DNA from: an uncultured Thiothrix sp.
GTDB taxonomy: Bacteria; Pseudomonadota; Gammaproteobacteria; Thiotrichales; Thiotrichaceae
Reading direction: 5' to 3'
Length of the DNA: 64,000 bases
Assembly (NCBI RefSeq): GCF_937873765.1
Contig: NZ_CALMZC010000016.1
Span: 1-64,000 of the forward strand
The notes beneath the pieces were generated by a model. It was not told where the DNA came from. It searched no databases and saw only the letters and a list, made by a program, of their open reading frames with translations. Positions 1 through 64,000 of this stretch are shown here, piece by piece; positions within the stretch are counted from its first letter, which is position 1; each line of letters begins with the position of its first letter. The position numbers and the translations under genes are program-made.

Positions 1-387
1 GTCATTGGCGAATTCATTAATCAGATGTTTTTCAACTCTTCTGGTGCATGACCATATTTTAAAATTCATAGGAGCAAGCTTGTCTAAAACTTGCCGTGAA
101 TGCTGAATGGCTTGTAAAGCTTTATCAATGAAAGTTTGTTGCTGAGGGGATAAGGGGGCATTGTTGGCAGTCATGCCTGTTATTACAAAATTGAGTTCTG
201 AGTCATCCGTATGAACCCAGCAGTCTCCACGTCCTTGATTATAAAACCAATCAAGCGGCTTTCTTGTGTCTGGAAGAGAGGGATTGAGATGCTGTTCTTT
301 GCAACTTGCAGGTACTGCTAAAGCGAAAGGACTCAATAGATAACACAGTAAGCCGATCAGTATTGCGCAAAGCTTGACGTGTGGCAT
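1..387 (-). CDS. Partial secreted protein of unknown function (runs off the left edge)
   Basis: An open frame of 129 codons starts with ATG at 387 and continues past base 1, so the C-terminus is missing. A good ribosome-binding site (AAGGGGG) lies about 10 bases upstream. The N-terminus is a clear signal peptide: a basic MPHVK start, a hydrophobic stretch, then an ALA-like cleavage site near residue 24. The mature part begins with a Cys (PASCKEQ) and contains a GRGDCWVHTDDSEL stretch. I do not recognise the family. It is transcribed divergently from the methyltransferase gene to its right. Confidence 0.6.
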   Translation of the reverse strand, partial: MPHVKLCAILIGLLCYLLSPFALAVPASCKEQHLNPSLPDTRKPLDWFYNQGRGDCWVHTDDSELNFVITGMTANNAPLSPQQQTFIDKALQAIQHSRQVLDKLAPMNFKIWSCTRRVEKHLINEFAND

Positions 388-641
388 AGCCAATCCCCCT
401 TAAGTATTTAACTAAAGAGGCTAGTGTGTGTTTGACAAAAGTCAGAATGAATTAGACTTAACGGGTGTTTTAGTGTCATGAACGGAGGTAGTCAGTTCCT
501 GTGGCCTTTTATATTTAAGAGTAGACCTACAGACTAACAAACTGCTAGGAAAATCGATCACCTAGGTTTCTGTTAGCTATTCACCTTCTTCAAGCTGTGC
601 CAGAATGCGCGCATTTATTTGCTTTTGAGGCGGGTTTAAGA

Positions 642-1691
642 ATGGCTGAATCTAATTTATTTCTACGTATGCTGGCGGAGAAGCGCTTTCTATTAGCGGA
701 TGGCGCGACGGGTACTAATCTCTTTAGCATGGGGCTAATGACTGGTGATGCTCCAGAGCTTTGGAATACTGAACACCCTGAGAAAATTGCGGCGCATTAT
801 CGTACTTTTGTGGAAGCAGGCTCCGATATTATTTTAACTAACACTTTCGGTGGTAATCGCCGCCGCTTAGTGCTGCATCAAGCGCAAGATCGGGTAGAGG
901 AGCTGAATACTGCTGCTGTCAAGATTTTAAAAGATGAAATTGCTAAAGCAGGGCGTGAAATCGTGATCGGTGGCTCGATGGGGCCAACGGGGGATATTTT
1001 AGAGCCGAATGGCCCACTTTCGATTGCAGAAGCTGCAGATATTTTTGAAGAGCAAGCGCGGGCTTTAGCGGCTGCAGGCGTGGATGTGCTTTGGTTGGAG
1101 ACTTTATCCTCAAAAGAAGAGGTTGAAGCAGCGGTATTAGGCGCTGGGCGTGTGGGTTTACCGGTCGTGAATACCTTAAGTATTGATACTAATGGCCGCA
1201 CCATGATGGGCTTAACGGCTGCGGATATTATTAAACTACAACCGAGTTTGCATCCCCATCCCATTGCTTGCGGCACGAACTGTGGCGTGGGTGCTTCTGA
1301 AGTGGTTGCAACCGTGTTGAATTTCTTTAATGCAGCCGGTGAAGAGCAAGAGCCGATTATTGTGGCTAAAGCGAACTGCGGTATTCCTGAATATGTTGAT
1401 GGCAAAATTGTCTATAATGGCACACCGGAATTAATGGCTCGGTATGTGGAGTTAGCGATGGATGCAGGTGCACGGATTATTGGTGGTTGCTGTGGTACTA
1501 GCCCTGAGCATATTAGAGCCATGCGTGCTGCGATGGATCAGCATGTTCCGCAAGAGAAGCCTAGTCTAGAAGTGATTCTGCGTGATTTAGGTTCAGTCTC
1601 TAAAGGTGCACAAGCACAATTAGCCGGTGATTTAAGCGTGGAGGGTGGTTCTTTAGGTGGCGGTGGGCGTAAGCGTTCGCGGCGTGCCTAA
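642..1691 (+). CDS. bmt: Homocysteine S-methyltransferase, betaine-homocysteine type
   Basis: This 349-residue protein belongs to the zinc-dependent homocysteine S-methyltransferase family, which moves a methyl group from a donor such as betaine to homocysteine to form methionine. The zinc-binding cysteines are visible: one in ACGTNCGVG near residue 210 and a pair in GGCCGTSPEHI near 281. The N-terminal barrel strand ADGATGTNLF is also typical. The frame is open from 597, but I chose ATG 642 because a GAGGCGGG Shine-Dalgarno sits 7 bases upstream and the family begins here. The C-terminus ends in a short Gly-rich basic tail (GGGGRKRSRRA). A betaine donor is inferred. It fits the dimethylglycine dehydrogenase-like gene at 61176-63686, since dimethylglycine is the by-product. 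Confidence 0.85.
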   Translation: MAESNLFLRMLAEKRFLLADGATGTNLFSMGLMTGDAPELWNTEHPEKIAAHYRTFVEAGSDIILTNTFGGNRRRLVLHQAQDRVEELNTAAVKILKDEIAKAGREIVIGGSMGPTGDILEPNGPLSIAEAADIFEEQARALAAAGVDVLWLETLSSKEEVEAAVLGAGRVGLPVVNTLSIDTNGRTMMGLTAADIIKLQPSLHPHPIACGTNCGVGASEVVATVLNFFNAAGEEQEPIIVAKANCGIPEYVDGKIVYNGTPELMARYVELAMDAGARIIGGCCGTSPEHIRAMRAAMDQHVPQEKPSLEVILRDLGSVSKGAQAQLAGDLSVEGGSLGGGGRKRSRRA

Positions 1692-1728
1692 ATAAACGTT
1701 TCTAGGGTTGAGTACAGTTACTTAACCG

Positions 1729-2853
1729 TTACTTTGAACTTATACAAACTTGAATATCGTCCAGTTTGCCGTCAAATTCCTGCTTCGTTGGGGCTGGTTT
1801 CGTCTTCGACTTTCGTCCAAGACCAGAGCCTTCCCCTCCACAGGCAAACACCGTGTAACTCACGGCGTAGTTTCTTAAGTTCATAGCCGCATTGACATCC
1901 CGATCATGGCTGGTGCCACAGGTCGGGCAAGCCCACTGCCGGATTGACAGTGGGAGTTTTTCTATCTTGTGACCGCAAGCCGAACAGGTTTTGCTGCTGG
2001 CAAAGAACCTATCCGCCACCACCACGATACCGCCACGCATCGCGGCTTTGTATTCCAACTGACGGCGAAACTCAAAAAAGCCCATATCACTGATGGCACG
2101 GGATAAATGGCGATTTTTCACCATGCCCGACACGTTCAAATCTTCAAGGCCGATGAGTAAAAAACGGCGGGTCAAATCCGTGGTGAGTTGGTGCAAAGTG
2201 TCCTTGCGGATATTGGCGATTCGTGCATAGAGTTTTGCCAGTTTCGCCTTGGCTTTATGTCGATTAGCACTACCCTGAACTTTGTGGGACAGGCTACGGG
2301 AGAGCCGTTGCAGGCGGGATAGCAAGGCTTTATGCGGCCTCGCCCCTGCCACTACCTCCCCCGTTGAGAGCGTTGCCAATGCGGATACGCCCAAATCCAC
2401 ACCCACCACACCTTGATTTTCGGCGGGTGGGAGGTGGTTGGAATCGGTATCTACGGTGATACTGGCGAACCACTGATCAGCGGTACGGGAAAGGGTGGCA
2501 GAGAGGATTTTGCCGGAAAAGCGTAAGGTTTCCCGCATCCGCACGGCTCCCAGATGGGGAATGCGGATATGGCAAGCGTCAACGGAAAATTGATCGTTAG
2601 TCAGGCTGAAGCTGTCACGGCTTTTGCCTTTCTTCTTGAATTGCGGGTAGTTGGCTCGTCCGGCAAAGAAGTTTTTGAAGGCATTCCCCAGTTGGATAAT
2701 CGCCATTTGTGGAGCATTTTTGGTGACTTCTAGCATCCACGGGAATTGTTCGCGTTTGATGGCATTCAGTTGTTTGCGTAACGAAAACTGTGAGGGTTTT
2801 GGCTGGCTGTTGTCCTCTTGCCATGCGCGGTATTGGGTCTGCCATTCCGCCAA
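1729..2853 (-). CDS. tnpB: IS200/IS605-family TnpB (RNA-guided nuclease of an IS1341-type element), start codon apparently lost
   Basis: This frame encodes a 374-residue TnpB. The RuvC-like catalytic acids are all present: D153 in GVDLGVSALATL, E237 in GLEDLNVSG and D319 in DRDVNAAMNL. A four-cysteine zinc ribbon (CSACG at 290 and CPTCG at 309) lies between the last two. The C-terminal tail GSGLGRKSKTK is typical of IS605 TnpB genes whose 3' end overlaps the guide RNA. The family's first 40 residues are encoded upstream in the same frame (HAHRLDPNNKQATYF to NWAL, about 2853-2940), but no ATG, GTG or TTG lies between the TGA at 2977-2979 and the TTG at 2853. No tnpA is nearby. The gene is either a decaying copy or starts in an unusual way. 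Confidence 0.8.
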   Translation of the reverse strand: MAEWQTQYRAWQEDNSQPKPSQFSLRKQLNAIKREQFPWMLEVTKNAPQMAIIQLGNAFKNFFAGRANYPQFKKKGKSRDSFSLTNDQFSVDACHIRIPHLGAVRMRETLRFSGKILSATLSRTADQWFASITVDTDSNHLPPAENQGVVGVDLGVSALATLSTGEVVAGARPHKALLSRLQRLSRSLSHKVQGSANRHKAKAKLAKLYARIANIRKDTLHQLTTDLTRRFLLIGLEDLNVSGMVKNRHLSRAISDMGFFEFRRQLEYKAAMRGGIVVVADRFFASSKTCSACGHKIEKLPLSIRQWACPTCGTSHDRDVNAAMNLRNYAVSYTVFACGGEGSGLGRKSKTKPAPTKQEFDGKLDDIQVCISSK

Positions 2854-3093
2854 TGCCCAGTTGTAGGCAAATCGCGCCGTGCCTGCGGCTTTGGCAAAGT
2901 ACGTGGCTTGCTTATTGTTGGGGTCAAGGCGGTGAGCATGACTAAAATCATGCCGTACAGCAGGATACTTGTCTAATCAACGGTGTTTTTGCTGCTACTG
3001 TTCATCGATAAACGGTAACGCATTTTGCAATCTATTCAAAATGAATAATCTTGAATACATTGGTATGAGTTCTGCGGTAACTGCTGCTAACCC

Positions 3094-3594
3094 CTACACA
3101 TCCTCCGCCCGATCCACAAATAATACCCCATTCAAATGATCCACCTCATGCTGAATGATTCGTGCGACAAAACCGCTATATTCAGCCTCAACCGTTTCGC
3201 CTTGCTGGTTGCTATAGCGCACGATTAAGCGTTCAGCGCGTGCAACGGGTGCGCGCGTATCGGGTACGCTCAAACAGCCTTCTTCACCTAAACAAGTTTC
3301 AGTCGACTGCCAAATGATTTCTGGATTAATCATCGCGATTGCTTCCATCAAGGGTGCAGCGGGATAACGCGGATTCGGGCGTGAGGCAACAATAATGATT
3401 CTTAATGATTTGAATACTTGTGGGGCAGCGATCCCCACACCATTCGCAGCTAGTAGAGTGGCATGCATATTTTGAATCAGCATTTGCACTTCGGGATCAA
3501 GCGGAGCACTGACGACTTGGGCTAATTGAGTCAGCACAGACTCGCCTTGCTGAGCAATGCTCAAGATCTGCGCGGAGGGAAGTGTCGACATCAT
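3094..3594 (-). CDS. def: Peptide deformylase
   Basis: This 166-residue metalloenzyme removes the formyl group from the N-terminal methionine of new proteins. All three family motifs are seen: GVGIAAPQV (GxGxAAPQ), EEGCLSVP (metal-binding Cys) and QHEVDHLNG (HExxH, two metal-binding His and the catalytic Glu). The length is normal. It is monocistronic and divergent from zapE, not next to fmt as in E. coli, so it may be a second deformylase. Confidence 0.93.
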   Translation of the reverse strand: MMSTLPSAQILSIAQQGESVLTQLAQVVSAPLDPEVQMLIQNMHATLLAANGVGIAAPQVFKSLRIIIVASRPNPRYPAAPLMEAIAMINPEIIWQSTETCLGEEGCLSVPDTRAPVARAERLIVRYSNQQGETVEAEYSGFVARIIQHEVDHLNGVLFVDRAEDV

Positions 3595-3684
3595 AAGATT
3601 CTACCTTTTTACACTAAATGTAGTTGTAGCATGTTTCTGATTATAAAACAGCCTCTCCTAAAGGATTCAGGCTTTATAGAACTA

Positions 3685-3710
3685 ATGTGCAATTGCACAT
3701 TGTCGACAAT
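3685..3710. promoter_or_regulatory. Two overlapping perfect palindromes in the def-zapE intergenic region
   Basis: ATGTGCAATTGCACAT (3685-3700) is a perfect 16-base palindrome. It overlaps the perfect 12-base palindrome ATTGTCGACAAT (3699-3710). They sit in the 227-bp gap between the divergent def and zapE genes, where an operator would be expected. No T-run follows, so a terminator is unlikely. The bound factor is unknown. Confidence 0.45.
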
Positions 3711-3821
3711 TTTACTGCTTTAAAGACTGAAAATTGGCGGATTTATCGGTACATTGGTTGACGATCTGAAAGCGATTACCGACAATACGCGAGCTTATTC
3801 GCTAATCGTGAAATCCACCAA

Positions 3822-4907
3822 ATGACACTGCTTGCTCTGTATCATTCCGAAGTTGCTGCTGGCAATATCCAACGTGACCCTGCACAGGAACGTGCTATCC
3901 AAGTTTTACAAGGAATTATGGATGGCTTAGTCAATCCTAAACCTCAACTACCGGTCAAGGGTTTCCGCTTTTTCTCTAAGCCTGAACCGCGCACGGAAGT
4001 TAGCGTGAAAGGTGCTTATATGTGGGGTGGCGTAGGACGTGGCAAAACGTGGATTATGGATTATTTCTTTAAGGCTGTACCCATTGCTGAGAAAAACCGC
4101 TATCACTATCACCATTTTATGCTGATGGTACATGAAGAATTGCGCAAGTTAGGGACTAATCAAAAAGATCCATTAGAGTTAGTGGCTAAGAAAATTGCCT
4201 CTAATACTGAGCTGCTCTGTATTGATGAATTTCATGTCTTAGACATTGGCGATGCGATGATTCTAGCCGGGTTGTTGCAAGGTCTGGTGCATAACGATGT
4301 GACTATCGTGACCACTTCAAATCGTACACCCGATGATTTATACAAGAATGGTCTACAACGTGCGCGCTTCTTGCCAGCGATTGATTTGATTAAGAAAAAT
4401 CTGCAAGTGATTGAGCTAGATAATGGTATTGACTACCGGATGCGCTATGTCATGCCTTTGGATGAACAGACTGATAATATTACTCATTCAGACCCCGAAC
4501 TTGAGCAGCGCTTCCGTGAAGAAGCTAAAGGCAGGGTCTATGAAAATGTGGAGTTGGAGCTAAATAGTCGTCGTCTACCTGTGAAAAAAATGGCGGATAA
4601 TATTATTTGGCTAGATTTCAAAACGGTCTGTGATGGCCCACGCTCTACGAGTGATTATATTGAGTTAGCCGCACGTTATGGAACGATTATTCTTTCTGAT
4701 ATTCCGATTATGAATCAGGATAGTGAGAATGCGGCGCGGCGCTTTTTGAATTTGATTGATGAATTGTATGACCGGAAAGTGCAACTCATCATCTCCACCC
4801 GTTACGATATTAAAGAGCTGTATCAAGGGCAGTTGCTCAAATTTGAATTTGCGCGTGCCTTTAGCCGTTTAAATGAAATGCAGTCACCCACTTATTTGGC
4901 GGCTTAA
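3822..4907 (+). CDS. zapE: Cell division ATPase ZapE (AFG1 family)
   Basis: This 361-residue AFG1-like P-loop ATPase has Walker A GGVGRGKTWIMD (about residues 69-80) and Walker B LLCIDEFHVLDI. The family motif TSNRTPDDLYKNGLQR follows. The C-terminal half carries SRLNEMQSPTYL, close to the family's usual C-terminus. In E. coli ZapE acts on FtsZ rings under low oxygen; that role is taken from the family. lpxH follows 21 bases downstream on the same strand. Confidence 0.9.
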   Translation: MTLLALYHSEVAAGNIQRDPAQERAIQVLQGIMDGLVNPKPQLPVKGFRFFSKPEPRTEVSVKGAYMWGGVGRGKTWIMDYFFKAVPIAEKNRYHYHHFMLMVHEELRKLGTNQKDPLELVAKKIASNTELLCIDEFHVLDIGDAMILAGLLQGLVHNDVTIVTTSNRTPDDLYKNGLQRARFLPAIDLIKKNLQVIELDNGIDYRMRYVMPLDEQTDNITHSDPELEQRFREEAKGRVYENVELELNSRRLPVKKMADNIIWLDFKTVCDGPRSTSDYIELAARYGTIILSDIPIMNQDSENAARRFLNLIDELYDRKVQLIISTRYDIKELYQGQLLKFEFARAFSRLNEMQSPTYLAA

Positions 4908-4928
4908 CTGAACTGGGAGCGGTTTTAA

Positions 4929-5663
4929 ATGGCAATTTGGTTTATTTCTGATCTGCATTTAGAGCCAGCCCGTCCGGCGAGCACGCATTTGTTGTTTGAG
5001 TTTTTGCAGTATATTCAGGGGAAAGCTGAAGTTTTATATATCCTTGGCGACCTATTTGAATATTGGATCGGTGATGATATTCTCGCAACCCCAGCAGGGC
5101 TGCAGGTTCTACCGATTTTGCAAGCATTCAAACAAGTGGCAACGCAGGGCACACCCATTTATTTACAACATGGGAATCGTGATTTTCTATTAGCAGAGCA
5201 GTTCGCTGAGTTAAGTTCTCTAACAATCTTGCCTGAGCAACAAATCATTGATCTCTACGGTCAGCCAACGCTAATTATGCATGGCGATTTACTGTGTACC
5301 GACGATGTGGATTATCAAAAAGCGCGGGTTTTATTTCGTAGTCCGTCATGGCAACAGCAAATTTTAGCGAAGAGTATTCCTGAGCGTTTACAGTATGCAC
5401 AGAGTTTGCGGATGCAAAGCCAACAAACTGCGCAAACGAAGCGTGAAGAGATTCTTGATGCGAATCAAGCCACTATTGAAGCGGTAATGCGTGCGGCTCA
5501 AGTGCAGCAGTTAATTCACGGTCACACCCATCGCCCCGCAATTCATGAATTTGCGCTAGACGGTCAAACTGCTAAGCGCATTGTGCTGGGTGATTGGTAC
5601 AGTCAGGGTAGCTTTTTGCGCGTGGATGCTGAGGGTATGCAGCTTTCAGCCGAGTTTCACTAA
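4929..5663 (+). CDS. lpxH: UDP-2,3-diacylglucosamine diphosphatase LpxH
   Basis: This 244-residue calcineurin-like phosphoesterase hydrolyses UDP-2,3-diacylglucosamine to lipid X at the membrane during lipid A synthesis. The metal-binding motifs are in the right order: FISDLHLEP, GDLFEYWIGDD, HGNRDFLL, HGDLLCTDD and HGHTHRPAIH. The length is normal for the family. It lies just downstream of zapE, and its last 18 bases overlap the end of the convergent DUF1841 gene. Confidence 0.93.
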   Translation: MAIWFISDLHLEPARPASTHLLFEFLQYIQGKAEVLYILGDLFEYWIGDDILATPAGLQVLPILQAFKQVATQGTPIYLQHGNRDFLLAEQFAELSSLTILPEQQIIDLYGQPTLIMHGDLLCTDDVDYQKARVLFRSPSWQQQILAKSIPERLQYAQSLRMQSQQTAQTKREEILDANQATIEAVMRAAQVQQLIHGHTHRPAIHEFALDGQTAKRIVLGDWYSQGSFLRVDAEGMQLSAEFH

Positions 5664-6068
5664 GCAGTCTAAATAAGCATGCTCATCGGGTGGTTGTTGC
5701 TGCTGTTGAGCTTGCCAGAGATTAGCAACTAAGCATTCCATCATTAGATGCTCAGTGTCGTGTTGCCCATAGCGCTCAGCTAGATTTTCATAAAGATCGC
5801 GAATTCCTACCGGGCGGTCAGTAGATACTTGTTCCCGCAAGCCTAAATGCAAACCCATGTGTAGGAAGGGATTAGTATGACCTTCTTCTGGCGCGTAGTT
5901 TTGCTGCAAAGCCTGATCAGTATTCGCAAGCAGGGAATGATATTCTGGATGTTCCAAAATGACGGCAGCGACTTGTTTCTCCAAACCTTCCAATAATTGT
6001 CCGGCTTGTTGCTTTTGCCAGCAGTTTAAATAATAACGGCGTAAATTTTCACGTTGGGCAGAGATCAT
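5646..6068 (-). CDS. DUF1841 family protein
   Basis: This 140-residue soluble protein matches the DUF1841 family, found in many beta- and gammaproteobacteria with no assigned function. Recognisable parts are the RRYYLNCWQK N-terminus, EHPEYHSLL, the HMGLHLGLREQ segment and the Gln-rich C-terminal helix. It overlaps nth by 4 bases (ATGA-type coupling) and is the last gene of the rnf-nth cluster. Its 3' end overlaps convergent lpxH by 18 bases. Confidence 0.8.
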   Translation of the reverse strand: MISAQRENLRRYYLNCWQKQQAGQLLEGLEKQVAAVILEHPEYHSLLANTDQALQQNYAPEEGHTNPFLHMGLHLGLREQVSTDRPVGIRDLYENLAERYGQHDTEHLMMECLVANLWQAQQQQQPPDEHAYLDCLVKLG

Positions 6069-6700
6069 GCAACAGTTTTTTCCTGGTATTCACATAAATC
6101 CGCGATCAAACAAGCGGGGCACTTGGGCTTGCGCGCTGTACAAATATAGCGACCATGTAAAATTAGCCAGTGATGCGCGTCTTGCAGGTATTCATAAGGA
6201 ATATGCTTAAGTAGACCTTTTTCCACTTCCAGCACATTTTTCCCCGGCGCTAAGCCGGTGCGGTTGCCGAGGCGAAAAATATGCGTATCCACCGCCATTG
6301 TAGGCTGACCAAAAGCAGTATTCAAAATAACATTAGCGGTCTTGCGGCCAACCCCGGGTAAGGCTTCTAAATCAGCGCGATTATCGGGGACTTGTGATTG
6401 ATGCTGTGCAATGAGCTGTTGGCAAGTCGCGATAATATTTTTGGCCTTAGCGTTGTACAGGCCAATGGTTTTAATATAGCTGCGCAAGCCTTCTTCACCT
6501 AAAGCTAAAATTGCTTCAGGTGTATTTGCAATGCGAAAGAGTTGCTCAGTGGCTTTGTTGACGCTTTTATCGGTGGCTTGAGCTGATAAAATTACTGCTA
6601 CTAAGAGTTCAAAGGGTGAAGCATAGCTAAGTTCAGTGCGTGGATTTGGATTCGCTGCTTGCCAGCGTCGAAATAGTTCAAGGCATTGCTCGGGTTTCAC
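6065..6700 (-). CDS. nth: Endonuclease III
   Basis: This 211-residue DNA glycosylase/AP lyase removes oxidised pyrimidines. The helix-hairpin-helix LPGVGRKTANVILN carries the catalytic Lys, and VDTHIFRLGNRTGL carries the catalytic Asp. The C-terminal 4Fe-4S loop has the C-X6-C-X2-C-X5-C spacing (CTARKPKCPACLIADLC). It overlaps rnfE by 4 bases. The rnfE-nth linkage is the same as in E. coli. Confidence 0.95.
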   Translation of the reverse strand: MKPEQCLELFRRWQAANPNPRTELSYASPFELLVAVILSAQATDKSVNKATEQLFRIANTPEAILALGEEGLRSYIKTIGLYNAKAKNIIATCQQLIAQHQSQVPDNRADLEALPGVGRKTANVILNTAFGQPTMAVDTHIFRLGNRTGLAPGKNVLEVEKGLLKHIPYEYLQDAHHWLILHGRYICTARKPKCPACLIADLCEYQEKTVA

Positions 6701-7389
6701 AGGGCATCACTCGCGGGTTTGAGTAAAGCTTGTTGCTGAGTATGCGCTGCACGCCGTTGATCAATATAGTTTTTGCCGGCTACTAGAAAGCCTAAGCTAA
6801 TAAAGGCACCGGGTGGTAAAGCGGCTAATAATAAACCGGTGAAATGATCGCTAATCTGTAAACTTAAGCCACGTGCGGCTTCTCCAAACATCAAATGCGC
6901 TTGGGAAAATAAACTGCCATGGGCTAAAAATTCACGAATAGCCCCTAAAGTAACTAATACTAAAGTAAAGCCAATCCCCATTATTAAACCATCCAACCAT
7001 GCATATTGTGGTGGATTTTTCGCTGCGTAAGCCTCAGCTCGACCAATAATAATACAGTTGGTGACAATTAAAGGAATAAAGATCCCTAGCACGGCATATA
7101 GTTCGCTGAAATAGGCATGAATCAGTAATTCAATCGCGGTAACCGTGGAGGCAATAATCAAGACAAAAGCAGGGATGCGGATTTCTTCACGAATGAAAGG
7201 GCGTAACAAAGAAATTAATAAATTAGTGGTCGCTAAAGTCATCAAAGTAGCGATTCCTAAACCGAGGCCATTGACAAGATTAGTGGTGACCGCCATCAAG
7301 GGACATAAACCTAAGAGCTGGACTAAGCCGGGGTTATTTTGCCAAATACCATTAAAGATAATTTCACGATAAGGATGTTCTGCACTCAT
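6697..7389 (-). CDS. rnfE: Rnf electron transport complex subunit RnfE
   Basis: This 230-residue integral membrane protein is a paralogue of RnfA. It starts with the typical NGIWQNNPGLVQLLGLCPLMAVT segment, then about six membrane spans including VTNCIIIGRAEAYA and LPPGAFISLGFLVA. With RnfA it lines a membrane route for electrons between ferredoxin and NAD. It overlaps nth downstream and rnfG upstream by 4 bases each, so translation is probably coupled. Confidence 0.95.
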   Translation of the reverse strand: MSAEHPYREIIFNGIWQNNPGLVQLLGLCPLMAVTTNLVNGLGLGIATLMTLATTNLLISLLRPFIREEIRIPAFVLIIASTVTAIELLIHAYFSELYAVLGIFIPLIVTNCIIIGRAEAYAAKNPPQYAWLDGLIMGIGFTLVLVTLGAIREFLAHGSLFSQAHLMFGEAARGLSLQISDHFTGLLLAALPPGAFISLGFLVAGKNYIDQRRAAHTQQQALLKPASDAL

Positions 7390-8021
7390 GGCTGCTTTCC
7401 TGTGCTAGGTGCAAATAAAGTCTCAGTATGCTGTTCAGACCAAACCAGTACCTGCTTGACGGCTGCAACGACTGCCCGTGGGGTAATGGTTGCTCCTGTA
7501 AATTGATCAAAATATCCGCCATCTTTTTTAACTGCCCAAGTGGCTACAGTCGGATTTTGAAGGGATTTACCTGAAAAGCCTAAGATCCAATCGCTTTTTT
7601 CCACCTCAATCCAATCACCTAAACCGGGGGTTTCTTTATGTGCTAAGACACGCACGCCTGCTAAGGTTTGATCTGCATTGACGCCAACCGCTAAACGAAT
7701 ATTACCACTATAACCGTCTGGAGTAGTGATGGTGAAAATCGATGCCACTGGTTGCTGCTGTTTGCGCAAGCGGTAGACTAACACAGGTTCAGAGCTATTC
7801 AACTCAGATGGTGCTAGGCTTAGGGTATCTTCTAATGGATTATTATCGTAGCGGCTGGCTTCGACTAAAGTATTAATCCGTGTTAGTAAGGCTTGCCGTT
7901 CACTTTGAGCAATTTGTTTGGCGGTCAGGGTATGCACTCCAGCGAGTAATAAAGTACCCGCTAAAGCGAAACCGGCTAATAAGAGCGTAGGCTTGCTAAT
8001 TTCCCGAATTAAATCATTCAT
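7386..8021 (-). CDS. rnfG: Rnf complex FMN-binding subunit RnfG
   Basis: This 211-residue protein has one N-terminal membrane span (LLLAGFALAGTLLLAGV) and an extracytoplasmic FMN-binding domain. The flavinylation motif S/TGATxT is present as TGATITPRAVV near residue 176; the FMN is attached to the last Thr. HKETPGLGDWIEVEKSDWI is also a family hallmark. It overlaps rnfD and rnfE by 4 bases each. Confidence 0.94.
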   Translation of the reverse strand: MNDLIREISKPTLLLAGFALAGTLLLAGVHTLTAKQIAQSERQALLTRINTLVEASRYDNNPLEDTLSLAPSELNSSEPVLVYRLRKQQQPVASIFTITTPDGYSGNIRLAVGVNADQTLAGVRVLAHKETPGLGDWIEVEKSDWILGFSGKSLQNPTVATWAVKKDGGYFDQFTGATITPRAVVAAVKQVLVWSEQHTETLFAPSTGKQP

Positions 8022-9052
8022 AGGCCAAATCGTCCTTTAGTGCCATAAACCCGCGGTTGGGTATAAGCATCTAGTAAAGGTACGGCCATATTCATAATTA
8101 ACACAGCGAAGGCTATCGCGTCAGGATAACTACCCCAAACACGAATAATATAGGTAAAACAACCAATTCCACCTGCATAGAGAATTTTTCCTAGCGGTGT
8201 GGTACTGGCAGAAACTGGGTCGGTGGCAATAAAAAAAGCGCCTAAGATAGTCGCACCGCCGACCAAATGAAAAAGCGGCGAGCTGTAAGTATGCGGATTA
8301 ATCAGCCAAAAAATAAGTGCCATTCCAGCCAGAGCTGCCATTAAAGCAAACGGAATATGCCAGCTAATAATTTTGCGATAGATCAACCATAAGCCGCCTG
8401 CTAGCCAAGCTAAGCTCACCCATTCCCAAGCTTGACCTGCTATCCAACCGAAGGCTTGGCCTTGACTGATTTGCTCGACTGTTTCGCCTAGCCTTAAATG
8501 TGTTTTTATAGTATCCAAGGTAGTAGCTTGAGTGAGGCCATCCCAAGTACTAGCTCCACCTAGCAAGACTTGCTGCAGCGCTTCACTCAAGTTGATATTG
8601 GCGATACTTGTAAGCTCAGGTGCGGGCCAACTCGTCATTTCGACAGGAAAAGACACCAAAATGGCTGCATAACCCACCATTGCCGGATTAAAAGGGTTGT
8701 AGCCTAAACCACCATAAAGATGTTTACCAATCACCATTGCAAAAATAAGTGCAATCAACAACAACCACCAAGGCGAATAGGGCGGAAGTGCGACGGCTAG
8801 CAGCCAACCAGTAACCACAGCGCTATAGTCAGTCAAAAAAGGTAGAATAGGGCGCTGACGTAGCTTAAGCATCAACGCTTCAAGCAGTAGAGCAAAGCCT
8901 AAGCCTAGCAATAAATTCGTGATCACCCCCCAGCCGAAAAACCACAGTAGCACTAAAGTTCCCGGCACTAGGGCATAAATGACTTGCGCCATGACTTGAC
9001 CAACACCTTGAGGCGCATGCATATACGGCGAAGTGTTAGTGCCAAACATCAT
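8018..9052 (-). CDS. rnfD: Rnf complex FMN-binding membrane subunit RnfD
   Basis: This 344-residue polytopic membrane protein begins TSPYMHAPQGVGQVM as in RnfD/NqrB. It contains GGLGYNPFNPAMVGYA and the flavinylation segment DGLTQATTLDT, in which a Thr should carry FMN. HLVGGATILGAFFIATDPVSAS completes the family pattern. It overlaps rnfC by 4 bases. Confidence 0.94.
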   Translation of the reverse strand: MMFGTNTSPYMHAPQGVGQVMAQVIYALVPGTLVLLWFFGWGVITNLLLGLGFALLLEALMLKLRQRPILPFLTDYSAVVTGWLLAVALPPYSPWWLLLIALIFAMVIGKHLYGGLGYNPFNPAMVGYAAILVSFPVEMTSWPAPELTSIANINLSEALQQVLLGGASTWDGLTQATTLDTIKTHLRLGETVEQISQGQAFGWIAGQAWEWVSLAWLAGGLWLIYRKIISWHIPFALMAALAGMALIFWLINPHTYSSPLFHLVGGATILGAFFIATDPVSASTTPLGKILYAGGIGCFTYIIRVWGSYPDAIAFAVLIMNMAVPLLDAYTQPRVYGTKGRFGL

Positions 9053-10647
9053 GCTGGTTTATCCTCTGTGGTGGTAGGGCTAGCTACAGCTTGCTGAGCT
9101 TTTTTAACTTTAGCACGCTCTAAAGCCGCTTGAATTGCTGCCTGTTTATCGTCTGAAGGGTTAGTTTTGGTTTGCGATGCTTCTTTATGCTTAGCTAATT
9201 TTTCAGCTTTTTCACGTTTAGCCCGTTCAAGCCGCTCTTGATGAAAGTCGTGGCGCTCACGGGCTAGATCAGCCTTTTCACGGGCTTCGCGTTGGACGTA
9301 AATATCGGCTTTGGCATAACGATAATAGTCCACCAGCGGAATATGACTAGGACAAACATAAGCACAGCAACCACATTCAATGCAGTCAAAAATATGATGT
9401 TGTTCGACTTTTTCGAGGTTACGGGCGCGTGCATGCCAATAGAGTTGCTGTGGTAAGAGATGCACGGGGCAGGCTTCTGCACAGCGTCCACAACGAATAC
9501 ACGGAAGGGGCGTAGTTTCGGCTACTTGTTCACTGACCCATAAACAGTTAGTCGCTTTAACTACGGGGATTTGATCAGTCGGCAAAGCTACGCCCATCAT
9601 CGAACCACCCATAACTAAGCGTTTAGCCTTAGAGGTGTAACCACCGGCTGCTTGGATAAGGGTCTGCATATTCAAGCCAATCGGCACATCGAAATTCTGT
9701 GGTTGCACCACCCCTTTGCCGGTTACGGTCACATAGCGCGAAATCAGGGGTTGACCTAAAACAATTGCTTGATAAATAGCTCGAGCAGTGGCGACATTAT
9801 GGCAAAGTACGCCAATATCGGTTGGACGACCACTACTAGGTACTTCACGTCCGGTCAAAATATGAATCAGTTGTCGTTCACCACCCGTAGGGTATTGCGT
9901 AGGCACAGGTACTATTTTAATGCGACTATCCTTAGCTTGCTGTGCTGCAACTTGCATAGCTTGGATAGCTTGCGGCTTATTATCTTCAATCCCAATTAAG
10001 CAAGTTAAGCCATCTGCAGGCGCATGCTCATGCAAAGCTCTAAGCATAATCAGGCAACCGGTGATAATTTCACGCGCCTGTTCGCGCATCAACATATCAT
10101 CACAGGTGATATACGGCTCACATTCAGCGCCATTGAGCACTAGGGTTGTGAGTTGTACCGGTGTAGGAATATCTAATTTAATCGCAGAGGGAAAAACCGC
10201 TCCACCTAAACCCACGATACCTGCCTCACGCACGCGCTCACATAAGCTTGCAGCAGAGGCTTCAGTATAGTTTTCAATGGGTGCTAGGCGCTGATCTCCC
10301 CAGTTATCTTGCCCATCGGGAATTAGAATCACACAGACATCATTTAAACCAGAAGGATGGGCAATCGGTCGTTCTTCAATTGCTTGAATTTTGCCCGAAG
10401 TGCTCGCATGTACCGGTACACTGATGATACCTTCCGCTTCCGCTAAACATTGTCCTTTGTAAACCCAATCGCCTGCTTTAACGATGATCTTAGGTTTGTG
10501 TCCTGAATGTTGTTGCAAAGGAATAACCAATTCAGGTGCACTAGCAGCAGACAGTTTGCGTACTGGCTGTTGAGTGGATTGTTCTTTGTGATAATCCGTG
10601 AGGTGAAGGCCCCCGCTGCTTTGCCATAGTTTACGTAGATTAAACAT
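9049..10647 (-). CDS. rnfC: Rnf complex NADH/ferredoxin-side subunit RnfC
   Basis: This 532-residue peripheral subunit binds NADH and FMN and carries two 4Fe-4S clusters: CIRCGRCAEACPVHLLP and CIECGCCAYVCPSHIPL. The N-terminal barrel-sandwich domain and GLGGAVFPSAIKLD follow the family. The C-terminal ~90 residues are a Lys/Glu/Ala-rich helical tail, as in many proteobacterial RnfC proteins. The frame is open to 10731, but ATG 10647 (MFNLRKLW) overlaps the rnfB stop as TAATG and has an AGAGG site, so I used it. Confidence 0.94.
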   Translation of the reverse strand: MFNLRKLWQSSGGLHLTDYHKEQSTQQPVRKLSAASAPELVIPLQQHSGHKPKIIVKAGDWVYKGQCLAEAEGIISVPVHASTSGKIQAIEERPIAHPSGLNDVCVILIPDGQDNWGDQRLAPIENYTEASAASLCERVREAGIVGLGGAVFPSAIKLDIPTPVQLTTLVLNGAECEPYITCDDMLMREQAREIITGCLIMLRALHEHAPADGLTCLIGIEDNKPQAIQAMQVAAQQAKDSRIKIVPVPTQYPTGGERQLIHILTGREVPSSGRPTDIGVLCHNVATARAIYQAIVLGQPLISRYVTVTGKGVVQPQNFDVPIGLNMQTLIQAAGGYTSKAKRLVMGGSMMGVALPTDQIPVVKATNCLWVSEQVAETTPLPCIRCGRCAEACPVHLLPQQLYWHARARNLEKVEQHHIFDCIECGCCAYVCPSHIPLVDYYRYAKADIYVQREAREKADLARERHDFHQERLERAKREKAEKLAKHKEASQTKTNPSDDKQAAIQAALERAKVKKAQQAVASPTTTEDKPA

Positions 10648-11201
10648 TAGGCTACCTCTTTCAGTGAAATGAGCGGATAAGGCCATTTCCAAGTGGCAGG
10701 ACTGGTTTTCACTGGAGTCATTAAAATGCAATCAACTGGGCAGGGGGGCAAGCAGAGTTTACAGCCCGTGCATTCCGCTTCAATGACTGTGTGCATGTGT
10801 TTAGCTGCCCCCACAATCGCATCCACTGGGCAGGCTTGAATGCATAGGGTGCAACCAATACAAGTATTCTCGTCAATAATCGCAACTAAAGGTGTGGTTT
10901 GCGCTTCGCCATGTTCAGCATTGAGGGGCTTAGCTTCAACCCCAAGTAATTCTGCGAGGGCTTGAATAGTTGGCTTGCCACCCGGTGGGCATTGATTGAT
11001 GTCAGCCTCACCTTTCGCAATTGCTTCCGCATAAGGACGGCAGCCCGGAAAAGTACATTGTCCACATTGTGTTTGTGGAAGCAACTTGTCGATTTTATCT
11101 GCAAGCGGGTCACCTTCGACTTTAAAGCGAATAGCTGCAAACCCAAGCAACAAGCCAAAAATAGCCGCTAAGCCACCTACTACTAACAAAGCGGTTAACA
11201 T
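10647..11201 (-). CDS. rnfB: Rnf complex iron-sulfur subunit RnfB
   Basis: This 184-residue protein has a membrane anchor (residues 1-25), then the Fe-S domain [16 protein letters not shown]. Two ferredoxin-type 4Fe-4S motifs follow: [16 protein letters not shown] and [16 protein letters not shown]. It passes electrons between ferredoxin and the membrane part of the complex. Its stop overlaps the rnfC start by one base, and the rnfA stop lies 1 base upstream. Confidence 0.95.
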
Positions 11202-11202
11202 G

Positions 11203-11784
11203 TTAGTGTTTCACCAAACCAGAGAAGCCCATAAAGCTGAGTGCCATCAAACCTGCTGTGACTAAACCAATTGCATTGCCTTTGAATACAGAGGGAATGT
11301 CAGCCACTACTAAACGCTCACGGATACTTGCAAACATGACCATGACTAAGGTGAAACCTAAAGCACCACCCATGCCATAGAGAGCAGATTCAATAAAACC
11401 ATGCTGCTTTTGCACATTAAGTAAAGCTACGCCTAAGACTGCACAATTGGTGGTAATTAATGGTAAATAAATACCCAGCACATTGTGCAAAACGGGGCTA
11501 GATTTACGCACGACCATTTCAGTAAAACCGACAATCGCGGCAATCACTAAAATAAAGCTTAAAGTACGCAAATACTGCAAGCCCAAAGGTTCTAGCAACC
11601 AAGTATCTACTAGATAGCTACTAATAGAAGATAGGGTTAAAACAAAAGTTGTGGCTAAACCCATGCCAATCGCGGTTTCAAGCTTACGCGATACCCCCAT
11701 AAATGGACAAAGGCCAAGGAATTGGGAGAGGACTAGGTTATTCACCCAAACGGTGCCAACAATAATCAGCAAGTAATCAGTCAT
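11203..11784 (-). CDS. rnfA: Rnf electron transport complex subunit RnfA
   Basis: This 193-residue membrane protein has about six spans and contains [18 protein letters not shown] and [14 protein letters not shown], which hold the conserved cysteines of RnfA/NqrE. It is the first gene of the minus-strand cluster rnfABCDGE-nth-DUF1841. Every junction is overlapping or within 1 base, so the eight genes very probably form one transcript. Confidence 0.95.
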
Positions 11785-11904
11785 GATCTACAGTCACTAG
11801 CTCTGCGTGTTCTAAAGGATAAAGCGCGCGTATTTTGCCATAGTTAGGCTGTTAAACCTTAATCGAAAGCAAAGAATAATTAAAATAAGTAGAAAGTTTA
11901 TAGG

Positions 11905-12011
11905 TTGATAATATGTTGCAGTGCAGTATCTTTTAAATTATTATTGATCCTGAAGCGTCTTACGCTTCAATATCCTCCTAGCGGTTGGGCATCATTAAGA
12001 TGCCCTTTTTT
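11905..12011 (+). ncRNA. Candidate small RNA with its own promoter and terminator
   Basis: TTGATA (11905-11910) and TATCTT (11927-11932) are 16 bases apart and would start transcription near 11939. The predicted ~73-nt RNA has a hairpin (TGAAGCG-TCTTA-CGCTTCA, 11951-11969), then a single-stranded CCTCCT at about 11974-11979 that is complementary to Shine-Dalgarno sequences. It ends in a Rho-independent terminator, GGGCATC-ATTAA-GATGCCC plus six T (11987-12011). No protein gene on the plus strand lies upstream to use this terminator. The layout is that of a trans-acting sRNA that blocks ribosome-binding sites. The promoter call is the weakest part. Confidence 0.5.
11987..12011 (+). terminator. 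Rho-independent terminator of the candidate sRNA
   Basis: A perfect 7-bp stem GGGCATC/GATGCCC with an ATTAA loop is followed directly by TTTTTT on the plus strand. Read on the minus strand it lacks a T-run, so it does not serve pdxA or rnfA. Confidence 0.75.
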
Positions 12012-12022
12012 AACGTCAGCAT

Positions 12023-13015
12023 CTAGTGCTGAGCACGTCCTAAGCCAATTGCTAGTTGAATGGCTGCTTTCAAACTTCCAGTTTCTGCTTTGCCCGTTCC
12101 AGCTAAATCGATGGCTGTACCATGATCGACTGAGGTACGGATAATCGGCAAACCTAGGGTAATATTCACTGCTTTACCAAAGCCTGCATACTTAAGTACG
12201 GGTAAGCCTTGATCGTGATACATGGCTAAGACCGCATCGGCTTGTTGCAGATTACGCGGAGTAAATAAAGTATCGGCGGGTAAGGGCCCAGTTAGATGCA
12301 AGCCTTGTTGTTGTAGTTGACGAATGGTCGGAATCAGTACCTCGATCTCTTCCATCCCCAAATAGCCACCTTCGCCGGCATGCGGATTAAGTCCACAGAC
12401 TAAAATGCGTGGCTGTTTAATGCCAAATTTAGTCCTCAAGTCTTGATCAAGAATCTTTAATACCTTGCGTAATAAAGGGGCAGTAATCGTTTCACTGACC
12501 TTATTTAAAGGTAGATGCGTAGTCGCTAGGGCAACGCGTAAATTACCACTAGCCAGCAGCATCACGGGTAGTGGTGTATCCGTAAGTTCTGCTAAGAACT
12601 CGGTATGCCCAGTGAAAGGAACACCAGCTTCATTAATAATGCCCTTATGCAAGGGGGCAGTCACCATCGCAGCAAATTCACCGGTTTGACAACCCAAGGT
12701 AGCACGCTTTAGCAGTTCTAGCACATAAGCGGCATTGCGACTATCCAAACTACCGGGAATCACAGGCGTAGCACAAGGGATAGGCAGGACAAATAGCTCA
12801 CCTTGTTTACAAGGCTCTTGTGCTTGATCCAGTGTATAAGGGCGTAAACGTACTGATAGGTTTAATAAACGCGCCCGCGCCCGCAACATTTCAATATCAG
12901 CTAGGGCAATGACATCTTCTGCCCAATGCGTTTGACTAGCTAACTGCAAGACTAAATCAGGGCCAATACCTGCAGGCTCGCCAGTGGTCAGAGCCAGTCT
13001 TAACCTATTATGCAT
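12023..13015 (-). CDS. pdxA: 4-hydroxythreonine-4-phosphate dehydrogenase
   Basis: This 330-residue enzyme oxidises 4-phosphohydroxythreonine in the pyridoxal 5'-phosphate pathway. Family landmarks are TTGEPAGIGPDL at the N-terminus, TAPLHKGIINEAG, GHTEFLAE, GLNPHAGEGG and the metal-binding YHDQGLPVLKYAGF, then VDHGTAIDLAG. ATG 13015 is preferred over ATG 13021 because AAGG lies 6 bases upstream of it. It follows surA closely, as in E. coli. Confidence 0.93.
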   Translation of the reverse strand: MHNRLRLALTTGEPAGIGPDLVLQLASQTHWAEDVIALADIEMLRARARLLNLSVRLRPYTLDQAQEPCKQGELFVLPIPCATPVIPGSLDSRNAAYVLELLKRATLGCQTGEFAAMVTAPLHKGIINEAGVPFTGHTEFLAELTDTPLPVMLLASGNLRVALATTHLPLNKVSETITAPLLRKVLKILDQDLRTKFGIKQPRILVCGLNPHAGEGGYLGMEEIEVLIPTIRQLQQQGLHLTGPLPADTLFTPRNLQQADAVLAMYHDQGLPVLKYAGFGKAVNITLGLPIIRTSVDHGTAIDLAGTGKAETGSLKAAIQLAIGLGRAQH

Positions 13016-13032
13016 AAGCATCCTTTGAGGAG

Positions 13033-14367
13033 TTACTTTAGTTGTAAGTTGGGTGCTGCACCTTGCATGCGATAATCAATATAAGCGCCATTGCGTAAAC
13101 TTTGCAACCAAGCCTTATATTGTTCTTCTTCCTTGCGTCCACCTAAATAGCTAGTGGCTTTTTCACGGATCTGGTCAGCGGATTGATCAGCTTGTTTACG
13201 CTCCAATACTTCTAAAACATGCCAGCCAAATTGGGTTTGAAAAGGTTGACTCACGGTATGGAGCGCTTGCGTGTTCATGGCTTGCTCAAAAGCTGCCACC
13301 ATTTGCCCTGCTTTTGCCCAACCTAAATCCCCGCCACGTGCTGCACTGCCGGGGTCGTCTGAATTTGCTTTGGCTAGTTGCGCAAACTCAGCGCCAGTTT
13401 GTAACTGCTGATAAATCGCATCAATTTTTTGCTTAGCTTCAGCGGGCGGATATTTCTGTGTGCTGACTAAAATATGTCGCACACGGGATTCAGCAGCAAG
13501 CGCGCGCTTACCCCCTTCACGCTCTAATAATTTGAGAACATGGAAGCCGTTCTGATCGCGTACTACCGGTGAAATATCGTTCACTTGCATTAGAGATAAA
13601 GCACGCACAAAGGAACTTGGCAAAGCATCAGCCGCTTGCCAGCCTAAGTCACCGCCATTATTTGCAGCATTATTATCAGAAAATTGCTTAGCGACATTGG
13701 AAAAATCCTCACCATTCGCTACGCGCTTTCTTAAATCTTCCGCTTTATTGCGTGCTGCATTCACTTGCTCAATCGTCGCCCCATTTGGGGCAGTGACTAA
13801 AATATGCTGTAAACGATAGCGCTCGCCGGCAGTAATCTTCTGGCTTTGGCTAGCAATTAAGTCATTTACCTCTCGATCAGAGACCGCGACTTTGCTACCG
13901 CCTATTTGTTTACGCAATAAATCAGCGGTGATTTTACGGCGGGTTTGCTCGCGTAAAGCCGTCATACTAATCCCCGCTTTTTGCAAAGCCGCTTGAAAAG
14001 TGCGCATATCCATCCGATTTTGTCGCGCAATACTTTCCATCGCGCGATCCACCATCGCATCATCGACACTAATACCATTTTCTTTAGCATATTGTGCTTG
14101 CAAGCGTTCGGTGACGAGTTCATCAACCGCAGCGCGGGTTAGATCAGCACCCGCTAAATTTTTATTTGCTTTGCTAGCACGTAGCATTTGCATACGCTGT
14201 TGTACTTCACTGTAGAGAACCACCTCACTATTCACCACGACAGCGATTTGATCTAGGGCTTCAGCCTGAAGGGGGTGACTTACAACCACCAAAGCACCCA
14301 TCAACAGTGCAGCGGGTAAGCATTTGCGCCAAGTTGTCATCAAAGATTGGGTGCTATTTATAGCCAT
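13033..14367 (-). CDS. surA: Periplasmic chaperone and peptidyl-prolyl isomerase SurA
   Basis: This 444-residue protein has a signal peptide ending in PLQAEA near residue 36. The N-terminal chaperone domain (DQIAVVVNSEVVLYSEV) follows, then two parvulin domains, each with RHILV/LQHILV and GGDLGW hallmarks (about residues 185-285 and 295-395). It escorts outer-membrane proteins to the BAM complex. It overlaps the end of lptD by 14 bases, so the two are co-transcribed. Activity of each parvulin domain cannot be judged here. Confidence 0.94.
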   Translation of the reverse strand: MAINSTQSLMTTWRKCLPAALLMGALVVVSHPLQAEALDQIAVVVNSEVVLYSEVQQRMQMLRASKANKNLAGADLTRAAVDELVTERLQAQYAKENGISVDDAMVDRAMESIARQNRMDMRTFQAALQKAGISMTALREQTRRKITADLLRKQIGGSKVAVSDREVNDLIASQSQKITAGERYRLQHILVTAPNGATIEQVNAARNKAEDLRKRVANGEDFSNVAKQFSDNNAANNGGDLGWQAADALPSSFVRALSLMQVNDISPVVRDQNGFHVLKLLEREGGKRALAAESRVRHILVSTQKYPPAEAKQKIDAIYQQLQTGAEFAQLAKANSDDPGSAARGGDLGWAKAGQMVAAFEQAMNTQALHTVSQPFQTQFGWHVLEVLERKQADQSADQIREKATSYLGGRKEEEQYKAWLQSLRNGAYIDYRMQGAAPNLQLK

Positions 14368-16528
14368 AAATTCGATTTTCCATCAAGTTGCGTGTACCAC
14401 TGCCGAAACTACCTAAGCCTTTCAGTTCAAGCTCCACAAACACGGCATCATCATAAGTGGTATTGTCTGATAATAAATAATTGCGTACCGCTAAGCGGCT
14501 TTTCCAACAACAGCTTTGATACTCAAGTCCCGCTAAGGTTTCTAGGCTGCGCTCGTTTTTTAAATCTTGCTCATGCGCACCGACTAAGATCCAGTTTTTA
14601 GTGACCGGGGTGGCAAAAGCAATTTGGGCTGATTCGTATTCACCTTTGCGCTGACTATAACCTAAATTCAAAATTCGCTGCTTTTGATCTTGATAACTTA
14701 CTCTGAACTGACTAGCCGACACCTGTTTGGCTGCTATATCACCAAAAGCCGTCCCAGCTACTTTTGTTGAATCATTCAATTCCCCAGCCATTTCCATCAC
14801 TAATTCAGAACGCGTACCGGTTTTGGCGGTTTCATTTGGCAAGCTTACTTGGCGGTCTGCAAAATAATACATTTGCCCCATGCTCGCACGGAAAACTTCC
14901 CGGCCTTTGTCTAGCTCTTGAACCCGTGTCGTCATTGAAACGGACAAGCGATTATTATCTGCAATCCGGTCTTTCCCAGTGAAATCATTATCGGTGAATA
15001 GCTGGCTATAACTTAAGGTACGCTCCGACGAGTCAAAGACTGGAATAGCTGCTTGATTACGATAGGGTGTATAAGTGTAGTAAATACGTGGTTCGAGGGT
15101 TTGCAGGCGTTTAGCATCTTTTAAAGGGCGTTCAAAGAATAAGCCAGCGTCTACTGCAATCGTAGGTAAACTGCGGGTAATGTTTTTCTTAGTGGCTTGT
15201 TCTAACTGGTAGCTGGTTTGAGCGAACTTAAGTTTAGGCTCAAGGAAAGCAGCTGAATTCTCAAAGCGTTGTTTAAGAGTGACTTGAGTGTCTAAGCGAT
15301 GCCCATTATCACCTTTATTCCGAGAAAAATAAGTGTACTCACTGCTAGCACTGAGTTTAGGTATATTCTCAACAGATTGTGGTGTCCAAGTGGCTTGTAA
15401 TTGTGGCAAGCGTGCGTAGTTTTCGGAGCTAGTATCCAAGATCTGATAGCTTTGTGCTAACGCAGAGAAATCCCATTCTTCATTATCACTGGTATAGCTA
15501 AGTGTGCGTTCCAGATTAACAATACTACTCACTGCGAGTGAGTTACCTAAATCATCAAAATAATTTTTATCTGAAACCCCAGCCGCTTGCAGCTTGAGTT
15601 GATGATGTTCATCAAACTGGTTCAAATGCTGTATGTCAAAGTGATAGCGTAATTCGTTATTGCGTTCTTGATCGCTGGGCAAAACATCGTATTGCACAAC
15701 TCCACGCTGTAGTTCAGTTAAGTAACGAAATTCGCTTTCTAACTGTAGACCACGCTTACTAAACATATTAATGGTAGTGGTCAAGTCATAGTTAGGAGCA
15801 AGATTCCAATAATAAGGTGCACTCACGCGCAAGCCACTTTGCTCGTTAGTACCGAAGTTAGGTATTAAAAAACCAGATTTACGCTGGTCAGTCAATGGGA
15901 ATGAAAAATAAGGTAAATATAAAAAGGCTTGATCATTAATCTGTAAGGTGACCTTGCGTGCAGTACCTTGCTCAGTGCTGCGATCTAACTTGATTTCCTC
16001 TGCTTTTAGACTCCAGCTATTGATTCCCACAGGACAGGTCGTGTAGCTTGCATTTTTTAAGCGTGTCACTTGAGTGCTTTCTTGAATCAACTCACTACTA
16101 GCACCTCGTCCCTCACTACCATTCAATAAATAAGCTACATCCGTGAGGCTACCTAAGCCGCTATTCAAGTTGTATTTAAGTTGCTGACTGGTGACATTAG
16201 CCGTCGGGCTTTTAAAGATCACTTCGCCTTGAGCTAAAACTTTTCCTGTTTGGCGATTATAAAGTGCTTGCGCTGCGCGCAATTCTTGATCATTCTGGCT
16301 AATATATACATTCCCTGTCAGTTCTGAGTCGCCCTGTTCGCGAAACAGCGCTTGATCAGCTTCTAGATAGATCGCCATTTTATCCAAATCTGCCGGGCGC
16401 AAAGGTTTTGCGGGCTTAAACGCTTGAGCAGGTATGGGGCAAGTTTCCCAAGGGTTTTGGGCATACAGCAAACTTGGACTACAGCAGAAGCTCACCACGA
16501 GTAACCTCGCTTGAGATAGCAAAAACAT
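14354..16528 (-). CDS. lptD: LPS-assembly outer-membrane protein LptD
   Basis: This ~724-residue protein has a signal peptide (MFLLSQARLLVVSF to LLYAQ), an OstA/LptA-like jellyroll (EADQALFREQGDSELTGNVY) and a C-terminal LPS beta-barrel. The barrel contains ATPVTKNWILVGAHEQDL and ends in LAGLEYQSCCWKSRLAVR, where the paired cysteines of the family lie. An N-terminal Cys also follows cleavage (WETCPIP). The frame is open to 16564, but ATG 16528 has an AAGGA site 5 bases upstream and begins the signal peptide. The lptD-surA-pdxA order is as in E. coli. Confidence 0.93.
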   Translation of the reverse strand: MFLLSQARLLVVSFCCSPSLLYAQNPWETCPIPAQAFKPAKPLRPADLDKMAIYLEADQALFREQGDSELTGNVYISQNDQELRAAQALYNRQTGKVLAQGEVIFKSPTANVTSQQLKYNLNSGLGSLTDVAYLLNGSEGRGASSELIQESTQVTRLKNASYTTCPVGINSWSLKAEEIKLDRSTEQGTARKVTLQINDQAFLYLPYFSFPLTDQRKSGFLIPNFGTNEQSGLRVSAPYYWNLAPNYDLTTTINMFSKRGLQLESEFRYLTELQRGVVQYDVLPSDQERNNELRYHFDIQHLNQFDEHHQLKLQAAGVSDKNYFDDLGNSLAVSSIVNLERTLSYTSDNEEWDFSALAQSYQILDTSSENYARLPQLQATWTPQSVENIPKLSASSEYTYFSRNKGDNGHRLDTQVTLKQRFENSAAFLEPKLKFAQTSYQLEQATKKNITRSLPTIAVDAGLFFERPLKDAKRLQTLEPRIYYTYTPYRNQAAIPVFDSSERTLSYSQLFTDNDFTGKDRIADNNRLSVSMTTRVQELDKGREVFRASMGQMYYFADRQVSLPNETAKTGTRSELVMEMAGELNDSTKVAGTAFGDIAAKQVSASQFRVSYQDQKQRILNLGYSQRKGEYESAQIAFATPVTKNWILVGAHEQDLKNERSLETLAGLEYQSCCWKSRLAVRNYLLSDNTTYDDAVFVELELKGLGSFGSGTRNLMENRIYGYK

Positions 16529-16757
16529 GGAGTTCCTTGATTTTATGCTCTGTTCTAGGCGCATAACATCGCATACTCTTGATGAACAGACAATGTTTAG
16601 CGAGTCTAGGGGTTTAGCTGTTGAGAAATAAGCAATATAAAAAATAAATAAGAATTTAAATTGTATAATAAATTTTACAAATAAAAATGTGTTGTGTAAT
16701 ATTTATTCAGTGTTATTACAGATGAGTTCTGTATAAGCTCAAATTAAAGGGGGTGTT

Positions 16758-17204
16758 ATGGAAAATGCATTGGGTATGGTGTCATTTTTCGATGATAATT
16801 TCGATGTGTCCGACAATAATGGTGAGTCTGGTGTGATGAATGAACAGCCGTTAAAAAAGCGAGGGCGGCCTAAAGGTGCTATTTCAGCGACCATTTCAGA
16901 AGTTAGGCAACAAGCCGCTGAAGAAAAGAGACAATTAAAAAGTGAATATCATGAGCGAATTGAACAATTGCAAACCACAATTGATCAATTGCAAATGCGT
17001 TATGAGTCAACTGTTTTGCAGTTAGAGCAAGAGTTAGACTTGTTGCGAAAACGAGAGCTTTATTATCAACAAGTTTTAGGGGTGCGTTTGGAAGAAGTGG
17101 CCAAGCATCTTTACGACACTCTGGTAACTTGGGGTGAAGCGGAGCTTGCAGAAGCACAGATTGATAAGCGTAAACGCGGTAGGCCACGTAAAACGCTTAA
17201 ATAA
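16758..17204 (+). CDS. Unknown protein with two AT-hook motifs around a coiled coil
   Basis: I do not recognise this 148-residue protein as a named family. It has an AT-hook-like motif near each end: KKRGRPKG (residues 34-41) and KRKRGRPRK (about 138-146). Between them lies a charged, Gln/Glu-rich helix with coiled-coil heptads (about 55-115). The first 30 residues are acidic. AT-hooks bind the minor groove of AT-rich DNA, so a dimeric nucleoid or regulatory protein that bridges DNA is plausible. The start has an AAAGGGGGTG site. The 190 bases upstream are very AT-rich, which could be its own target. Confidence 0.65.
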   Translation: MENALGMVSFFDDNFDVSDNNGESGVMNEQPLKKRGRPKGAISATISEVRQQAAEEKRQLKSEYHERIEQLQTTIDQLQMRYESTVLQLEQELDLLRKRELYYQQVLGVRLEEVAKHLYDTLVTWGEAELAEAQIDKRKRGRPRKTLK

Positions 17205-17228
17205 ATATAGTGATTATTTTGCCTAGAG

Positions 17229-18365
<1,137 letters not shown>

Positions 18366-18395
18366 TTAGCGTTAAAGTAGAGGAGGGATTTTAAG

Positions 18396-18743
18396 TTAAT
18401 TTTGGAACAGAGTTTTCCATTGTTCAGCATCAAAACCGAGTACACGACGTGTCCCTAAGTCTAATAAAGGACGCTTAATAATACTGGGTTGATCTTCCAT
18501 AACCGCTAAAGCCAAAGTTTCGTTCATCGTATTCCGAGTAGTTTCTGGCAAATTGCGCCAAGTTGTGCCACGGCGATTGATGAGTTTATCCCAACCCCAT
18601 TCATCTACCCAAGTCCGCAATTGCACCGGATTTAGGCCATCTTGGCGGAAATCATGAAATTCATAAGCAATAGCACGCTCAGCTAACCATTGACGTGCTT
18701 TGCGTACAGTATCGCAATTGTTAATTCCATACAGAATGATCAT
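18396..18743 (-). CDS. yffB: Spx/ArsC-like reductase family protein YffB
   Basis: This 115-residue thioredoxin-fold protein of the ArsC/Spx/MgsR family has a single active-site Cys (YGINNCDTVRKARQWL) in place of CxxC. The C-terminal IKRPLLDLGTRRVLGFDAEQW is the family's substrate-side motif. It is usually next to dapE in gammaproteobacteria, as here. The physiological substrate is not known. Its start codon overlaps the end of the upstream LexA-like gene by 1 base. Confidence 0.88.
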   Translation of the reverse strand: MIILYGINNCDTVRKARQWLAERAIAYEFHDFRQDGLNPVQLRTWVDEWGWDKLINRRGTTWRNLPETTRNTMNETLALAVMEDQPSIIKRPLLDLGTRRVLGFDAEQWKTLFQN

Positions 18744-19117
18744 TAATCATACCATTTGTGATAAGAACGGCGCTTACCAGCACGCTGCGTGACAATCCCT
18801 TGAATTTGTTCAGGACGAATTTCCAAGCTCGGGTATTGAGTTTGCAAAGCCTCTAAATAATAGCGGCCTGCGTTGATGCGTAAGCGGCGGAAAATATACT
18901 CGTCTTGATTGTCTTTCGCAAATACGAAAGCACCATCCCGCACAATACCCGTTGGATCGATAATAATAATACAACCTTGCTCAAATTCTGGTTCCATGCT
19001 CTGATCAATCACCTGCAGCGCAAAGGGCTCAGATTCGGAACAACTACTCCCTTCATCACTGATGTTTTGTTTAAAGCTATCGTCAACCGTAATTTTTATG
19101 TCTTTAAAGCGGGTCAT
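18743..19117 (-). CDS. LexA/S24-like domain protein lacking a DNA-binding domain and the catalytic lysine
   Basis: This 124-residue protein is only the S24 (LexA C-terminal) fold: LQVIDQSMEPEFEQGCIIIID aligns with the Ser motif of LexA. Where LexA has its catalytic Lys (VKRLKK), this protein reads FRRLRI, so the Lys appears to be Arg. There is no helix-turn-helix before the domain, and no Ala-Gly cleavage site is evident. It probably does not self-cleave and may be a structural or partner-binding version of the fold. It overlaps cysG by 14 bases and yffB by 1. Confidence 0.75.
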   Translation of the reverse strand: MTRFKDIKITVDDSFKQNISDEGSSCSESEPFALQVIDQSMEPEFEQGCIIIIDPTGIVRDGAFVFAKDNQDEYIFRRLRINAGRYYLEALQTQYPSLEIRPEQIQGIVTQRAGKRRSYHKWYD

Positions 19118-20564
19118 ACTTTATTCCTGTGGCCTCAGGGCTACGGCTGAATTCGCTAGCCGCTACATGGCGTTCCGGTTGATACCAATGTAGTTTTTCG
19201 TGGAGTTGCACGACTTCACCTACAATAGTTAAAGTAGGTGCACGGACTGAACGCTGTTTAACCAGCTCCGGTAAGCTTGCGAGGGTACCGATATGCACCC
19301 GTTGATTACGTGTCGTGCCTTGCTCAATCAAAGCGGCAGGCAGGGTGCTGGGAGTGCCGTGCTTAATCAATTCGCGACTAATCACCTCAATGCCAGTTAG
19401 CCCCATATAGAACACTACCGTTTGGTGCGGTTGAGCGAGTTTTTCCCAATCTAAGTCAATCGTGCCATTTTTGAGGTGACCGGTGGCAAAAGTACAAGAT
19501 TGCGCATAATCGCGATGCGTCAGCGGAATACCGGCATACGCAGCACAACCTGAAGCAGCGGTAATTCCGGGAACGACTTGGAAAGGAATGCCATTTTCAG
19601 CCAAGGTTTCAATTTCTTCGCCACCTCGTCCAAAGATAAAAGGATCCCCCCCTTTGAGGCGCAAAACACGTTTTCCCTCTTTGGCTAGACGCACCAGTAG
19701 CGCATTAATCCCTTCTTGGGGAACAGCATGCTTAGCTTTTTCTTTACCCACATAAATACGTTCGGCGGTTTGGCTTGCCATCTCTAAAATCGATTTAGCG
19801 ACTAAGCGGTCATAGACGACAACATCGGCTTGTTGCATTAAGCGCAGGGCACGAAAGGTGAGCAGATCAGGATCGCCCGGGCCTGCACCTACTAAATAAA
19901 CCTCACCTATCGAGGAGACCGAATCTGCTTGAGCCAGTCGTTCCTCTAGCAGTTGTCGTGCGGCGCTCACATTGCCTGCATACACTAATTCGGCAAACGG
20001 GCCGCGCAAAGTTTGCTCCCAGAACTGTTTGCGTTGTTCGGGGTCAACAAAGCGTTGTTTGACTTTTTCACGGTATTCTTCAGTGATCGCGGCTAGTTGC
20101 CCACAGGAGGAAGGAACCATCGTTTCCAATTTCATCCGCAATTGACGGGCTAAGACTGGCGAAGCACCCCCTGTAGAGACCGCAATCATCACCGGTGAGC
20201 GATCCACCACCGAAGGCAGAATAAAACTACAAGCCGCTTGGTGATCAACCACATTGACAGGGATTAGCTGTTCGTTGGCAAGCTCGGCAACTCGCGCATT
20301 GACCACTCGATTATTAGTCGCTGCAATAATTAAGTAATAACCAGTAGTAGCATCTGTGTCTTGGAAGTCACGCTGCTGCCAGTTGGTTTGTTCAGGATAT
20401 GCACAGAGGAGATTAGCGAGTTCATCATCCAGTTCAGGTGCAATCAGGGTGAGTCGTGCACCACTGGCTAGGAGAGACTCCGCTTTTCGTAAGGCTACTT
20501 TGCCACCGCCTACCACTAAGCAGGGGCGATCCTGTAAGCACATAAAAATGGGATAGTGTTTCAA
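19104..20564 (-). CDS. cysG: Siroheme synthase CysG (fused dehydrogenase/ferrochelatase and uroporphyrinogen methyltransferase)
   Basis: This ~486-residue protein makes siroheme for sulfite or nitrite reductases. The N-terminal NAD-binding half begins LVVGGGKVALRKAESLL and includes STGGASPVLARQLR. The C-terminal SUMT half has VGAGPGDPDLLTFRAL, RLKGGDPFIFGRGGEE and GITAASGCAAYAGIPLTHR. I chose TTG 20564 (MKHYPIFMCLQ): an AGGAG site lies 8 bases upstream and the family starts here. The frame is open to 20609, and ATG 20597 would overlap the preceding gene. Confidence 0.93.
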   Translation of the reverse strand: MKHYPIFMCLQDRPCLVVGGGKVALRKAESLLASGARLTLIAPELDDELANLLCAYPEQTNWQQRDFQDTDATTGYYLIIAATNNRVVNARVAELANEQLIPVNVVDHQAACSFILPSVVDRSPVMIAVSTGGASPVLARQLRMKLETMVPSSCGQLAAITEEYREKVKQRFVDPEQRKQFWEQTLRGPFAELVYAGNVSAARQLLEERLAQADSVSSIGEVYLVGAGPGDPDLLTFRALRLMQQADVVVYDRLVAKSILEMASQTAERIYVGKEKAKHAVPQEGINALLVRLAKEGKRVLRLKGGDPFIFGRGGEEIETLAENGIPFQVVPGITAASGCAAYAGIPLTHRDYAQSCTFATGHLKNGTIDLDWEKLAQPHQTVVFYMGLTGIEVISRELIKHGTPSTLPAALIEQGTTRNQRVHIGTLASLPELVKQRSVRAPTLTIVGEVVQLHEKLHWYQPERHVAASEFSRSPEATGIKYDPL

Positions 20565-20565
20565 T

Positions 20566-21018
20566 CTAAGATCTCCTAGCAGAGGGGCGGCTGACATAGC
20601 GCACCACACCGCGTACTAATTCGCTATAGGGCAAGTCTGCTAGTTGTGGATAGCGGGCTAAAGCTGTATTCAGCAGCGAGTAAATATCCACCATAAGTGA
20701 TTGACTGTCTTCAGGGAGTAGATGCGCTTGCAGTGCGAGGCAACCGCCAGCTTGTACTTTGAGTTCTTTATTATGGGGTAAAGGGCCATCAATAGTCACT
20801 TCATGTAAAGCAAAACGAGCTGCTTGCCGCAGTGTATTCAGGAATAGCTCACAGCGTACTAAGCTTTCAGCAGACTGGCAGGCGATGCCTTCACGATTGG
20901 CAATTAAAAAGGCTTGTTTACGTCGACAATCACAGCGACGATTCAGCAACGCTTTTTCAAAAACGCAGCGCTGTTGATTCATTGCATGGTAAAGGCTACG
21001 GAATTGATCTTCATCCAT
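20566..21018 (-). CDS. Conserved-looking Cys-rich protein of unknown function
   Basis: I cannot name a family for this 150-residue protein. The N-terminal 60 residues hold CVFEKALLNRRCDCRRKQ and then GIACQSAESLVRC, five cysteines spaced like a metal or Fe-S site. A middle GPLPHNKELKVQAGGC segment and a C-terminal LPYSELVRGVVRYVSRPSARR helix follow. It ends 2 bases before the cysG start, so it is probably co-expressed with siroheme synthesis. A redox or sulfur-related role is inference from context only. Confidence 0.6.
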   Translation of the reverse strand: MDEDQFRSLYHAMNQQRCVFEKALLNRRCDCRRKQAFLIANREGIACQSAESLVRCELFLNTLRQAARFALHEVTIDGPLPHNKELKVQAGGCLALQAHLLPEDSQSLMVDIYSLLNTALARYPQLADLPYSELVRGVVRYVSRPSARRS

Positions 21019-21033
21019 TAGCGTGGTTATAGC

Positions 21034-21270
21034 TTACTTTTCCCATTCCATTAACACAGGTTGTTCGCGCTGCTCCTGCAAGCGTTCTTCCGCTTCTAAT
21101 TGATTAGCAGCAAAGATTAATTTGTAGCTACCTTTATCGGAGGGGGCTGCATTGATACGTAGAGTCCGGACTTGATTACGTGCATCTTGATAGGCTTCAT
21201 GTGTCCCTTGATGCTCTAATGTTTTTAAAACTGCAGTCGCTTGAGTGATGTGAAACACATAATAAGGCAT
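21034..21270 (-). CDS. Small protein of unknown function, first gene of the cysG operon
   Basis: This 78-residue charged protein begins MPYYVFHI and contains KTLEHQGTHEAYQDARNQVR and a Glu/Gln-rich C-terminal helix. It has no signal peptide or membrane span. The layout (short beta-rich start, then amphipathic helices) and its place 15 bases upstream of the Cys-rich gene suggest an operon partner. I do not recognise a named family. Confidence 0.6.
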   Translation of the reverse strand: MPYYVFHITQATAVLKTLEHQGTHEAYQDARNQVRTLRINAAPSDKGSYKLIFAANQLEAEERLQEQREQPVLMEWEK

Positions 21271-21300
21271 GTTTACCTCGTAACATAGGCTGAATTAAAT

Positions 21301-21379
21301 TGAAGCTTGCAAGCAGCCAGCTTCAAACGGACAGACTACTTCGATTCATCCAATATTATCGGCTGCTTAGCCTGCAAGC
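21301..21379. repeat. Nested inverted repeats upstream of the cysG operon
   Basis: TGAAGCT (21301-21307) pairs with AGCTTCA (21319-21325). In addition, GCTTGCAAGCAGCC (21305-21318) pairs with 21361-21379 apart from a 5-base bulge (GCTTGCA and AGCAGCC both match). The two structures exclude each other, as in an attenuator. They lie between roxA and the 78-residue gene. Confidence 0.4.
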
Positions 21380-21413
21380 TGCCATAGCTCCAAATGGGGA
21401 TAGGAATGAAATC

Positions 21414-23671
<2,258 letters not shown>

Positions 23672-23711
23672 CTATTGTAACTGAAAATAGGGGGGATGGG
23701 AGTAAGTTTGA

Positions 23712-24602
23712 CCGATACAAATTTATGTCGATCTACAAATTAAAGCCATTGCCCAACGCTTCCGCTTTATCCCTACAGGCTCCTTTTTGATGGGTTCACC
23801 CGAAGACGAGCTTGAACGATCGAGTGATGAAACTCAGCACCCAGTTACTTTAAGTCAAAGCTTTTGGCTAGCGGATAGCACAGTCACACAAGCCTTGTGG
23901 AAGGTGGTGATGGGCGACAATCCAAGTACATTTAAAGATTCTGAGCAAAATCCGGTTGAAAATGTAAGCTGGGAAGGTGCACAGCGCTTTATCCAAGCTA
24001 TCCAAGACTTAATGCCAAATCTCCCCTTACGCTTACCGACAGAGGCTGAGTGGGAATATGCCTGTCGAGCAGGTACGACCACTCCCTTTTCGTTTGGCAA
24101 GAATATCACCCTATAGCAAGTCAATTATGATGGTAATTATCCATACCATGATGGAAAAAAAGGCCTTTACCGTGAAAAAACTGTACCCGTAAAATCTTTA
24201 GCTGCGAATCCGTGGGGCTTGTACGAAATCCATGGCAATGTCTGGGAATGGTGTGAGGATATTTATCAAGACAACTTAGGGGATGCGGCGGTGATTGATC
24301 CTGTGGGCGCTGCAAACGGGACGCCCAACCGTGTACTGCGTGGTAGGTCGTGGTACGATAGCGGTAGGATCGTGCGTTCTGCCTCTCGTTACTACGATTA
24401 TGGTTTCCGTTTGGCCCTAGATCATATTGAGCTAAGGCGCGTCGCGGAGCAGGATCAGATTAGTGAGGATGTATTCAGTAATACTAATATACATTTGGCA
24501 TTATCAAAGGCGCTTTTAGAAGTAGAGCCAACTCAACAAAGGTCTACTAAAAAAAGACGCAAGAAAGGCAAGTCTGATAAGTATTCACCCACCTTTCCGT
24601 AA
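23712..24602 (+). pseudogene. Decayed SUMF1 (formylglycine-generating-enzyme-like) gene
   Basis: The frame reads IYVDLQIKAIAQRFRFIPTGSFLMGSP and matches the second SUMF1 gene at 25438. It is broken in three ways. The 5' end is missing or frameshifted: DRY is encoded in another frame just upstream. A TAG stop lies at 24114-24116, and the protein continues in the same frame on the other side (QVNYDGNYPYHDGKKG). No start codon with a ribosome-binding site is visible. The core motifs EAEWEYACRAGT and EIHGNVWEWCED are intact. The C-terminus has an extra ~55-residue basic tail (KKRRKKGKS). Residue positions that form the Cys pair of true FGE are not Cys. Confidence 0.75.
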
Positions 24603-24710
24603 AACAAGCAGGCTTAGCTCAAACTTGAACGAGATGGGGTTTTAAGCTATCTAATGAAATATTAAACAGTCTATTATGGCTGTTAAAATAGCTAGTTTGA
24701 TGGAGTTGCT

Positions 24711-24965
24711 ATGCAAATCACTCTCGATATACCTGACCAATTTGGCATAGATTTTTCGCCTGCTGAATTGGCTAAGCAAATCAAATTATATGCCGCGTTG
24801 ACCATGTATAAAGGTAGGCATCTCTCTGCAGGTGCGGCTTGTGAATTTGCAGGGGTTGACCGTTTTAGTTTTATTGCAGCTTGTCAGCAGCATCAAATCG
24901 CTATGATTGATTATGATCAAGGCGAGCTAGCAGACGAGTTGGCCTTCTTAAAAGAGGCTTGCTAA
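24711..24965 (+). CDS. UPF0175 family antitoxin
   Basis: This 84-residue protein is typical of UPF0175, a helix-turn-helix antitoxin family: QITLDIPDQF, then AALTMYKGRHLSAGAACEFAGVDR and FIAACQQHQI. A GGAG site precedes the ATG. Its stop overlaps the start of the DUF3368 gene (TAATG), the usual layout of this toxin-antitoxin pair. It would bind and neutralise the toxin and repress the operon. Confidence 0.85.
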   Translation: MQITLDIPDQFGIDFSPAELAKQIKLYAALTMYKGRHLSAGAACEFAGVDRFSFIAACQQHQIAMIDYDQGELADELAFLKEAC

Positions 24966-25438
24966 TGCTGGTCGTAGCGGATTCTTCAGCCTTGGTCGCT
25001 TTGGCAGCTTGTGAAGGTTTAGCTTGGCTTGATGCTCGTTTTGAGCAAGTGCGTGTGCCTAGAGCTGTTTTTCAGGAATGTACGATTGCAGATAAACCTC
25101 AAGCCACTGTGCTACATACTTACCTTATTGACAAAATCATAGAAGTTAACCCAGTGATGGCCTTAATCACACCCTCTGGTTTAGGCTTAGGCGAAACGGA
25201 AGCTATGACTTTGTATCGCCAACTGCAAGCCGATGCTTTGTTAATAGACGATCGACGTGCTCGTAAAGTGGCACATTTGAACCAACTGAAGACGATTGGC
25301 AGCTTAAGTATTGTGCTTTGGGCAAAACAGCAAGACTATATCAAGACTATTCGCCCCGCTTTAACAGCCATTCAACAAGCAGGCATTTTTCTATCGGAGT
25401 CCGTGATTCAAGAAACTCTGAACCTTGCAGGTGAGTAA
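24965..25438 (+). CDS. DUF3368 PIN-like toxin
   Basis: This 157-residue protein has a PIN-like fold: VVADSSALVALAA with the first acidic residue, LGLGETEAMTLYRQL with the central Glu, and ADALLIDDRRARKVA with the last acidic pair. DUF3368 proteins are the usual partners of UPF0175 antitoxins and are predicted RNases. ATG 24965 is preferred to the TTG at 24959 because of the TAATG overlap and a GAGG site. It overlaps the SUMF1 gene downstream by 1 base. Confidence 0.83.
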   Translation: MLVVADSSALVALAACEGLAWLDARFEQVRVPRAVFQECTIADKPQATVLHTYLIDKIIEVNPVMALITPSGLGLGETEAMTLYRQLQADALLIDDRRARKVAHLNQLKTIGSLSIVLWAKQQDYIKTIRPALTAIQQAGIFLSESVIQETLNLAGE

Positions 25439-26259
25439 TGCCTAAACATCCGCTATCCCCATCTATCTTCCCCTACCCGTGGGCTGCCGAGTGGGGCGAA
25501 GATCGTTATGGTCTCTATCAAGTCTTGCAATACAAGGATGCAAGCTATACCTTCCGCTGGATTCCGAAAGGCCGTTTTATGATGGGATCACCAGAAAATG
25601 AGCAAGGCCGATACGATAATGAGGATTATCATCAAGTCAGTTTAAGTCAAAGTTTTTGGTTAGGTGAAACACCTGTTACTCAAGCTCTTTATGCAGCGAT
25701 AACAGGAAAGAATCCGAGTTATTTCAAGAAACCTCGTTTACCTGTCGAGCAAGTCTCGTGGGACGATGCACAAGCATTTATAAAAATAGTGAACAGCCTC
25801 CATCCCAGTTTAACAGTGCGCCTACCGTGGGAAGCAGAGTGGGAATATGCCTGTCGCGCAGGCACAACTACTGCGTTTCATTGGGGCCATGAGATTAATT
25901 TGGATTTAGCCAATTATTGTGGTACTTGGGATGATTATCAAAGGTTTGGCACGGGTGCAAAGCAAGCCACCACGTCGGTCAGAAGGTATCCTTGCAATGC
26001 ATGCGGCCTATACGACATGCATGGCAATGTGTGGGAATGGTGTGAAGACGTTTGGGAGTTGAGCCTAGGCATTCAAGAGGCCACTGATCCCTTTCAGAGC
26101 ACTGTATCTCGCCTGCCTGCCAGTGGGGCGCTTCGCCGTGTGCTAAGTGGCGGGTCGTGGTTCAATAGCGGTAGGAACGTGCGTTCTGCCTATCGCAACC
26201 GCAACGCGCCCGATGATCGCATCAATTATATCGGTTTCCGTTTAGCCCTAGGTCATTGA
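25438..26259 (+). CDS. SUMF1/FGE-sulfatase domain protein
   Basis: This 273-residue protein has the complete SUMF1 fold: FRWIPKGRFMMGSPENEQGRY, EQVSWDDAQAFI, EAEWEYACRAGTTTAF, DMHGNVWEWCEDV and GGSWFNSGRNVRSAYRNR. The last motif lacks the two catalytic Cys of true formylglycine-generating enzymes, so it is a SUMF1-fold relative with another function. Its ATG overlaps the toxin stop (TAATG) and has an AGGTGA site, so it is translated from the same mRNA as the toxin-antitoxin pair. It is a paralogue of the broken copy at 23712-24602. Confidence 0.85.
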   Translation: MPKHPLSPSIFPYPWAAEWGEDRYGLYQVLQYKDASYTFRWIPKGRFMMGSPENEQGRYDNEDYHQVSLSQSFWLGETPVTQALYAAITGKNPSYFKKPRLPVEQVSWDDAQAFIKIVNSLHPSLTVRLPWEAEWEYACRAGTTTAFHWGHEINLDLANYCGTWDDYQRFGTGAKQATTSVRRYPCNACGLYDMHGNVWEWCEDVWELSLGIQEATDPFQSTVSRLPASGALRRVLSGGSWFNSGRNVRSAYRNRNAPDDRINYIGFRLALGH

Positions 26260-26413
26260 GCTGTAGCAGGGTGGCAGAGTAGCGTCAAAACATAGCTGCG
26301 AGGAAGTGCAAAAAAGCTACTGCCTTGCTTGCTGTTTAGATATAAAATTTTTTTGAGACAAGATTCCCCTCTGAACATTTAGCAGAGAGGGGATACGTAG
26401 GAATTCAGCTTTA

Positions 26414-28024
26414 TTAACGACCCGCTAAAGGCCCCGCCTTACGCACATCTTCCGTGACATAATCCGCAAAGCGTGCAAAGTTCTGATGGAAAGCAGCGGC
26501 TAATTGATTCGCTTTTGCTTGATAAGCAGCTTTATCTTCCCAAGTAGACGCTGGATCTAACACTTCATTCGGAACATCGGGGCAGCTCACTGGAATATTC
26601 AGACCAAAGATTGGATCAGTGCGGGTGTCGATATTATCTAAATCACCGCGTAAAGCCGCATTCAGCATGGCACGCGTATGGCGAATTTTCATCCGACTCC
26701 CCACTCCATAAGGGCCACCACTCCAGCCGGTATTTAATAACCAACAGGATACTTTATTCTCATTGATTTTTTCACCCAATAAATCGGCATAGACAGAAGG
26801 ATGCAAGGCCATGAAGGGAGCACCAAAACAAGTACTAAAAGTCGTCGTTGGTTCAGTCACGCCTTTTTCAGTACCAGCGACTTTAGCGGTGTAACCCGAC
26901 AAAAAGTGATACATGGCTTGTGCAGTGCTGAGCTTAGAAATCGGTGGTAACACCCCAAACGCATCGCAAGTTAACATAATAATATGCTTAGCATGTCCGG
27001 CTTTACCGGGGTAGAGTGCATTGGGGATCTGGGTGATTGGGTAGCTGGCACGGGTATTTTCGGTGAGACTGCCATCATCTAAATCGAGTTCGCGCGTATC
27101 CATATCCATCACCGTATTTTCTAATACAGTGCCGAATTGGTGAGTCGTTGCGTAAATCAAAGGCTCTGCTTCAGCAGACAAATTAATGACTTTTGCATAG
27201 CAGCCGCCTTCTAAATTGAAGACACCTTGATCACTCCAGCCGTGCTCATCATCACCAATTAATAAGCGCTCTGGGTCAGCCGATAGAGTGGTTTTACCCG
27301 TACCGGATAAACCAAACAGAATCGCCACATCACCGGCTTTGCCTACATTCGCAGAAGCATGCATGGACATGACACCTTGCTGTGGCAAGAGGTAGTTCAT
27401 AATGGAGAATACCGATTTCTTAATCTCACCGGCGTAATGCGTGCCGCCAATGATGACTAATTTGCGGGCGAAATTGAGCAGAATGAATGCACCTGAGCGT
27501 GTACCGTGTTGCTCAGGATCAGCTTGCATATCAGGTACATGCAAAATGGTGAAACGGGGTTCATCCACCGCTAAACTACGCTTGAGATCCGCTGGGCGGA
27601 TAAACATATTTTGCGCAAATAGTGCATGCCAAGCGTATTGAGTAATTACCCGCACCGGCAATTCAGTTATCGGATCAGCGCCCGCTAATAAATCTTGCAC
27701 GAAGACTTCTTTGCCACTTAAAAATGCTTGTGCTGATGCTAAAACTTTATCAAAGTTTTCTTCGCTAATGCTTTTATTGACCTCACCCCACCACACTTTG
27801 TCATGGCTACTGGCTTCATCAACGATAAATTTGTCATTCGGGGCGCGGCCAGTAAATGAACCTGTATAAGCTACTAGCGTGCCACCTTGGCCGACATGGG
27901 CTTCACCGCGACGCATCGCTGCTTCGTACAGGGCAGGCGCGGATTGATTCCAAAAAATATCCTTGAGTTGAGCCAAACCTAAAGTAGCCTCTAGGTGTGA
28001 TGAGAGCTTGGTGTTAACCGTCAT
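26414..28024 (-). CDS. pckA: Phosphoenolpyruvate carboxykinase (ATP)
   Basis: This 536-residue gluconeogenic enzyme converts oxaloacetate and ATP to phosphoenolpyruvate. Signature segments are GSFTGRAPNDKF, GGTHYAGEIKKSVF, the P-loop GLSGTGKTTLSADP and the metal-binding LIGDDEHGW, then NTGWSGGPYGVG. I prefer ATG 28024 (MTVNTKLS, GGAAA upstream) over ATG 28036. A CCCCTCT/AGAGGGG inverted repeat lies ~50 bases after the stop without a clean T-run. Confidence 0.96.
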   Translation of the reverse strand: MTVNTKLSSHLEATLGLAQLKDIFWNQSAPALYEAAMRRGEAHVGQGGTLVAYTGSFTGRAPNDKFIVDEASSHDKVWWGEVNKSISEENFDKVLASAQAFLSGKEVFVQDLLAGADPITELPVRVITQYAWHALFAQNMFIRPADLKRSLAVDEPRFTILHVPDMQADPEQHGTRSGAFILLNFARKLVIIGGTHYAGEIKKSVFSIMNYLLPQQGVMSMHASANVGKAGDVAILFGLSGTGKTTLSADPERLLIGDDEHGWSDQGVFNLEGGCYAKVINLSAEAEPLIYATTHQFGTVLENTVMDMDTRELDLDDGSLTENTRASYPITQIPNALYPGKAGHAKHIIMLTCDAFGVLPPISKLSTAQAMYHFLSGYTAKVAGTEKGVTEPTTTFSTCFGAPFMALHPSVYADLLGEKINENKVSCWLLNTGWSGGPYGVGSRMKIRHTRAMLNAALRGDLDNIDTRTDPIFGLNIPVSCPDVPNEVLDPASTWEDKAAYQAKANQLAAAFHQNFARFADYVTEDVRKAGPLAGR

Positions 28025-28268
28025 GATGTTTTCCATGCTAAAAAAATCAACTTGACTGAAGCCAGCATTTTTAAGCGAGCTAGGCTTTCAGTAGGGCAGC
28101 GTAGTATAAGCCTTCTTAAGCGGTTTTTTGTTATTTCGACTTGTAAAATAAATACTACAGCTTGTGGATTTGGCCAGCCTGTACCACTAAACAGTGCTTT
28201 AGTCGTCTCAGAGAATAGTCTGTACGCCTACTTAGTTGTTTTTTTAAGGTTTGTGGTATGCTTACGAC

Positions 28269-29804
28269 ATGGAAAATCAATATTTAAGCTCAACACGTTT
28301 TGACTCATTTAAGCTCGATGAGCGAATCCTAAAATCTCTCCATGCAGCAGGATTTGAGTACTGTTCGCGCATTCAGGCAGAAACTTTGCCGATTGCTTTA
28401 AATGGGCAAGACATCACGGGTCAAGCACAAACGGGGACTGGTAAAACGGGAGCGTTTTTAGTCGCGACTTTTCAACGCCTCTTATCGCAACCTTTGCTTG
28501 ATGCGCCCGCAGGTTCGGTACGCTGTTTGATTTTAGCACCGACGCGTGAGCTAGCCATCCAAATTGCCCGCGATGCCGAAGTCTTAGGCAAATACACAGA
28601 CTTAAATAATGTTTTAGTTTATGGTGGGGCGGCTTATGAAAAGCAGCGTCAGCAGTTTACTCAAGCAGTAGATGTCTTGATTGGTACGCCGGGGCGTGTG
28701 ATTGATTATTGGAAGCAGGGTGTGTTTGATTTTAAACATACCCAAGTGATGGTTTTGGATGAAGCTGATCGCATGTTCGATATGGGCTTTATTCAAGATA
28801 TTCGTTTCTTATTGGGACGCCTACCTGAGCCTGCTGAGCGCTTAAATATGCTATTTTCAGCGACACTTTCACAAAAAGTGTTAGAGCTGGCTTATGAGCA
28901 TATGAATAATCCCGTGCCAGTTAAAATCGAAACCGATTCAGTCAGTGCCGATAATATTAGCGAAGCTATCTATTTTCCGGCTAATGCTGAGAAAATTCCT
29001 TTACTGGTTGGCCTCATTCGTAAGCTGGAGCCACAACGTGCAATTGTGTTTGTGAATACTAAGCATAATGCTGAGCGGATTGAAGCTTATTTAAAGGTCA
29101 ATCAAATCAAAACGGCCATGATTTCTGGCGATGTGCGCCAAAATAAGCGTGAGCGCTTTTTGAAAGATTTTGGCGAAGGGCGTTATCAGGTCTTGATTGC
29201 AACCGATGTAGCAGCACGTGGTTTGCATATTCCCGCAGTATCACATGTGTTCAATTTCGATTTGCCACAGCTCGCTGAGGATTATGTACATCGGATTGGC
29301 CGAACAGCGCGTGCAGGTGCTTCCGGTGAGGCGCATAGTTTTGCTTGTGAAGATACCGCTTTTTATTTGCCGGAGATTGAAGCTTACACTGGAAAAACCT
29401 TGCCTGTGATTGCGATTAGTCCCGACTTATTGCCCGAAATTCAACGCCCGCAACGGGGACATTCAACCCGTTCAGGCGTGCCAATAGAGCGCCACGAGCG
29501 TGAACAGCGCAAGAAGCCACGTGAAAAGCAGCTTACTCAACAAACCTTCGTGTCGATGGATGAACCAGCAGTTACAGAACAAGAGGTATCGGTAAGTTTA
29601 GAAGCCCCCTCAGTTACTGAAGCGATGCCTACTGCAGCAAATCCGGCAACTCTAATAGCACCTCGCCCACGACCTACTGCTTCGATTGCGTATATGTTTG
29701 AAGAGAATAATTTAGAGCGTGTTGAGCCTGAGCCGGATACTAGCCCTGAAAATAGATCCAAACGCTCGCATCATAGACAACATAAAGTTTCTAGACATCA
29801 TTAA
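28269..29804 (+). CDS. rhlB: DEAD-box RNA helicase, RhlB/RhlE-like
   Basis: This ~511-residue helicase has the ordered motifs AQTGTGKTGAFLV (I), PTRELAIQ (Ia), GTPGRVID (Ib), VLDEADRMFDMGF (II), SATLS (III) and HRIGRTARAG (VI). The N-terminus FDSFKLDERILKSLHAAGFEY and the Q motif resemble RhlB. The C-terminal ~130 residues are low-complexity and basic at the end (KRSHHRQHKVSRHH), likely an RNA-binding tail. ATG 28269 was chosen over the upstream in-frame TTG at 28251; neither has a strong ribosome-binding site. The choice between RhlB and RhlE is uncertain. Confidence 0.85.
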   Translation: MENQYLSSTRFDSFKLDERILKSLHAAGFEYCSRIQAETLPIALNGQDITGQAQTGTGKTGAFLVATFQRLLSQPLLDAPAGSVRCLILAPTRELAIQIARDAEVLGKYTDLNNVLVYGGAAYEKQRQQFTQAVDVLIGTPGRVIDYWKQGVFDFKHTQVMVLDEADRMFDMGFIQDIRFLLGRLPEPAERLNMLFSATLSQKVLELAYEHMNNPVPVKIETDSVSADNISEAIYFPANAEKIPLLVGLIRKLEPQRAIVFVNTKHNAERIEAYLKVNQIKTAMISGDVRQNKRERFLKDFGEGRYQVLIATDVAARGLHIPAVSHVFNFDLPQLAEDYVHRIGRTARAGASGEAHSFACEDTAFYLPEIEAYTGKTLPVIAISPDLLPEIQRPQRGHSTRSGVPIERHEREQRKKPREKQLTQQTFVSMDEPAVTEQEVSVSLEAPSVTEAMPTAANPATLIAPRPRPTASIAYMFEENNLERVEPEPDTSPENRSKRSHHRQHKVSRHH

Positions 29805-29855
29805 CTAAGTCAGGGTATCAGCGAAGCTAGGTTATTGAGTCGGACAATGCCTTGA

Positions 29856-30791
29856 TTAATGCACTGCGAGCTTATAGCCAAAATCGGATTCCAAACGCTG
29901 TCTAATAAAGGCGCGGTCGTAAATATCCTGATGCGTATTTTCTTTGCTTAGCCAGACTGCATGTCCAGTGTGGCCTTGCCAACCGTGATGATAATAAGCG
30001 TCGCGTTGTGCTTGTGTGGGCAGTGGCTCGCAAAAGCGGTAGCCCTTACGTATAATCTCACTAAACCAATAAGCGCCTACATCGCCTTTTTCCTCATAGT
30101 TTCCAAAGTAATGGGGTTTAGTTTGTCTTGCTACCTCAACCTTGAGCATGCAACACCATTCATTAATACGGCAGCGTCGTTCAAACGCTAATGGCAACGA
30201 GCCTTGCTCACTACGCGCTAAGGGGAAATAGGGATTAGGATAAATTCCCCGATTGACTTTATCGGGAGTGCAGTCGGCAAGCTCTTTTTCTCTGCAAATC
30301 CAACATTGGCCTAAATCCCCAACAATAGCACCTCTACGTAGAGCCATAAGGCTATCTAAGTACAGCTTACAAACATCCTGTTTAAATAAAATATCATCGT
30401 GAATAATGAGTAAATAGTCCTTATCAGTACTATTGATCGCCCATTGATAGCGGACATCATTGCTGACATAGAATCCGTGACGACGAATTTGCTTATAATT
30501 AATTCTACTTAGTCGAAAATTATTTAACTGTGAGAAGAAAATCTCAGGTGTAACGATTTTCCTACCATAACCCGTATTTTTTCGATTCGTTCTGAGTTTG
30601 AGTTGAATAGGTTGCATGGCTTCTATAAAAAGGGGGGCTTGATAGAAAACTGTTGTTCCATCATTCGAGCAATCATCATTAATATAGATCGTATCAATTA
30701 ACTGATGTTGATCACTTTTTTTTAAAGACAGCAGGGTATAAATTAGTGATTCAGGTTTACGATAGGAGTTTATGGCAACATCGATATTCAT
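29856..30791 (-). CDS. Glycosyltransferase-like protein (GT-A fold)
   Basis: This 311-residue protein starts IDVAINSYRKPESLIYTLLSL, has INDDCSNDGT, and later LLIIHDDILF, a DxD-like metal and nucleotide-sugar site. These are features of GT2-like glycosyltransferases. The middle is unusually Cys- and Tyr-rich (CWICREKELADC, CRINEWCCML). ATG 30791 is used because the alternative at 30821 lies inside the aspS terminator. No other sugar-polymer genes are nearby, so the acceptor cannot be guessed. Confidence 0.65.
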   Translation of the reverse strand: MNIDVAINSYRKPESLIYTLLSLKKSDQHQLIDTIYINDDCSNDGTTVFYQAPLFIEAMQPIQLKLRTNRKNTGYGRKIVTPEIFFSQLNNFRLSRINYKQIRRHGFYVSNDVRYQWAINSTDKDYLLIIHDDILFKQDVCKLYLDSLMALRRGAIVGDLGQCWICREKELADCTPDKVNRGIYPNPYFPLARSEQGSLPLAFERRCRINEWCCMLKVEVARQTKPHYFGNYEEKGDVGAYWFSEIIRKGYRFCEPLPTQAQRDAYYHHGWQGHTGHAVWLSKENTHQDIYDRAFIRQRLESDFGYKLAVH

Positions 30792-30810
30792 GCGTATCCA
30801 ATACTTAAAT

Positions 30811-30836
30811 AAAAAAGCCACCGCTTAGGTGGCTTT
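30811..30836 (-). terminator. Rho-independent terminator downstream of aspS
   Basis: Read on the minus strand, AAAGCCACC pairs with GGTGGCTTT around a five-base loop and runs into a T-tract (bases 30811-30816). It lies 28 bases after the aspS stop and just before the glycosyltransferase-like gene, so that gene probably depends on read-through or its own promoter. Confidence 0.85.
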
Positions 30837-30863
30837 GGTCTTTTAGATAAGGTTACTTAAGAC

Positions 30864-32642
30864 TTAAGCCCCTTCTTTTTCCGGCAATTTCACCCGAATA
30901 TTCAGCTCACGCAATTGCCGCATACCGACCGGTGCAGGTGCATTGGTCAATGGACAAGCGGCTGTTTGCGTTTTCGGGAAGGCCATCACGTCACGAATGG
31001 ATTGGCTACCGGTCATCAGCATAATTAAGCGATCTAGGCCAAAGGCTAAACCACCGTGTGGAGGGCAACCGTATTTAAGGGCATTGAGGAGGAAACCGAA
31101 TTTCTCTTCGGCTTCTTCTTCGCTAATCCCTAATAAACTAAACACGGCACTTTGCATTTCAGGACGGTGAATCCGTACTGAGCCACCCCCAACTTCAGTA
31201 CCATTCAAGACCATATCATACGCAATCGATAAAGCCTTGCCCGGATTCGTGGCTAATTCTTCCGGTGAGCATTTAGGTGCAGTGAAGGGATGATGCAAAG
31301 CCACCCAACGTTTATCTTTGTCATCGTATTCAAACATTGGGAAATCCACGACCCACAAGGCTGCCCATTCAGTCGTCAATAATTGACGATCATGGCCTAA
31401 TTTAATCCGTAAAGCACCCAGCGCATCGTTGACTACTTTGGCCTTATCCGCGCCGAAGAAAATCAAATCACCCGTTTGTGCGCCCGTACGTTCTAAAATG
31501 CCTTTCACCACCGCTTCGGGTAAGAATTTCAGAATCGGTGATTGTAAACCATCTAAGCCAGCGGCCAGATCGTTGATCTTGATATACGCTAAGCCTTTTG
31601 CACCGTAGCGCCCTACAAAAGTGGTGTAGTCGTCGATTTCTTTGCGGCTTAAATCGCCACCTTGTGGTAAGCGTAAAGCGACTACCCGGCTATCGGGGTC
31701 CTTGGCCGGCGCTGCGAAGACTTTGAAGTCCACCGCTTGCATTAAATCGCTGACTTCTACAAATTCCAATGGAATCCGCAGATCGGGTTTGTCAGAGCCA
31801 AAGCGGAACATGGCTTCTTCATAAGTCATGTGAGGGAATTGGGTGGGTAGCTCGACACCTAACAAGCTGCTGAACATATTGCGAATCATTGCTTCCACCA
31901 TGTTCATGATCTGATCTTGATTCATGAAGGAAGTTTCAATATCGAGCTGGGTAAACTCTGGCTGACGATCTGCCCGCAAATCCTCATCGCGGAAGCAACG
32001 CGCAAATTGATAATAACGATCCATGCCAGACATCATCAGCAATTGTTTAAATAATTGCGGTGATTGGGGGAGGGCAAAGAATGAACCCGGATGCGTGCGG
32101 CTTGGAACTAAATAATCACGCGCACCTTCGGGGGTGGCTTTCGTGAGCATTGGCGTTTCAATATCGAGGAAGCCGTTTTCTTCCAGATAACGGCGCATAA
32201 AACCTGTAGCTTTGGCGCGTAATTGTAAACGCTGCTGCATTTCAGGGCGGCGCAGATCAATATAACGATAGGTCAAGCGCTTTTCTTCGCCCACACCCGT
32301 TTCGTCTAATTGGAAGGGCGGGGTTTCTGCAGCGTTCAATACGGTGAGTTCTAAGCCTAAAACCTCGACTTGACCGCTGCGTAAATTGTCATTCGTCGTG
32401 CCAGCCGGACGGCTACGCACCCGGCCTTTGACTTGTAAGACATATTCATTCCGCACCCGCTCAGCGGTCGCGAAAACTTCAGCCCGATCAGGATCGAAGA
32501 CTACTTGTACTAGCCCTTCACGGTCGCGCAGGTCAACGAAAATGACTCCACCGTGATCACGCCGCCGATTGACCCAACCACAGAGGGTAATTTCCTGATC
32601 CAGCAGGGACTCGTCAACCTGCCCGCAATAATGACTACGCAT
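30864..32642 (-). CDS. aspS: Aspartyl-tRNA synthetase
   Basis: This 592-residue class II synthetase has the N-terminal OB-fold anticodon domain ([20 protein letters not shown]) and motif 2 around [22 protein letters not shown]. The bacterial GAD insertion lies about 290-430 and motif 3 is [16 protein letters not shown] 32642 (MRSHYCG) is preferred to the upstream in-frame start at 32714 because an AGGAA site precedes it and the family begins here. Confidence 0.96.
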
Positions 32643-32816
32643 AATTATTATTCCTGAAATCTGATATGTCTTAGCAAAGGCCGAAATGTTAAGCCTTGAC
32701 AGGATTCTGCGCAAGCAAGAATGCGGTAAAGTCTAAGTCATGACTTGGATTTTAGTGAGGATCAAGTTTGAGGTTTCTATGCACTAGGTACACAGAAACC
32801 TTCTAGAAAATAGCAA

Positions 32817-33038
32817 TTAATTAGGTGCTAACCAAGAATCAGGTAAGCTAGTACTAATGGTAGGCGGCAGTAAAGAAGTTGGTAAACTAGAATTCACTGT
32901 TGGAGGTAATAACTCTTCATCTAAGCTGCTAGTAACGGTTCTGAGTGGTTGTACTGTAGCGTCGTGACTACTATCTGCTTGAGTAGATGTAAAGTTGATA
33001 CTAAATACAAATAGTAGTAAAGCATAGCGTTTGAGCAT
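32817..33038 (-). CDS. Small secreted protein with an imperfect LPPT repeat
   Basis: This 73-residue protein has a signal peptide (MLKRYALLLFVFSIN to TQA). The short mature part holds a near-duplicated motif: LLPPTVNSSLP followed by LLPPTISTSLP. It begins 11 bases after the YcnI-like gene in the same direction, so the two are probably co-transcribed. No family is recognised. Confidence 0.55.
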   Translation of the reverse strand: MLKRYALLLFVFSINFTSTQADSSHDATVQPLRTVTSSLDEELLPPTVNSSLPTSLLPPTISTSLPDSWLAPN

Positions 33039-33049
33039 AAATGGCCTCC

Positions 33050-33841
33050 TTAATATTTAACCCAAATATCATCAGTCGAGTGAAGCATGATGTCGCTTTT
33101 ATTGATTAATTCAAAATAGGAGTTGTCTGTGCTAATAAGATTTTGAATTTTTGTGGTGGTATCGTTGTTGGCGCTATAAGCACCTTTGCCAACCCAGACA
33201 ATAGCGGCGTCACTGAAAAAATCACTCATAAATGTTTTCACATCAGCTTGAGTATGTTTTTCATTTGTACTGCTGAGATTGAACTTATTCCAACCTAGCT
33301 GCCGAGTTGCTGGAAATACTTTCACAGTGGGAGACTGATTGCTGACGCTACCATCTGCAGCAACATATTGTGCCCAGTTGACCACAATATCAGCACCACC
33401 ATTAGGATTTTTGCAAAACTGCTTGATATTAAAAGTAAGTTTACTAAGTGCTGCAGTAGCAGCTATTGATCCACGAACGCCTACCCGATAACTTTGATTG
33501 TCCTCAGTAGCGTTAAGGCTAGCATCTTTAGTCCATACTAGTGTTGTCTTTGAGCCATCACTATTAATTGTTTGTTTAGGTTTACCAAATACACCATCAA
33601 TAATTGGACGTGGGCTAGTGAAAGCTGAAGGAGTTACCAAGTGAACCTTGTACGTATCAAGATGCTTATTGCTGTCTTGTGGGTCAGTACAACCATGAGG
33701 AATGCTTAGGACTAGTTCATAACTTTTGCCTGCAACCGCATACGGTAGTTGAGTGTTGACCACACCAACATGCGCCTGAGCTAAGTTGCTTAGTGCGCTT
33801 AAACTGAGGATAGCAATATAGATTTTGGTTTTTAGTTTCAT
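33050..33841 (-). CDS. YcnI-like (DUF1775) secreted protein, probable copper-binding
   Basis: This ~263-residue exported protein has a signal peptide ending LAQA, so the mature chain starts with HVGVVNTQLP. An N-terminal His is the copper ligand of YcnI proteins. LSIPHGCTDP and YRVGVRGSIAA also fit DUF1775. The C-terminal third (TDVKTFMSDFF-like region to the WVKY end) is not part of the typical domain. ATG 33841 is used because GGAG lies 8 bases upstream; ATG 33847 would be too close. Confidence 0.75.
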   Translation of the reverse strand: MKLKTKIYIAILSLSALSNLAQAHVGVVNTQLPYAVAGKSYELVLSIPHGCTDPQDSNKHLDTYKVHLVTPSAFTSPRPIIDGVFGKPKQTINSDGSKTTLVWTKDASLNATEDNQSYRVGVRGSIAATAALSKLTFNIKQFCKNPNGGADIVVNWAQYVAADGSVSNQSPTVKVFPATRQLGWNKFNLSSTNEKHTQADVKTFMSDFFSDAAIVWVGKGAYSANNDTTTKIQNLISTDNSYFELINKSDIMLHSTDDIWVKY

Positions 33842-33847
33842 GCTCAT

Positions 33848-34342
33848 AGCTCCATTTGGGATATTGACAAGTTTTTAAAGCTTATGAGCTAGAGCAAGTT
33901 AAATGCCAAAGTTAAAAGTAATTTATTATCAATACGTTATTTGTTTGGTTATTAATGCCTTGTGTGTGAAATAACTTATCTTCTGTGTCATTTCAAACTT
34001 GGGATAAAAAGACCCTCGACAAGTAGAGCGGGCATAACACGGTAAAGCTAATAGCATAGTCTCGACTAGTTTAAGCTGATAACGCGTAGGCAAAGCGGAC
34101 ATAGAACTCAAACCTTTAAACGCACTAAACAGTAAGAAACTGCTAATAAAGCTCCCATCTTCTGAGTTTGGACTCAAACGTGTCAAGAATTAACAAGCTT
34201 GTGAAAGACAGATAGGAGTGAATTTAGCAAGTCTTAGTATTAGCAGGATTTTAGATGCTTTCGTCTAGCTAAGCACATACTGACAAAACCAAGCTTAGCT
34301 AGTATCAGGCGCATCGAGTGTTAATCGTTTAAAGGGATGCTG
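33848..34342. other. Intergenic gap without a supported gene
   Basis: About 490 bases separate the YcnI-like gene from the secreted protein at 34343. An 85-codon minus-strand frame (33929-34186) exists but starts with TTG, lacks a ribosome-binding site and resembles no family I know. I see no terminator or strong promoter. Confidence 0.4.
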
Positions 34343-35074
34343 ATGAAATTCTTGAAGCGCAACGTATGGGCGAGCTGGATAGCCGCTATTTGTTTTTCTT
34401 CTACCGCACTAGCCAATAACGCTGCAGAGCTAACCCTAGCGCTCCATGAATCGGCAGATCGTGCCGTGATTGCCAACACCCTCAAGGCGACGCAGGGGCT
34501 AGCGATGAACTCAAGTACTCCTTTATTCGTACAGGAGGCGGCAAACCTGCTGACGCAGCTCGAATACACGCCATCCTTAGAGCGCCGCCAAATCAACTTA
34601 AGTGAATTGGCTGAACAACGCCAAGTGAGTCATCTAAACGGAGCTAAAGAGCTAGAAGCACTGTTAAGTTCGCCACAGATTATTGATGCAGTTCAGCAGA
34701 CCATTGAGCCATTCGGTTTGAAAATCAACAATATTGCGGATGCTTATACCTTATGGTGGATCACCGCTTGGCAAGCTTCTGAAGGCAGGACCTTCTATGT
34801 AAATAAACAAACTGCCCAAGCGGTTAAACAACAAGCTGTCAAGATTTGGTTGTCTAATCCAAAGCTTGCGCAAGCGACTGATACGCATAAGCAAGCCTTA
34901 GCTGAGGCTTTACTCATTCAAGCTCTCTTAAACCAAGCAGCCATGAGTCGTGCTGGTCAGGATCAGGGCAGTCAAGCAGCGGTGCGAGCAGCAGTACGCC
35001 AAGGTGCGGCCGCCAATGGCTTAGCTTTAGAGCGCATGCAATTAACAGAGCAAGGCTTTGTCCTGAAGCCCTGA
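34343..35074 (+). CDS. Secreted protein of unknown function (DUF6683-like)
   Basis: This 243-residue protein has a signal peptide (MKFLKRNVWASWIAAICF to ALA). The mature part is helical and Ala/Gln-rich, with NNIADAYTLWWITAWQASEG, which resembles the central motif of DUF6683 proteins. That match is from memory and weak. ATG 34343 is preferred over ATG 34337 because AAAGGG lies 6 bases upstream. It stands alone. Confidence 0.6.
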   Translation: MKFLKRNVWASWIAAICFSSTALANNAAELTLALHESADRAVIANTLKATQGLAMNSSTPLFVQEAANLLTQLEYTPSLERRQINLSELAEQRQVSHLNGAKELEALLSSPQIIDAVQQTIEPFGLKINNIADAYTLWWITAWQASEGRTFYVNKQTAQAVKQQAVKIWLSNPKLAQATDTHKQALAEALLIQALLNQAAMSRAGQDQGSQAAVRAAVRQGAAANGLALERMQLTEQGFVLKP

Positions 35075-35480
35075 TTAAATCTTTCCTACTATTGCTGAGC
35101 AGATAATGATTCTCTCAGTCTAATGCTGCGTCATTTTATTCAAGCTAAGTTCCTCTAACTACTGCGGTCACCGCGCTATTTTTACGGCTTAAATCAGCTA
35201 CTCTAATACTTTTTTGCTGCAGTGCAAACTGGAATTTTCTGATTTTTATATTATTTTCGAAAAAAATAATAGTTTAATGCAAGTTTTTATAGGTTTTTTC
35301 TATTAAAACTGCAATAAAGTATCGGATCTAATCGAATTGGTATAGTCCTTTCTAAATAGCTAGTGCTACTCTATTTCACAAGAGAGAGGGGGAAAGCGGT
35401 TAATTCTGCAATAAAATACCATTCTCTCCTCAAGCTAGTTATTTGTGGGCAACCAGCCCATCCATTGGAGGAGATGAGAG
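35075..35480 (+). promoter_or_regulatory. Upstream control region of the polyol operon
   Basis: This AT-rich 406-base gap precedes the binding-protein gene. It contains a 15-base near-repeat: CTGCAATAAAGTATC at 35309-35323 and CTGCAATAAAATACC at 35406-35420 (13/15 identical, same orientation, 97 bases apart). Direct repeats like these are the usual target of AraC-family regulators, and one is encoded at the end of this operon. A strong GGAGGAGATGAG site precedes the first ATG. Confidence 0.45.
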
Positions 35481-36797
35481 ATGAAATTGAACCGTATGTT
35501 AGCTGCTATTGCGGGCAGCATCGTTCTGTGTGCAACAGCTACTACTCAAGCAGCGACCGAATTAGTGATCGCTACCGTGAATAACGGTCATATGATCGAA
35601 ATGCAAAAACTCAGCAAGCATTTTGAACAAGCCAATCCCGATATTAAACTTAAATGGGTGACCCTCGAAGAAGGGGTATTGCGTCAACGTGTCACCACCG
35701 ATATTGCCACCAAAGGTGGTCAATTCGACATTATGACCATCGGGATGTATGAAACCCCGATTTGGGGCAAAAAAGGTTGGTTGAAAGAGCTGAAATTCGA
35801 TGATAGCTACAAAGTAGATGATTTATTACCCGCGATGCGTGATGGTCTTTCTGCTGATAGCAAACTGTATGCCGCACCGTTCTATGGCGAAAGCTCCATG
35901 TTGATGTATCGCGCTGATTTAGTGAAAGAATCTGGTATGGAAATGCCGAATAATCCTACATGGGAGCATGTCGCCCAAGTTGCTGCCAAAATTCATAATC
36001 CAGATAAAGGGGTTTACGGTATCTGCTTACGGGGCAAGCCGGGGTGGGGGGACAACATGGCCTTTTTAAGCACCCTAGTAAATACCTATGGCGGCCAGTG
36101 GTTCAATATGGAATGGAAACCTCAGTTAGAAAGCCAACCTTGGAAAGATGCGATTAGTTTCTACGTTGATTTATTAACTAAATATGGCCCTCCAGGTTCA
36201 GCCAACAACAGCTTCAATGAAATCTTAGCCCTCTACAACGAAGGTAAATGCGGTATGTGGGTAGATGCGACGATTGCAGCATCTTTCATCTCTGACCCCA
36301 AGCAAAGTAAAGTTGCTGACAAAGTAGCCTTTGCTCAAGCGCCGACTGCAAAAACGCCTAAAGGTGCGAACTGGTTATGGGCTTGGGCCTTAGCGATTCC
36401 AGAATCCTCGGCTAAAGCGGCTGAAGCACAAAAGTTTATTCAATGGGCAACTTCACAAGACTATGTGAATTTAGTGGGTAAAGAGGTGGGCTGGGGTAAT
36501 GTGCCCACCGGTACTCGCCAATCTACTTATGACAATCCTGATTTCAAAGCAGCCGCTAAATTTGCCGATGCTGAATTAGCAGCGATTAAGAGTGCCAATC
36601 CAGCCGATTCGACTTTAGAAAAATCACCTTATACCGGTGTACAGTTTGCCGCTATTCCTGAGTTCCAAGCGATTGGGGTAGCAGTAGGCCAGCAAATGAG
36701 CTCAGCGTTAGCCGGTAAGACAACAGTGGAAGAGTCCTTAAAAACAGGTCAAGAAGCGGCAGATCGTGAAATGCGTAAAGCAGGTTACTACAAGTAA
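35481..36797 (+). CDS. smoE: Polyol (sorbitol/mannitol) ABC transporter substrate-binding protein
   Basis: This 438-residue protein has a signal peptide (MKLNRMLAAIAGSIVL to TQA) and is a cluster-1 extracellular solute-binding protein. IATVNNGHMIEMQKLSKHFE, WVTLEEGVLRQRVTTDIATKGG and TIGMYETPIWGKKGWL are characteristic of the SmoE/MtlE group. It captures polyols in the periplasm for the SmoFGK transporter. It is the first gene of the operon. Confidence 0.88.
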   Translation: MKLNRMLAAIAGSIVLCATATTQAATELVIATVNNGHMIEMQKLSKHFEQANPDIKLKWVTLEEGVLRQRVTTDIATKGGQFDIMTIGMYETPIWGKKGWLKELKFDDSYKVDDLLPAMRDGLSADSKLYAAPFYGESSMLMYRADLVKESGMEMPNNPTWEHVAQVAAKIHNPDKGVYGICLRGKPGWGDNMAFLSTLVNTYGGQWFNMEWKPQLESQPWKDAISFYVDLLTKYGPPGSANNSFNEILALYNEGKCGMWVDATIAASFISDPKQSKVADKVAFAQAPTAKTPKGANWLWAWALAIPESSAKAAEAQKFIQWATSQDYVNLVGKEVGWGNVPTGTRQSTYDNPDFKAAAKFADAELAAIKSANPADSTLEKSPYTGVQFAAIPEFQAIGVAVGQQMSSALAGKTTVEESLKTGQEAADREMRKAGYYK

Positions 36798-36852
36798 CAG
36801 CAAAGTTCCTCCAAATAGGGTAGCAACATAGCACCATGGTTACCCGTTAAGT

Positions 36853-36884
36853 GCTGCCACTTTCTGCTAAGTCCAAGTGGCGGC
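36853..36884 (+). promoter_or_regulatory. Intercistronic hairpin between the binding-protein and permease genes
   Basis: GCTGCCACTT (36853-36862) pairs with AAGTGGCGGC (36875-36884), ten pairs with one wobble. The stem lies after the binding-protein stop and is followed only by CTTTCT. Such hairpins often protect the upstream mRNA so that binding protein is made in excess of permease. Partial termination is also possible. Confidence 0.55.
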
Positions 36885-36926
36885 CTTTCTGACACTAATT
36901 AGTTAACACCACAGACAGGTATCGTT

Positions 36927-37805
36927 ATGGCAGAACATACACGTGCAGGTTCTCGGTCGTTACCCCGCCTTTTGATGTCACCCGCAGTCATAACTTTATT
37001 TCTGTGGATGATCGTACCGCTGGTGATGACCCTTTATTTTTCGGTAATGCGCTACAACCTGATGCAACCCGAGCAGACTGGCTTTGTAGGCTTCGAGAAT
37101 TACAGCTACTTTTTGACAGACCCGGATTTCTGGCCATCTATTTGGAATACCTTAATTTTACTTGGCAGTGTTGTGCTGATTACTGTGGGATTTGGTTTAG
37201 CGATTGCGCTCCTCATTAATGACCCTTTCCCCGGACAAGGGTTGGTACGCATTCTGTTGATTTCCCCCTTTTTCGTCATGCCTGCGGTGAATGCCTTATT
37301 GTGGAAACACATGATGATGAATCCTGTGTATGGAGTTTTAGCACAAGTCTGGACTTTTTTGGGTTTAAAGCCAATTGATTGGCTCACGGATTATCCACTG
37401 TTCTCAATCATTATCATGGTCAGTTGGCAGTGGTTACCCTTTGCGTGCTTAATTTTCATGACAGCTTTGCAGTCGATGGATCGTGAACAACTCGAAGCAG
37501 CAGGCATGGATGGCGCCACTTATTTCCAAAAACTCTGGTATTTGTACCTGCCGCATATGGCACGTTCAATTTCTGTGGTAGTGATGATTGAGGTAATTTT
37601 CTTACTGAGTATTTTCGCAGAAATCTACACCACTACCAGTGGTGGTCCTGGTAACGCGAGTACTAACTTAGCCTTCCTAATCTTTAAGCAAGCCCGCTTA
37701 AGCTTTGATATTGGAGTCGCCTCCGCAGGTGCCTTACTGGCAGTGATACTTGCCAATATCGTGGCCTTCTTCCTGATTCGTATGATTGGCAAAAACTTGG
37801 ACTAA
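36927..37805 (+). CDS. smoF: Polyol ABC transporter permease SmoF
   Basis: This 292-residue permease has six membrane spans and starts PRLLMSPAVITLFLWMIVPL. The cytoplasmic EAA loop, EAAGMDGATYFQKLWYLYLP, contacts the ATPase. NPVYGVLAQVW and TTTSGGPGNAST fit the MalF-like polyol group. It pairs with SmoG, which starts 5 bases after its stop. Confidence 0.88.
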   Translation: MAEHTRAGSRSLPRLLMSPAVITLFLWMIVPLVMTLYFSVMRYNLMQPEQTGFVGFENYSYFLTDPDFWPSIWNTLILLGSVVLITVGFGLAIALLINDPFPGQGLVRILLISPFFVMPAVNALLWKHMMMNPVYGVLAQVWTFLGLKPIDWLTDYPLFSIIIMVSWQWLPFACLIFMTALQSMDREQLEAAGMDGATYFQKLWYLYLPHMARSISVVVMIEVIFLLSIFAEIYTTTSGGPGNASTNLAFLIFKQARLSFDIGVASAGALLAVILANIVAFFLIRMIGKNLD

Positions 37806-37809
37806 GACG

Positions 37810-38643
37810 ATGCAATCCTCACCTAATACTAACACTACTCGCCTGCTGATTCGCACGCTGGTTGCATGGGCTGTAGCCTTATTATTATTTTTCCCACTGT
37901 TATTTTTAGCAGTGACCGCCTTCAAAACGGAGGGACAAGCTATCGCAGTCCCTTCCTTATGGGTATTTACCCCAACCTTAGAAAACTTTTATGAAGTACA
38001 AGCTCGTAGTGATTATCTCACTTATGCTTGGAATTCTATTGTTACCAGTGTGGTATCGACTCTGCTTGGCTTGCTAATTGCCGCACCTGCTGCGTATAGC
38101 ATGGCTTTTAGCCCTACGAAACGCACTAAAGATATTTTGATGTGGATGCTTTCCACCAAAATGATGCCGGCTGTAGGGGCTTTAGCACCCATTTATGTAC
38201 TCTACCAATACGCTAGTTTATTAGATACCAAGTTTGGCCTGATCATTCTGTTCACCATGAGCAATCTGCCGATTATGGTCTGGATGCTTTATTCCCATTT
38301 AAAAGATATTCCCCACGAAATTCTTGAAGCCGCACGCATGGATGGGGCAAGCCTATGGGACGAGTTCCGTCATGTCTTATTACCTTTAGGCATGGGTGGC
38401 TTGGCTTCAACAGGTTTACTGTGCTTAGTTCTCGCTTGGAATGAAGCTTTCTGGGCTTTGAGCTTGGGTGCTGCTAAGGCCGGTACTTTAGCCACCTTAG
38501 TGGCTTCTTACTCCAGCCCTGAAGGACTGTTCTGGGCAAAATTATCGGCTGCTTCATTAATGGCGATAGCTCCGATTATTGTCTTTGGTTGGTTCAGTCA
38601 GAAGCAGTTGGTACAAGGCTTGACCTTTGGCGCAGTGAAATAA
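37810..38643 (+). CDS. smoG: Polyol ABC transporter permease SmoG
   Basis: This 277-residue MalG-like permease has six membrane spans. Its EAA loop is EAARMDGASLWDEFRHVLLP, and ENFYEVQARSDYLTYAWNS is typical of the group. ATG 37810 was chosen; the frame is open upstream to a TTG at 37786 inside smoF, which is unlikely to be used. Confidence 0.88.
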   Translation: MQSSPNTNTTRLLIRTLVAWAVALLLFFPLLFLAVTAFKTEGQAIAVPSLWVFTPTLENFYEVQARSDYLTYAWNSIVTSVVSTLLGLLIAAPAAYSMAFSPTKRTKDILMWMLSTKMMPAVGALAPIYVLYQYASLLDTKFGLIILFTMSNLPIMVWMLYSHLKDIPHEILEAARMDGASLWDEFRHVLLPLGMGGLASTGLLCLVLAWNEAFWALSLGAAKAGTLATLVASYSSPEGLFWAKLSAASLMAIAPIIVFGWFSQKQLVQGLTFGAVK

Positions 38644-38658
38644 GGGAAGGGATAAGTG

Positions 38659-39693
38659 ATGGCATTTTTAGAATTAAAAGGCGTTGAGAAATTTTACGGC
38701 AAACTCCGTGCAATCAAAGGTATCGACTTAGCGATTGAAAAGGGTGAGTTTATTGTGTTCGTTGGCCCCTCTGGCTGTGGCAAATCGACCTTACTGCGCA
38801 TGATTGCAGGCTTAGAAACCATTAATGGTGGTAAGCTCATGTTAGACAGCAAAGATATTACTGATGCTCCTTCTTCACAACGCGATTTGGCCATGGTGTT
38901 CCAGTCTTATGCGCTCTATCCCCATATGACAGTGGAAGAGAATATGTCCTTTGCGCTGCGTCTCGCGAAAGTTGCTCCCGAAGTGATTAAAGAGAAGGTC
39001 AGCAAAGCGGCAGAAAAGCTTAATTTGACCAGCTATTTGCAACGTACCCCCAAAGCTTTATCTGGTGGTCAACGCCAACGCGTGGCCATTGGACGGGCGA
39101 TTGTACGCCAGCCAAAAGTGTTTTTATTCGATGAGCCTTTATCCAATTTGGATGCAGCTTTACGGGGTCAAACACGGGTCGAAATCGCTAAATTACATCG
39201 CGAATTGGGTGCGACTACGATTTATGTTACCCATGATCAGGTAGAAGCCATGACTTTGGCAGATCGCGTGGTGGTCTTGCGTGATGGCATGATTGAACAG
39301 GTAGGCACTCCATTAGAGTTATACGACAGTCCTGCGAACCGTTTCGTGGCGCAATTCATCGGTATGCCGCAAATGAATGTCTTGCCAGCTAGCATGTTTC
39401 CCAAAGCAGGCCAAGCACACGAAATCGGTGTCCGCCCTGAACATTTAAGCATTGTTGCTGCGAATGAAGGGCAATTGCACGGTACGGTAGAGTTGATTGA
39501 AGCACTCGGTAATGAAACCCTGATTCACGTGAATTTAGGCACCACCCTGATTATTGTGCGTCTGTATGAACGTACTCTCTTACAGCTTGGTGAGCAAGTT
39601 GGTGTGCAGTTTGACCCTATGCATTTGCATCGTTTCGATAAAGAGGGTAAGGCAATTTTTGGCCTGAATAAACTCTCAGGAGTGGCAGCATGA
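38659..39693 (+). CDS. smoK: Polyol ABC transporter ATP-binding protein
   Basis: This 344-residue ATPase has Walker A GPSGCGKST, Q-loop MVFQSYALYPHMTV, signature LSGGQRQRVAIGRA, Walker B VFLFDEPLSNLDA and the H-loop VTHDQVEAMTLAD. A TOBE/OB regulatory domain follows (about 235-344), as in MalK-type ATPases. The ATG follows an AAGGGA site. Its stop overlaps the next start as ATGA. Confidence 0.9.
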   Translation: MAFLELKGVEKFYGKLRAIKGIDLAIEKGEFIVFVGPSGCGKSTLLRMIAGLETINGGKLMLDSKDITDAPSSQRDLAMVFQSYALYPHMTVEENMSFALRLAKVAPEVIKEKVSKAAEKLNLTSYLQRTPKALSGGQRQRVAIGRAIVRQPKVFLFDEPLSNLDAALRGQTRVEIAKLHRELGATTIYVTHDQVEAMTLADRVVVLRDGMIEQVGTPLELYDSPANRFVAQFIGMPQMNVLPASMFPKAGQAHEIGVRPEHLSIVAANEGQLHGTVELIEALGNETLIHVNLGTTLIIVRLYERTLLQLGEQVGVQFDPMHLHRFDKEGKAIFGLNKLSGVAA

Positions 39694-41081
39694 GCGCCGC
39701 TATTTTAACTCAACTGCATTTAGGTTTAGGCTCTTTCCATCGCGCCCATCAAGCGGTGTATATGCAAGCCCTGCACGATCAAGGTGAGCAAACTTGGCGG
39801 ATTGTTGGGGGCAATTTACGCCCTGATATGCTTGAAACCGTGGCCGTACTCCAAGCGAGTCACGGTGCTTATACCTTAGAAACGGTGAACACGGCTGGCG
39901 AGCGCTTTTATCAATATATTACGGCGATCCAAGCAGTAATTAGTTGGGATCAAGAGTTGAGCGGCCTCGTAAAAGTCGCTTCTGACCCTAACACCCGCAT
40001 TATTTCTTTTACGGTCACCGAGGCGGGCTATTATCTGGATGCGCATAATCACTTAGATGAAAACTTTGCTGATTTGCGCTCTGATTTAGCGGGTCAAACC
40101 TGCTCGACGATTTATGGTGCTTTAAGCAAACTTCTGCATGCACGCATGCAAGCAGGGGCAGGCAAAGTCACCTTACTCAATTGCGATAATCTGCGCAGCA
40201 ATGGTGAGCGTTTCTTGAGTGGTTTAAAGCAGTTTTTAGCAAAACATGATGATCAGACTTTATTAGCTTGGGTGTCTGCGCATACCACTGCACCTAACTC
40301 CATGGTAGATCGCATTACCCCACGGCCTACTCCCGATATTCGTGAACGGGTTAAAGCAGCTACTGGACGTGATGATCCCGCCGCTTTAATGGGCGAAACT
40401 TTTATTCAATGGGTAGTGGAGGATCATTTCGCGAATGGTCGCCCTGCATGGGAAACGGTCGGCGTGGAGATGGTTAAAGATGTGATGCCTTATGAAGAGG
40501 CCAAGATTCGTCTGCTGAATGCAACGCATAGTTGTATTGCGTGGGCGGGTACTTTGCGCGGCTATCAATATATTCACCAAGGTACGCTTGATCCTGAAAT
40601 CCGCCAAATGGCTTATGCCTATGTTACCGAGGATGTAATTCCTTGCTTAGAGGATACTGCGAAACCGTATCCACTCAATTTGCCTAAGTATCGGGATGTG
40701 GTGTTGGATCGGTTTAGTAATCCAAATATCCTCGATACTAATCAGCGCGTCGCGATGGATGGGTTTTCTAAAATTCCGGGCTTTATTCAGCCAACTTTGC
40801 GGGAAGCTTTAGACGCCAATCGAAGTATTGATGCAGTCGCACGGCTTCCTGCGTTGTTCTTACGTTTCTTGCAGCGTCAACAGCGTGGAGAAATACCCTT
40901 CAAGTATGAAGATCAAGCAATGAACCCTGCTAGTGCCCAAGCGATTTGCACATCCAGTGATCCGATAGCGACTTTTGCTAATGAGCAAGTTTTATTCGGG
41001 TCAATTGCAGGTAATGAACGTTTGATAGCGGCCTTACGTAAAGCAGTACCAGTCGTGGATGAATTTGTGAGTAAAACTTAA
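39690..41081 (+). CDS. mtlK: Mannitol 2-dehydrogenase family polyol dehydrogenase
   Basis: This 463-residue protein is a long-chain mannitol dehydrogenase. HLGLGSFHRAHQAVYMQAL is the N-terminal NAD-binding segment and WVVEDHFANGRPAWETVG the catalytic-domain motif. KIRLLNATHSCIAWAG carries the catalytic Lys-Asn-His arrangement. It oxidises mannitol or a related polyol to fructose with NAD. It is translationally coupled to smoK and to the SDR gene (TAATG). Confidence 0.88.
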   Translation: MSAAILTQLHLGLGSFHRAHQAVYMQALHDQGEQTWRIVGGNLRPDMLETVAVLQASHGAYTLETVNTAGERFYQYITAIQAVISWDQELSGLVKVASDPNTRIISFTVTEAGYYLDAHNHLDENFADLRSDLAGQTCSTIYGALSKLLHARMQAGAGKVTLLNCDNLRSNGERFLSGLKQFLAKHDDQTLLAWVSAHTTAPNSMVDRITPRPTPDIRERVKAATGRDDPAALMGETFIQWVVEDHFANGRPAWETVGVEMVKDVMPYEEAKIRLLNATHSCIAWAGTLRGYQYIHQGTLDPEIRQMAYAYVTEDVIPCLEDTAKPYPLNLPKYRDVVLDRFSNPNILDTNQRVAMDGFSKIPGFIQPTLREALDANRSIDAVARLPALFLRFLQRQQRGEIPFKYEDQAMNPASAQAICTSSDPIATFANEQVLFGSIAGNERLIAALRKAVPVVDEFVSKT

Positions 41082-41866
41082 TGAAGTTACAACGTCTACA
41101 AGGTAAACACGCGCTGATAACGGGTGCGAGTGGTGGCATTGGTCTAGCAGTGGTGGAAGCTTTCTTAACAGAAGGTGCTATGTGTACTGCGATTGATTTA
41201 GCGGCTGAGCCAAGCGCTGAACTTAGAGCTTTAAAACAAAAATTTCCTAGTTTGCAGTATCACAGCTTGAATGTGGGGGATACGGCTGCAGTCAAGGCTC
41301 TAGTAACTCAAGTCAATCAGCGGTCTAGCGTAATTAATGTTTTATTTAATAATGCAGCGATCTTTGATATGGCTCCCTTACTAGAGTCAGATGAAGCCAT
41401 GTATGACAAGCTCTTTGCAGTAAATGTCAAAGGCATGTTCTTTGTCATGCAAGCTGTGTTGCAAGGGTTAGTTGATGCTGGTCAGACGGGTAGTATGATT
41501 AATCTTGCCTCGCAAGCAGGGCGGCGTGGCGAAGGGTTAGTGGCACATTATTGTGCTTCCAAAGCTGCTGTGATTAGCTATACCCAATCGGCTGCCTTAG
41601 CCATGGCTCCCTATGGAATTCGTGTGAATGGTATTTCCCCTGGAGTCATTGATACGCCCATGTGGGAGCAAGTGGATAGTTTGTTTGCTCAATACGAGGG
41701 CTTAAAGCTTGGCGAAAAGAAAATCGCGGTGGGCAAAGCAGTGCCCTTAGGGCGCATGGGAGTGCCGGAAGACATCGCTGGAGCAGCAGTATTTTTAGCA
41801 AGCGATGAGTCAGCATATATTACAGCACAGACGCTAAATGTTGATGGCGGCAATGTAATGTCGTAG
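41081..41866 (+). CDS. smoS: Short-chain dehydrogenase, sorbitol dehydrogenase SmoS-like
   Basis: This 261-residue SDR has the TGASGGIG cofactor loop, NNAAIF, catalytic Ser in NLASQAGR, YCASK (Tyr/Lys) and PGVIDTPMW after the active site. The C-terminus INVDGG-like (LNVDGGNVMS) is standard for classical SDRs. In this operon it most likely oxidises sorbitol or galactitol. It is coupled to the mannitol dehydrogenase gene and followed 20 bases later by the regulator. Confidence 0.85.
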   Translation: MKLQRLQGKHALITGASGGIGLAVVEAFLTEGAMCTAIDLAAEPSAELRALKQKFPSLQYHSLNVGDTAAVKALVTQVNQRSSVINVLFNNAAIFDMAPLLESDEAMYDKLFAVNVKGMFFVMQAVLQGLVDAGQTGSMINLASQAGRRGEGLVAHYCASKAAVISYTQSAALAMAPYGIRVNGISPGVIDTPMWEQVDSLFAQYEGLKLGEKKIAVGKAVPLGRMGVPEDIAGAAVFLASDESAYITAQTLNVDGGNVMS

Positions 41867-41886
41867 CGAATGTGTAGGAGAAAATA

Positions 41887-42813
41887 ATGGGTAGTTTAGC
41901 TCGGCAAAAAATTTCGCCCCGCTCACCGGAGCTTGAGCGCGACTTTCAGCGCGACCCTGTGTTGGGCTATGAGCCAGCCGGTTCATACGGCTATATTCGT
42001 TGCCTTGAGCATGGAGCACCGAATCCCTTGATTCGCTGGCATTATCACGAAGAATATGAATTACACTTGATCGTTGAAACCACCGGCAAAGTGTTTGTCG
42101 GTGACTATATTGGCCGCTTTGAGCCTGGTCATCTAGTGCTGACGGGGCCACGTTTGCCGCATAACTGGATTTCTAGTGAGTTACCGGCAGCCGGTGTGCA
42201 GGTGCGCGATTTGGTACTGCAGTTTTCTGATGAACCTTTACGCAAAGCTGCTGAGCATTTACCTGAACTACGTGAGGCTTTGCCGCTGTTAGAGCGTGCT
42301 AAGCACGGGATTGAGTTCATGGGCTTAAGTGAACAAGCTTATGAGCGGATTGTAAAAATTAGGCAATCATCAGGGTTGCAACGCTTCAGCGAATTCGTAG
42401 GTTTATTGAGTTTGCTAGCGCGCCACTATGATTATCGGTTGCTCTCCAATGTACAGTTACAAAGCTTTGATGATGATGACTCATTGCGGCAGATTAGTGA
42501 GGTCGTCGATTATATTACAGCTAACTATGCCAATCAGTTTGCCCTGATTGATATTGCCAAGCGAGTAGGGATGAGTGAAAGTCGGTTTTCGCGCTATTTC
42601 CGACGTGCCACGGGAAATACCTTTACCGATTTTGTGAATCGCTTACGCGTAAATCGTGCCTGCCAATTATTGATGGAAACCGATCAATATGTGAGTACGA
42701 TTTGCTATAGCGTCGGCTTTAATAATATTGCTAATTTCAATCGGCGCTTTATGGAGTTGAAAGGTATAACGCCGAGTGATTATCGTAAACAAGGGGAAGA
42801 GCGTTATGGCTAG
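41887..42813 (+). CDS. AraC-family regulator of the polyol operon
   Basis: This 308-residue regulator has an N-terminal cupin (RWHYHEEYELHLIVE, FEPGHLVLTGPRLPHNW) that should sense the polyol. Its C-terminal double helix-turn-helix runs from YITANYANQFALIDIAKRVGMSESRFSRYF to FNNIANFNRRFMELKGITPSDYRK. A TAGGAG site precedes the ATG. It likely acts on the repeats upstream of smoE. Confidence 0.88.
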   Translation: MGSLARQKISPRSPELERDFQRDPVLGYEPAGSYGYIRCLEHGAPNPLIRWHYHEEYELHLIVETTGKVFVGDYIGRFEPGHLVLTGPRLPHNWISSELPAAGVQVRDLVLQFSDEPLRKAAEHLPELREALPLLERAKHGIEFMGLSEQAYERIVKIRQSSGLQRFSEFVGLLSLLARHYDYRLLSNVQLQSFDDDDSLRQISEVVDYITANYANQFALIDIAKRVGMSESRFSRYFRRATGNTFTDFVNRLRVNRACQLLMETDQYVSTICYSVGFNNIANFNRRFMELKGITPSDYRKQGEERYG

Positions 42814-42859
42814 CCAAGTTGTAATGCAGTGCCAGCTTGGCTATTGGTGCTTCATAAGA

Positions 42860-44770
42860 TTAAGGCGCTTGAATTTGGCTAACATGCTTGGCAAATGGTT
42901 CAGCGCGCATAAAACCGACTATCCGCAAATTTTTACGCTCTTGCCCATGCGTATCAAAAATAATAATGCCGGGCGGCCCATACAGATTAAATTGAGCTAA
43001 TAATTCGCGATGCGCCTTAGTAATCGAGGATAAATCAGCACGTAAAAGTACAAAGTTTTGTAAAGCTGTTTTTACCGTTGGCTCAGTGAAGGTGTATTTA
43101 TCCATTTCACGACAGCTCACACACCAATCTGCATAGAAATCAAATAAGACAGGTTTACCTTTCGCTTCAGCCAAGGCTTGATTGAGTTCGGTTGAACTAT
43201 TGACTGGACGGAAGCTCAGCTCATTGGCTTGCTCACTACTAAATACCCCTTTTAAGGGTTGTATCAGGCTAGTGCTACCAGCAGCAGCTCCGATGGCTAC
43301 TAAACTGCCGTGAATTAGGAATAAGACGGCTAATCCTTTCCACAGTGTGCGCCAGCCTGTGCTATGAGCAGGCAAGGGCGAAAGTGCGCCCATGTAAACT
43401 GCAGAAATGATAATGAGGGCTGCCCATAAGAACATACTCACCATTTCAGGTAGGATACGCTCCAGCAACGTAAGTGCCACACCTAACAGCATGACCCCGA
43501 AAATGGCTTTAACGCTTTCCATCCATGCACCAGCCCGTGGCAACAGTTTACCCGCCGAAGTACCAATGATCAGGAGTGGAATACCCATACCAATACTGAG
43601 CATGAATAAAGCTGCTCCGCCTAACAGTGCATCGCCACTTTGCCCGATATAAATCAAAGCACCCGCCAAAGGAGCAGCTACGCAAGGGCCAACAATCAAG
43701 GCAGACAGCATACCCATAATCATGACACCGATTAAGTTGCCACCTGCTTGTTTATTGCTAAGATTAGTTAAATGCTGCTGGAAAGCAGCAGGCATTTGTA
43801 GCTCATAAAAGCCAAACATGGAGAGAGCAAGTAACACAAACACAGCACTAAAAATCCCTAAGATCCAAGGATTTTGAAAGAGGATTTGTAAGTTGCTGCC
43901 GAATAAACCGGCTAAGACACCTACTAGGGTATAAGTGGCAGCCATCGCTAGTACATAGACCAAGGACAACAAGAAAGCACCGCGCGTGCTTAGATTTTTT
44001 TGCCCAGCAATAATACCTGATAAAATTGGAATCATTGGGAATATGCAAGGAGTAAAAGACAGTAATAGCCCAAAACCGAAGAAGCTCACCAAAGTGAAAA
44101 CCCAATTACCATAAGCTAGCGTATCCGCGATTTGATCTTGCTCTGCTTTTATCACCGCCGGTGGTAAGTTGGTAGGGGCTGCTTGGCTGGGGTTAGCTAC
44201 AGTACCGGTAGCGGGTGGTTCGCTAGGTTCTAAAATAAAGCCTTGAGCTAACTTTGTCGGGTCACTCGGAATGCTTGCACTGTAATATTTTAATTCTGGT
44301 GGATAGCAAACCCCCAACTCACCATCACAGCCTTGCCAGCCGACTTCAACTTGGAGATTGCCACTGGTTTTACCACTCAAGTCAATCGGTAGTTTCAAAT
44401 CAGCCGAATGGTGAAGTACATGCACATTTCCAAAAAACTCATCTTGTTTAGGTTCTCCAGCCGGTAATTGCAGTTCACCGACTTTAAGCTCTGGCGTTAA
44501 TACCCGAACTTTGAATTTTTCTTTATATAAATAGAATTTCGCTTCTGGCAACTCCCAACGTAATAGCAACTGTTTACCATCATATAAAGGCGAGGTCAGA
44601 GCAAAAGCTTGCTCGGGTGGGAGTGGATCATCTTGCTGAGTGGTTTCTTGATTGGCACTATTGGTAGCAAAGGGGAATAATTTACCCGCCGCGTGGGTAT
44701 GCGTGCACAGCAGGATTAAGAGCGTTAGACTGATGACACGTATCCATACTGGCAACACCGACTGTTTCAA
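42860..44770 (-). CDS. dsbD: Thiol:disulfide interchange protein DsbD
   Basis: This 636-residue protein has all three DsbD modules. A signal peptide and a periplasmic immunoglobulin-like domain come first (residues ~30-200, cysteines in GCDGELGVCYPP). Then follow eight membrane spans with the redox cysteines in FTPCIFPMIPILSG and VGPCVAAPLAGAL. The C-terminal thioredoxin domain has FDFYADWCVSCREMDKYTF. It carries electrons from cytoplasmic thioredoxin to periplasmic partners such as DsbC and CcmG. Confidence 0.95.
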   Translation of the reverse strand: MKQSVLPVWIRVISLTLLILLCTHTHAAGKLFPFATNSANQETTQQDDPLPPEQAFALTSPLYDGKQLLLRWELPEAKFYLYKEKFKVRVLTPELKVGELQLPAGEPKQDEFFGNVHVLHHSADLKLPIDLSGKTSGNLQVEVGWQGCDGELGVCYPPELKYYSASIPSDPTKLAQGFILEPSEPPATGTVANPSQAAPTNLPPAVIKAEQDQIADTLAYGNWVFTLVSFFGFGLLLSFTPCIFPMIPILSGIIAGQKNLSTRGAFLLSLVYVLAMAATYTLVGVLAGLFGSNLQILFQNPWILGIFSAVFVLLALSMFGFYELQMPAAFQQHLTNLSNKQAGGNLIGVMIMGMLSALIVGPCVAAPLAGALIYIGQSGDALLGGAALFMLSIGMGIPLLIIGTSAGKLLPRAGAWMESVKAIFGVMLLGVALTLLERILPEMVSMFLWAALIIISAVYMGALSPLPAHSTGWRTLWKGLAVLFLIHGSLVAIGAAAGSTSLIQPLKGVFSSEQANELSFRPVNSSTELNQALAEAKGKPVLFDFYADWCVSCREMDKYTFTEPTVKTALQNFVLLRADLSSITKAHRELLAQFNLYGPPGIIIFDTHGQERKNLRIVGFMRAEPFAKHVSQIQAP

Positions 44771-44989
44771 AACTCTAGCCCTCTAGCTAATCATTATTTT
44801 ACAGAGATTAAATGCAGTAGTTATAAGCTGCAGTTGTTTTCGATGAACTGGCACTCGCACATGGTAGCATGCTTTCCTAAAACAGTGGTTTCAGAAATGG
44901 GAGGTGATAGGTGTAGGTTTAAGGCAGGGTGGGGATGGGCACTTGAAACTTAAGTAATTTCGATCATGTCTGATTATATTTGAAAGGAG

Positions 44990-45295
44990 TAACGGTGGAT
45001 GAATTTACCAATGATTTTATCGTGTAACGCAGTGGATTTAGGAAAGCATAGAGTTCGTCACATGAGTCGTTTGATGTGCCTGCGTAACATCAGGTTCTAG
45101 CGCTCAATGCTTTGGAAATAGCGTTGAGTAATCAGGTGGTGCACCATTATAACAAGAGCGTTAGCGTTGCATCGGTGCGCCGTCCAAAGGCATAGGCAAA
45201 GACACGTTTGAGGTGAGGCGACCCAGCATACCAGAGCCAACAGGGTTCGGATTTCTTGCCCACATACGACCATTGCTCATGATCCGATATCGTGA
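44990..45295 (-). pseudogene. IS1-family transposase (InsB) remnant
   Basis: The minus-strand translation reads HEQWSYVGKKSEPCWLWYAG, then RVFAYAFGRRTDATL, and after an internal deletion QSIERxNLMLRRHIKRLM and LCFPKSTALHDKIIGKFI. These are successive InsB segments in the right order. Two in-frame stops interrupt them. Terminal repeats are not recognisable. The remnant abuts another transposase fragment on the other strand. Confidence 0.75.
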
Positions 45296-45299
45296 GTTA

Positions 45300-45728
45300 T
45301 TAACGAGAGGGCGATTGGATGCACCCAAAAAACAGCATCACTGCTACAACGGCAAGCACAAAACGCATACCGTCAAAGCGTAAGCCCTAGTTCACTACTG
45401 CAGCGGGCGGGCTGAGTACGTCTTATGCTGTGGAGTACTACATGACTTCAATCTGTTTACACGAACCTTCGGTATTGCCTCGCCTGCCTCCACTACATAA
45501 GGATGATTAAGACTTACAACAGATGGGGTTCTCTGTGTGCTCCCTAGTAAAGGCACGAAACAGCAGAACAAATGAGCGCGAACCACGGCAACGCCGTATT
45601 ATGGTCGACCCTATCTTTATCCACGTGAAGTGTTTTCGGATGCTTGCCTCACGCGATCACAATCAGTGATAACAATTGGCGTGAGGCTTTAATTTAATCA
45701 CAGTGATTTACAACGTTGAACTGCCTAG
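45300..45728 (+). pseudogene. IS5-like DDE transposase remnant
   Basis: On the plus strand one frame reads KKQHHCYNGKHKTHTVKA, then a stop, then ALVHYCSGR, HDFNLFTRTFG and, near the end, RQRRIMVDPIFIHVKCFRML and FNLITVIYNVEL. This resembles the C-terminal half of IS5-type transposases, whose typical end is (H)xIRRLKVFRIL and LRFNLIAxxYNxEL. At least five in-frame stops are present. The N-terminal half is missing. Confidence 0.7.
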
Positions 45729-45931
45729 TTTCTTTTGTGAAAGAGGTTTATTATCTATCTATAAACTACTAACGCCTATTGCTCGATTATTAGCAATAAC
45801 ATGTACTAGCCAGTAGTAAGCCAGTGAGTCTCAAATAGTGTTTGTACACGATCAAATGTGATTAAGAGTATGTGACTAGGGCAAAAGGGCGTACTAGGGT
45901 TATTGAGAATTGTATGGAATAGGAACTGTTT

Positions 45932-46123
45932 ATGCTCAGCGAACGCGACCGTCATTTCTTCCAACCTAAATGGCGACGTGTAGCCATTACTGCATTTTGC
46001 ACTACTTGGGCAGCCTTTGAGTGGTATGGGCAAAATTCATTCTGGGCTATGATTGCCACAGGCGCAGCAATATATTGCTATTGGGAATATTTTTATAAAT
46101 TTGAGCAAAATAAGAGCGCTTAA
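45932..46123 (+). CDS. Small membrane protein of unknown function
   Basis: This 63-residue protein has a basic start (MLSERDRHFFQPKWRR) and two hydrophobic segments, about residues 17-30 and 36-53, rich in Trp and Tyr (SFWAMIATGAAIYCYWEYF). An AGGAAC site lies upstream of the ATG. No family is recognised; small inner-membrane proteins of this type are common. Confidence 0.55.
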   Translation: MLSERDRHFFQPKWRRVAITAFCTTWAAFEWYGQNSFWAMIATGAAIYCYWEYFYKFEQNKSA

Positions 46124-46148
46124 GCGGAAGCGAGTCTTTGCCTATAGT

Positions 46149-46499
46149 CTAAAGCGCTGCGGAAACCACAATCTCCACCTGATAAGCATCACCTGCTAAT
46201 TCAGTCACACCTACGGTAGCACGGGTTGGTGCATTGCCCAGACTAATCCAAGCCTCCCACACCTGATTCATTAGATCAAATTGACTCATGTCTGTCAGAT
46301 AGATAGTAGCGGTTAGAAGTTTAGATTTATGGGTTCCCGCCTCAGCTAAAAGTTGATCAATTTGCTTTAAAATTACACTGGTTTGGTGAGCGACTGAACC
46401 ACGGCTGTCAGTTTCATCGACTTGTCCGGCTAAATAGACAATTTCATTGTGAATGACGATTTGGCTCATGCGAGTTCCGCTGTGGAGACGTTGGATCAT
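46149..46499 (-). CDS. RidA/YjgF family protein
   Basis: This 116-residue protein has the YjgF fold: MIQRLHSGTRMSQIVIHNEIVYLAGQV, HQTSVILKQIDQLLAEAG, ATIYLTDMSQFDLMN and the C-terminal PTRATVGVTELAGDAYQVEIVV. The catalytic Arg region of RidA (RATVGV) is present. Family members remove reactive enamine/imine intermediates from PLP enzymes. ATG 46499 with GGAAA upstream is preferred to the in-frame starts at 46511 and 46529. Confidence 0.88.
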   Translation of the reverse strand: MIQRLHSGTRMSQIVIHNEIVYLAGQVDETDSRGSVAHQTSVILKQIDQLLAEAGTHKSKLLTATIYLTDMSQFDLMNQVWEAWISLGNAPTRATVGVTELAGDAYQVEIVVSAAL

Positions 46500-46631
46500 A
46501 GGAGTTTCCATTTGGTTATTCGGTTGCATTATTTAGTCATGCAAATAAGCTATTATTTAACCAAGCTTCTTTATATCAGGTTTCTTCTTTGTATGGCAGG
46601 TTTTTTGGAGCGCCTGAAACAGTTGGTGATT

Positions 46632-46800
46632 CTATTGAATCTCTTTAGAGTTCACCTGTGCTGTATGGGTGGGAAGCCTATCAACGCTCTTAAAGGAAAG
46701 TATACTCTCGTCAAGATGATTAGTTTCCCATGCTTGTTTTGCTTTCAAAAACTGTTCATGGTCGATAGTTTCAAAAGCATTTTCTGTTAGAACGAATAGA
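46632..46800 (-). pseudogene. Open-frame remnant ending beside the left att repeat
   Basis: A minus-strand frame ending in TAG at 46632-46634 translates to a plausible protein tail (NAFETIDHEQFLKAKQAWE, then LDESILSFKSVDRLPTH). It has no ATG and continues into the att repeat as hydrophobic residues. It may be what is left of a gene cut or displaced when the element inserted. It could also be chance. Confidence 0.25.
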
Positions 46801-46869
46801 ACCACTAGAAATACAAAACCCCTTACAAATTGCGGTCTGTAAAGGGTCTTGGGTCTATCTGAGGCGGGG
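46801..46869. repeat. Left attachment-site repeat with a copy of the ssrA terminator
   Basis: Bases 46801-46862 match 56674-56735 at 54 of 62 positions. The repeat includes the stem of the ssrA terminator (CTTTACAGACCGCAATTTGTAAG on the minus strand, degenerate). It is followed directly by GAGGCGGGG, which equals the last part of the tmRNA acceptor/T-stem region (56761-56769). This is the expected relic of an att copy. Confidence 0.7.
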
Positions 46870-46931
46870 ACTATTGAAAATACTACTTAAGTAATTGATT
46901 TATATAATTTAATTTTATTGTTGTTTTTGTA

Positions 46932-47222
46932 TGTACCGTGAAATATACCGTTTTTTCTTAATCTGACCCCTAAAACCAGCTTAAAACTGACCCTTCTTTT
47001 AGCTCTTTAGCTGTGCTGATGAATGGCTTTCTTTAAGACAAATGGTTAGTGCTGTTCTACGTGTTCCACCTGTTCCACCTTTTTTTCTGAAAAATGCAGA
47101 TTTTCAGGGATAGCCTGCACCAGCTCCACCAGTGTATTTTCGTAAGTAAATGAATTTAAAGATAATTATTTTATTAACGGGCTATCCATCTGTGCTTTTC
47201 TACTTCTACTCAGATATACCGT
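46932..47222. promoter_or_regulatory. Candidate arm-type recombinase sites at the left end
   Basis: TATACCGT occurs at 46944-46951 and 47215-47222, each within the 15-base string ATATACCGTTTTTTC (46943-46957 and 47214-47228). TGTACCGT at 46932-46939 differs by one base. The same octamer recurs at the other end of the element around the integrase start. Shared short motifs at both ends are typical of integrase arm or excisionase sites. Confidence 0.45.
47053..47079. repeat. Left iteron cluster 1 (TGTTCCACC, reverse orientation)
   Basis: Three 9-base units in tandem: one degenerate (TGTTCTACG) then two perfect TGTTCCACC. This is the complement of the GGTGGAACA unit seen in the other clusters. 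Confidence 0.8.
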
Positions 47223-47228
47223 TTTTTC

Positions 47229-47307
47229 GGTGGAACAGGTGGAACAGGTGGAACAGCGTTGATTTTATTAGAGTTTTTTCAGAAACAGAGGTGGAACAGG
47301 TGGAACA
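47229..47307. repeat. Left iteron clusters 2 and 3 (GGTGGAACA)
   Basis: Three perfect GGTGGAACA units lie at 47229-47255 and two at 47290-47307, all in the same orientation and opposite to cluster 1. They lie immediately downstream of the helicase gene terminator. The unit resembles GGTGAACAG, the type I iteron bound by the phage P4 alpha primase-helicase. Confidence 0.8.
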
Positions 47308-47342
47308 GAGCCAAAATCAATAACTTAGCTATTTTCAGACAT

Positions 47343-47367
47343 AAAAAAAGCCGGAACGTGTCCGGCT
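47343..47367 (-). terminator. Terminator of the primase-helicase operon
   Basis: On the minus strand AGCCGGA pairs with TCCGGCT around CACGT and is followed by seven T. It lies 21 bases after the helicase stop codon. Confidence 0.85.
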
Positions 47368-47387
47368 CTTGTGCGTGTGATTAGTGC

Positions 47388-49121
47388 TTAGTCTTTAGGG
47401 ACAATCACAAAAAAGCGTTCTGATTGTCCAGCTATTCTCTTCTTGATGGATGATTTACCTTCGCGGTCTAATCTTAACCAGTTAGCATTCTTTAGCGCTG
47501 CAATAATGGCTGTTTTACTATGTCCTTCTGCTAATCGCTCTAATTGGCTGTTATAAACCAGATAAGCGAAGCCGTCTCCGTCGCTATCTTTTGTCTTGAA
47601 CCCTACTCTATCGGGTACATCCATTATGTTTATGCCTTCACGGTCTACGGTGTGAACCTGAAACTTTACGCCGTTACGATCAATAAACGACTTCACCGCC
47701 TCAAGAATCTGCTTTTCCTCACGATTGCCCGTGCCAAATTCAGCAAGCCACGCTTTAAAGCAAGTGAGCGCTGCACTGGTTGCGTCCCCTGCATTCCAGC
47801 CGGTTAAACCGTATTGAGTGGCTAGCTCCCCCGCATAAGCGATTAAACCGAAACGATTGGCAACCCGTCCGGCTTGTGAGCTGGATTGTGCATCCAATGC
47901 CAAGTCTTTGAATTGCTGAATCTTGTCATGGATTTCGCTAGTAATAGCGTCGTAATTAGCGGTGACATGCTCAAGCCATGCCTCACCCGCTACCCCGTAG
48001 TATTTTGCGGATTGTGCTTTAATGTGTTCGGATAGTTCCCCGCCCGTCATACCATGCAATTCTTCAAAAAGACCATATCCGCGCCCTGCATCCGCTGGAA
48101 CACTGGCTAGCCTTACCTCTTGGCCTGCATAGACGCGGATACCTTCACTTTTAAGGTATTCGGTCAAGGTAAGTTCGCCCGTCGAGAGAATCATTAAACG
48201 CCATGTTTTTATGTCTCTAAGGTTGGTTGTTTTAGCTAGCCGCGCCTTTTCTTGCCCATTACTAAGCATATACGCCACTTCTGCTATATCTTTGGCTTTA
48301 GCTTCTTTGATTTCATCTAATGGTAAAAAACCATCATTGTGAGCGGCTGCTAAACCTTCTAGGCCGTTAGATGTTCCGCGCCAAGTGCGCTTGTATTGCT
48401 TTGGATTACCCCATACAGAACAAGCCAGCTCTAATAAAGTTGTTTTCCCACAAGAGCTACCCCCAAAAAGATGAACGCCACCTGATTCAGCGCCAGCCAA
48501 ATGAATTAATGTGCCAGCGAAGGCCGAAGAGATAGCCAGTATTAAGCGCGAATTACCCCATGCATAAGCAGCTACATGCTCGCGCCATTCTTCAAGTGTT
48601 CCCGCCTTGCCAGCGCTTTTAATGGCTGTGTCAGATTGATAGATGTAATCGTCTGCACCTTCACCGTAGGTTTTATTAGAGGTGACATAAATACGATCAT
48701 GCCAGCCCGTGCGACTCACACTAGTTAGGCGTTTGTCTGGTGTAGACGATTGGATATAGTCCAATAATTTACCTTTGCAGCCGTGCTTAATATCCAGACC
48801 CCGACCCAAAAGGCTTTTAGCAATATCAACACCATCGCCGCCTAATAGCTCTTTAGGCATTGCCCATTTATGCAGATTATTTCTGTTATCGCGCCATTCC
48901 AGCAAAACGCCATGATTACAACCCCCTTCATCCGCTGTTGACGCTAACACCTTGAGCAAAGAGCTAATTCTTTTCTCTGGTAGCTGTTGCCCGTCTTTAC
49001 CAAAGCCAGCGTAATAAATGCCATCCGGTTTAAGGGTGAATGTACCGGTGTCACTCGTGACTTTAGTCACTGGTGGCGTTGGTACTGCTTTTAGATGCGG
49101 GATAATTGACGCATGGTTCAT
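47388..49121 (-). CDS. DUF927 helicase-like replication ATPase
   Basis: This 577-residue protein has a DUF927 core with Walker A FGGSSCGKTTLLELA (about residues 219-233) and Walker B DGFLPLDEIKEA. A sensor-like LRDIKTWRLMILSTGE follows. The N-terminal ~90 residues (GTFTLKPDGIYYAGFG) and a C-terminal winged-helix-like part flank it. DUF927 ATPases act as replicative helicases in P4-type satellites and plasmids. Its start overlaps the Toprim primase stop (ATGA), so primase and helicase are split versions of a P4-alpha-like protein. Confidence 0.85.
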   Translation of the reverse strand: MNHASIIPHLKAVPTPPVTKVTSDTGTFTLKPDGIYYAGFGKDGQQLPEKRISSLLKVLASTADEGGCNHGVLLEWRDNRNNLHKWAMPKELLGGDGVDIAKSLLGRGLDIKHGCKGKLLDYIQSSTPDKRLTSVSRTGWHDRIYVTSNKTYGEGADDYIYQSDTAIKSAGKAGTLEEWREHVAAYAWGNSRLILAISSAFAGTLIHLAGAESGGVHLFGGSSCGKTTLLELACSVWGNPKQYKRTWRGTSNGLEGLAAAHNDGFLPLDEIKEAKAKDIAEVAYMLSNGQEKARLAKTTNLRDIKTWRLMILSTGELTLTEYLKSEGIRVYAGQEVRLASVPADAGRGYGLFEELHGMTGGELSEHIKAQSAKYYGVAGEAWLEHVTANYDAITSEIHDKIQQFKDLALDAQSSSQAGRVANRFGLIAYAGELATQYGLTGWNAGDATSAALTCFKAWLAEFGTGNREEKQILEAVKSFIDRNGVKFQVHTVDREGINIMDVPDRVGFKTKDSDGDGFAYLVYNSQLERLAEGHSKTAIIAALKNANWLRLDREGKSSIKKRIAGQSERFFVIVPKD

Positions 49122-50035
49122 GCTGCTACCCCTGCTACTGCTTTACGCGATTCAAACACCATCAAATCGTTAAAATCTGATAGCTCTAGCGGTGCATCAG
49201 GTGGAAAGTCTGGCGTAAATACTTGGACATTAGAAACAGCGCGTTTCACCGCTTCGGCTGCATTTAATCCCGTATTGACTGGCTTTGACCTGTCATCATC
49301 GGCGTAAATATGCAGTGCGGTATAGGGGTATCTAGCGCGGTATGCTTCAGCTACAGCCAACAGATTACCCGCATCAAAAGCGACTAGCACAGGCCGCTTA
49401 CCTTGATGCATATAGTCAAAGATACTAGCGCCCGTAGCGAAGCCTTCGCAAAGAATGGCAATCTCATTTTCAAGATGTTCGCTACCCATGACATAGAACA
49501 GCCCTTTCTTGCGTCCCCCTGCTAGAAAGCGCTTATCACCCGTCGGTGCAATGGTTTGGTGGCTATGCAACACACCGTCGAAGTCAACCAAGGGAATAAT
49601 GAGCTTATCGCCTAGCTGCTTTACGCCATGCGCTTGAATCTGTTTTTTCAGTAAATAGGGATGGGCATGACTTGCGGGACTAGCGCTAAACCAATCCGCA
49701 TAAGCGTTATCTTGCGCCTGCTTTACCTTGGCTTGCTCTTGCTGGATACGCGCCCTTGCTGATGCTTCCCATTGCTGTTTTTGTGCTAGATAGTCAGCAC
49801 GGCTTAGACGTGATTGATTAGAGTCTCTAAAACTCCAGTTTTCCCTAATGCCTGTTCGATAATCGCCGTAGAAGCCAGCAGGAACAGCTTGATGTGAGTA
49901 AAGCTTGCAATAGCACGTCTTGTTTTTACCGAAGCGGATTAGCTTTTCTGGTTCGATATGCGCGGGGGCGCAACCAATCGAGTTATGTATTGCATCTTTG
50001 AAGGATGCAACTATATCAAAGTGATTAATATTCAT
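49118..50035 (-). CDS. Toprim-domain primase
   Basis: This 305-residue protein starts with a short zinc- or DNA-binding-like part (TCYCKLYSHQAVPAGFYGDYRTG). A Toprim domain follows with the conserved Glu in ILCEGFATGASIFD and the DxD-type acids in YADDDRSKPVNTG. PYLLKKQIQAHGVKQLGDKLIIPL is typical of phage and plasmid primases. It should lay primers for the helicase encoded by the next, overlapping gene. Confidence 0.85.
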   Translation of the reverse strand: MNINHFDIVASFKDAIHNSIGCAPAHIEPEKLIRFGKNKTCYCKLYSHQAVPAGFYGDYRTGIRENWSFRDSNQSRLSRADYLAQKQQWEASARARIQQEQAKVKQAQDNAYADWFSASPASHAHPYLLKKQIQAHGVKQLGDKLIIPLVDFDGVLHSHQTIAPTGDKRFLAGGRKKGLFYVMGSEHLENEIAILCEGFATGASIFDYMHQGKRPVLVAFDAGNLLAVAEAYRARYPYTALHIYADDDRSKPVNTGLNAAEAVKRAVSNVQVFTPDFPPDAPLELSDFNDLMVFESRKAVAGVAA

Positions 50036-50106
50036 TTATAATTTGCCTTGCTTAAGTCGAGTTGGAAATAAGAATTTAAGCAACAAAAATAGCAGTCAAT
50101 ATTTAG

Positions 50107-50133
50107 AAACCCATGCGCCAACATGGGTTTTTT
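50107..50133 (+). terminator. Hairpin with T-run between alpA and the primase gene (plus strand)
   Basis: AAACCCATG pairs with CATGGGTTT around CGCCAA and ends in TTTTTT on the plus strand. The genes on both sides are on the minus strand, so it would end an antisense RNA. It could also fold in the primase leader. P4 phage uses a small RNA at this place for immunity. Confidence 0.6.
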
Positions 50134-50174
50134 CATTTGTGCCTCAGCATCCATACATAAAGCCTTATCCCTTA

Positions 50175-50357
50175 TCAAACAGCCTTCTTCATTGGCTGGC
50201 GTTCCATCCATGCTTGCACCTCCTCTTCTTTCCATCTAACAATCTTTTCACCAATGCAGTATTGAGCTGGAAACAATCCAGCGTCCATTAATCGGTAAAT
50301 GGTCGTTTTACTAATTCCAGTCATTTGAATAACATCTCTTAATTTTAAAAATCGCAT
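50175..50357 (-). CDS. alpA: AlpA-family transcriptional regulator
   Basis: This 60-residue MerR-like winged-helix protein reads FLKLRDVIQMTGISKTTIYRLMDAGLFP and ends KEEEVQAWMERQ, the standard AlpA layout. Family members switch on excision or replication genes of P4-like islands. It starts 140 bases upstream of the primase gene on the same strand. Confidence 0.9.
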   Translation of the reverse strand: MRFLKLRDVIQMTGISKTTIYRLMDAGLFPAQYCIGEKIVRWKEEEVQAWMERQPMKKAV

Positions 50358-50661
50358 AAATACCCCTATTTAAAATTCAATCTATATTAATTTAATAAAA
50401 AAATATATCATATTAACACTAAGTATCAGGCTGCCTCTGTTAGCTTGATACCTGCCCATCTTGTACCACGCTTTCTTGTCTTTGATCTACTAGTCAACAT
50501 CGCTTTAGGTGAAATTCTGCGGTTTTTTTTTGCTATTGTTTACGATAAATCAACATCATTATTATTTCGATCAAAATTAATCATTTTGATTAGAATAAAA
50601 ATTAAGCATTGTTATTTTTTAATGAGCGCCTACTCAGTTAGTAAGCGCCCGACTGCCAAAA
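50358..50661. other. AT-rich gap upstream of alpA
   Basis: These 304 bases hold the probable alpA promoter region, which is very AT-rich. There are no supported genes. A 76-codon plus-strand frame (50445-50675) has no ribosome-binding site and no family resemblance. Confidence 0.5.
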
Positions 50662-52164
50662 CTAAGCCAGAATAAACTTAGCCTTCCCATTGGTGTAATT
50701 AGGGTTAGGAATCAGTATCCCCGCCTCTAATGCGCGTGCATTCCATAGCTTGCGGATACGCTCAATTTCAGCCATAGACACGATCAAATCCGCGCCCTTG
50801 GTGTAGGTATGCCCTAGCACAAATTGCTTATGATCTCGCGCCCCTTGGTTGATCTTGCCAGCCTTGAGCGCTTCCACCCACAGCGGATACAAGTCCCGTT
50901 CTAAGCGTTCCGCTGCACTGCTTAAACCGTTCTGATTTTCCACCGTTTCAGACCGTGCGTGTACGGTGTCAAAACGCTTTTCCAAGACCGTTTCAGGGAT
51001 AACCGTTTTATGACCGTTTGACCGTGCGTGTACGGTGTCTAAAACGGTTTTTTGAGCCATTGGCGCGGTGTAGTCAACGAAGCCGATAGGGCGATGTTTA
51101 GGCAACTCGACGGCTTCCATTTTTGGCTGCTGATACTTAAAAAAAGTGCTAGCCGTAGCAGTGCTAGGGGTCGGCAATCCGAAGCCTATAGGCTGCTTTT
51201 CGGGTGTCTCTAGTTTTAAATCAGCAGGGGATCCATTAGGAATAGGGGAGTGATTAATAACTTGAGTACCCGCGCTATATTTAGCAATAGTTAATTCAAG
51301 CGCTTCAATTGCATTTAAAGAATCTGCATTGGTTTTGCTTAGAAAGTGGTGAAGTATTTCAAAGCAGATAGCCACGAATAACATCACAATAACCACAGCC
51401 GACTTTAAAAAGTCTTTGTAGTCACTGCCATTCATAGCAGCCATGAATTGCGCCAGCATGACAATCACCGGATTATAAGAGCCTGCCTTTAATTCATCTT
51501 GACGCTCATATTTAAGTTTATCGCGCTCAATACTCGCTTGTGCATTGGCTTGATTAGCAGCGTTTTCAGAATTACGCAATGCCTCGACTTTTGCTTTATC
51601 ACCATTGCAATGCTTTTCCTTACCGGCTCTTAAATTAGCTTCACAGCGTGCGAGTTTCTGTTCCGCATTGGCGATTGCTTCAATTAATCCGGTATTGGGC
51701 GCGTGATTAATGCTAGCAGTATCTTTTAGCGTGGCTTGGTAGGCACTGTTATTTTCCACTAGCACATTAGCCTTAGCGTCTTGGTTTGCTGAACTACTAA
51801 AGAACTCAGAAAACAAAGCAAAGCCTATAACAGTGGTCACAATTAAGGCCGCGCCCCCAAAGAAGCCAAAATGTAGATAGGCATGGTGTTTGACCCATGC
51901 CAAGAATAAAGCCATCAGAATGACAATCACCACGGTAAAGCTAAAGCCAAAGATAGCCGCCGCGTCTTTAAAGTAAGCGCTCCAGCTTAGTGCATCGCCT
52001 AAGTAAAGATGCTGATTGAACAAGAGATACAGCAGGAAGGTCAGCAGAAAGCCAAGATGCAATAGAGTTGTACCTCTGATCTCGTGCTTTTTATGCTTTT
52101 CTAACTTGCGTTCCATTAACTCTAATTGCTTGGCTTTAACCGCTTCATTTTCATTTTTAAACAT
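50662..52164 (-). CDS. Unknown membrane protein with an extracytoplasmic coiled coil and a long cytoplasmic tail
   Basis: I do not recognise this 500-residue protein. It has four predicted spans (about residues 32-50, 66-90, 97-120 and 254-275). Residues 121-253 form an outside loop with a charged coiled coil (155-230) and two cysteines (C174, C186). Residues 276-500 should be cytoplasmic, with a low-complexity linker holding the duplicated DTVHARS and a conserved-looking helical end (ERDLYPLWVEALKAGKINQG). There is no Walker motif, so it is not a Zot-type phage assembly ATPase. It heads a four-gene envelope cassette. Confidence 0.65.
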   Translation of the reverse strand: MFKNENEAVKAKQLELMERKLEKHKKHEIRGTTLLHLGFLLTFLLYLLFNQHLYLGDALSWSAYFKDAAAIFGFSFTVVIVILMALFLAWVKHHAYLHFGFFGGAALIVTTVIGFALFSEFFSSSANQDAKANVLVENNSAYQATLKDTASINHAPNTGLIEAIANAEQKLARCEANLRAGKEKHCNGDKAKVEALRNSENAANQANAQASIERDKLKYERQDELKAGSYNPVIVMLAQFMAAMNGSDYKDFLKSAVVIVMLFVAICFEILHHFLSKTNADSLNAIEALELTIAKYSAGTQVINHSPIPNGSPADLKLETPEKQPIGFGLPTPSTATASTFFKYQQPKMEAVELPKHRPIGFVDYTAPMAQKTVLDTVHARSNGHKTVIPETVLEKRFDTVHARSETVENQNGLSSAAERLERDLYPLWVEALKAGKINQGARDHKQFVLGHTYTKGADLIVSMAEIERIRKLWNARALEAGILIPNPNYTNGKAKFILA

Positions 52165-52175
52165 GATTAATCCCC

Positions 52176-52523
52176 TTAAATTAAAAGCGCGTTAATGACG
52201 GCGGAAAACAGCGCGAAATAACCCATACCTTGGTATTCATCAAAGAACCACAGCACGAATAAGACGCTGAATAAACAGAAGGGCAGGTGCATTCCAGAAA
52301 AGAGCAAGGCATACAAAACACCGGCTTTATCTGCCACTAAAAACACTTTGAGCACTGCCCAAAATAAGGCACTAAAGGCCATCAACTTGACCAAAGCATT
52401 CACCGCCGTGGGTAAGTGTTCAGCGGCTGCATCAAGGGCGAAGTTAATTTGTTCACGGGATAGGGTAGGGAGGCGATTAGGGCGCGAATTTACGCCCTTG
52501 GCTTCGTTTGATTGCTGGTGCAT
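52176..52523 (-). CDS. Unknown membrane protein with three spans
   Basis: This 115-residue protein has a cytoplasmic N-terminus of about 40 residues, including a helix (LSREQINFALDAAAEHL). Three hydrophobic segments follow at about 45-65, 68-87 and 92-113. No motif is recognised. It lies between the 28-residue protein and the 500-residue membrane protein and is likely co-expressed. Confidence 0.6.
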   Translation of the reverse strand: MHQQSNEAKGVNSRPNRLPTLSREQINFALDAAAEHLPTAVNALVKLMAFSALFWAVLKVFLVADKAGVLYALLFSGMHLPFCLFSVLFVLWFFDEYQGMGYFALFSAVINALLI

Positions 52524-52526
52524 GGC

Positions 52527-52613
52527 TTAGATACTCCCTACACCAAAGAACGCGCTATAGAGCCACAGAAGGGCAATTGCAAACACTGCTAGTCGGCCTA
52601 ATGTCAGTTCCAT
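52527..52613 (-). CDS. 28-residue single-span membrane peptide
   Basis: The minus strand encodes MELTLGRLAVFAIALLWLYS and eight more residues before TAA, an almost fully hydrophobic helix. It fits exactly between its neighbours: its start is 3 bases from the end of the secreted-protein gene and its stop 4 bases from the start of the 115-residue gene. The fit makes translation likely. It resembles a minor coat or holin-like peptide only in size. Confidence 0.5.
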   Translation of the reverse strand: MELTLGRLAVFAIALLWLYSAFFGVGSI

Positions 52614-52615
52614 GA

Positions 52616-52960
52616 TTAACCACCTACCTTGCAGCCTTGGAACTCAGTGCAAACCGTTTGCACCGTGGCTTGATACGCCTTGAAGTTGCCAGCCTCCCCC
52701 GCATAAGCACGGACTGAACAAATAGCAGTCGCTCCCACACGTGAACCAATGCCGATACTGGTGAGGTCGCAAGCGGTTAAATAAGTCAGGGCGCGGTTAC
52801 TGCCCAGCGTCAAGAAGGCGGATTGTTCGGCTAATCCTTCAAAGCCGGTGCGAGTTTGCGCGTCGGCTCGTGCGTCAAGGCTAGCCATGAAAGTAAAGGC
52901 TGCTAAGGCAGTAGCGAAGATTGCAGCGAATTTGTAAGAACTGTTACGATTGTGTGGCAT
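52616..52960 (-). CDS. Small secreted protein with four cysteines
   Basis: This 114-residue protein has a signal peptide (YKFAAIFATALAAFTFMAS, cut near DARADA). The mature ~80 residues hold four Cys (TACDLT, AICSVR, VCTEFQGC) that could form two disulfides. No family is recognised. It is the first gene of the membrane cassette. Confidence 0.6.
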   Translation of the reverse strand: MPHNRNSSYKFAAIFATALAAFTFMASLDARADAQTRTGFEGLAEQSAFLTLGSNRALTYLTACDLTSIGIGSRVGATAICSVRAYAGEAGNFKAYQATVQTVCTEFQGCKVGG

Positions 52961-53041
52961 TTTATCGACTCCTACTTAGTCGGTTTGGTGAAGTCCTTCC
53001 TTCGTGTTCCACCACTTAGGAAGGGCGATTGTTAAAGTTAA

Positions 53042-53326
53042 TTAAGCGATTTCTACATTTAAGGCTTTGGCAATCATTTCATCGTCTGCGTCATACGATA
53101 GCAGCCAATCAAGAGCTTCCTGTTTATCAAGGTCTATCAATTCATTTGCGCCCCCTGCGTGGCTAACCCATAAGAAAAGCTCCCCCGTTTTATTGGTTCT
53201 GTAGAGCGTTTCCGCCTCGAACTTATCCGCATCCTCTACGGTTTCCCCTAATCCGTTATCGAATCCAACTAACAGTGTTGAACTCGCAGTGCTGTATAAC
53301 TTGCCGTTAATAATTTGTTTCATCAT
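53042..53326 (-). CDS. Small acidic protein of a mobile-element family
   Basis: This 94-residue protein begins KQIINGKLYSTASST and has ETLYRTNKTGELFLWVSHAGG. It resembles short conserved proteins that I recall from integrative elements and phages of many bacteria. The function is unknown. A GGAAA site precedes the ATG. Confidence 0.65.
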   Translation of the reverse strand: MMKQIINGKLYSTASSTLLVGFDNGLGETVEDADKFEAETLYRTNKTGELFLWVSHAGGANELIDLDKQEALDWLLSYDADDEMIAKALNVEIA

Positions 53327-53358
53327 GTTGGTGTTTCCTTCGTTGTGGTTAATAGTGG

Positions 53359-53523
53359 TTAGGCTGTTTCTTCGGTGCGCTTGGCTTTCTTTTCTGCCAA
53401 CTTCATGGCATGGCGTAACAGCTCATTAATTTCACCGTTCATACTTCGGTTATTGGCTTTGGCTTGCTGTCTTAGCCATGCGTGAACCTCTTCTTTCATG
53501 CGTACTTGTGTTTGTATGTGCAT
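53359..53523 (-). CDS. Arc-like ribbon-helix-helix regulator
   Basis: This 54-residue protein reads MHIQTQVRMKEEVHAWLRQQ followed by ANNRSMNGEINELLRHAM. The beta strand, two helices and the SMNGEINELL motif are the Arc/Mnt fold. A GAGG site lies 7 bases upstream of the ATG. It faces a second such gene at 53668 across a 144-base spacer that contains palindromes. Confidence 0.8.
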   Translation of the reverse strand: MHIQTQVRMKEEVHAWLRQQAKANNRSMNGEINELLRHAMKLAEKKAKRTEETA

Positions 53524-53563
53524 TTAAAACCTCTTGATTAGTAAGTGAGCTTTCTTTTTCTTT

Positions 53564-53636
53564 GTTGCTGATTCAGCAACATAATGAAACTGTATCAGTT
53601 GTTTTTATGACATGCAACTAAAATAGCAACATAATG
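53564..53636. promoter_or_regulatory. Palindromic operator region between the divergent regulators
   Basis: GTTGCTGATTCAGCAAC (53564-53580) is a perfect inverted repeat. AGCAACATAATG occurs twice in the same orientation, at 53575-53586 and 53625-53636, 50 bases apart. Further GCAAC/GTTGC half-sites lie between. This is what a two-repressor switch region would look like. Confidence 0.55.
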
Positions 53637-53667
53637 CAGTACTTTAGATAAACGGCAATAAAGAAAA

Positions 53668-53886
53668 ATGACAAAGCAAAAAGACTATGCTCAAACACAA
53701 GTACGCATCCCGCAGGATGTTTTAGAGGCACTCAAGGATTCAGCAGACCGCAACTTTAGAAGCCTAAACGCTGAAATTTTGTATCTACTGCAAATCGGTA
53801 TGAGTAGGGCGCAACCACACGCCACACCGGAACAAGTACGCCAGATAGTCAGGGAAGAGCTAAGGGCAACCAAGGGCAGGGAATAG
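53668..53886 (+). CDS. Arc-like ribbon-helix-helix regulator, second copy
   Basis: This 72-residue protein reads YAQTQVRIPQDVLEALKDSA and then NFRSLNAEILYLLQIGM, again the Arc fold with the SLNAEI motif. It is divergent from the 54-residue regulator and has the longer C-terminus (TPEQVRQIVREEL). The ribosome-binding site is weak. It is the only element gene on the plus strand. Confidence 0.8.
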   Translation: MTKQKDYAQTQVRIPQDVLEALKDSADRNFRSLNAEILYLLQIGMSRAQPHATPEQVRQIVREELRATKGRE

Positions 53887-53940
53887 CTAACTTAGATTTC
53901 AAATCTGAGTTGGAACATTGTTTGATCATTTTTTCTACTA

Positions 53941-54815
53941 CGGAATTTCCGTAACGAAGTAGGTCGGTTTCCTCAACTTGAGGCGACCTACTAAGCTCCG
54001 AGAATTACCGGAATAATCAGAAAACCAATGAATTACCCTCACTTGTACGCGCTTGCTTTTGCACAGGTGAGGGGAATCACCCAAAGCATTCACCTACGTG
54101 AGCACTAGATAGGCTTTTGACCATGTACGAGGTTTCCGTAGATGCTCCATTCACCTACGTAAGCACTAGATCAGCTCAAAAGTGAGCCGATCAGTCCAAA
54201 ACTGGACACATCTTGCAGGTAGCCAACACCAACAATAGATACTCCTCATATTCGAGGAGTTAGCGGGTAGGTAAAATATTTTGCATACCTAGCTCTTAGA
54301 TACTCCTCGAATATGAGGAATTAACGGACTATGACCCCCTGAATATTTAGGAGGTTGAATAATTCACTGCCCATAGTCTCCTAAGCCTTGGCTGGTGTAG
54401 GTTTCAAGCGATGCCAAGGGTTGAATAATTCGCTACGGATAGGGTTCACTAACTGTTCACTAATGCTGATAAAGCCTTATCTGGCTTAGGTTTAGTCGTG
54501 GTAGAGGTGTTCACTAACTCACCACTGTAACCGGTCGCTTAACTCACTGTAAGCGCTTGCAAAGGCTTGTATTTACTCAGAATTTTTGAGGATACGTGGT
54601 CGCTTAACTCACCGCTGCAAAAGGTTGCTTAACCCATCGTAAGCGCCTGCAAAGGCTTGTACGGCCTTATGATTGGTAAGGGTAGGGTGTTGCTTGACTC
54701 ACCGTCCCGAATATTTGGGAGGGCGCTATCCTCCTGAAAATTTAGGAGGTTAAGCCAATGGGGAAGGGCTTTGGACTGCTGAAAACTTAGCAGCCGCTGC
54801 GCTGAAAACTTAGCG
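53941..54815. repeat. Noncoding array of hairpins and diverged repeats
   Basis: This region has no supported gene but many perfect or near-perfect stems. A nested one lies at 53958-53992 (AGTAGGTCG/CGACCTACT outside, CCTCA/TGAGG inside). A long one runs over 54037-54074 (CCCTCACTTGT/ACAGGTGAGGG). Several share a loop of the type GAAAAYTTAG or GAATATTT with different stems: near 54336-54353, 54706-54720, 54730-54749, 54776-54793 and 54800-54815. A second repeat, GGTCGCTTAACTCACYG, occurs at 54533-54549 and 54598-54614 with weaker copies at 54623-54639 and 54687-54704. A 23-base unit recurs at 54549-54571 and 54639-54661 (22/23 identical). Confidence 0.7.
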
Positions 54816-55025
54816 TAGTTAAATGTCGACAATCCGACCTTTTACTATTGCGCTGGTGTTTCCGTTTCCATCTAGCCAAAAGGTTCAAGGGTTCAGTAAC
54901 ACACCTCAAACCCTTGCCAGCCTTAGCTTTCGTGGTTCATTAAGTGTTCGGTTAGCTGTTCGGTTTGCCGTTTCCATTGGTTGCGATGGTGCAGAGCATA
55001 GCCAAGGGGTAAAGCTGCTTAGAGT

Positions 55026-55065
55026 TGTTCCACCTGTTCCACCTATGTTTTTTTGAGGTGGAACA
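55026..55065. repeat. Right iteron cluster 1 (inverted pair)
   Basis: Two TGTTCCACC units at 55026-55043 face one GGTGGAACA at 55057-55065. The units flank ATGTTTTTTTG and form a perfect 10-bp inverted repeat. Confidence 0.8.
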
Positions 55066-55132
55066 GCTAAGAGCTTAAGCCAAAAATAAAAATACTAATA
55101 AAAACAATACTATATAACTCTACTTCTTAATC

Positions 55133-55313
55133 TGTTCCACCTGTTCCACCTGTTCCACCTCTAAAATGCATTTTCCAAAGTAGAGTAGTTTTTTATTGAT
55201 TAAGTAATTGATATTAAAGGGTATTTATCTTTTATGGCTTTCTTGTTCTACTGCCTATATTACTACTTTCTAATGTTCGATTTAGAGGTGGAACAGGTGG
55301 AACAGGTGGAACA
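55133..55313. repeat. Right iteron clusters 2 and 3
   Basis: Three perfect TGTTCCACC units lie at 55133-55159 and three perfect GGTGGAACA units at 55287-55313, in opposite orientations. The 127 bases between them are very AT-rich, as in an unwinding region of an origin. Confidence 0.8.
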
Positions 55314-55320
55314 CAGGCAT

Positions 55321-55345
55321 AAAAAAAGCAGGTCTAAGCCTGCTT
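55321..55345 (-). terminator. Terminator of the integrase gene
   Basis: On the minus strand AAGCAGG pairs with CCTGCTT around CTTAGA and is followed by a T-run. It lies 22 bases after the integrase stop and next to the right iterons. Confidence 0.85.
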
Positions 55346-55366
55346 AATGTGGTTTTCTGCCTTGGC

Positions 55367-56596
55367 TTATCCTGCCTTAGCTTTAAACGGTATGACTTGC
55401 GCCCCCGCTCTTAGCGTGTCGAGGTAATCCGCCCATTGCTGCATCATGGCTATACGCTGCTTTAAATGCTTGGTGCGGTTGTACGCTGTACCGTTTGCAT
55501 CCTTAACCGCATGGGCTAGCTGTTGCTCTATATAGATAGGATTCACTTCTAGCGCTTCATCTAAGAGCGTTCTAGCCATTGCCCTAAAGCCGTGCGCGGT
55601 CATAGTGGCGTTATCGTATCCCATGCGCCTTAAAGCCTGTCTAACCGTGTTATTACTCATGGGCTTAGTGCTATCGGTCATGGATGGGAAAACATAGCGC
55701 CTATGGCCTGTTAGTGGCTTTATTTCAGCCAATAAGTCGAGGCATTGCTTAGGCAAGGGTACAAGGTGAGCTTGTCCCATTTTCATTTTGTTGGCTGGTA
55801 TGCTCCAGACTGCTTTATCTACATCAATTTCAGCCCATTCCATCGCGCAAATTTCATTAGGGCGCTGAAATAGATAGGCCGACAACTGTAAGGCTATGCG
55901 TGTCTCTAAATGGCCTGCATAGCCTTGTATATCGCGCATTAGCTGCCCTACTTGCAGCGGCTCAATAATGGCTGAAAAGCTTTTTCCTCTATAAGCAGGT
56001 AAAGCGCCTTTTAGGTCGGTTGTTTGGTCACGTTGGGCGCGTCCTGTTCCTACGGCATAGCGGAATACTTGTCCAATGGTTTGTTTGATGCGGTGTGCTG
56101 TCTCTACTGCCCCACGTTCTTCGACCCGTCGCAAACATTTCAGAATGTCAGGCGGTTCTATCGTGGCTATAGGCTGATTACCTAGCCAAGGGAATACGTC
56201 ATTTACAAAGCGACTCATTAGCTTGTCAGCATGATCACTTTTCCATGTTGGCTTCATCTTCACTAGCCACTCTAGCGCAATCGCTTCAAAGGTATTTTCA
56301 GTGATAGCGATTTGTTCGGCCTTGGCTTGCTGCTTGTATTCGGATGGGTCTATACCACGCGCTAACAGCTCCCTAGCCTCTTGATGCTTCTCTCGTGCTG
56401 TCTTTAGATTAATGTCTGGATATACGCCAAGGGCAAGGGTTTTCCTTTTGGCTTCATGCGTATAGTCATAGCGCCAATATTTGCCGGACTGCATGACAAA
56501 CAAATATAGGCCGCCTCCATCGGTATGCTTGGCTGGCTTACCGTCTGGCTTGGTCTTGGCTGCTTTGATTGCGGTATCTGTAAGCTTGTACTTCAC
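55367..56596 (-). CDS. int: P4-type tyrosine recombinase (integrase)
   Basis: This 409-residue integrase has the N-terminal DUF4102 arm-binding domain (KLTDTAIKAAKTKPDGKPAKHTDGGG), a core-binding domain (TWKSDHADKLMSRFV) and the catalytic domain. The Arg of SAYLFQRPNEICAMEW, the HGFRAMARTLL box, the His of QLAHAVKD and the Tyr of AYNRTKHL are visible. GTG 56596 starts within the TATACCGTG motif and has an AAGGAG site. It sits 160 bases from the 3' end of ssrA, its target. Confidence 0.93.
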   Translation of the reverse strand: MKYKLTDTAIKAAKTKPDGKPAKHTDGGGLYLFVMQSGKYWRYDYTHEAKRKTLALGVYPDINLKTAREKHQEARELLARGIDPSEYKQQAKAEQIAITENTFEAIALEWLVKMKPTWKSDHADKLMSRFVNDVFPWLGNQPIATIEPPDILKCLRRVEERGAVETAHRIKQTIGQVFRYAVGTGRAQRDQTTDLKGALPAYRGKSFSAIIEPLQVGQLMRDIQGYAGHLETRIALQLSAYLFQRPNEICAMEWAEIDVDKAVWSIPANKMKMGQAHLVPLPKQCLDLLAEIKPLTGHRRYVFPSMTDSTKPMSNNTVRQALRRMGYDNATMTAHGFRAMARTLLDEALEVNPIYIEQQLAHAVKDANGTAYNRTKHLKQRIAMMQQWADYLDTLRAGAQVIPFKAKAG

Positions 56597-56640
56597 GGTA
56601 TAGACTCCTTAGCTTTTGGTTTATACCGTTACATATACCG
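56595..56640. promoter_or_regulatory. TATACCGT inverted repeat at the integrase promoter
   Basis: ACGGTATA (56595-56602) and TATACCGT (56622-56629) form a perfect inverted repeat, and TATACCG recurs at 56634-56640. The first copy overlaps the integrase start codon, the others lie upstream, so binding would control the gene. The same octamer occurs at the left end of the element. Confidence 0.5.
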
Positions 56641-56673
56641 CATTATTTCAGGGCTTACTAGGTACGTTATGGG

Positions 56674-56735
56674 ACTACCAGAAACGAAAAAACCCTTACA
56701 GATTGCGGCCTGTAAAGGGTCTTGGGTCTATCTGA
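56674..56735. repeat. Right attachment-site repeat
   Basis: This 62-base stretch is the partner of 46801-46862 and lies just downstream of ssrA. It contains the functional ssrA terminator. Confidence 0.7.
56687..56719 (-). terminator. Rho-independent terminator of ssrA
   Basis: On the minus strand CCCTTTACAG pairs with CTGTAAGGG (one-base bulge) around GCCGCAAT and is followed by six T. It starts 37 bases after the tmRNA 3' end. Confidence 0.8.
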
Positions 56736-56755
56736 AACTTACTGAATCTATAAAG

Positions 56756-57117
56756 TGGTGGAGGCGGGGGGAATTGAACCCCCGTCCGCAAATCCGCTGC
56801 TTGAAGGCGCTACATGCTTATTCAATCTTTTGTTTAACCCGCATCCCGCCGATTGACAGGCTGGCTTGCAGGCTGTTTCAGTTTGGGTTTAGCGCTTTTG
56901 CCCTGAACAAACGTAAGCGCGATCTTATGTTAGATGATGCCTGAAACTCGAACGCATAAGCACGGCCTCGGTCAGACAGCTATCGGCAGGTTATTAAGCT
57001 GCGAGAGCGTAAGAGTCGTCGTTTGCGACTATTTTTTGTGACTAGTGTTTAAGTGGTCACCACACCCACTGCATGCTCCCCAAGTTTTGTAACCCACGTC
57101 GAAGCCATGTCGCCCCC
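56756..57117 (-). ncRNA. ssrA: Transfer-messenger RNA (tmRNA)
   Basis: The 362-nt RNA begins GGGGGCGACATGGCTTCGACG and ends in a T-arm with GGGTTCAATTCCC and an encoded CCA. The two ends pair as the acceptor stem (GGGGGCG with CGCCTCC). The tag frame starts at GCA 57026 and reads ANDDSYALAA before tandem TAA stops. It rescues stalled ribosomes and marks the peptide for proteolysis. It is one-piece, and its 3' end hosts the mobile element. Confidence 0.95.
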
Positions 57118-57230
57118 ACTGATCACCCAACTGGTGGAAGCGCGTATTATATGCGCTTGTGTTCTCTCTGTCATGTGCTTCCGTCTTTCGGTATCATATT
57201 TGCTTTAGAAATAACAGGCGATTTGATCCC

Positions 57231-60200
57231 ATGTTGATCCTTCCCGGTAGTCTTGCCCTTTCAAATTTCCGTCGAAACAAGCTCTTAACTGCCCTCCAAG
57301 CGCTTGTGCCGACCATAACTGCGATTCAAACTGTGTATGTCCATTTTGTGCGGACTACCCGTGAACTGACCCAAGTCGAACAAACTCAGCTAAAAACCAT
57401 ACTCGAATATGGAGAAGAGCTGGGTGCTGGCTTGCCGAATGGCAACTTATTTTTAGTGACCCCGCGCCCCGGTACCATTTCGCCTTGGTCGAGCAAGGCC
57501 ACAGACATTGTGCATAATTGTGGTTTAAAAGTAGTTGAGCGCGTTGAGCGTGGGATTGCGTATAGCATCGAAGCAAGTCAGTCTTTTAGTAACGCTGAGC
57601 AAACTAAAATTTACCAAGCTCTGCATGATCGCATGACCGAAACCGTATTAAACGATTATCAAGATGCGCTCGTGTTATTCAGTACCGCTGAGCCTGCAAC
57701 TTTGCGTCATGTGGATATTTCCACTGATGCGCGGGCTGCCTTAGCCAAAGCCAATCAAGACTGGGGTTTAGCCTTATCGGCGGATGAAATTGATTATTTA
57801 GCGGCCAATTATGCGGAGCTAGCACGGAGTCCAACCGATGTTGAGTTAATGATGTTCGCACAAGCCAACTCAGAGCATTGTCGCCATAAGATCTTTAATG
57901 CGGATTGGATTATTGATGGCAAGCAGCAGGAAAAGTCACTGTTTGCGATGATCCGCAATACTTACCAACATGCGCCTAATGGTATTCTGTCGGCTTACAA
58001 AGATAATGCTTCTGTGATTGAAGGCTTTGATGCCACGCGCTTTATGCCGAATGGCGAAGGCCATGAGTATCATTATACGCACGAGCCCGTGCATATTCTC
58101 ATGAAGGTGGAAACTCACAACCACCCAACCGCAATTTCGCCCTTCCCCGGAGCGGCTACAGGTTCAGGTGGGGAAATTCGGGATGAGGGGGCTACTGGTA
58201 TTGGTTCTAAACCCAAAGCAGGTTTGTGTGGCTTCTCAGTGTCTAACTTGAAAATTCCCAACTTCACTCATCCTTGGGAACGTGACTTTGGTAAGCCTGA
58301 ACGTATCGTGTCCGCTTTAGACATTATGCTGGAGGGGCCGATTGGTGCAGCCGCTTTTAATAACGAGTTTGGTCGCCCGAATCTTGCGGGTTATTTCCGT
58401 ACCTTTGAGCAAGAAGTGCCGGGTGCGAAAGGTTTAGAGTTACGCGGTTATCACAAGCCCATCATGATTGCCGGTGGTATGGGTAATATTCGTGCCGGTC
58501 ATGTGGAGAAAAAGCCCTTACCCGAAGGAACACCCATTATTGTTTTAGGTGGTCCGGCGATGTTAATTGGTTTGGGAGGTGGTGCTGCTTCCTCAATGGC
58601 CTCAGGTACGAGTAGCGAGAATCTGGATTTCGCTTCAGTACAACGTGGCAACCCTGAAATGCAGCGTCGTTGCCAAGAAGTTATTGACCGTTGTGTAGCG
58701 ATGGGTAAAAACAACCCTATTCTGTCGATTCATGATGTGGGTGCGGGCGGTATCTCTAATGCGATTCCTGAAATCATCAATGATGCCGGGCGTGGGGGTA
58801 AGTTTGAACTGCGTACCGTGCCGAATGATGAACCGGGAATGGCTCCCATGGAAATTTGGTGTAATGAGGCACAGGAGCGCTATGTATTAGCGATTGCAGA
58901 AGAGCGTCTACCCGTGTTTCGTGAGTTGTGTGAGCGGGAGCGGGCTGTATATGCGCTAGTGGGCACGGCAACGGTTGACCAGCAGCTCTTAGTCGGGGAT
59001 TCATTGTTTGATAATTACCCCGTGAATCTGCCGATGAATGTGCTTTTGGGTAAACCACCAAAGATGCTGCGCGATGTGCATCATCAGACTTTCCATAAGC
59101 CAGAATTGAAGCTGGAAGGGATTGTGCTGCGTGAAGCGGTAGAGCGTGTTTTGACCTTACCAACCGTCGCTTCAAAAGCTTTCCTTATCACCATCGGTGA
59201 TCGCAGCATTACTGGCATGGTTGCGCGTGATCAAATGGTCGGACCTTGGCAAGTGCCGGTCGCGGATGTTGCGGTGACCTTAACTGATTATGTGGGCTAT
59301 ACCGGCGAAGCGATGGCGATGGGCGAGCGTACTCCCCTTGCTTTAGTCAATCCAGCAGCTTCAGGGCGAATGGCGATTGGCGAAGCGATTACCAATATGG
59401 CTGCCGCTGATATTGCAAAAATTGGTGACATTCGCCTCTCGGCCAACTGGATGGCCGCTGCAGGTTATCAAGGTGAAGATGCAGCACTATTTGATACCGT
59501 GCGTGCTGTCGGTGAGGAGCTATGCCCGCGCTTAGGGGTTGCGATTCCGGTCGGTAAAGATTCTCTATCAATGAAAACGGTTTGGCAACAAGGCGAAACT
59601 GCACGTGAAATGGCTGCGCCCTTATCGTTGATTATTTCTGGGTTTGCTCCAGTCCAAGATGTACGCAAGACCTTAACCCCACAATTGCGTACAGATCGCG
59701 GGGACACCGATTTAATTCTGGTGGATTTAGGTAAGGGCAAAAATCGTTTAGCAGCCTCGGCTTTAGCCCAAGTCTATGGTCAAGTCGGGCATTACGTACC
59801 GGATTTAGATGACCCACAAGCCTTGAAGGATTTCTTTGAGGCGATGCAAGACTTGCGCAGCGAGCAACTGATTCTGGCTTATCATGATCGTTCTGATGGA
59901 GGCTTATTAGCCACTTTAGCGGAGATGTCCTTTGCAGGCCATGTCGGGGTCACCGCAGGTTTGGGGGATTTGGCGGATAATGCTTTACAAGCTTTATTTA
60001 GTGAGGAGTTGGGTGCGGTTCTACAAGTCTGCCATTGCGATACGGATACCGTACTATCGGTTTTCCGTGAAATGGGTTTGAGCCACCATGTGCATGTGAT
60101 TGGCGAGCTGAATGATACGGATGAATTAGTGCTGACCTTTGGGCACGATGAAGTATTGCGTGCACCACGCACACAATTACAGCAACTGTGGTCTGAGACC

Positions 60201-61121
60201 AGCTACCGTCTGCAAGCCTTACGGGATAATGCAGACTGCGCTACTCAAGAGTTTGAACGGATTGCCGATGCCCAAGATCCGGGCTTAAAAGTTAACTTGA
60301 GCTTTGATCAGGATAATGATATTGCAGCTCCCTTTATTCATACCGGTGTGCGCCCAAGTGTTGCGATCTTGCGGGAGCAAGGCGTGAATGGGCAAATTGA
60401 AATGGCGGCAGCTTTTGATCGGGCAGGCTTTAAAGCGGTGGATGTGCACATGACCGATATTATCAGTGGTCGGGTGAGCCTGAAAAGCTTCAAAGGGTTA
60501 GTGGCTTGCGGTGGTTTCTCGTATGGGGATGTACTCGGTGCAGGCGGTGGTTGGGCGAAAACGATTCTGCTGAATCCACGCGCTAGTGATGAATTTGCCG
60601 CTTTCTTTACACGTGCTGATTCCTTTGGTTTAGGAGTTTGCAATGGCTGCCAGATGCTATCCCAACTGCGCGAGATGATTCCGGGGGCTGCACATTGGCC
60701 GCGTTTCTATCGGAATGCCTCTGAGCAATTTGAAGCGCGTCTGGCAAGTGTAGAGATTCTAGAGTCCCCATCTCTATTCCTACAAGGCATGACAGGCTCG
60801 ATTCTACCGATTGCAGTAGCGCACGGGGAAGGGCGCGCAGTGTTTGATACCTCAAACCCTGAACAAGTTTTGGCTGAAGGTTTAGTCGGCTTACGTTATG
60901 TCGATAACTACGGTCAAGCGACTGAACACTATCCGGAAAATCCGAATGGTTCACCTTTAGGCATTACGGGTTTAACTACCAAAGATGGACGTTTCACCAC
61001 CATGATGCCGCATCCGGAGCGGGTATTCCGTGCGGTTCAGCATTCTTGGCGGCCTAATGAGTGGTTGGAGGATGGCCCGTGGTTACGGATGTTTAGAAAT
61101 GCGCGGGTTTGGGTGGGGTGA
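57231..61121 (+). CDS. purL: Phosphoribosylformylglycinamidine synthase
   Basis: This 1296-residue enzyme converts FGAR to FGAM in purine synthesis. ATP-binding and FGAM synthase motifs include [42 protein letters not shown] and [14 protein letters not shown]. The C-terminal class I glutaminase has [11 protein letters not shown] (catalytic Cys) and a [10 protein letters not shown] His. The full fused length is typical of proteobacteria. ATG 57231 starts [14 protein letters not shown] like E. coli PurL; the frame is open to 57159. Confidence 0.95.
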
Positions 61122-61135
61122 TTTAAGCTAAGTAA

Positions 61136-61168
61136 AAGTTTAGGGGGCAATGAGCCCCCTAAGTTTTA
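61136..61168. terminator. Bidirectional terminator between purL and the dehydrogenase gene
   Basis: TTAGGGGGC (61140-61148) pairs with GCCCCCTAA (61154-61162) around AATGA, with A-rich and T-rich flanks. The genes on both sides converge on it. Confidence 0.75.
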
Positions 61169-61175
61169 AAGTAAG

Positions 61176-63686
61176 TTAAGCCCGCAGCTTCTCATTCTCT
61201 GGATCATACGGTGATTCAATGATCACCGTCGCAACATAGCGCTTACCCAGAATTTCTACTTCCAATTGCGTGCCAATAGCATCTAAACCGGGTGTTACCA
61301 TTCCCAAAGCTAAGGATTTGCCAATCCGCCAGCCGTATCCACCGGAAGTTGTCCGACCAACCACTTGTCCATTGTGGAAAATAACTTCCGAACCGCGTGC
61401 ATCTGCATCGGTTACACCCTGCACTTCAAGGGTAACGAAAGCATTTTTGAAACCACGTGCCTGCCAATCAATCAGTGCTTGTTTGCCAATAAAATCAGGT
61501 TTATCTAAGCGCACGAAGCGATTTAAGGCCGATTCTAAAGCAGAGTATTCAATCGACATTTCGCGCGGGATTAAACGATAGGATTTCTCTAAACGTAAAG
61601 AGTCCATCGCACGAATCCCGAAGGGTTTAATATCAAATTCAGCACCCGCTGCCATCACTTGATCGAAAATGTAGTTTTGCATTTCAATCGGGTGGTGCAA
61701 TTCCCAGCCTAACTCACCGACGAAGTTCACCCGTAAAGCTTGGGCTTGGGCTGCACCCACGTTGATTTTCTTGCCGGTGAGCCATTTGAAATTGGCATTC
61801 GATAAATCAGTGTCCGTCAGTTTTTGCAGTAAATCGCGTGAGCGTGGGCCTGCAATCACTAATACACCGTATTGAGTCGTTACTTTTTGCAGTTTGACAC
61901 TACCATCCTCAGGGCAGAGCTTTTCTAAATAGTCATAATCGTGACGTTCAAATGCCCCTGCGCCGACTAAATAATAAGCTTGCTTACCCGTTTTATACAC
62001 GGTGAATTCAGCGCGTACCCCACCCTGTTTAGTGAGCATATGGCATAAGCCAATGCGTCCTATCGCTTGCGGGATTTTGTTAGCGAATAAGAATTCCAAC
62101 CAAGCTTCTGCACCACGTCCTGTCACTTCATATTTAGCGAACGCACTCATATCTAAAATGCCGACTTTTTCCATCACATGCCGACATTCTTGACCGACAA
62201 ATTCAAAATAATTTGAGCGACGGAAAGAGTATTTTTCAACAATCCGCCCATCCGCTAAGGGTACACCGTGATTTTCATTCAGCAGTACATCAGGGGGATC
62301 CAAATCTTCTTGGGTGAGTTGGTAACCTGCGGGGGCAAACCATTGGGGACGTTCCCAGCCATAGGTTTGACCAAACACCGCACCCAAAGCTTGCATACGG
62401 CTATAGCAAGGTGTGGTTTTTAAAGGACGTGCAGCAGGGCGCTCTTCATTCGGATAGTGGACGGTGAAGACATTGCTATAGGCTTCTTCATTTTTTTTGC
62501 GTAAATAACCCCGTGAAGCATAAGGGCCAAAGCGCCGTGGGTCGACGCCCATCATATCAACGGTCGGCTCACCATCTACTATCCATTCAGCTAATTGCCA
62601 ACCTGCACCACCAGCGGCAGTAATCCCGAAGCTATGCCCCTCATTCAACCAGAAGTTTTTCAACCCCCAAGCAGGCCCCACCATGGGGTTGCCGTCTGGG
62701 GTATAAGCAATTGCCCCGTTGTAAACATATTTAACACCCACTTCACCAAAGGCAGGAACGCGATTAATACAAGCTTCAATATGTGGCATTAAGCGGTCGA
62801 GGTCTTCTTGGAATAGCTCATTTTCACAATCAGGAGCAGGGCCATCGACATAGCAGCAAGGTGCACCTTTTTCATAAGGGCCAAGTAATAAACCACCAGC
62901 TTCTTCACGTAAATAGTAGCCAGCATCGGATTCGCGTAACACACCTTGTTCGGGCAGTCCTTGCTTTTTACGTTCTAAAATTTCTGGATGTGGTTCAGTC
63001 ACAATGAACTGATGCTCAACCGGAATGACTGGAATATCTAAGCCGACCATTTCGCCAGTTTTGCGGGCGAAGCTACCAGTGCAGGAAATCACATGTTCAC
63101 AAGTAATATCACCCTTGTCGGTTTTGACCAACCAGCGTCCATCTTCTAGCGATTCAATCCCCGTGACGGCTGTATGTCGATAGATTTCTGCACCACGCGC
63201 CCGCGCCCCTTTGGCTAAAGCGGTCGTTAAGTCATTCGGTTGGATATAGCCATCTTCTGGGTGCTGAATCGCGCCAATTAAGCCTTCGGTATTACACATC
63301 GGCCAAATGGCTTTTACTTCATTGGGTGTAAGGAATTTCACATCGACACCAACGGTTTTGGCAACACCCGAATAATAACGGTATTCATCCATGCGGTCTT
63401 CAGTGCAGGCGAGGCGAATATTAGTGACTTTGCTAAAGCCAACTGATAAACCGGTTTCCTGTTCCAACTCTTGATAAAAGCGTACCGAATATTGATGCAG
63501 CTTACCGACTGAATAGCTCATATTAAACAGGGGTAATAAACCTGCAGCATGCCAAGTCGAGCCAGAAGTCAGTTCTTTGCGTTCAATCAGAACGACATCC
63601 GTCCATCCTTTACGCGCGAGGTGGTAGAGCGTGCTAACGCCCACTACACCGCCACCGATTACGACCGCCTTGGCCTGAGATTTCAT
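61176..63686 (-). CDS. FAD-dependent dimethylglycine/sarcosine dehydrogenase-like protein (GcvT family)
   Basis: This 836-residue protein has an N-terminal FAD domain (VIGGGVVGVSTLYHLARKGW, then ERKELTSGSTWHAAG, with the His that may carry the covalent flavin). A middle FAO_M segment follows and C-terminal GcvT folate-binding domains from about residue 430. The layout and length match dimethylglycine and sarcosine dehydrogenases, which pass the methyl group to tetrahydrofolate. The exact substrate is not certain. It is alone, with a palindromic operator upstream. Together with the betaine methyltransferase it could complete betaine demethylation. Confidence 0.85.
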   Translation of the reverse strand: MKSQAKAVVIGGGVVGVSTLYHLARKGWTDVVLIERKELTSGSTWHAAGLLPLFNMSYSVGKLHQYSVRFYQELEQETGLSVGFSKVTNIRLACTEDRMDEYRYYSGVAKTVGVDVKFLTPNEVKAIWPMCNTEGLIGAIQHPEDGYIQPNDLTTALAKGARARGAEIYRHTAVTGIESLEDGRWLVKTDKGDITCEHVISCTGSFARKTGEMVGLDIPVIPVEHQFIVTEPHPEILERKKQGLPEQGVLRESDAGYYLREEAGGLLLGPYEKGAPCCYVDGPAPDCENELFQEDLDRLMPHIEACINRVPAFGEVGVKYVYNGAIAYTPDGNPMVGPAWGLKNFWLNEGHSFGITAAGGAGWQLAEWIVDGEPTVDMMGVDPRRFGPYASRGYLRKKNEEAYSNVFTVHYPNEERPAARPLKTTPCYSRMQALGAVFGQTYGWERPQWFAPAGYQLTQEDLDPPDVLLNENHGVPLADGRIVEKYSFRRSNYFEFVGQECRHVMEKVGILDMSAFAKYEVTGRGAEAWLEFLFANKIPQAIGRIGLCHMLTKQGGVRAEFTVYKTGKQAYYLVGAGAFERHDYDYLEKLCPEDGSVKLQKVTTQYGVLVIAGPRSRDLLQKLTDTDLSNANFKWLTGKKINVGAAQAQALRVNFVGELGWELHHPIEMQNYIFDQVMAAGAEFDIKPFGIRAMDSLRLEKSYRLIPREMSIEYSALESALNRFVRLDKPDFIGKQALIDWQARGFKNAFVTLEVQGVTDADARGSEVIFHNGQVVGRTTSGGYGWRIGKSLALGMVTPGLDAIGTQLEVEILGKRYVATVIIESPYDPENEKLRA

Positions 63687-63730
63687 AGTGATGCCTCTTG
63701 GGTATTAAAATTGCCTATGAAATATCATTG

Positions 63731-63748
63731 ATTGACTAGTTAGTCAAT
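63731..63748. promoter_or_regulatory. TetR-type operator upstream of the dehydrogenase gene
   Basis: ATTGACTA (63731-63738) and TAGTCAAT (63741-63748) form a perfect inverted repeat spaced by GT. It lies 45 bases upstream of the start codon. Inverted repeats of the form TTGACTAnnTAGTCAA are common targets of TetR/BetI-like repressors. The regulator gene is not in the window. Confidence 0.6.
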
Positions 63749-64000
63749 GGAAAGTTAGTGACCAAGAGAGCGGCTTAAATGAAGCTTTGGAGTGATCACA
63801 AAACCTCTGATAGAGTCGTGTTAACATAATCGTAGCAGCTTTGTGTGGGTAGTTTTAGGATGTGGTTATTCCATAAAGTATTCCACAAAAGGCTGCTACT
63901 TGGTTACGTTGAGCTCAGGTTAATTAGGAAAAAACTATACAGCTAGAATAAGCACCACATAAGTAAGCCGATGAGTTGCTTCAAGCCCTCATCAGATCAA

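Follow-up and report, generated by a model that had tools for sequence, protein, structure and literature searches.

A conserved anti-Shine-Dalgarno small RNA of the Thiotrichaceae with a predicted PhaR operator at its promoter

Here we describe a small RNA (sRNA) gene of about 61 nt in the window, a 64-kb stretch of DNA (64,000 nucleotides) from a member of the Thiotrichaceae. Its product is best read as a trans-acting anti-Shine-Dalgarno (anti-SD) sRNA that would be repressed by PhaR and would block ribosome-binding sites upon accumulation of polyhydroxybutyrate (PHB), a reading to which we assign a probability of about 0.72. Sequence and comparison establish the predicted gene and its structure, the constancy of its seed and its distribution across the family; motif match and co-occurrence are the grounds for the putative PhaR operator on its promoter. 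As a PHB-sensing repressor, PhaR would hold the sRNA promoter down until PHB granules titrate it away and the sRNA is made; the 13-nt seed CCUCCUAGCGGUU, exposed between a 5' hairpin and a terminator, would then pair with selected mRNAs at their Shine-Dalgarno region and block ribosome binding. In Thiothrix, the phasin mRNA, itself the product of a PhaR-repressed gene, is a likely target, which would create a loop like that of PhaR, MmgR and phasin in Sinorhizobium.

Structure and distribution of the gene

The gene is predicted to occupy positions 11951-12011 of the plus strand, its start being placed by promoter spacing, where that strand carries no protein gene. Two open reading frames of the minus strand flank it, rnfA (11203-11784) divergent on its 5' side and pdxA (12023-13021) convergent on its 3' side, and both are neighbours in many relatives. 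The 5' hairpin (11951-11969) has an 8-bp stem, TGAAGCGT/ACGCTTCA, with a CTT loop, and is separated from the terminator by the single-stranded stretch ATATCCTCCTAGCGGTT; the minimum free energy structure leaves unpaired the seed CCTCCTAGCGGTT (11974-11986), whose 5' part is the anti-SD motif CCTCCT (11974-11979). The Rho-independent terminator (11987-12011), GGGCATC-ATTAA-GATGCCC-TTTTTT, consists of a 7-bp stem (GGGCATC/GATGCCC, 11987-12005) and a run of six T residues (12006-12011). The minimum free energy of positions 11938-12012 is -24.2 kcal/mol, whereas shuffled sequences average -11.8 (z -5.1) and none of 200 shuffles was as good. An earlier note on this DNA had proposed a hairpin, an exposed CCTCCT and a terminator here, and sequence and folding bear out the positions of all three.

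The same RNA was recovered across the Thiotrichaceae by BLASTN and by a covariance-model search, in which the window sRNA was hit at 5.1e-18, a rough E-value since the model was trained with this sequence. Counting as a copy the core CCTCCTAGCGG together with a T-run, it is present in 46 of 63 Thiotrichaceae genomes and in seven of eight genera, including Thiothrix and Thiolinea; a tally of 61/63 was rejected, as it takes in terminator-only hits, and two loci (L111, L112) with no proper promoter or terminator were excluded. The sequence CCTCCTAGCGGT is identical in all 62 collected copies, the T that follows it is kept in 61 and the flanking bases vary, part of this identity being by construction because the copies were gathered with the 11-mer core. 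The 5' hairpin is rebuilt in relatives from unlike sequences (GGGTCAG/CTGACCC, GATCAGG/CCTGATC and others), the terminator has compensatory changes at six of eight pairs, and stem lengths vary freely, which speaks against a coding sequence. Stems and CCTCCT are both kept in close relatives, and such conservation strongly supports the earlier reading of an sRNA with an anti-SD seed. Recurring across the family with compensatory stem changes, the predicted gene is, on comparative grounds, genuine, and an exposed CCUCCU with a conserved extension is how an sRNA that prevents ribosome binding is built.

Two types of copy were distinguished by their neighbours. Type-1 copies are bordered at their 3' end by a convergent pdxA and at their 5' end by a divergent rnfA if that gene is present, while type-2 copies are convergent to nqrF (named from its sequence) at the end of the Na+-NQR operon, and are found in Thiothrix, genus g4 and four genomes of the Thiolinea group. 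Many Thiothrix genomes hold both types. We also observed paralogous copies bearing a PhaR box that are convergent to nqrF (L088, L089, L093, L102-L104, L118-L121, L029, L097, L098 and L100), the other copy standing beside rnfA/pdxA; both locations are near related Na+-pumping or electron-transfer operons.

No copy with the core was found in the seven genomes of genus g7, some of which have PhaR. At one g7 locus (L117, around G020:C1:4240535-4240607), TCTCCTCCTGGATAGC is followed by a terminator, possibly a divergent relative. As a separate observation, for genera g5 and g8 an alignment (L060, L092, L096, L099, L101, L106, L107, L108, L110, L114, L059 and L021) predicts that the sRNA forms a pseudoknot in its 5' part, with a fully covarying outer stem and an inner stem, the invariant loop ATGGGTAT pairing with ATACCC directly 5' of the seed; this predicted pseudoknot could gate the seed. 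In Rfam 15, the window element has no match at the gathering score or at E up to 5, and nothing covering the sRNA was found in the loci of eight relatives at E up to 1. A literature search with the core sequences found no paper, nor was a described sRNA found in the literature for filamentous sulfur bacteria. Elsewhere, the window carries an ordinary tmRNA gene (56756-57117, minus strand).

The promoter and the putative PhaR operator

The promoter pair TTGATA-16-TATCTT put forward in the earlier note is a 9/12 match, of which a scan finds four against 3.2 expected; being at chance level and not kept in relatives, it is probably the wrong promoter. We infer instead a sigma-70 promoter, TTGCAG-17-TATTAT (11916-11944, plus strand; -35 at 11916-11921, -10 at 11939-11944), which puts the predicted start where the hairpin begins, at about 11951, and which is the better candidate because TATTAT or TATGAT is kept immediately 5' of the hairpin in the nearest relatives (L002, L003 and L005). 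Its -35 element falls inside the 21-mer ATATGTTGCAGTGCAGTATCT (11911-11931), a putative PhaR operator that has the palindromic core TGCAGTGCA (11917-11925) and agrees in full with the PhaR consensus WNWD2NYGCRNYGCRNH2WNW. This consensus was determined in Sinorhizobium meliloti, where binding of PhaR to several promoters, including that of mmgR, has been demonstrated by EMSA (PMC12542648). The 21-mer is the single match in the 64-kb window, and about 18 matches occur in 1.19 Mb of the genome.

The source genome has a gene for PhaR (PF07879, 107.7 bits), adjoined by a phasin gene with two PhaR boxes upstream. In the part of this genome that was sampled, strong boxes were also found, among other places, at phaB and at genes read from their sequences as putative acyl-CoA ligase, acyl-CoA dehydrogenase and PEP carboxylase; the genes with strong boxes are, as expected, what a PhaR regulon should hold, as far as their predicted identities go. 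Across the family, 25 of the 28 genomes that have both PhaR and the sRNA carry one or more copies with a box in the preceding 150 nt, and none of the 18 that have the sRNA without PhaR do (Fisher p 5e-10), compared with a background of 4% of random 150-nt windows; this association is partly explained by ancestry, because the box-bearing copies come from only three genera (g1, g2 and g4). The sRNAs of the PhaR-encoding genomes G012, G017 and G018 are without a box.

Promoter layouts vary among the copies. In L029, L097 and L098 the box takes up the whole spacer separating the -35 and -10 elements of a TTGATT/TATAAT-type promoter, which likens them to S. meliloti mmgR, where a dyad also lies between these elements (PMC8401924). 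An ECF-sigma-like motif, GAAC-N16-18-GAC, precedes 19 of 21 box-less copies of Thiothrix type 1 (L004, L006-L008, L010, L035, L036, L039, L043, L045 and L051-L053) and of genus g3 (L011, L015, L023, L028, L054 and L058, with the motif upstream of the core); its strict form occurs 27 times per 35,700 random windows. RpoE/AlgU was considered as the sigma factor for this promoter and rejected, the motif being absent upstream of rpoE.

Candidate targets and competing explanations

Within a 400-kb stretch of a Thiothrix genome (G082) that was picked for containing the phasin gene, no other start region among 244 genes pairs as well with the seed as that of phasin. The start regions of 15 Thiothrix phasin genes pair with a mean of -16.9 kcal/mol, which is matched by 6 of 200 seeds with a shuffled extension; for 18 cydA genes of Thiolinea and Thiothrix, one of 200 such seeds pairs as well as the real one, and over all G082 genes 141 of 200 do, the real extension having no preference there, though the shuffle test overstates independence because the target genomes are related. 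In the source genome, where the ranking covered about 1.2 Mb plus the window, the seed pairs best with moaA (-25.6 kcal/mol), the gene for a 167-aa exported protein taken from its sequence for DsrE-like, an aldo/keto reductase gene, and cydA (cytochrome bd). The cydA pairing is common to the source genome and T. eikelboomii, of which strain ATCC 49788 (L235) is the nearest cultured relative. That of moaA is the best in the source genome but is lost in relatives, and moaA was rejected as a conserved target, as was rpoE/algU, whose pairing is not conserved.

Judged from predicted pairing, cydA is the best-supported candidate target in the source genome, with moaA the strongest unsupported one. 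The phasin mRNA is a putative target in Thiothrix with moderate confidence, and cydA in the source genus with weak to moderate confidence. Since the phasin of the source genome does not stand out (its start-codon pairing of -9.2 kcal/mol is about the middle of all genes, and it was rejected as a target there), the reading that we favor is of a PhaR-controlled anti-SD sRNA whose targets would be phasin in Thiothrix and cydA in the source genus. A pattern search also returned a near-perfect seed site in the leader of a putative soxY (L130, G000:C60:4529-4542), where AGCCGCTAGGAGGA, before a 49-aa open frame, is complementary to the whole seed with one G-U pair.

The RNA might be a real anti-SD sRNA and yet take its main input from redox state or respiration, given its Rnf/Nqr neighbourhood, with PhaR minor or lineage-specific and with respiratory targets such as cydA. 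Most copies in g1, g2, g4 and g5 adjoin rnfA, pdxA or nqrF, the cydA pairing in Thiolinea and Thiothrix beats 199 of 200 shuffled seeds, and promoters in other lineages are without a PhaR box; however, no redox-regulator site was identified, the neighbours differ in genera g3, g6 and g8, and the window promoter carries the full PhaR consensus, which leaves this explanation unlikely. The redox or growth control that the earlier note drew from the neighbouring genes is replaced here by an input through the predicted PhaR site, and its redox side may still hold, given the copies next to rnfA or nqrF and the candidacy of cydA as a target.

We regard it as quite improbable that the RNA is a broad modulator of translation, its CCUCCU end mimicking the tail of 16S rRNA and pairing with strong SDs or with 16S rRNA itself rather than with specific targets. 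CCUCCU is indeed the same as the anti-SD, and GCGGUUGG, which lies 3' of it in the sRNA, presumably resembles the 3' strand of helix 45 of 16S rRNA, so that window positions 11974-11994 would hold two elements that we take to occur, in swapped order, in the 3' end of 16S rRNA. KsgA methylates helix 45, and in E. coli ksgA presumably follows pdxA. The seed extension AGCGGUU, however, is as well conserved as CCUCCU, and phasin and cydA stand out against the G082 genes as a whole, for which shuffled extensions were as good. Hardly credible at all is an explanation with no plus-strand RNA gene, in which a minus-strand cis element between pdxA and rnfA, either a pdxA terminator or a leader peptide with its SD (AGGAGG), accounts for the region: the minus strand does read AGGAGGATATTG, in which an SD-like run precedes a TTG codon, but the T-run is on the plus strand in the relatives examined, neither start codon nor frame is kept on the minus strand, and no rnfA lies downstream of the copies next to nqrF or at other loci. 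With conserved frame and T-run both absent, leader peptide and pdxA terminator were rejected.

Comparison with known systems and significance

The PhaR-repressed anti-SD sRNA proposed here resembles the MmgR/alpha-R8 RNAs (MmgR of S. meliloti, SisA-D of Caulobacter) in being a compact RNA with a hairpin, a single-stranded anti-SD core and a terminator (PMC8401924, PMC12542648, PMC12559287), and further in the PhaR (AniA) operator that the motif predicts in its promoter, in a possible link to phasins, and in the multiple copies with separate promoters found in some genera. MmgR is a 77-nt, Hfq-dependent, PhaR-repressed RNA that lowers phasin levels (PMC8401924, PMC12542648), and the alpha-R8 family is defined by a 10-nt single-stranded UUUCCUCCCU between hairpin and terminator (PMC12559287). 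The window RNA has this architecture of hairpin, single-stranded stretch and Rho-independent terminator, and the 21-mer at 11911-11931 is a predicted PhaR site of the mmgR type; an Hfq gene is present in the source genome, and phasin start regions are complementary to the seed in Thiothrix, not in the source genome. Unlike alpha-R8, it has the core CCUCCUAGCGGUU, and the alpha-R8 core occurs in none of the 62 collected copies; the host belongs to the Gammaproteobacteria, the RNA is about 61 rather than 77 nt long, and there is no Rfam or sequence link to MmgR. With the alpha-R8 core absent and the architecture and putative operator present, the window RNA would work like MmgR without being a member of its family, the likeness being due either to convergence or to very old descent.

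Other anti-SD RNAs are comparable in part. NmsRA and NmsRB of Neisseria meningitidis expose an anti-SD between stem-loops and pair with SD regions of metabolic mRNAs, but they have three stem-loops of their own, two anti-SD sites and TCA-cycle targets, and no PhaR site is seen in the portion of their description considered (PMC5362039). The rhizobial SmelA075 and SmelA099 likewise keep an anti-SD motif while their stems vary (PMC3927594); theirs is CCUCCUCCC, placed in hairpin loops in three or four repeats, whereas the window RNA has no such looped repeats and a single CCTCCTAGC between two stems.

Weak covariance hits outside the Thiotrichaceae brought to light another anti-SD RNA, in which CTCCATCCTCCTTTGGTGGTT precedes a GC-rich terminator. 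Of 369 genomes sampled from the class it occurs in 72, and of 271 genera in 55, the reversed control pattern giving 0 matches; its loci (L391-L420, e.g. L393:1501-1521 and L410:1501-1521; also G007:C23:43224) include tandem copies in L398 and L400, and no Rfam family was found at it in the loci scanned. Of 34 copies, eight are preceded by a PhaR-type core box (binomial p 6e-5, with 4% as the background rate), and only two of these eight match the full 21-mer. In another gammaproteobacterium, CCTCCT and a terminator lie between the 3' end of a putative phaB and a convergent phaR (L077:1534-1571).

What is new here is an undescribed sRNA family in filamentous sulfur bacteria, with a named likely regulator and candidate targets, and the predicted PhaR site on its promoter in the source genome suggests a link between carbon storage and translation. 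Tentatively, and at somewhat under even odds, PhaR may control anti-SD sRNAs in both Gammaproteobacteria and Alphaproteobacteria through RNA families without a recognisable shared core, the CTCCATCCTCCTTTGGTGGTT family included, in a circuit built repeatedly that would couple stored carbon to the translation of storage and respiratory genes. Our findings suggest that the rhizobial circuit of PhaR, an anti-SD RNA and phasin also exists in a second class, built there on a different RNA; this would make a direct test of repeated origin possible. The exchange of promoters (PhaR box, ECF-like or neither) before an unchanging seed amounts to a natural experiment in which the input changes and the output is kept.
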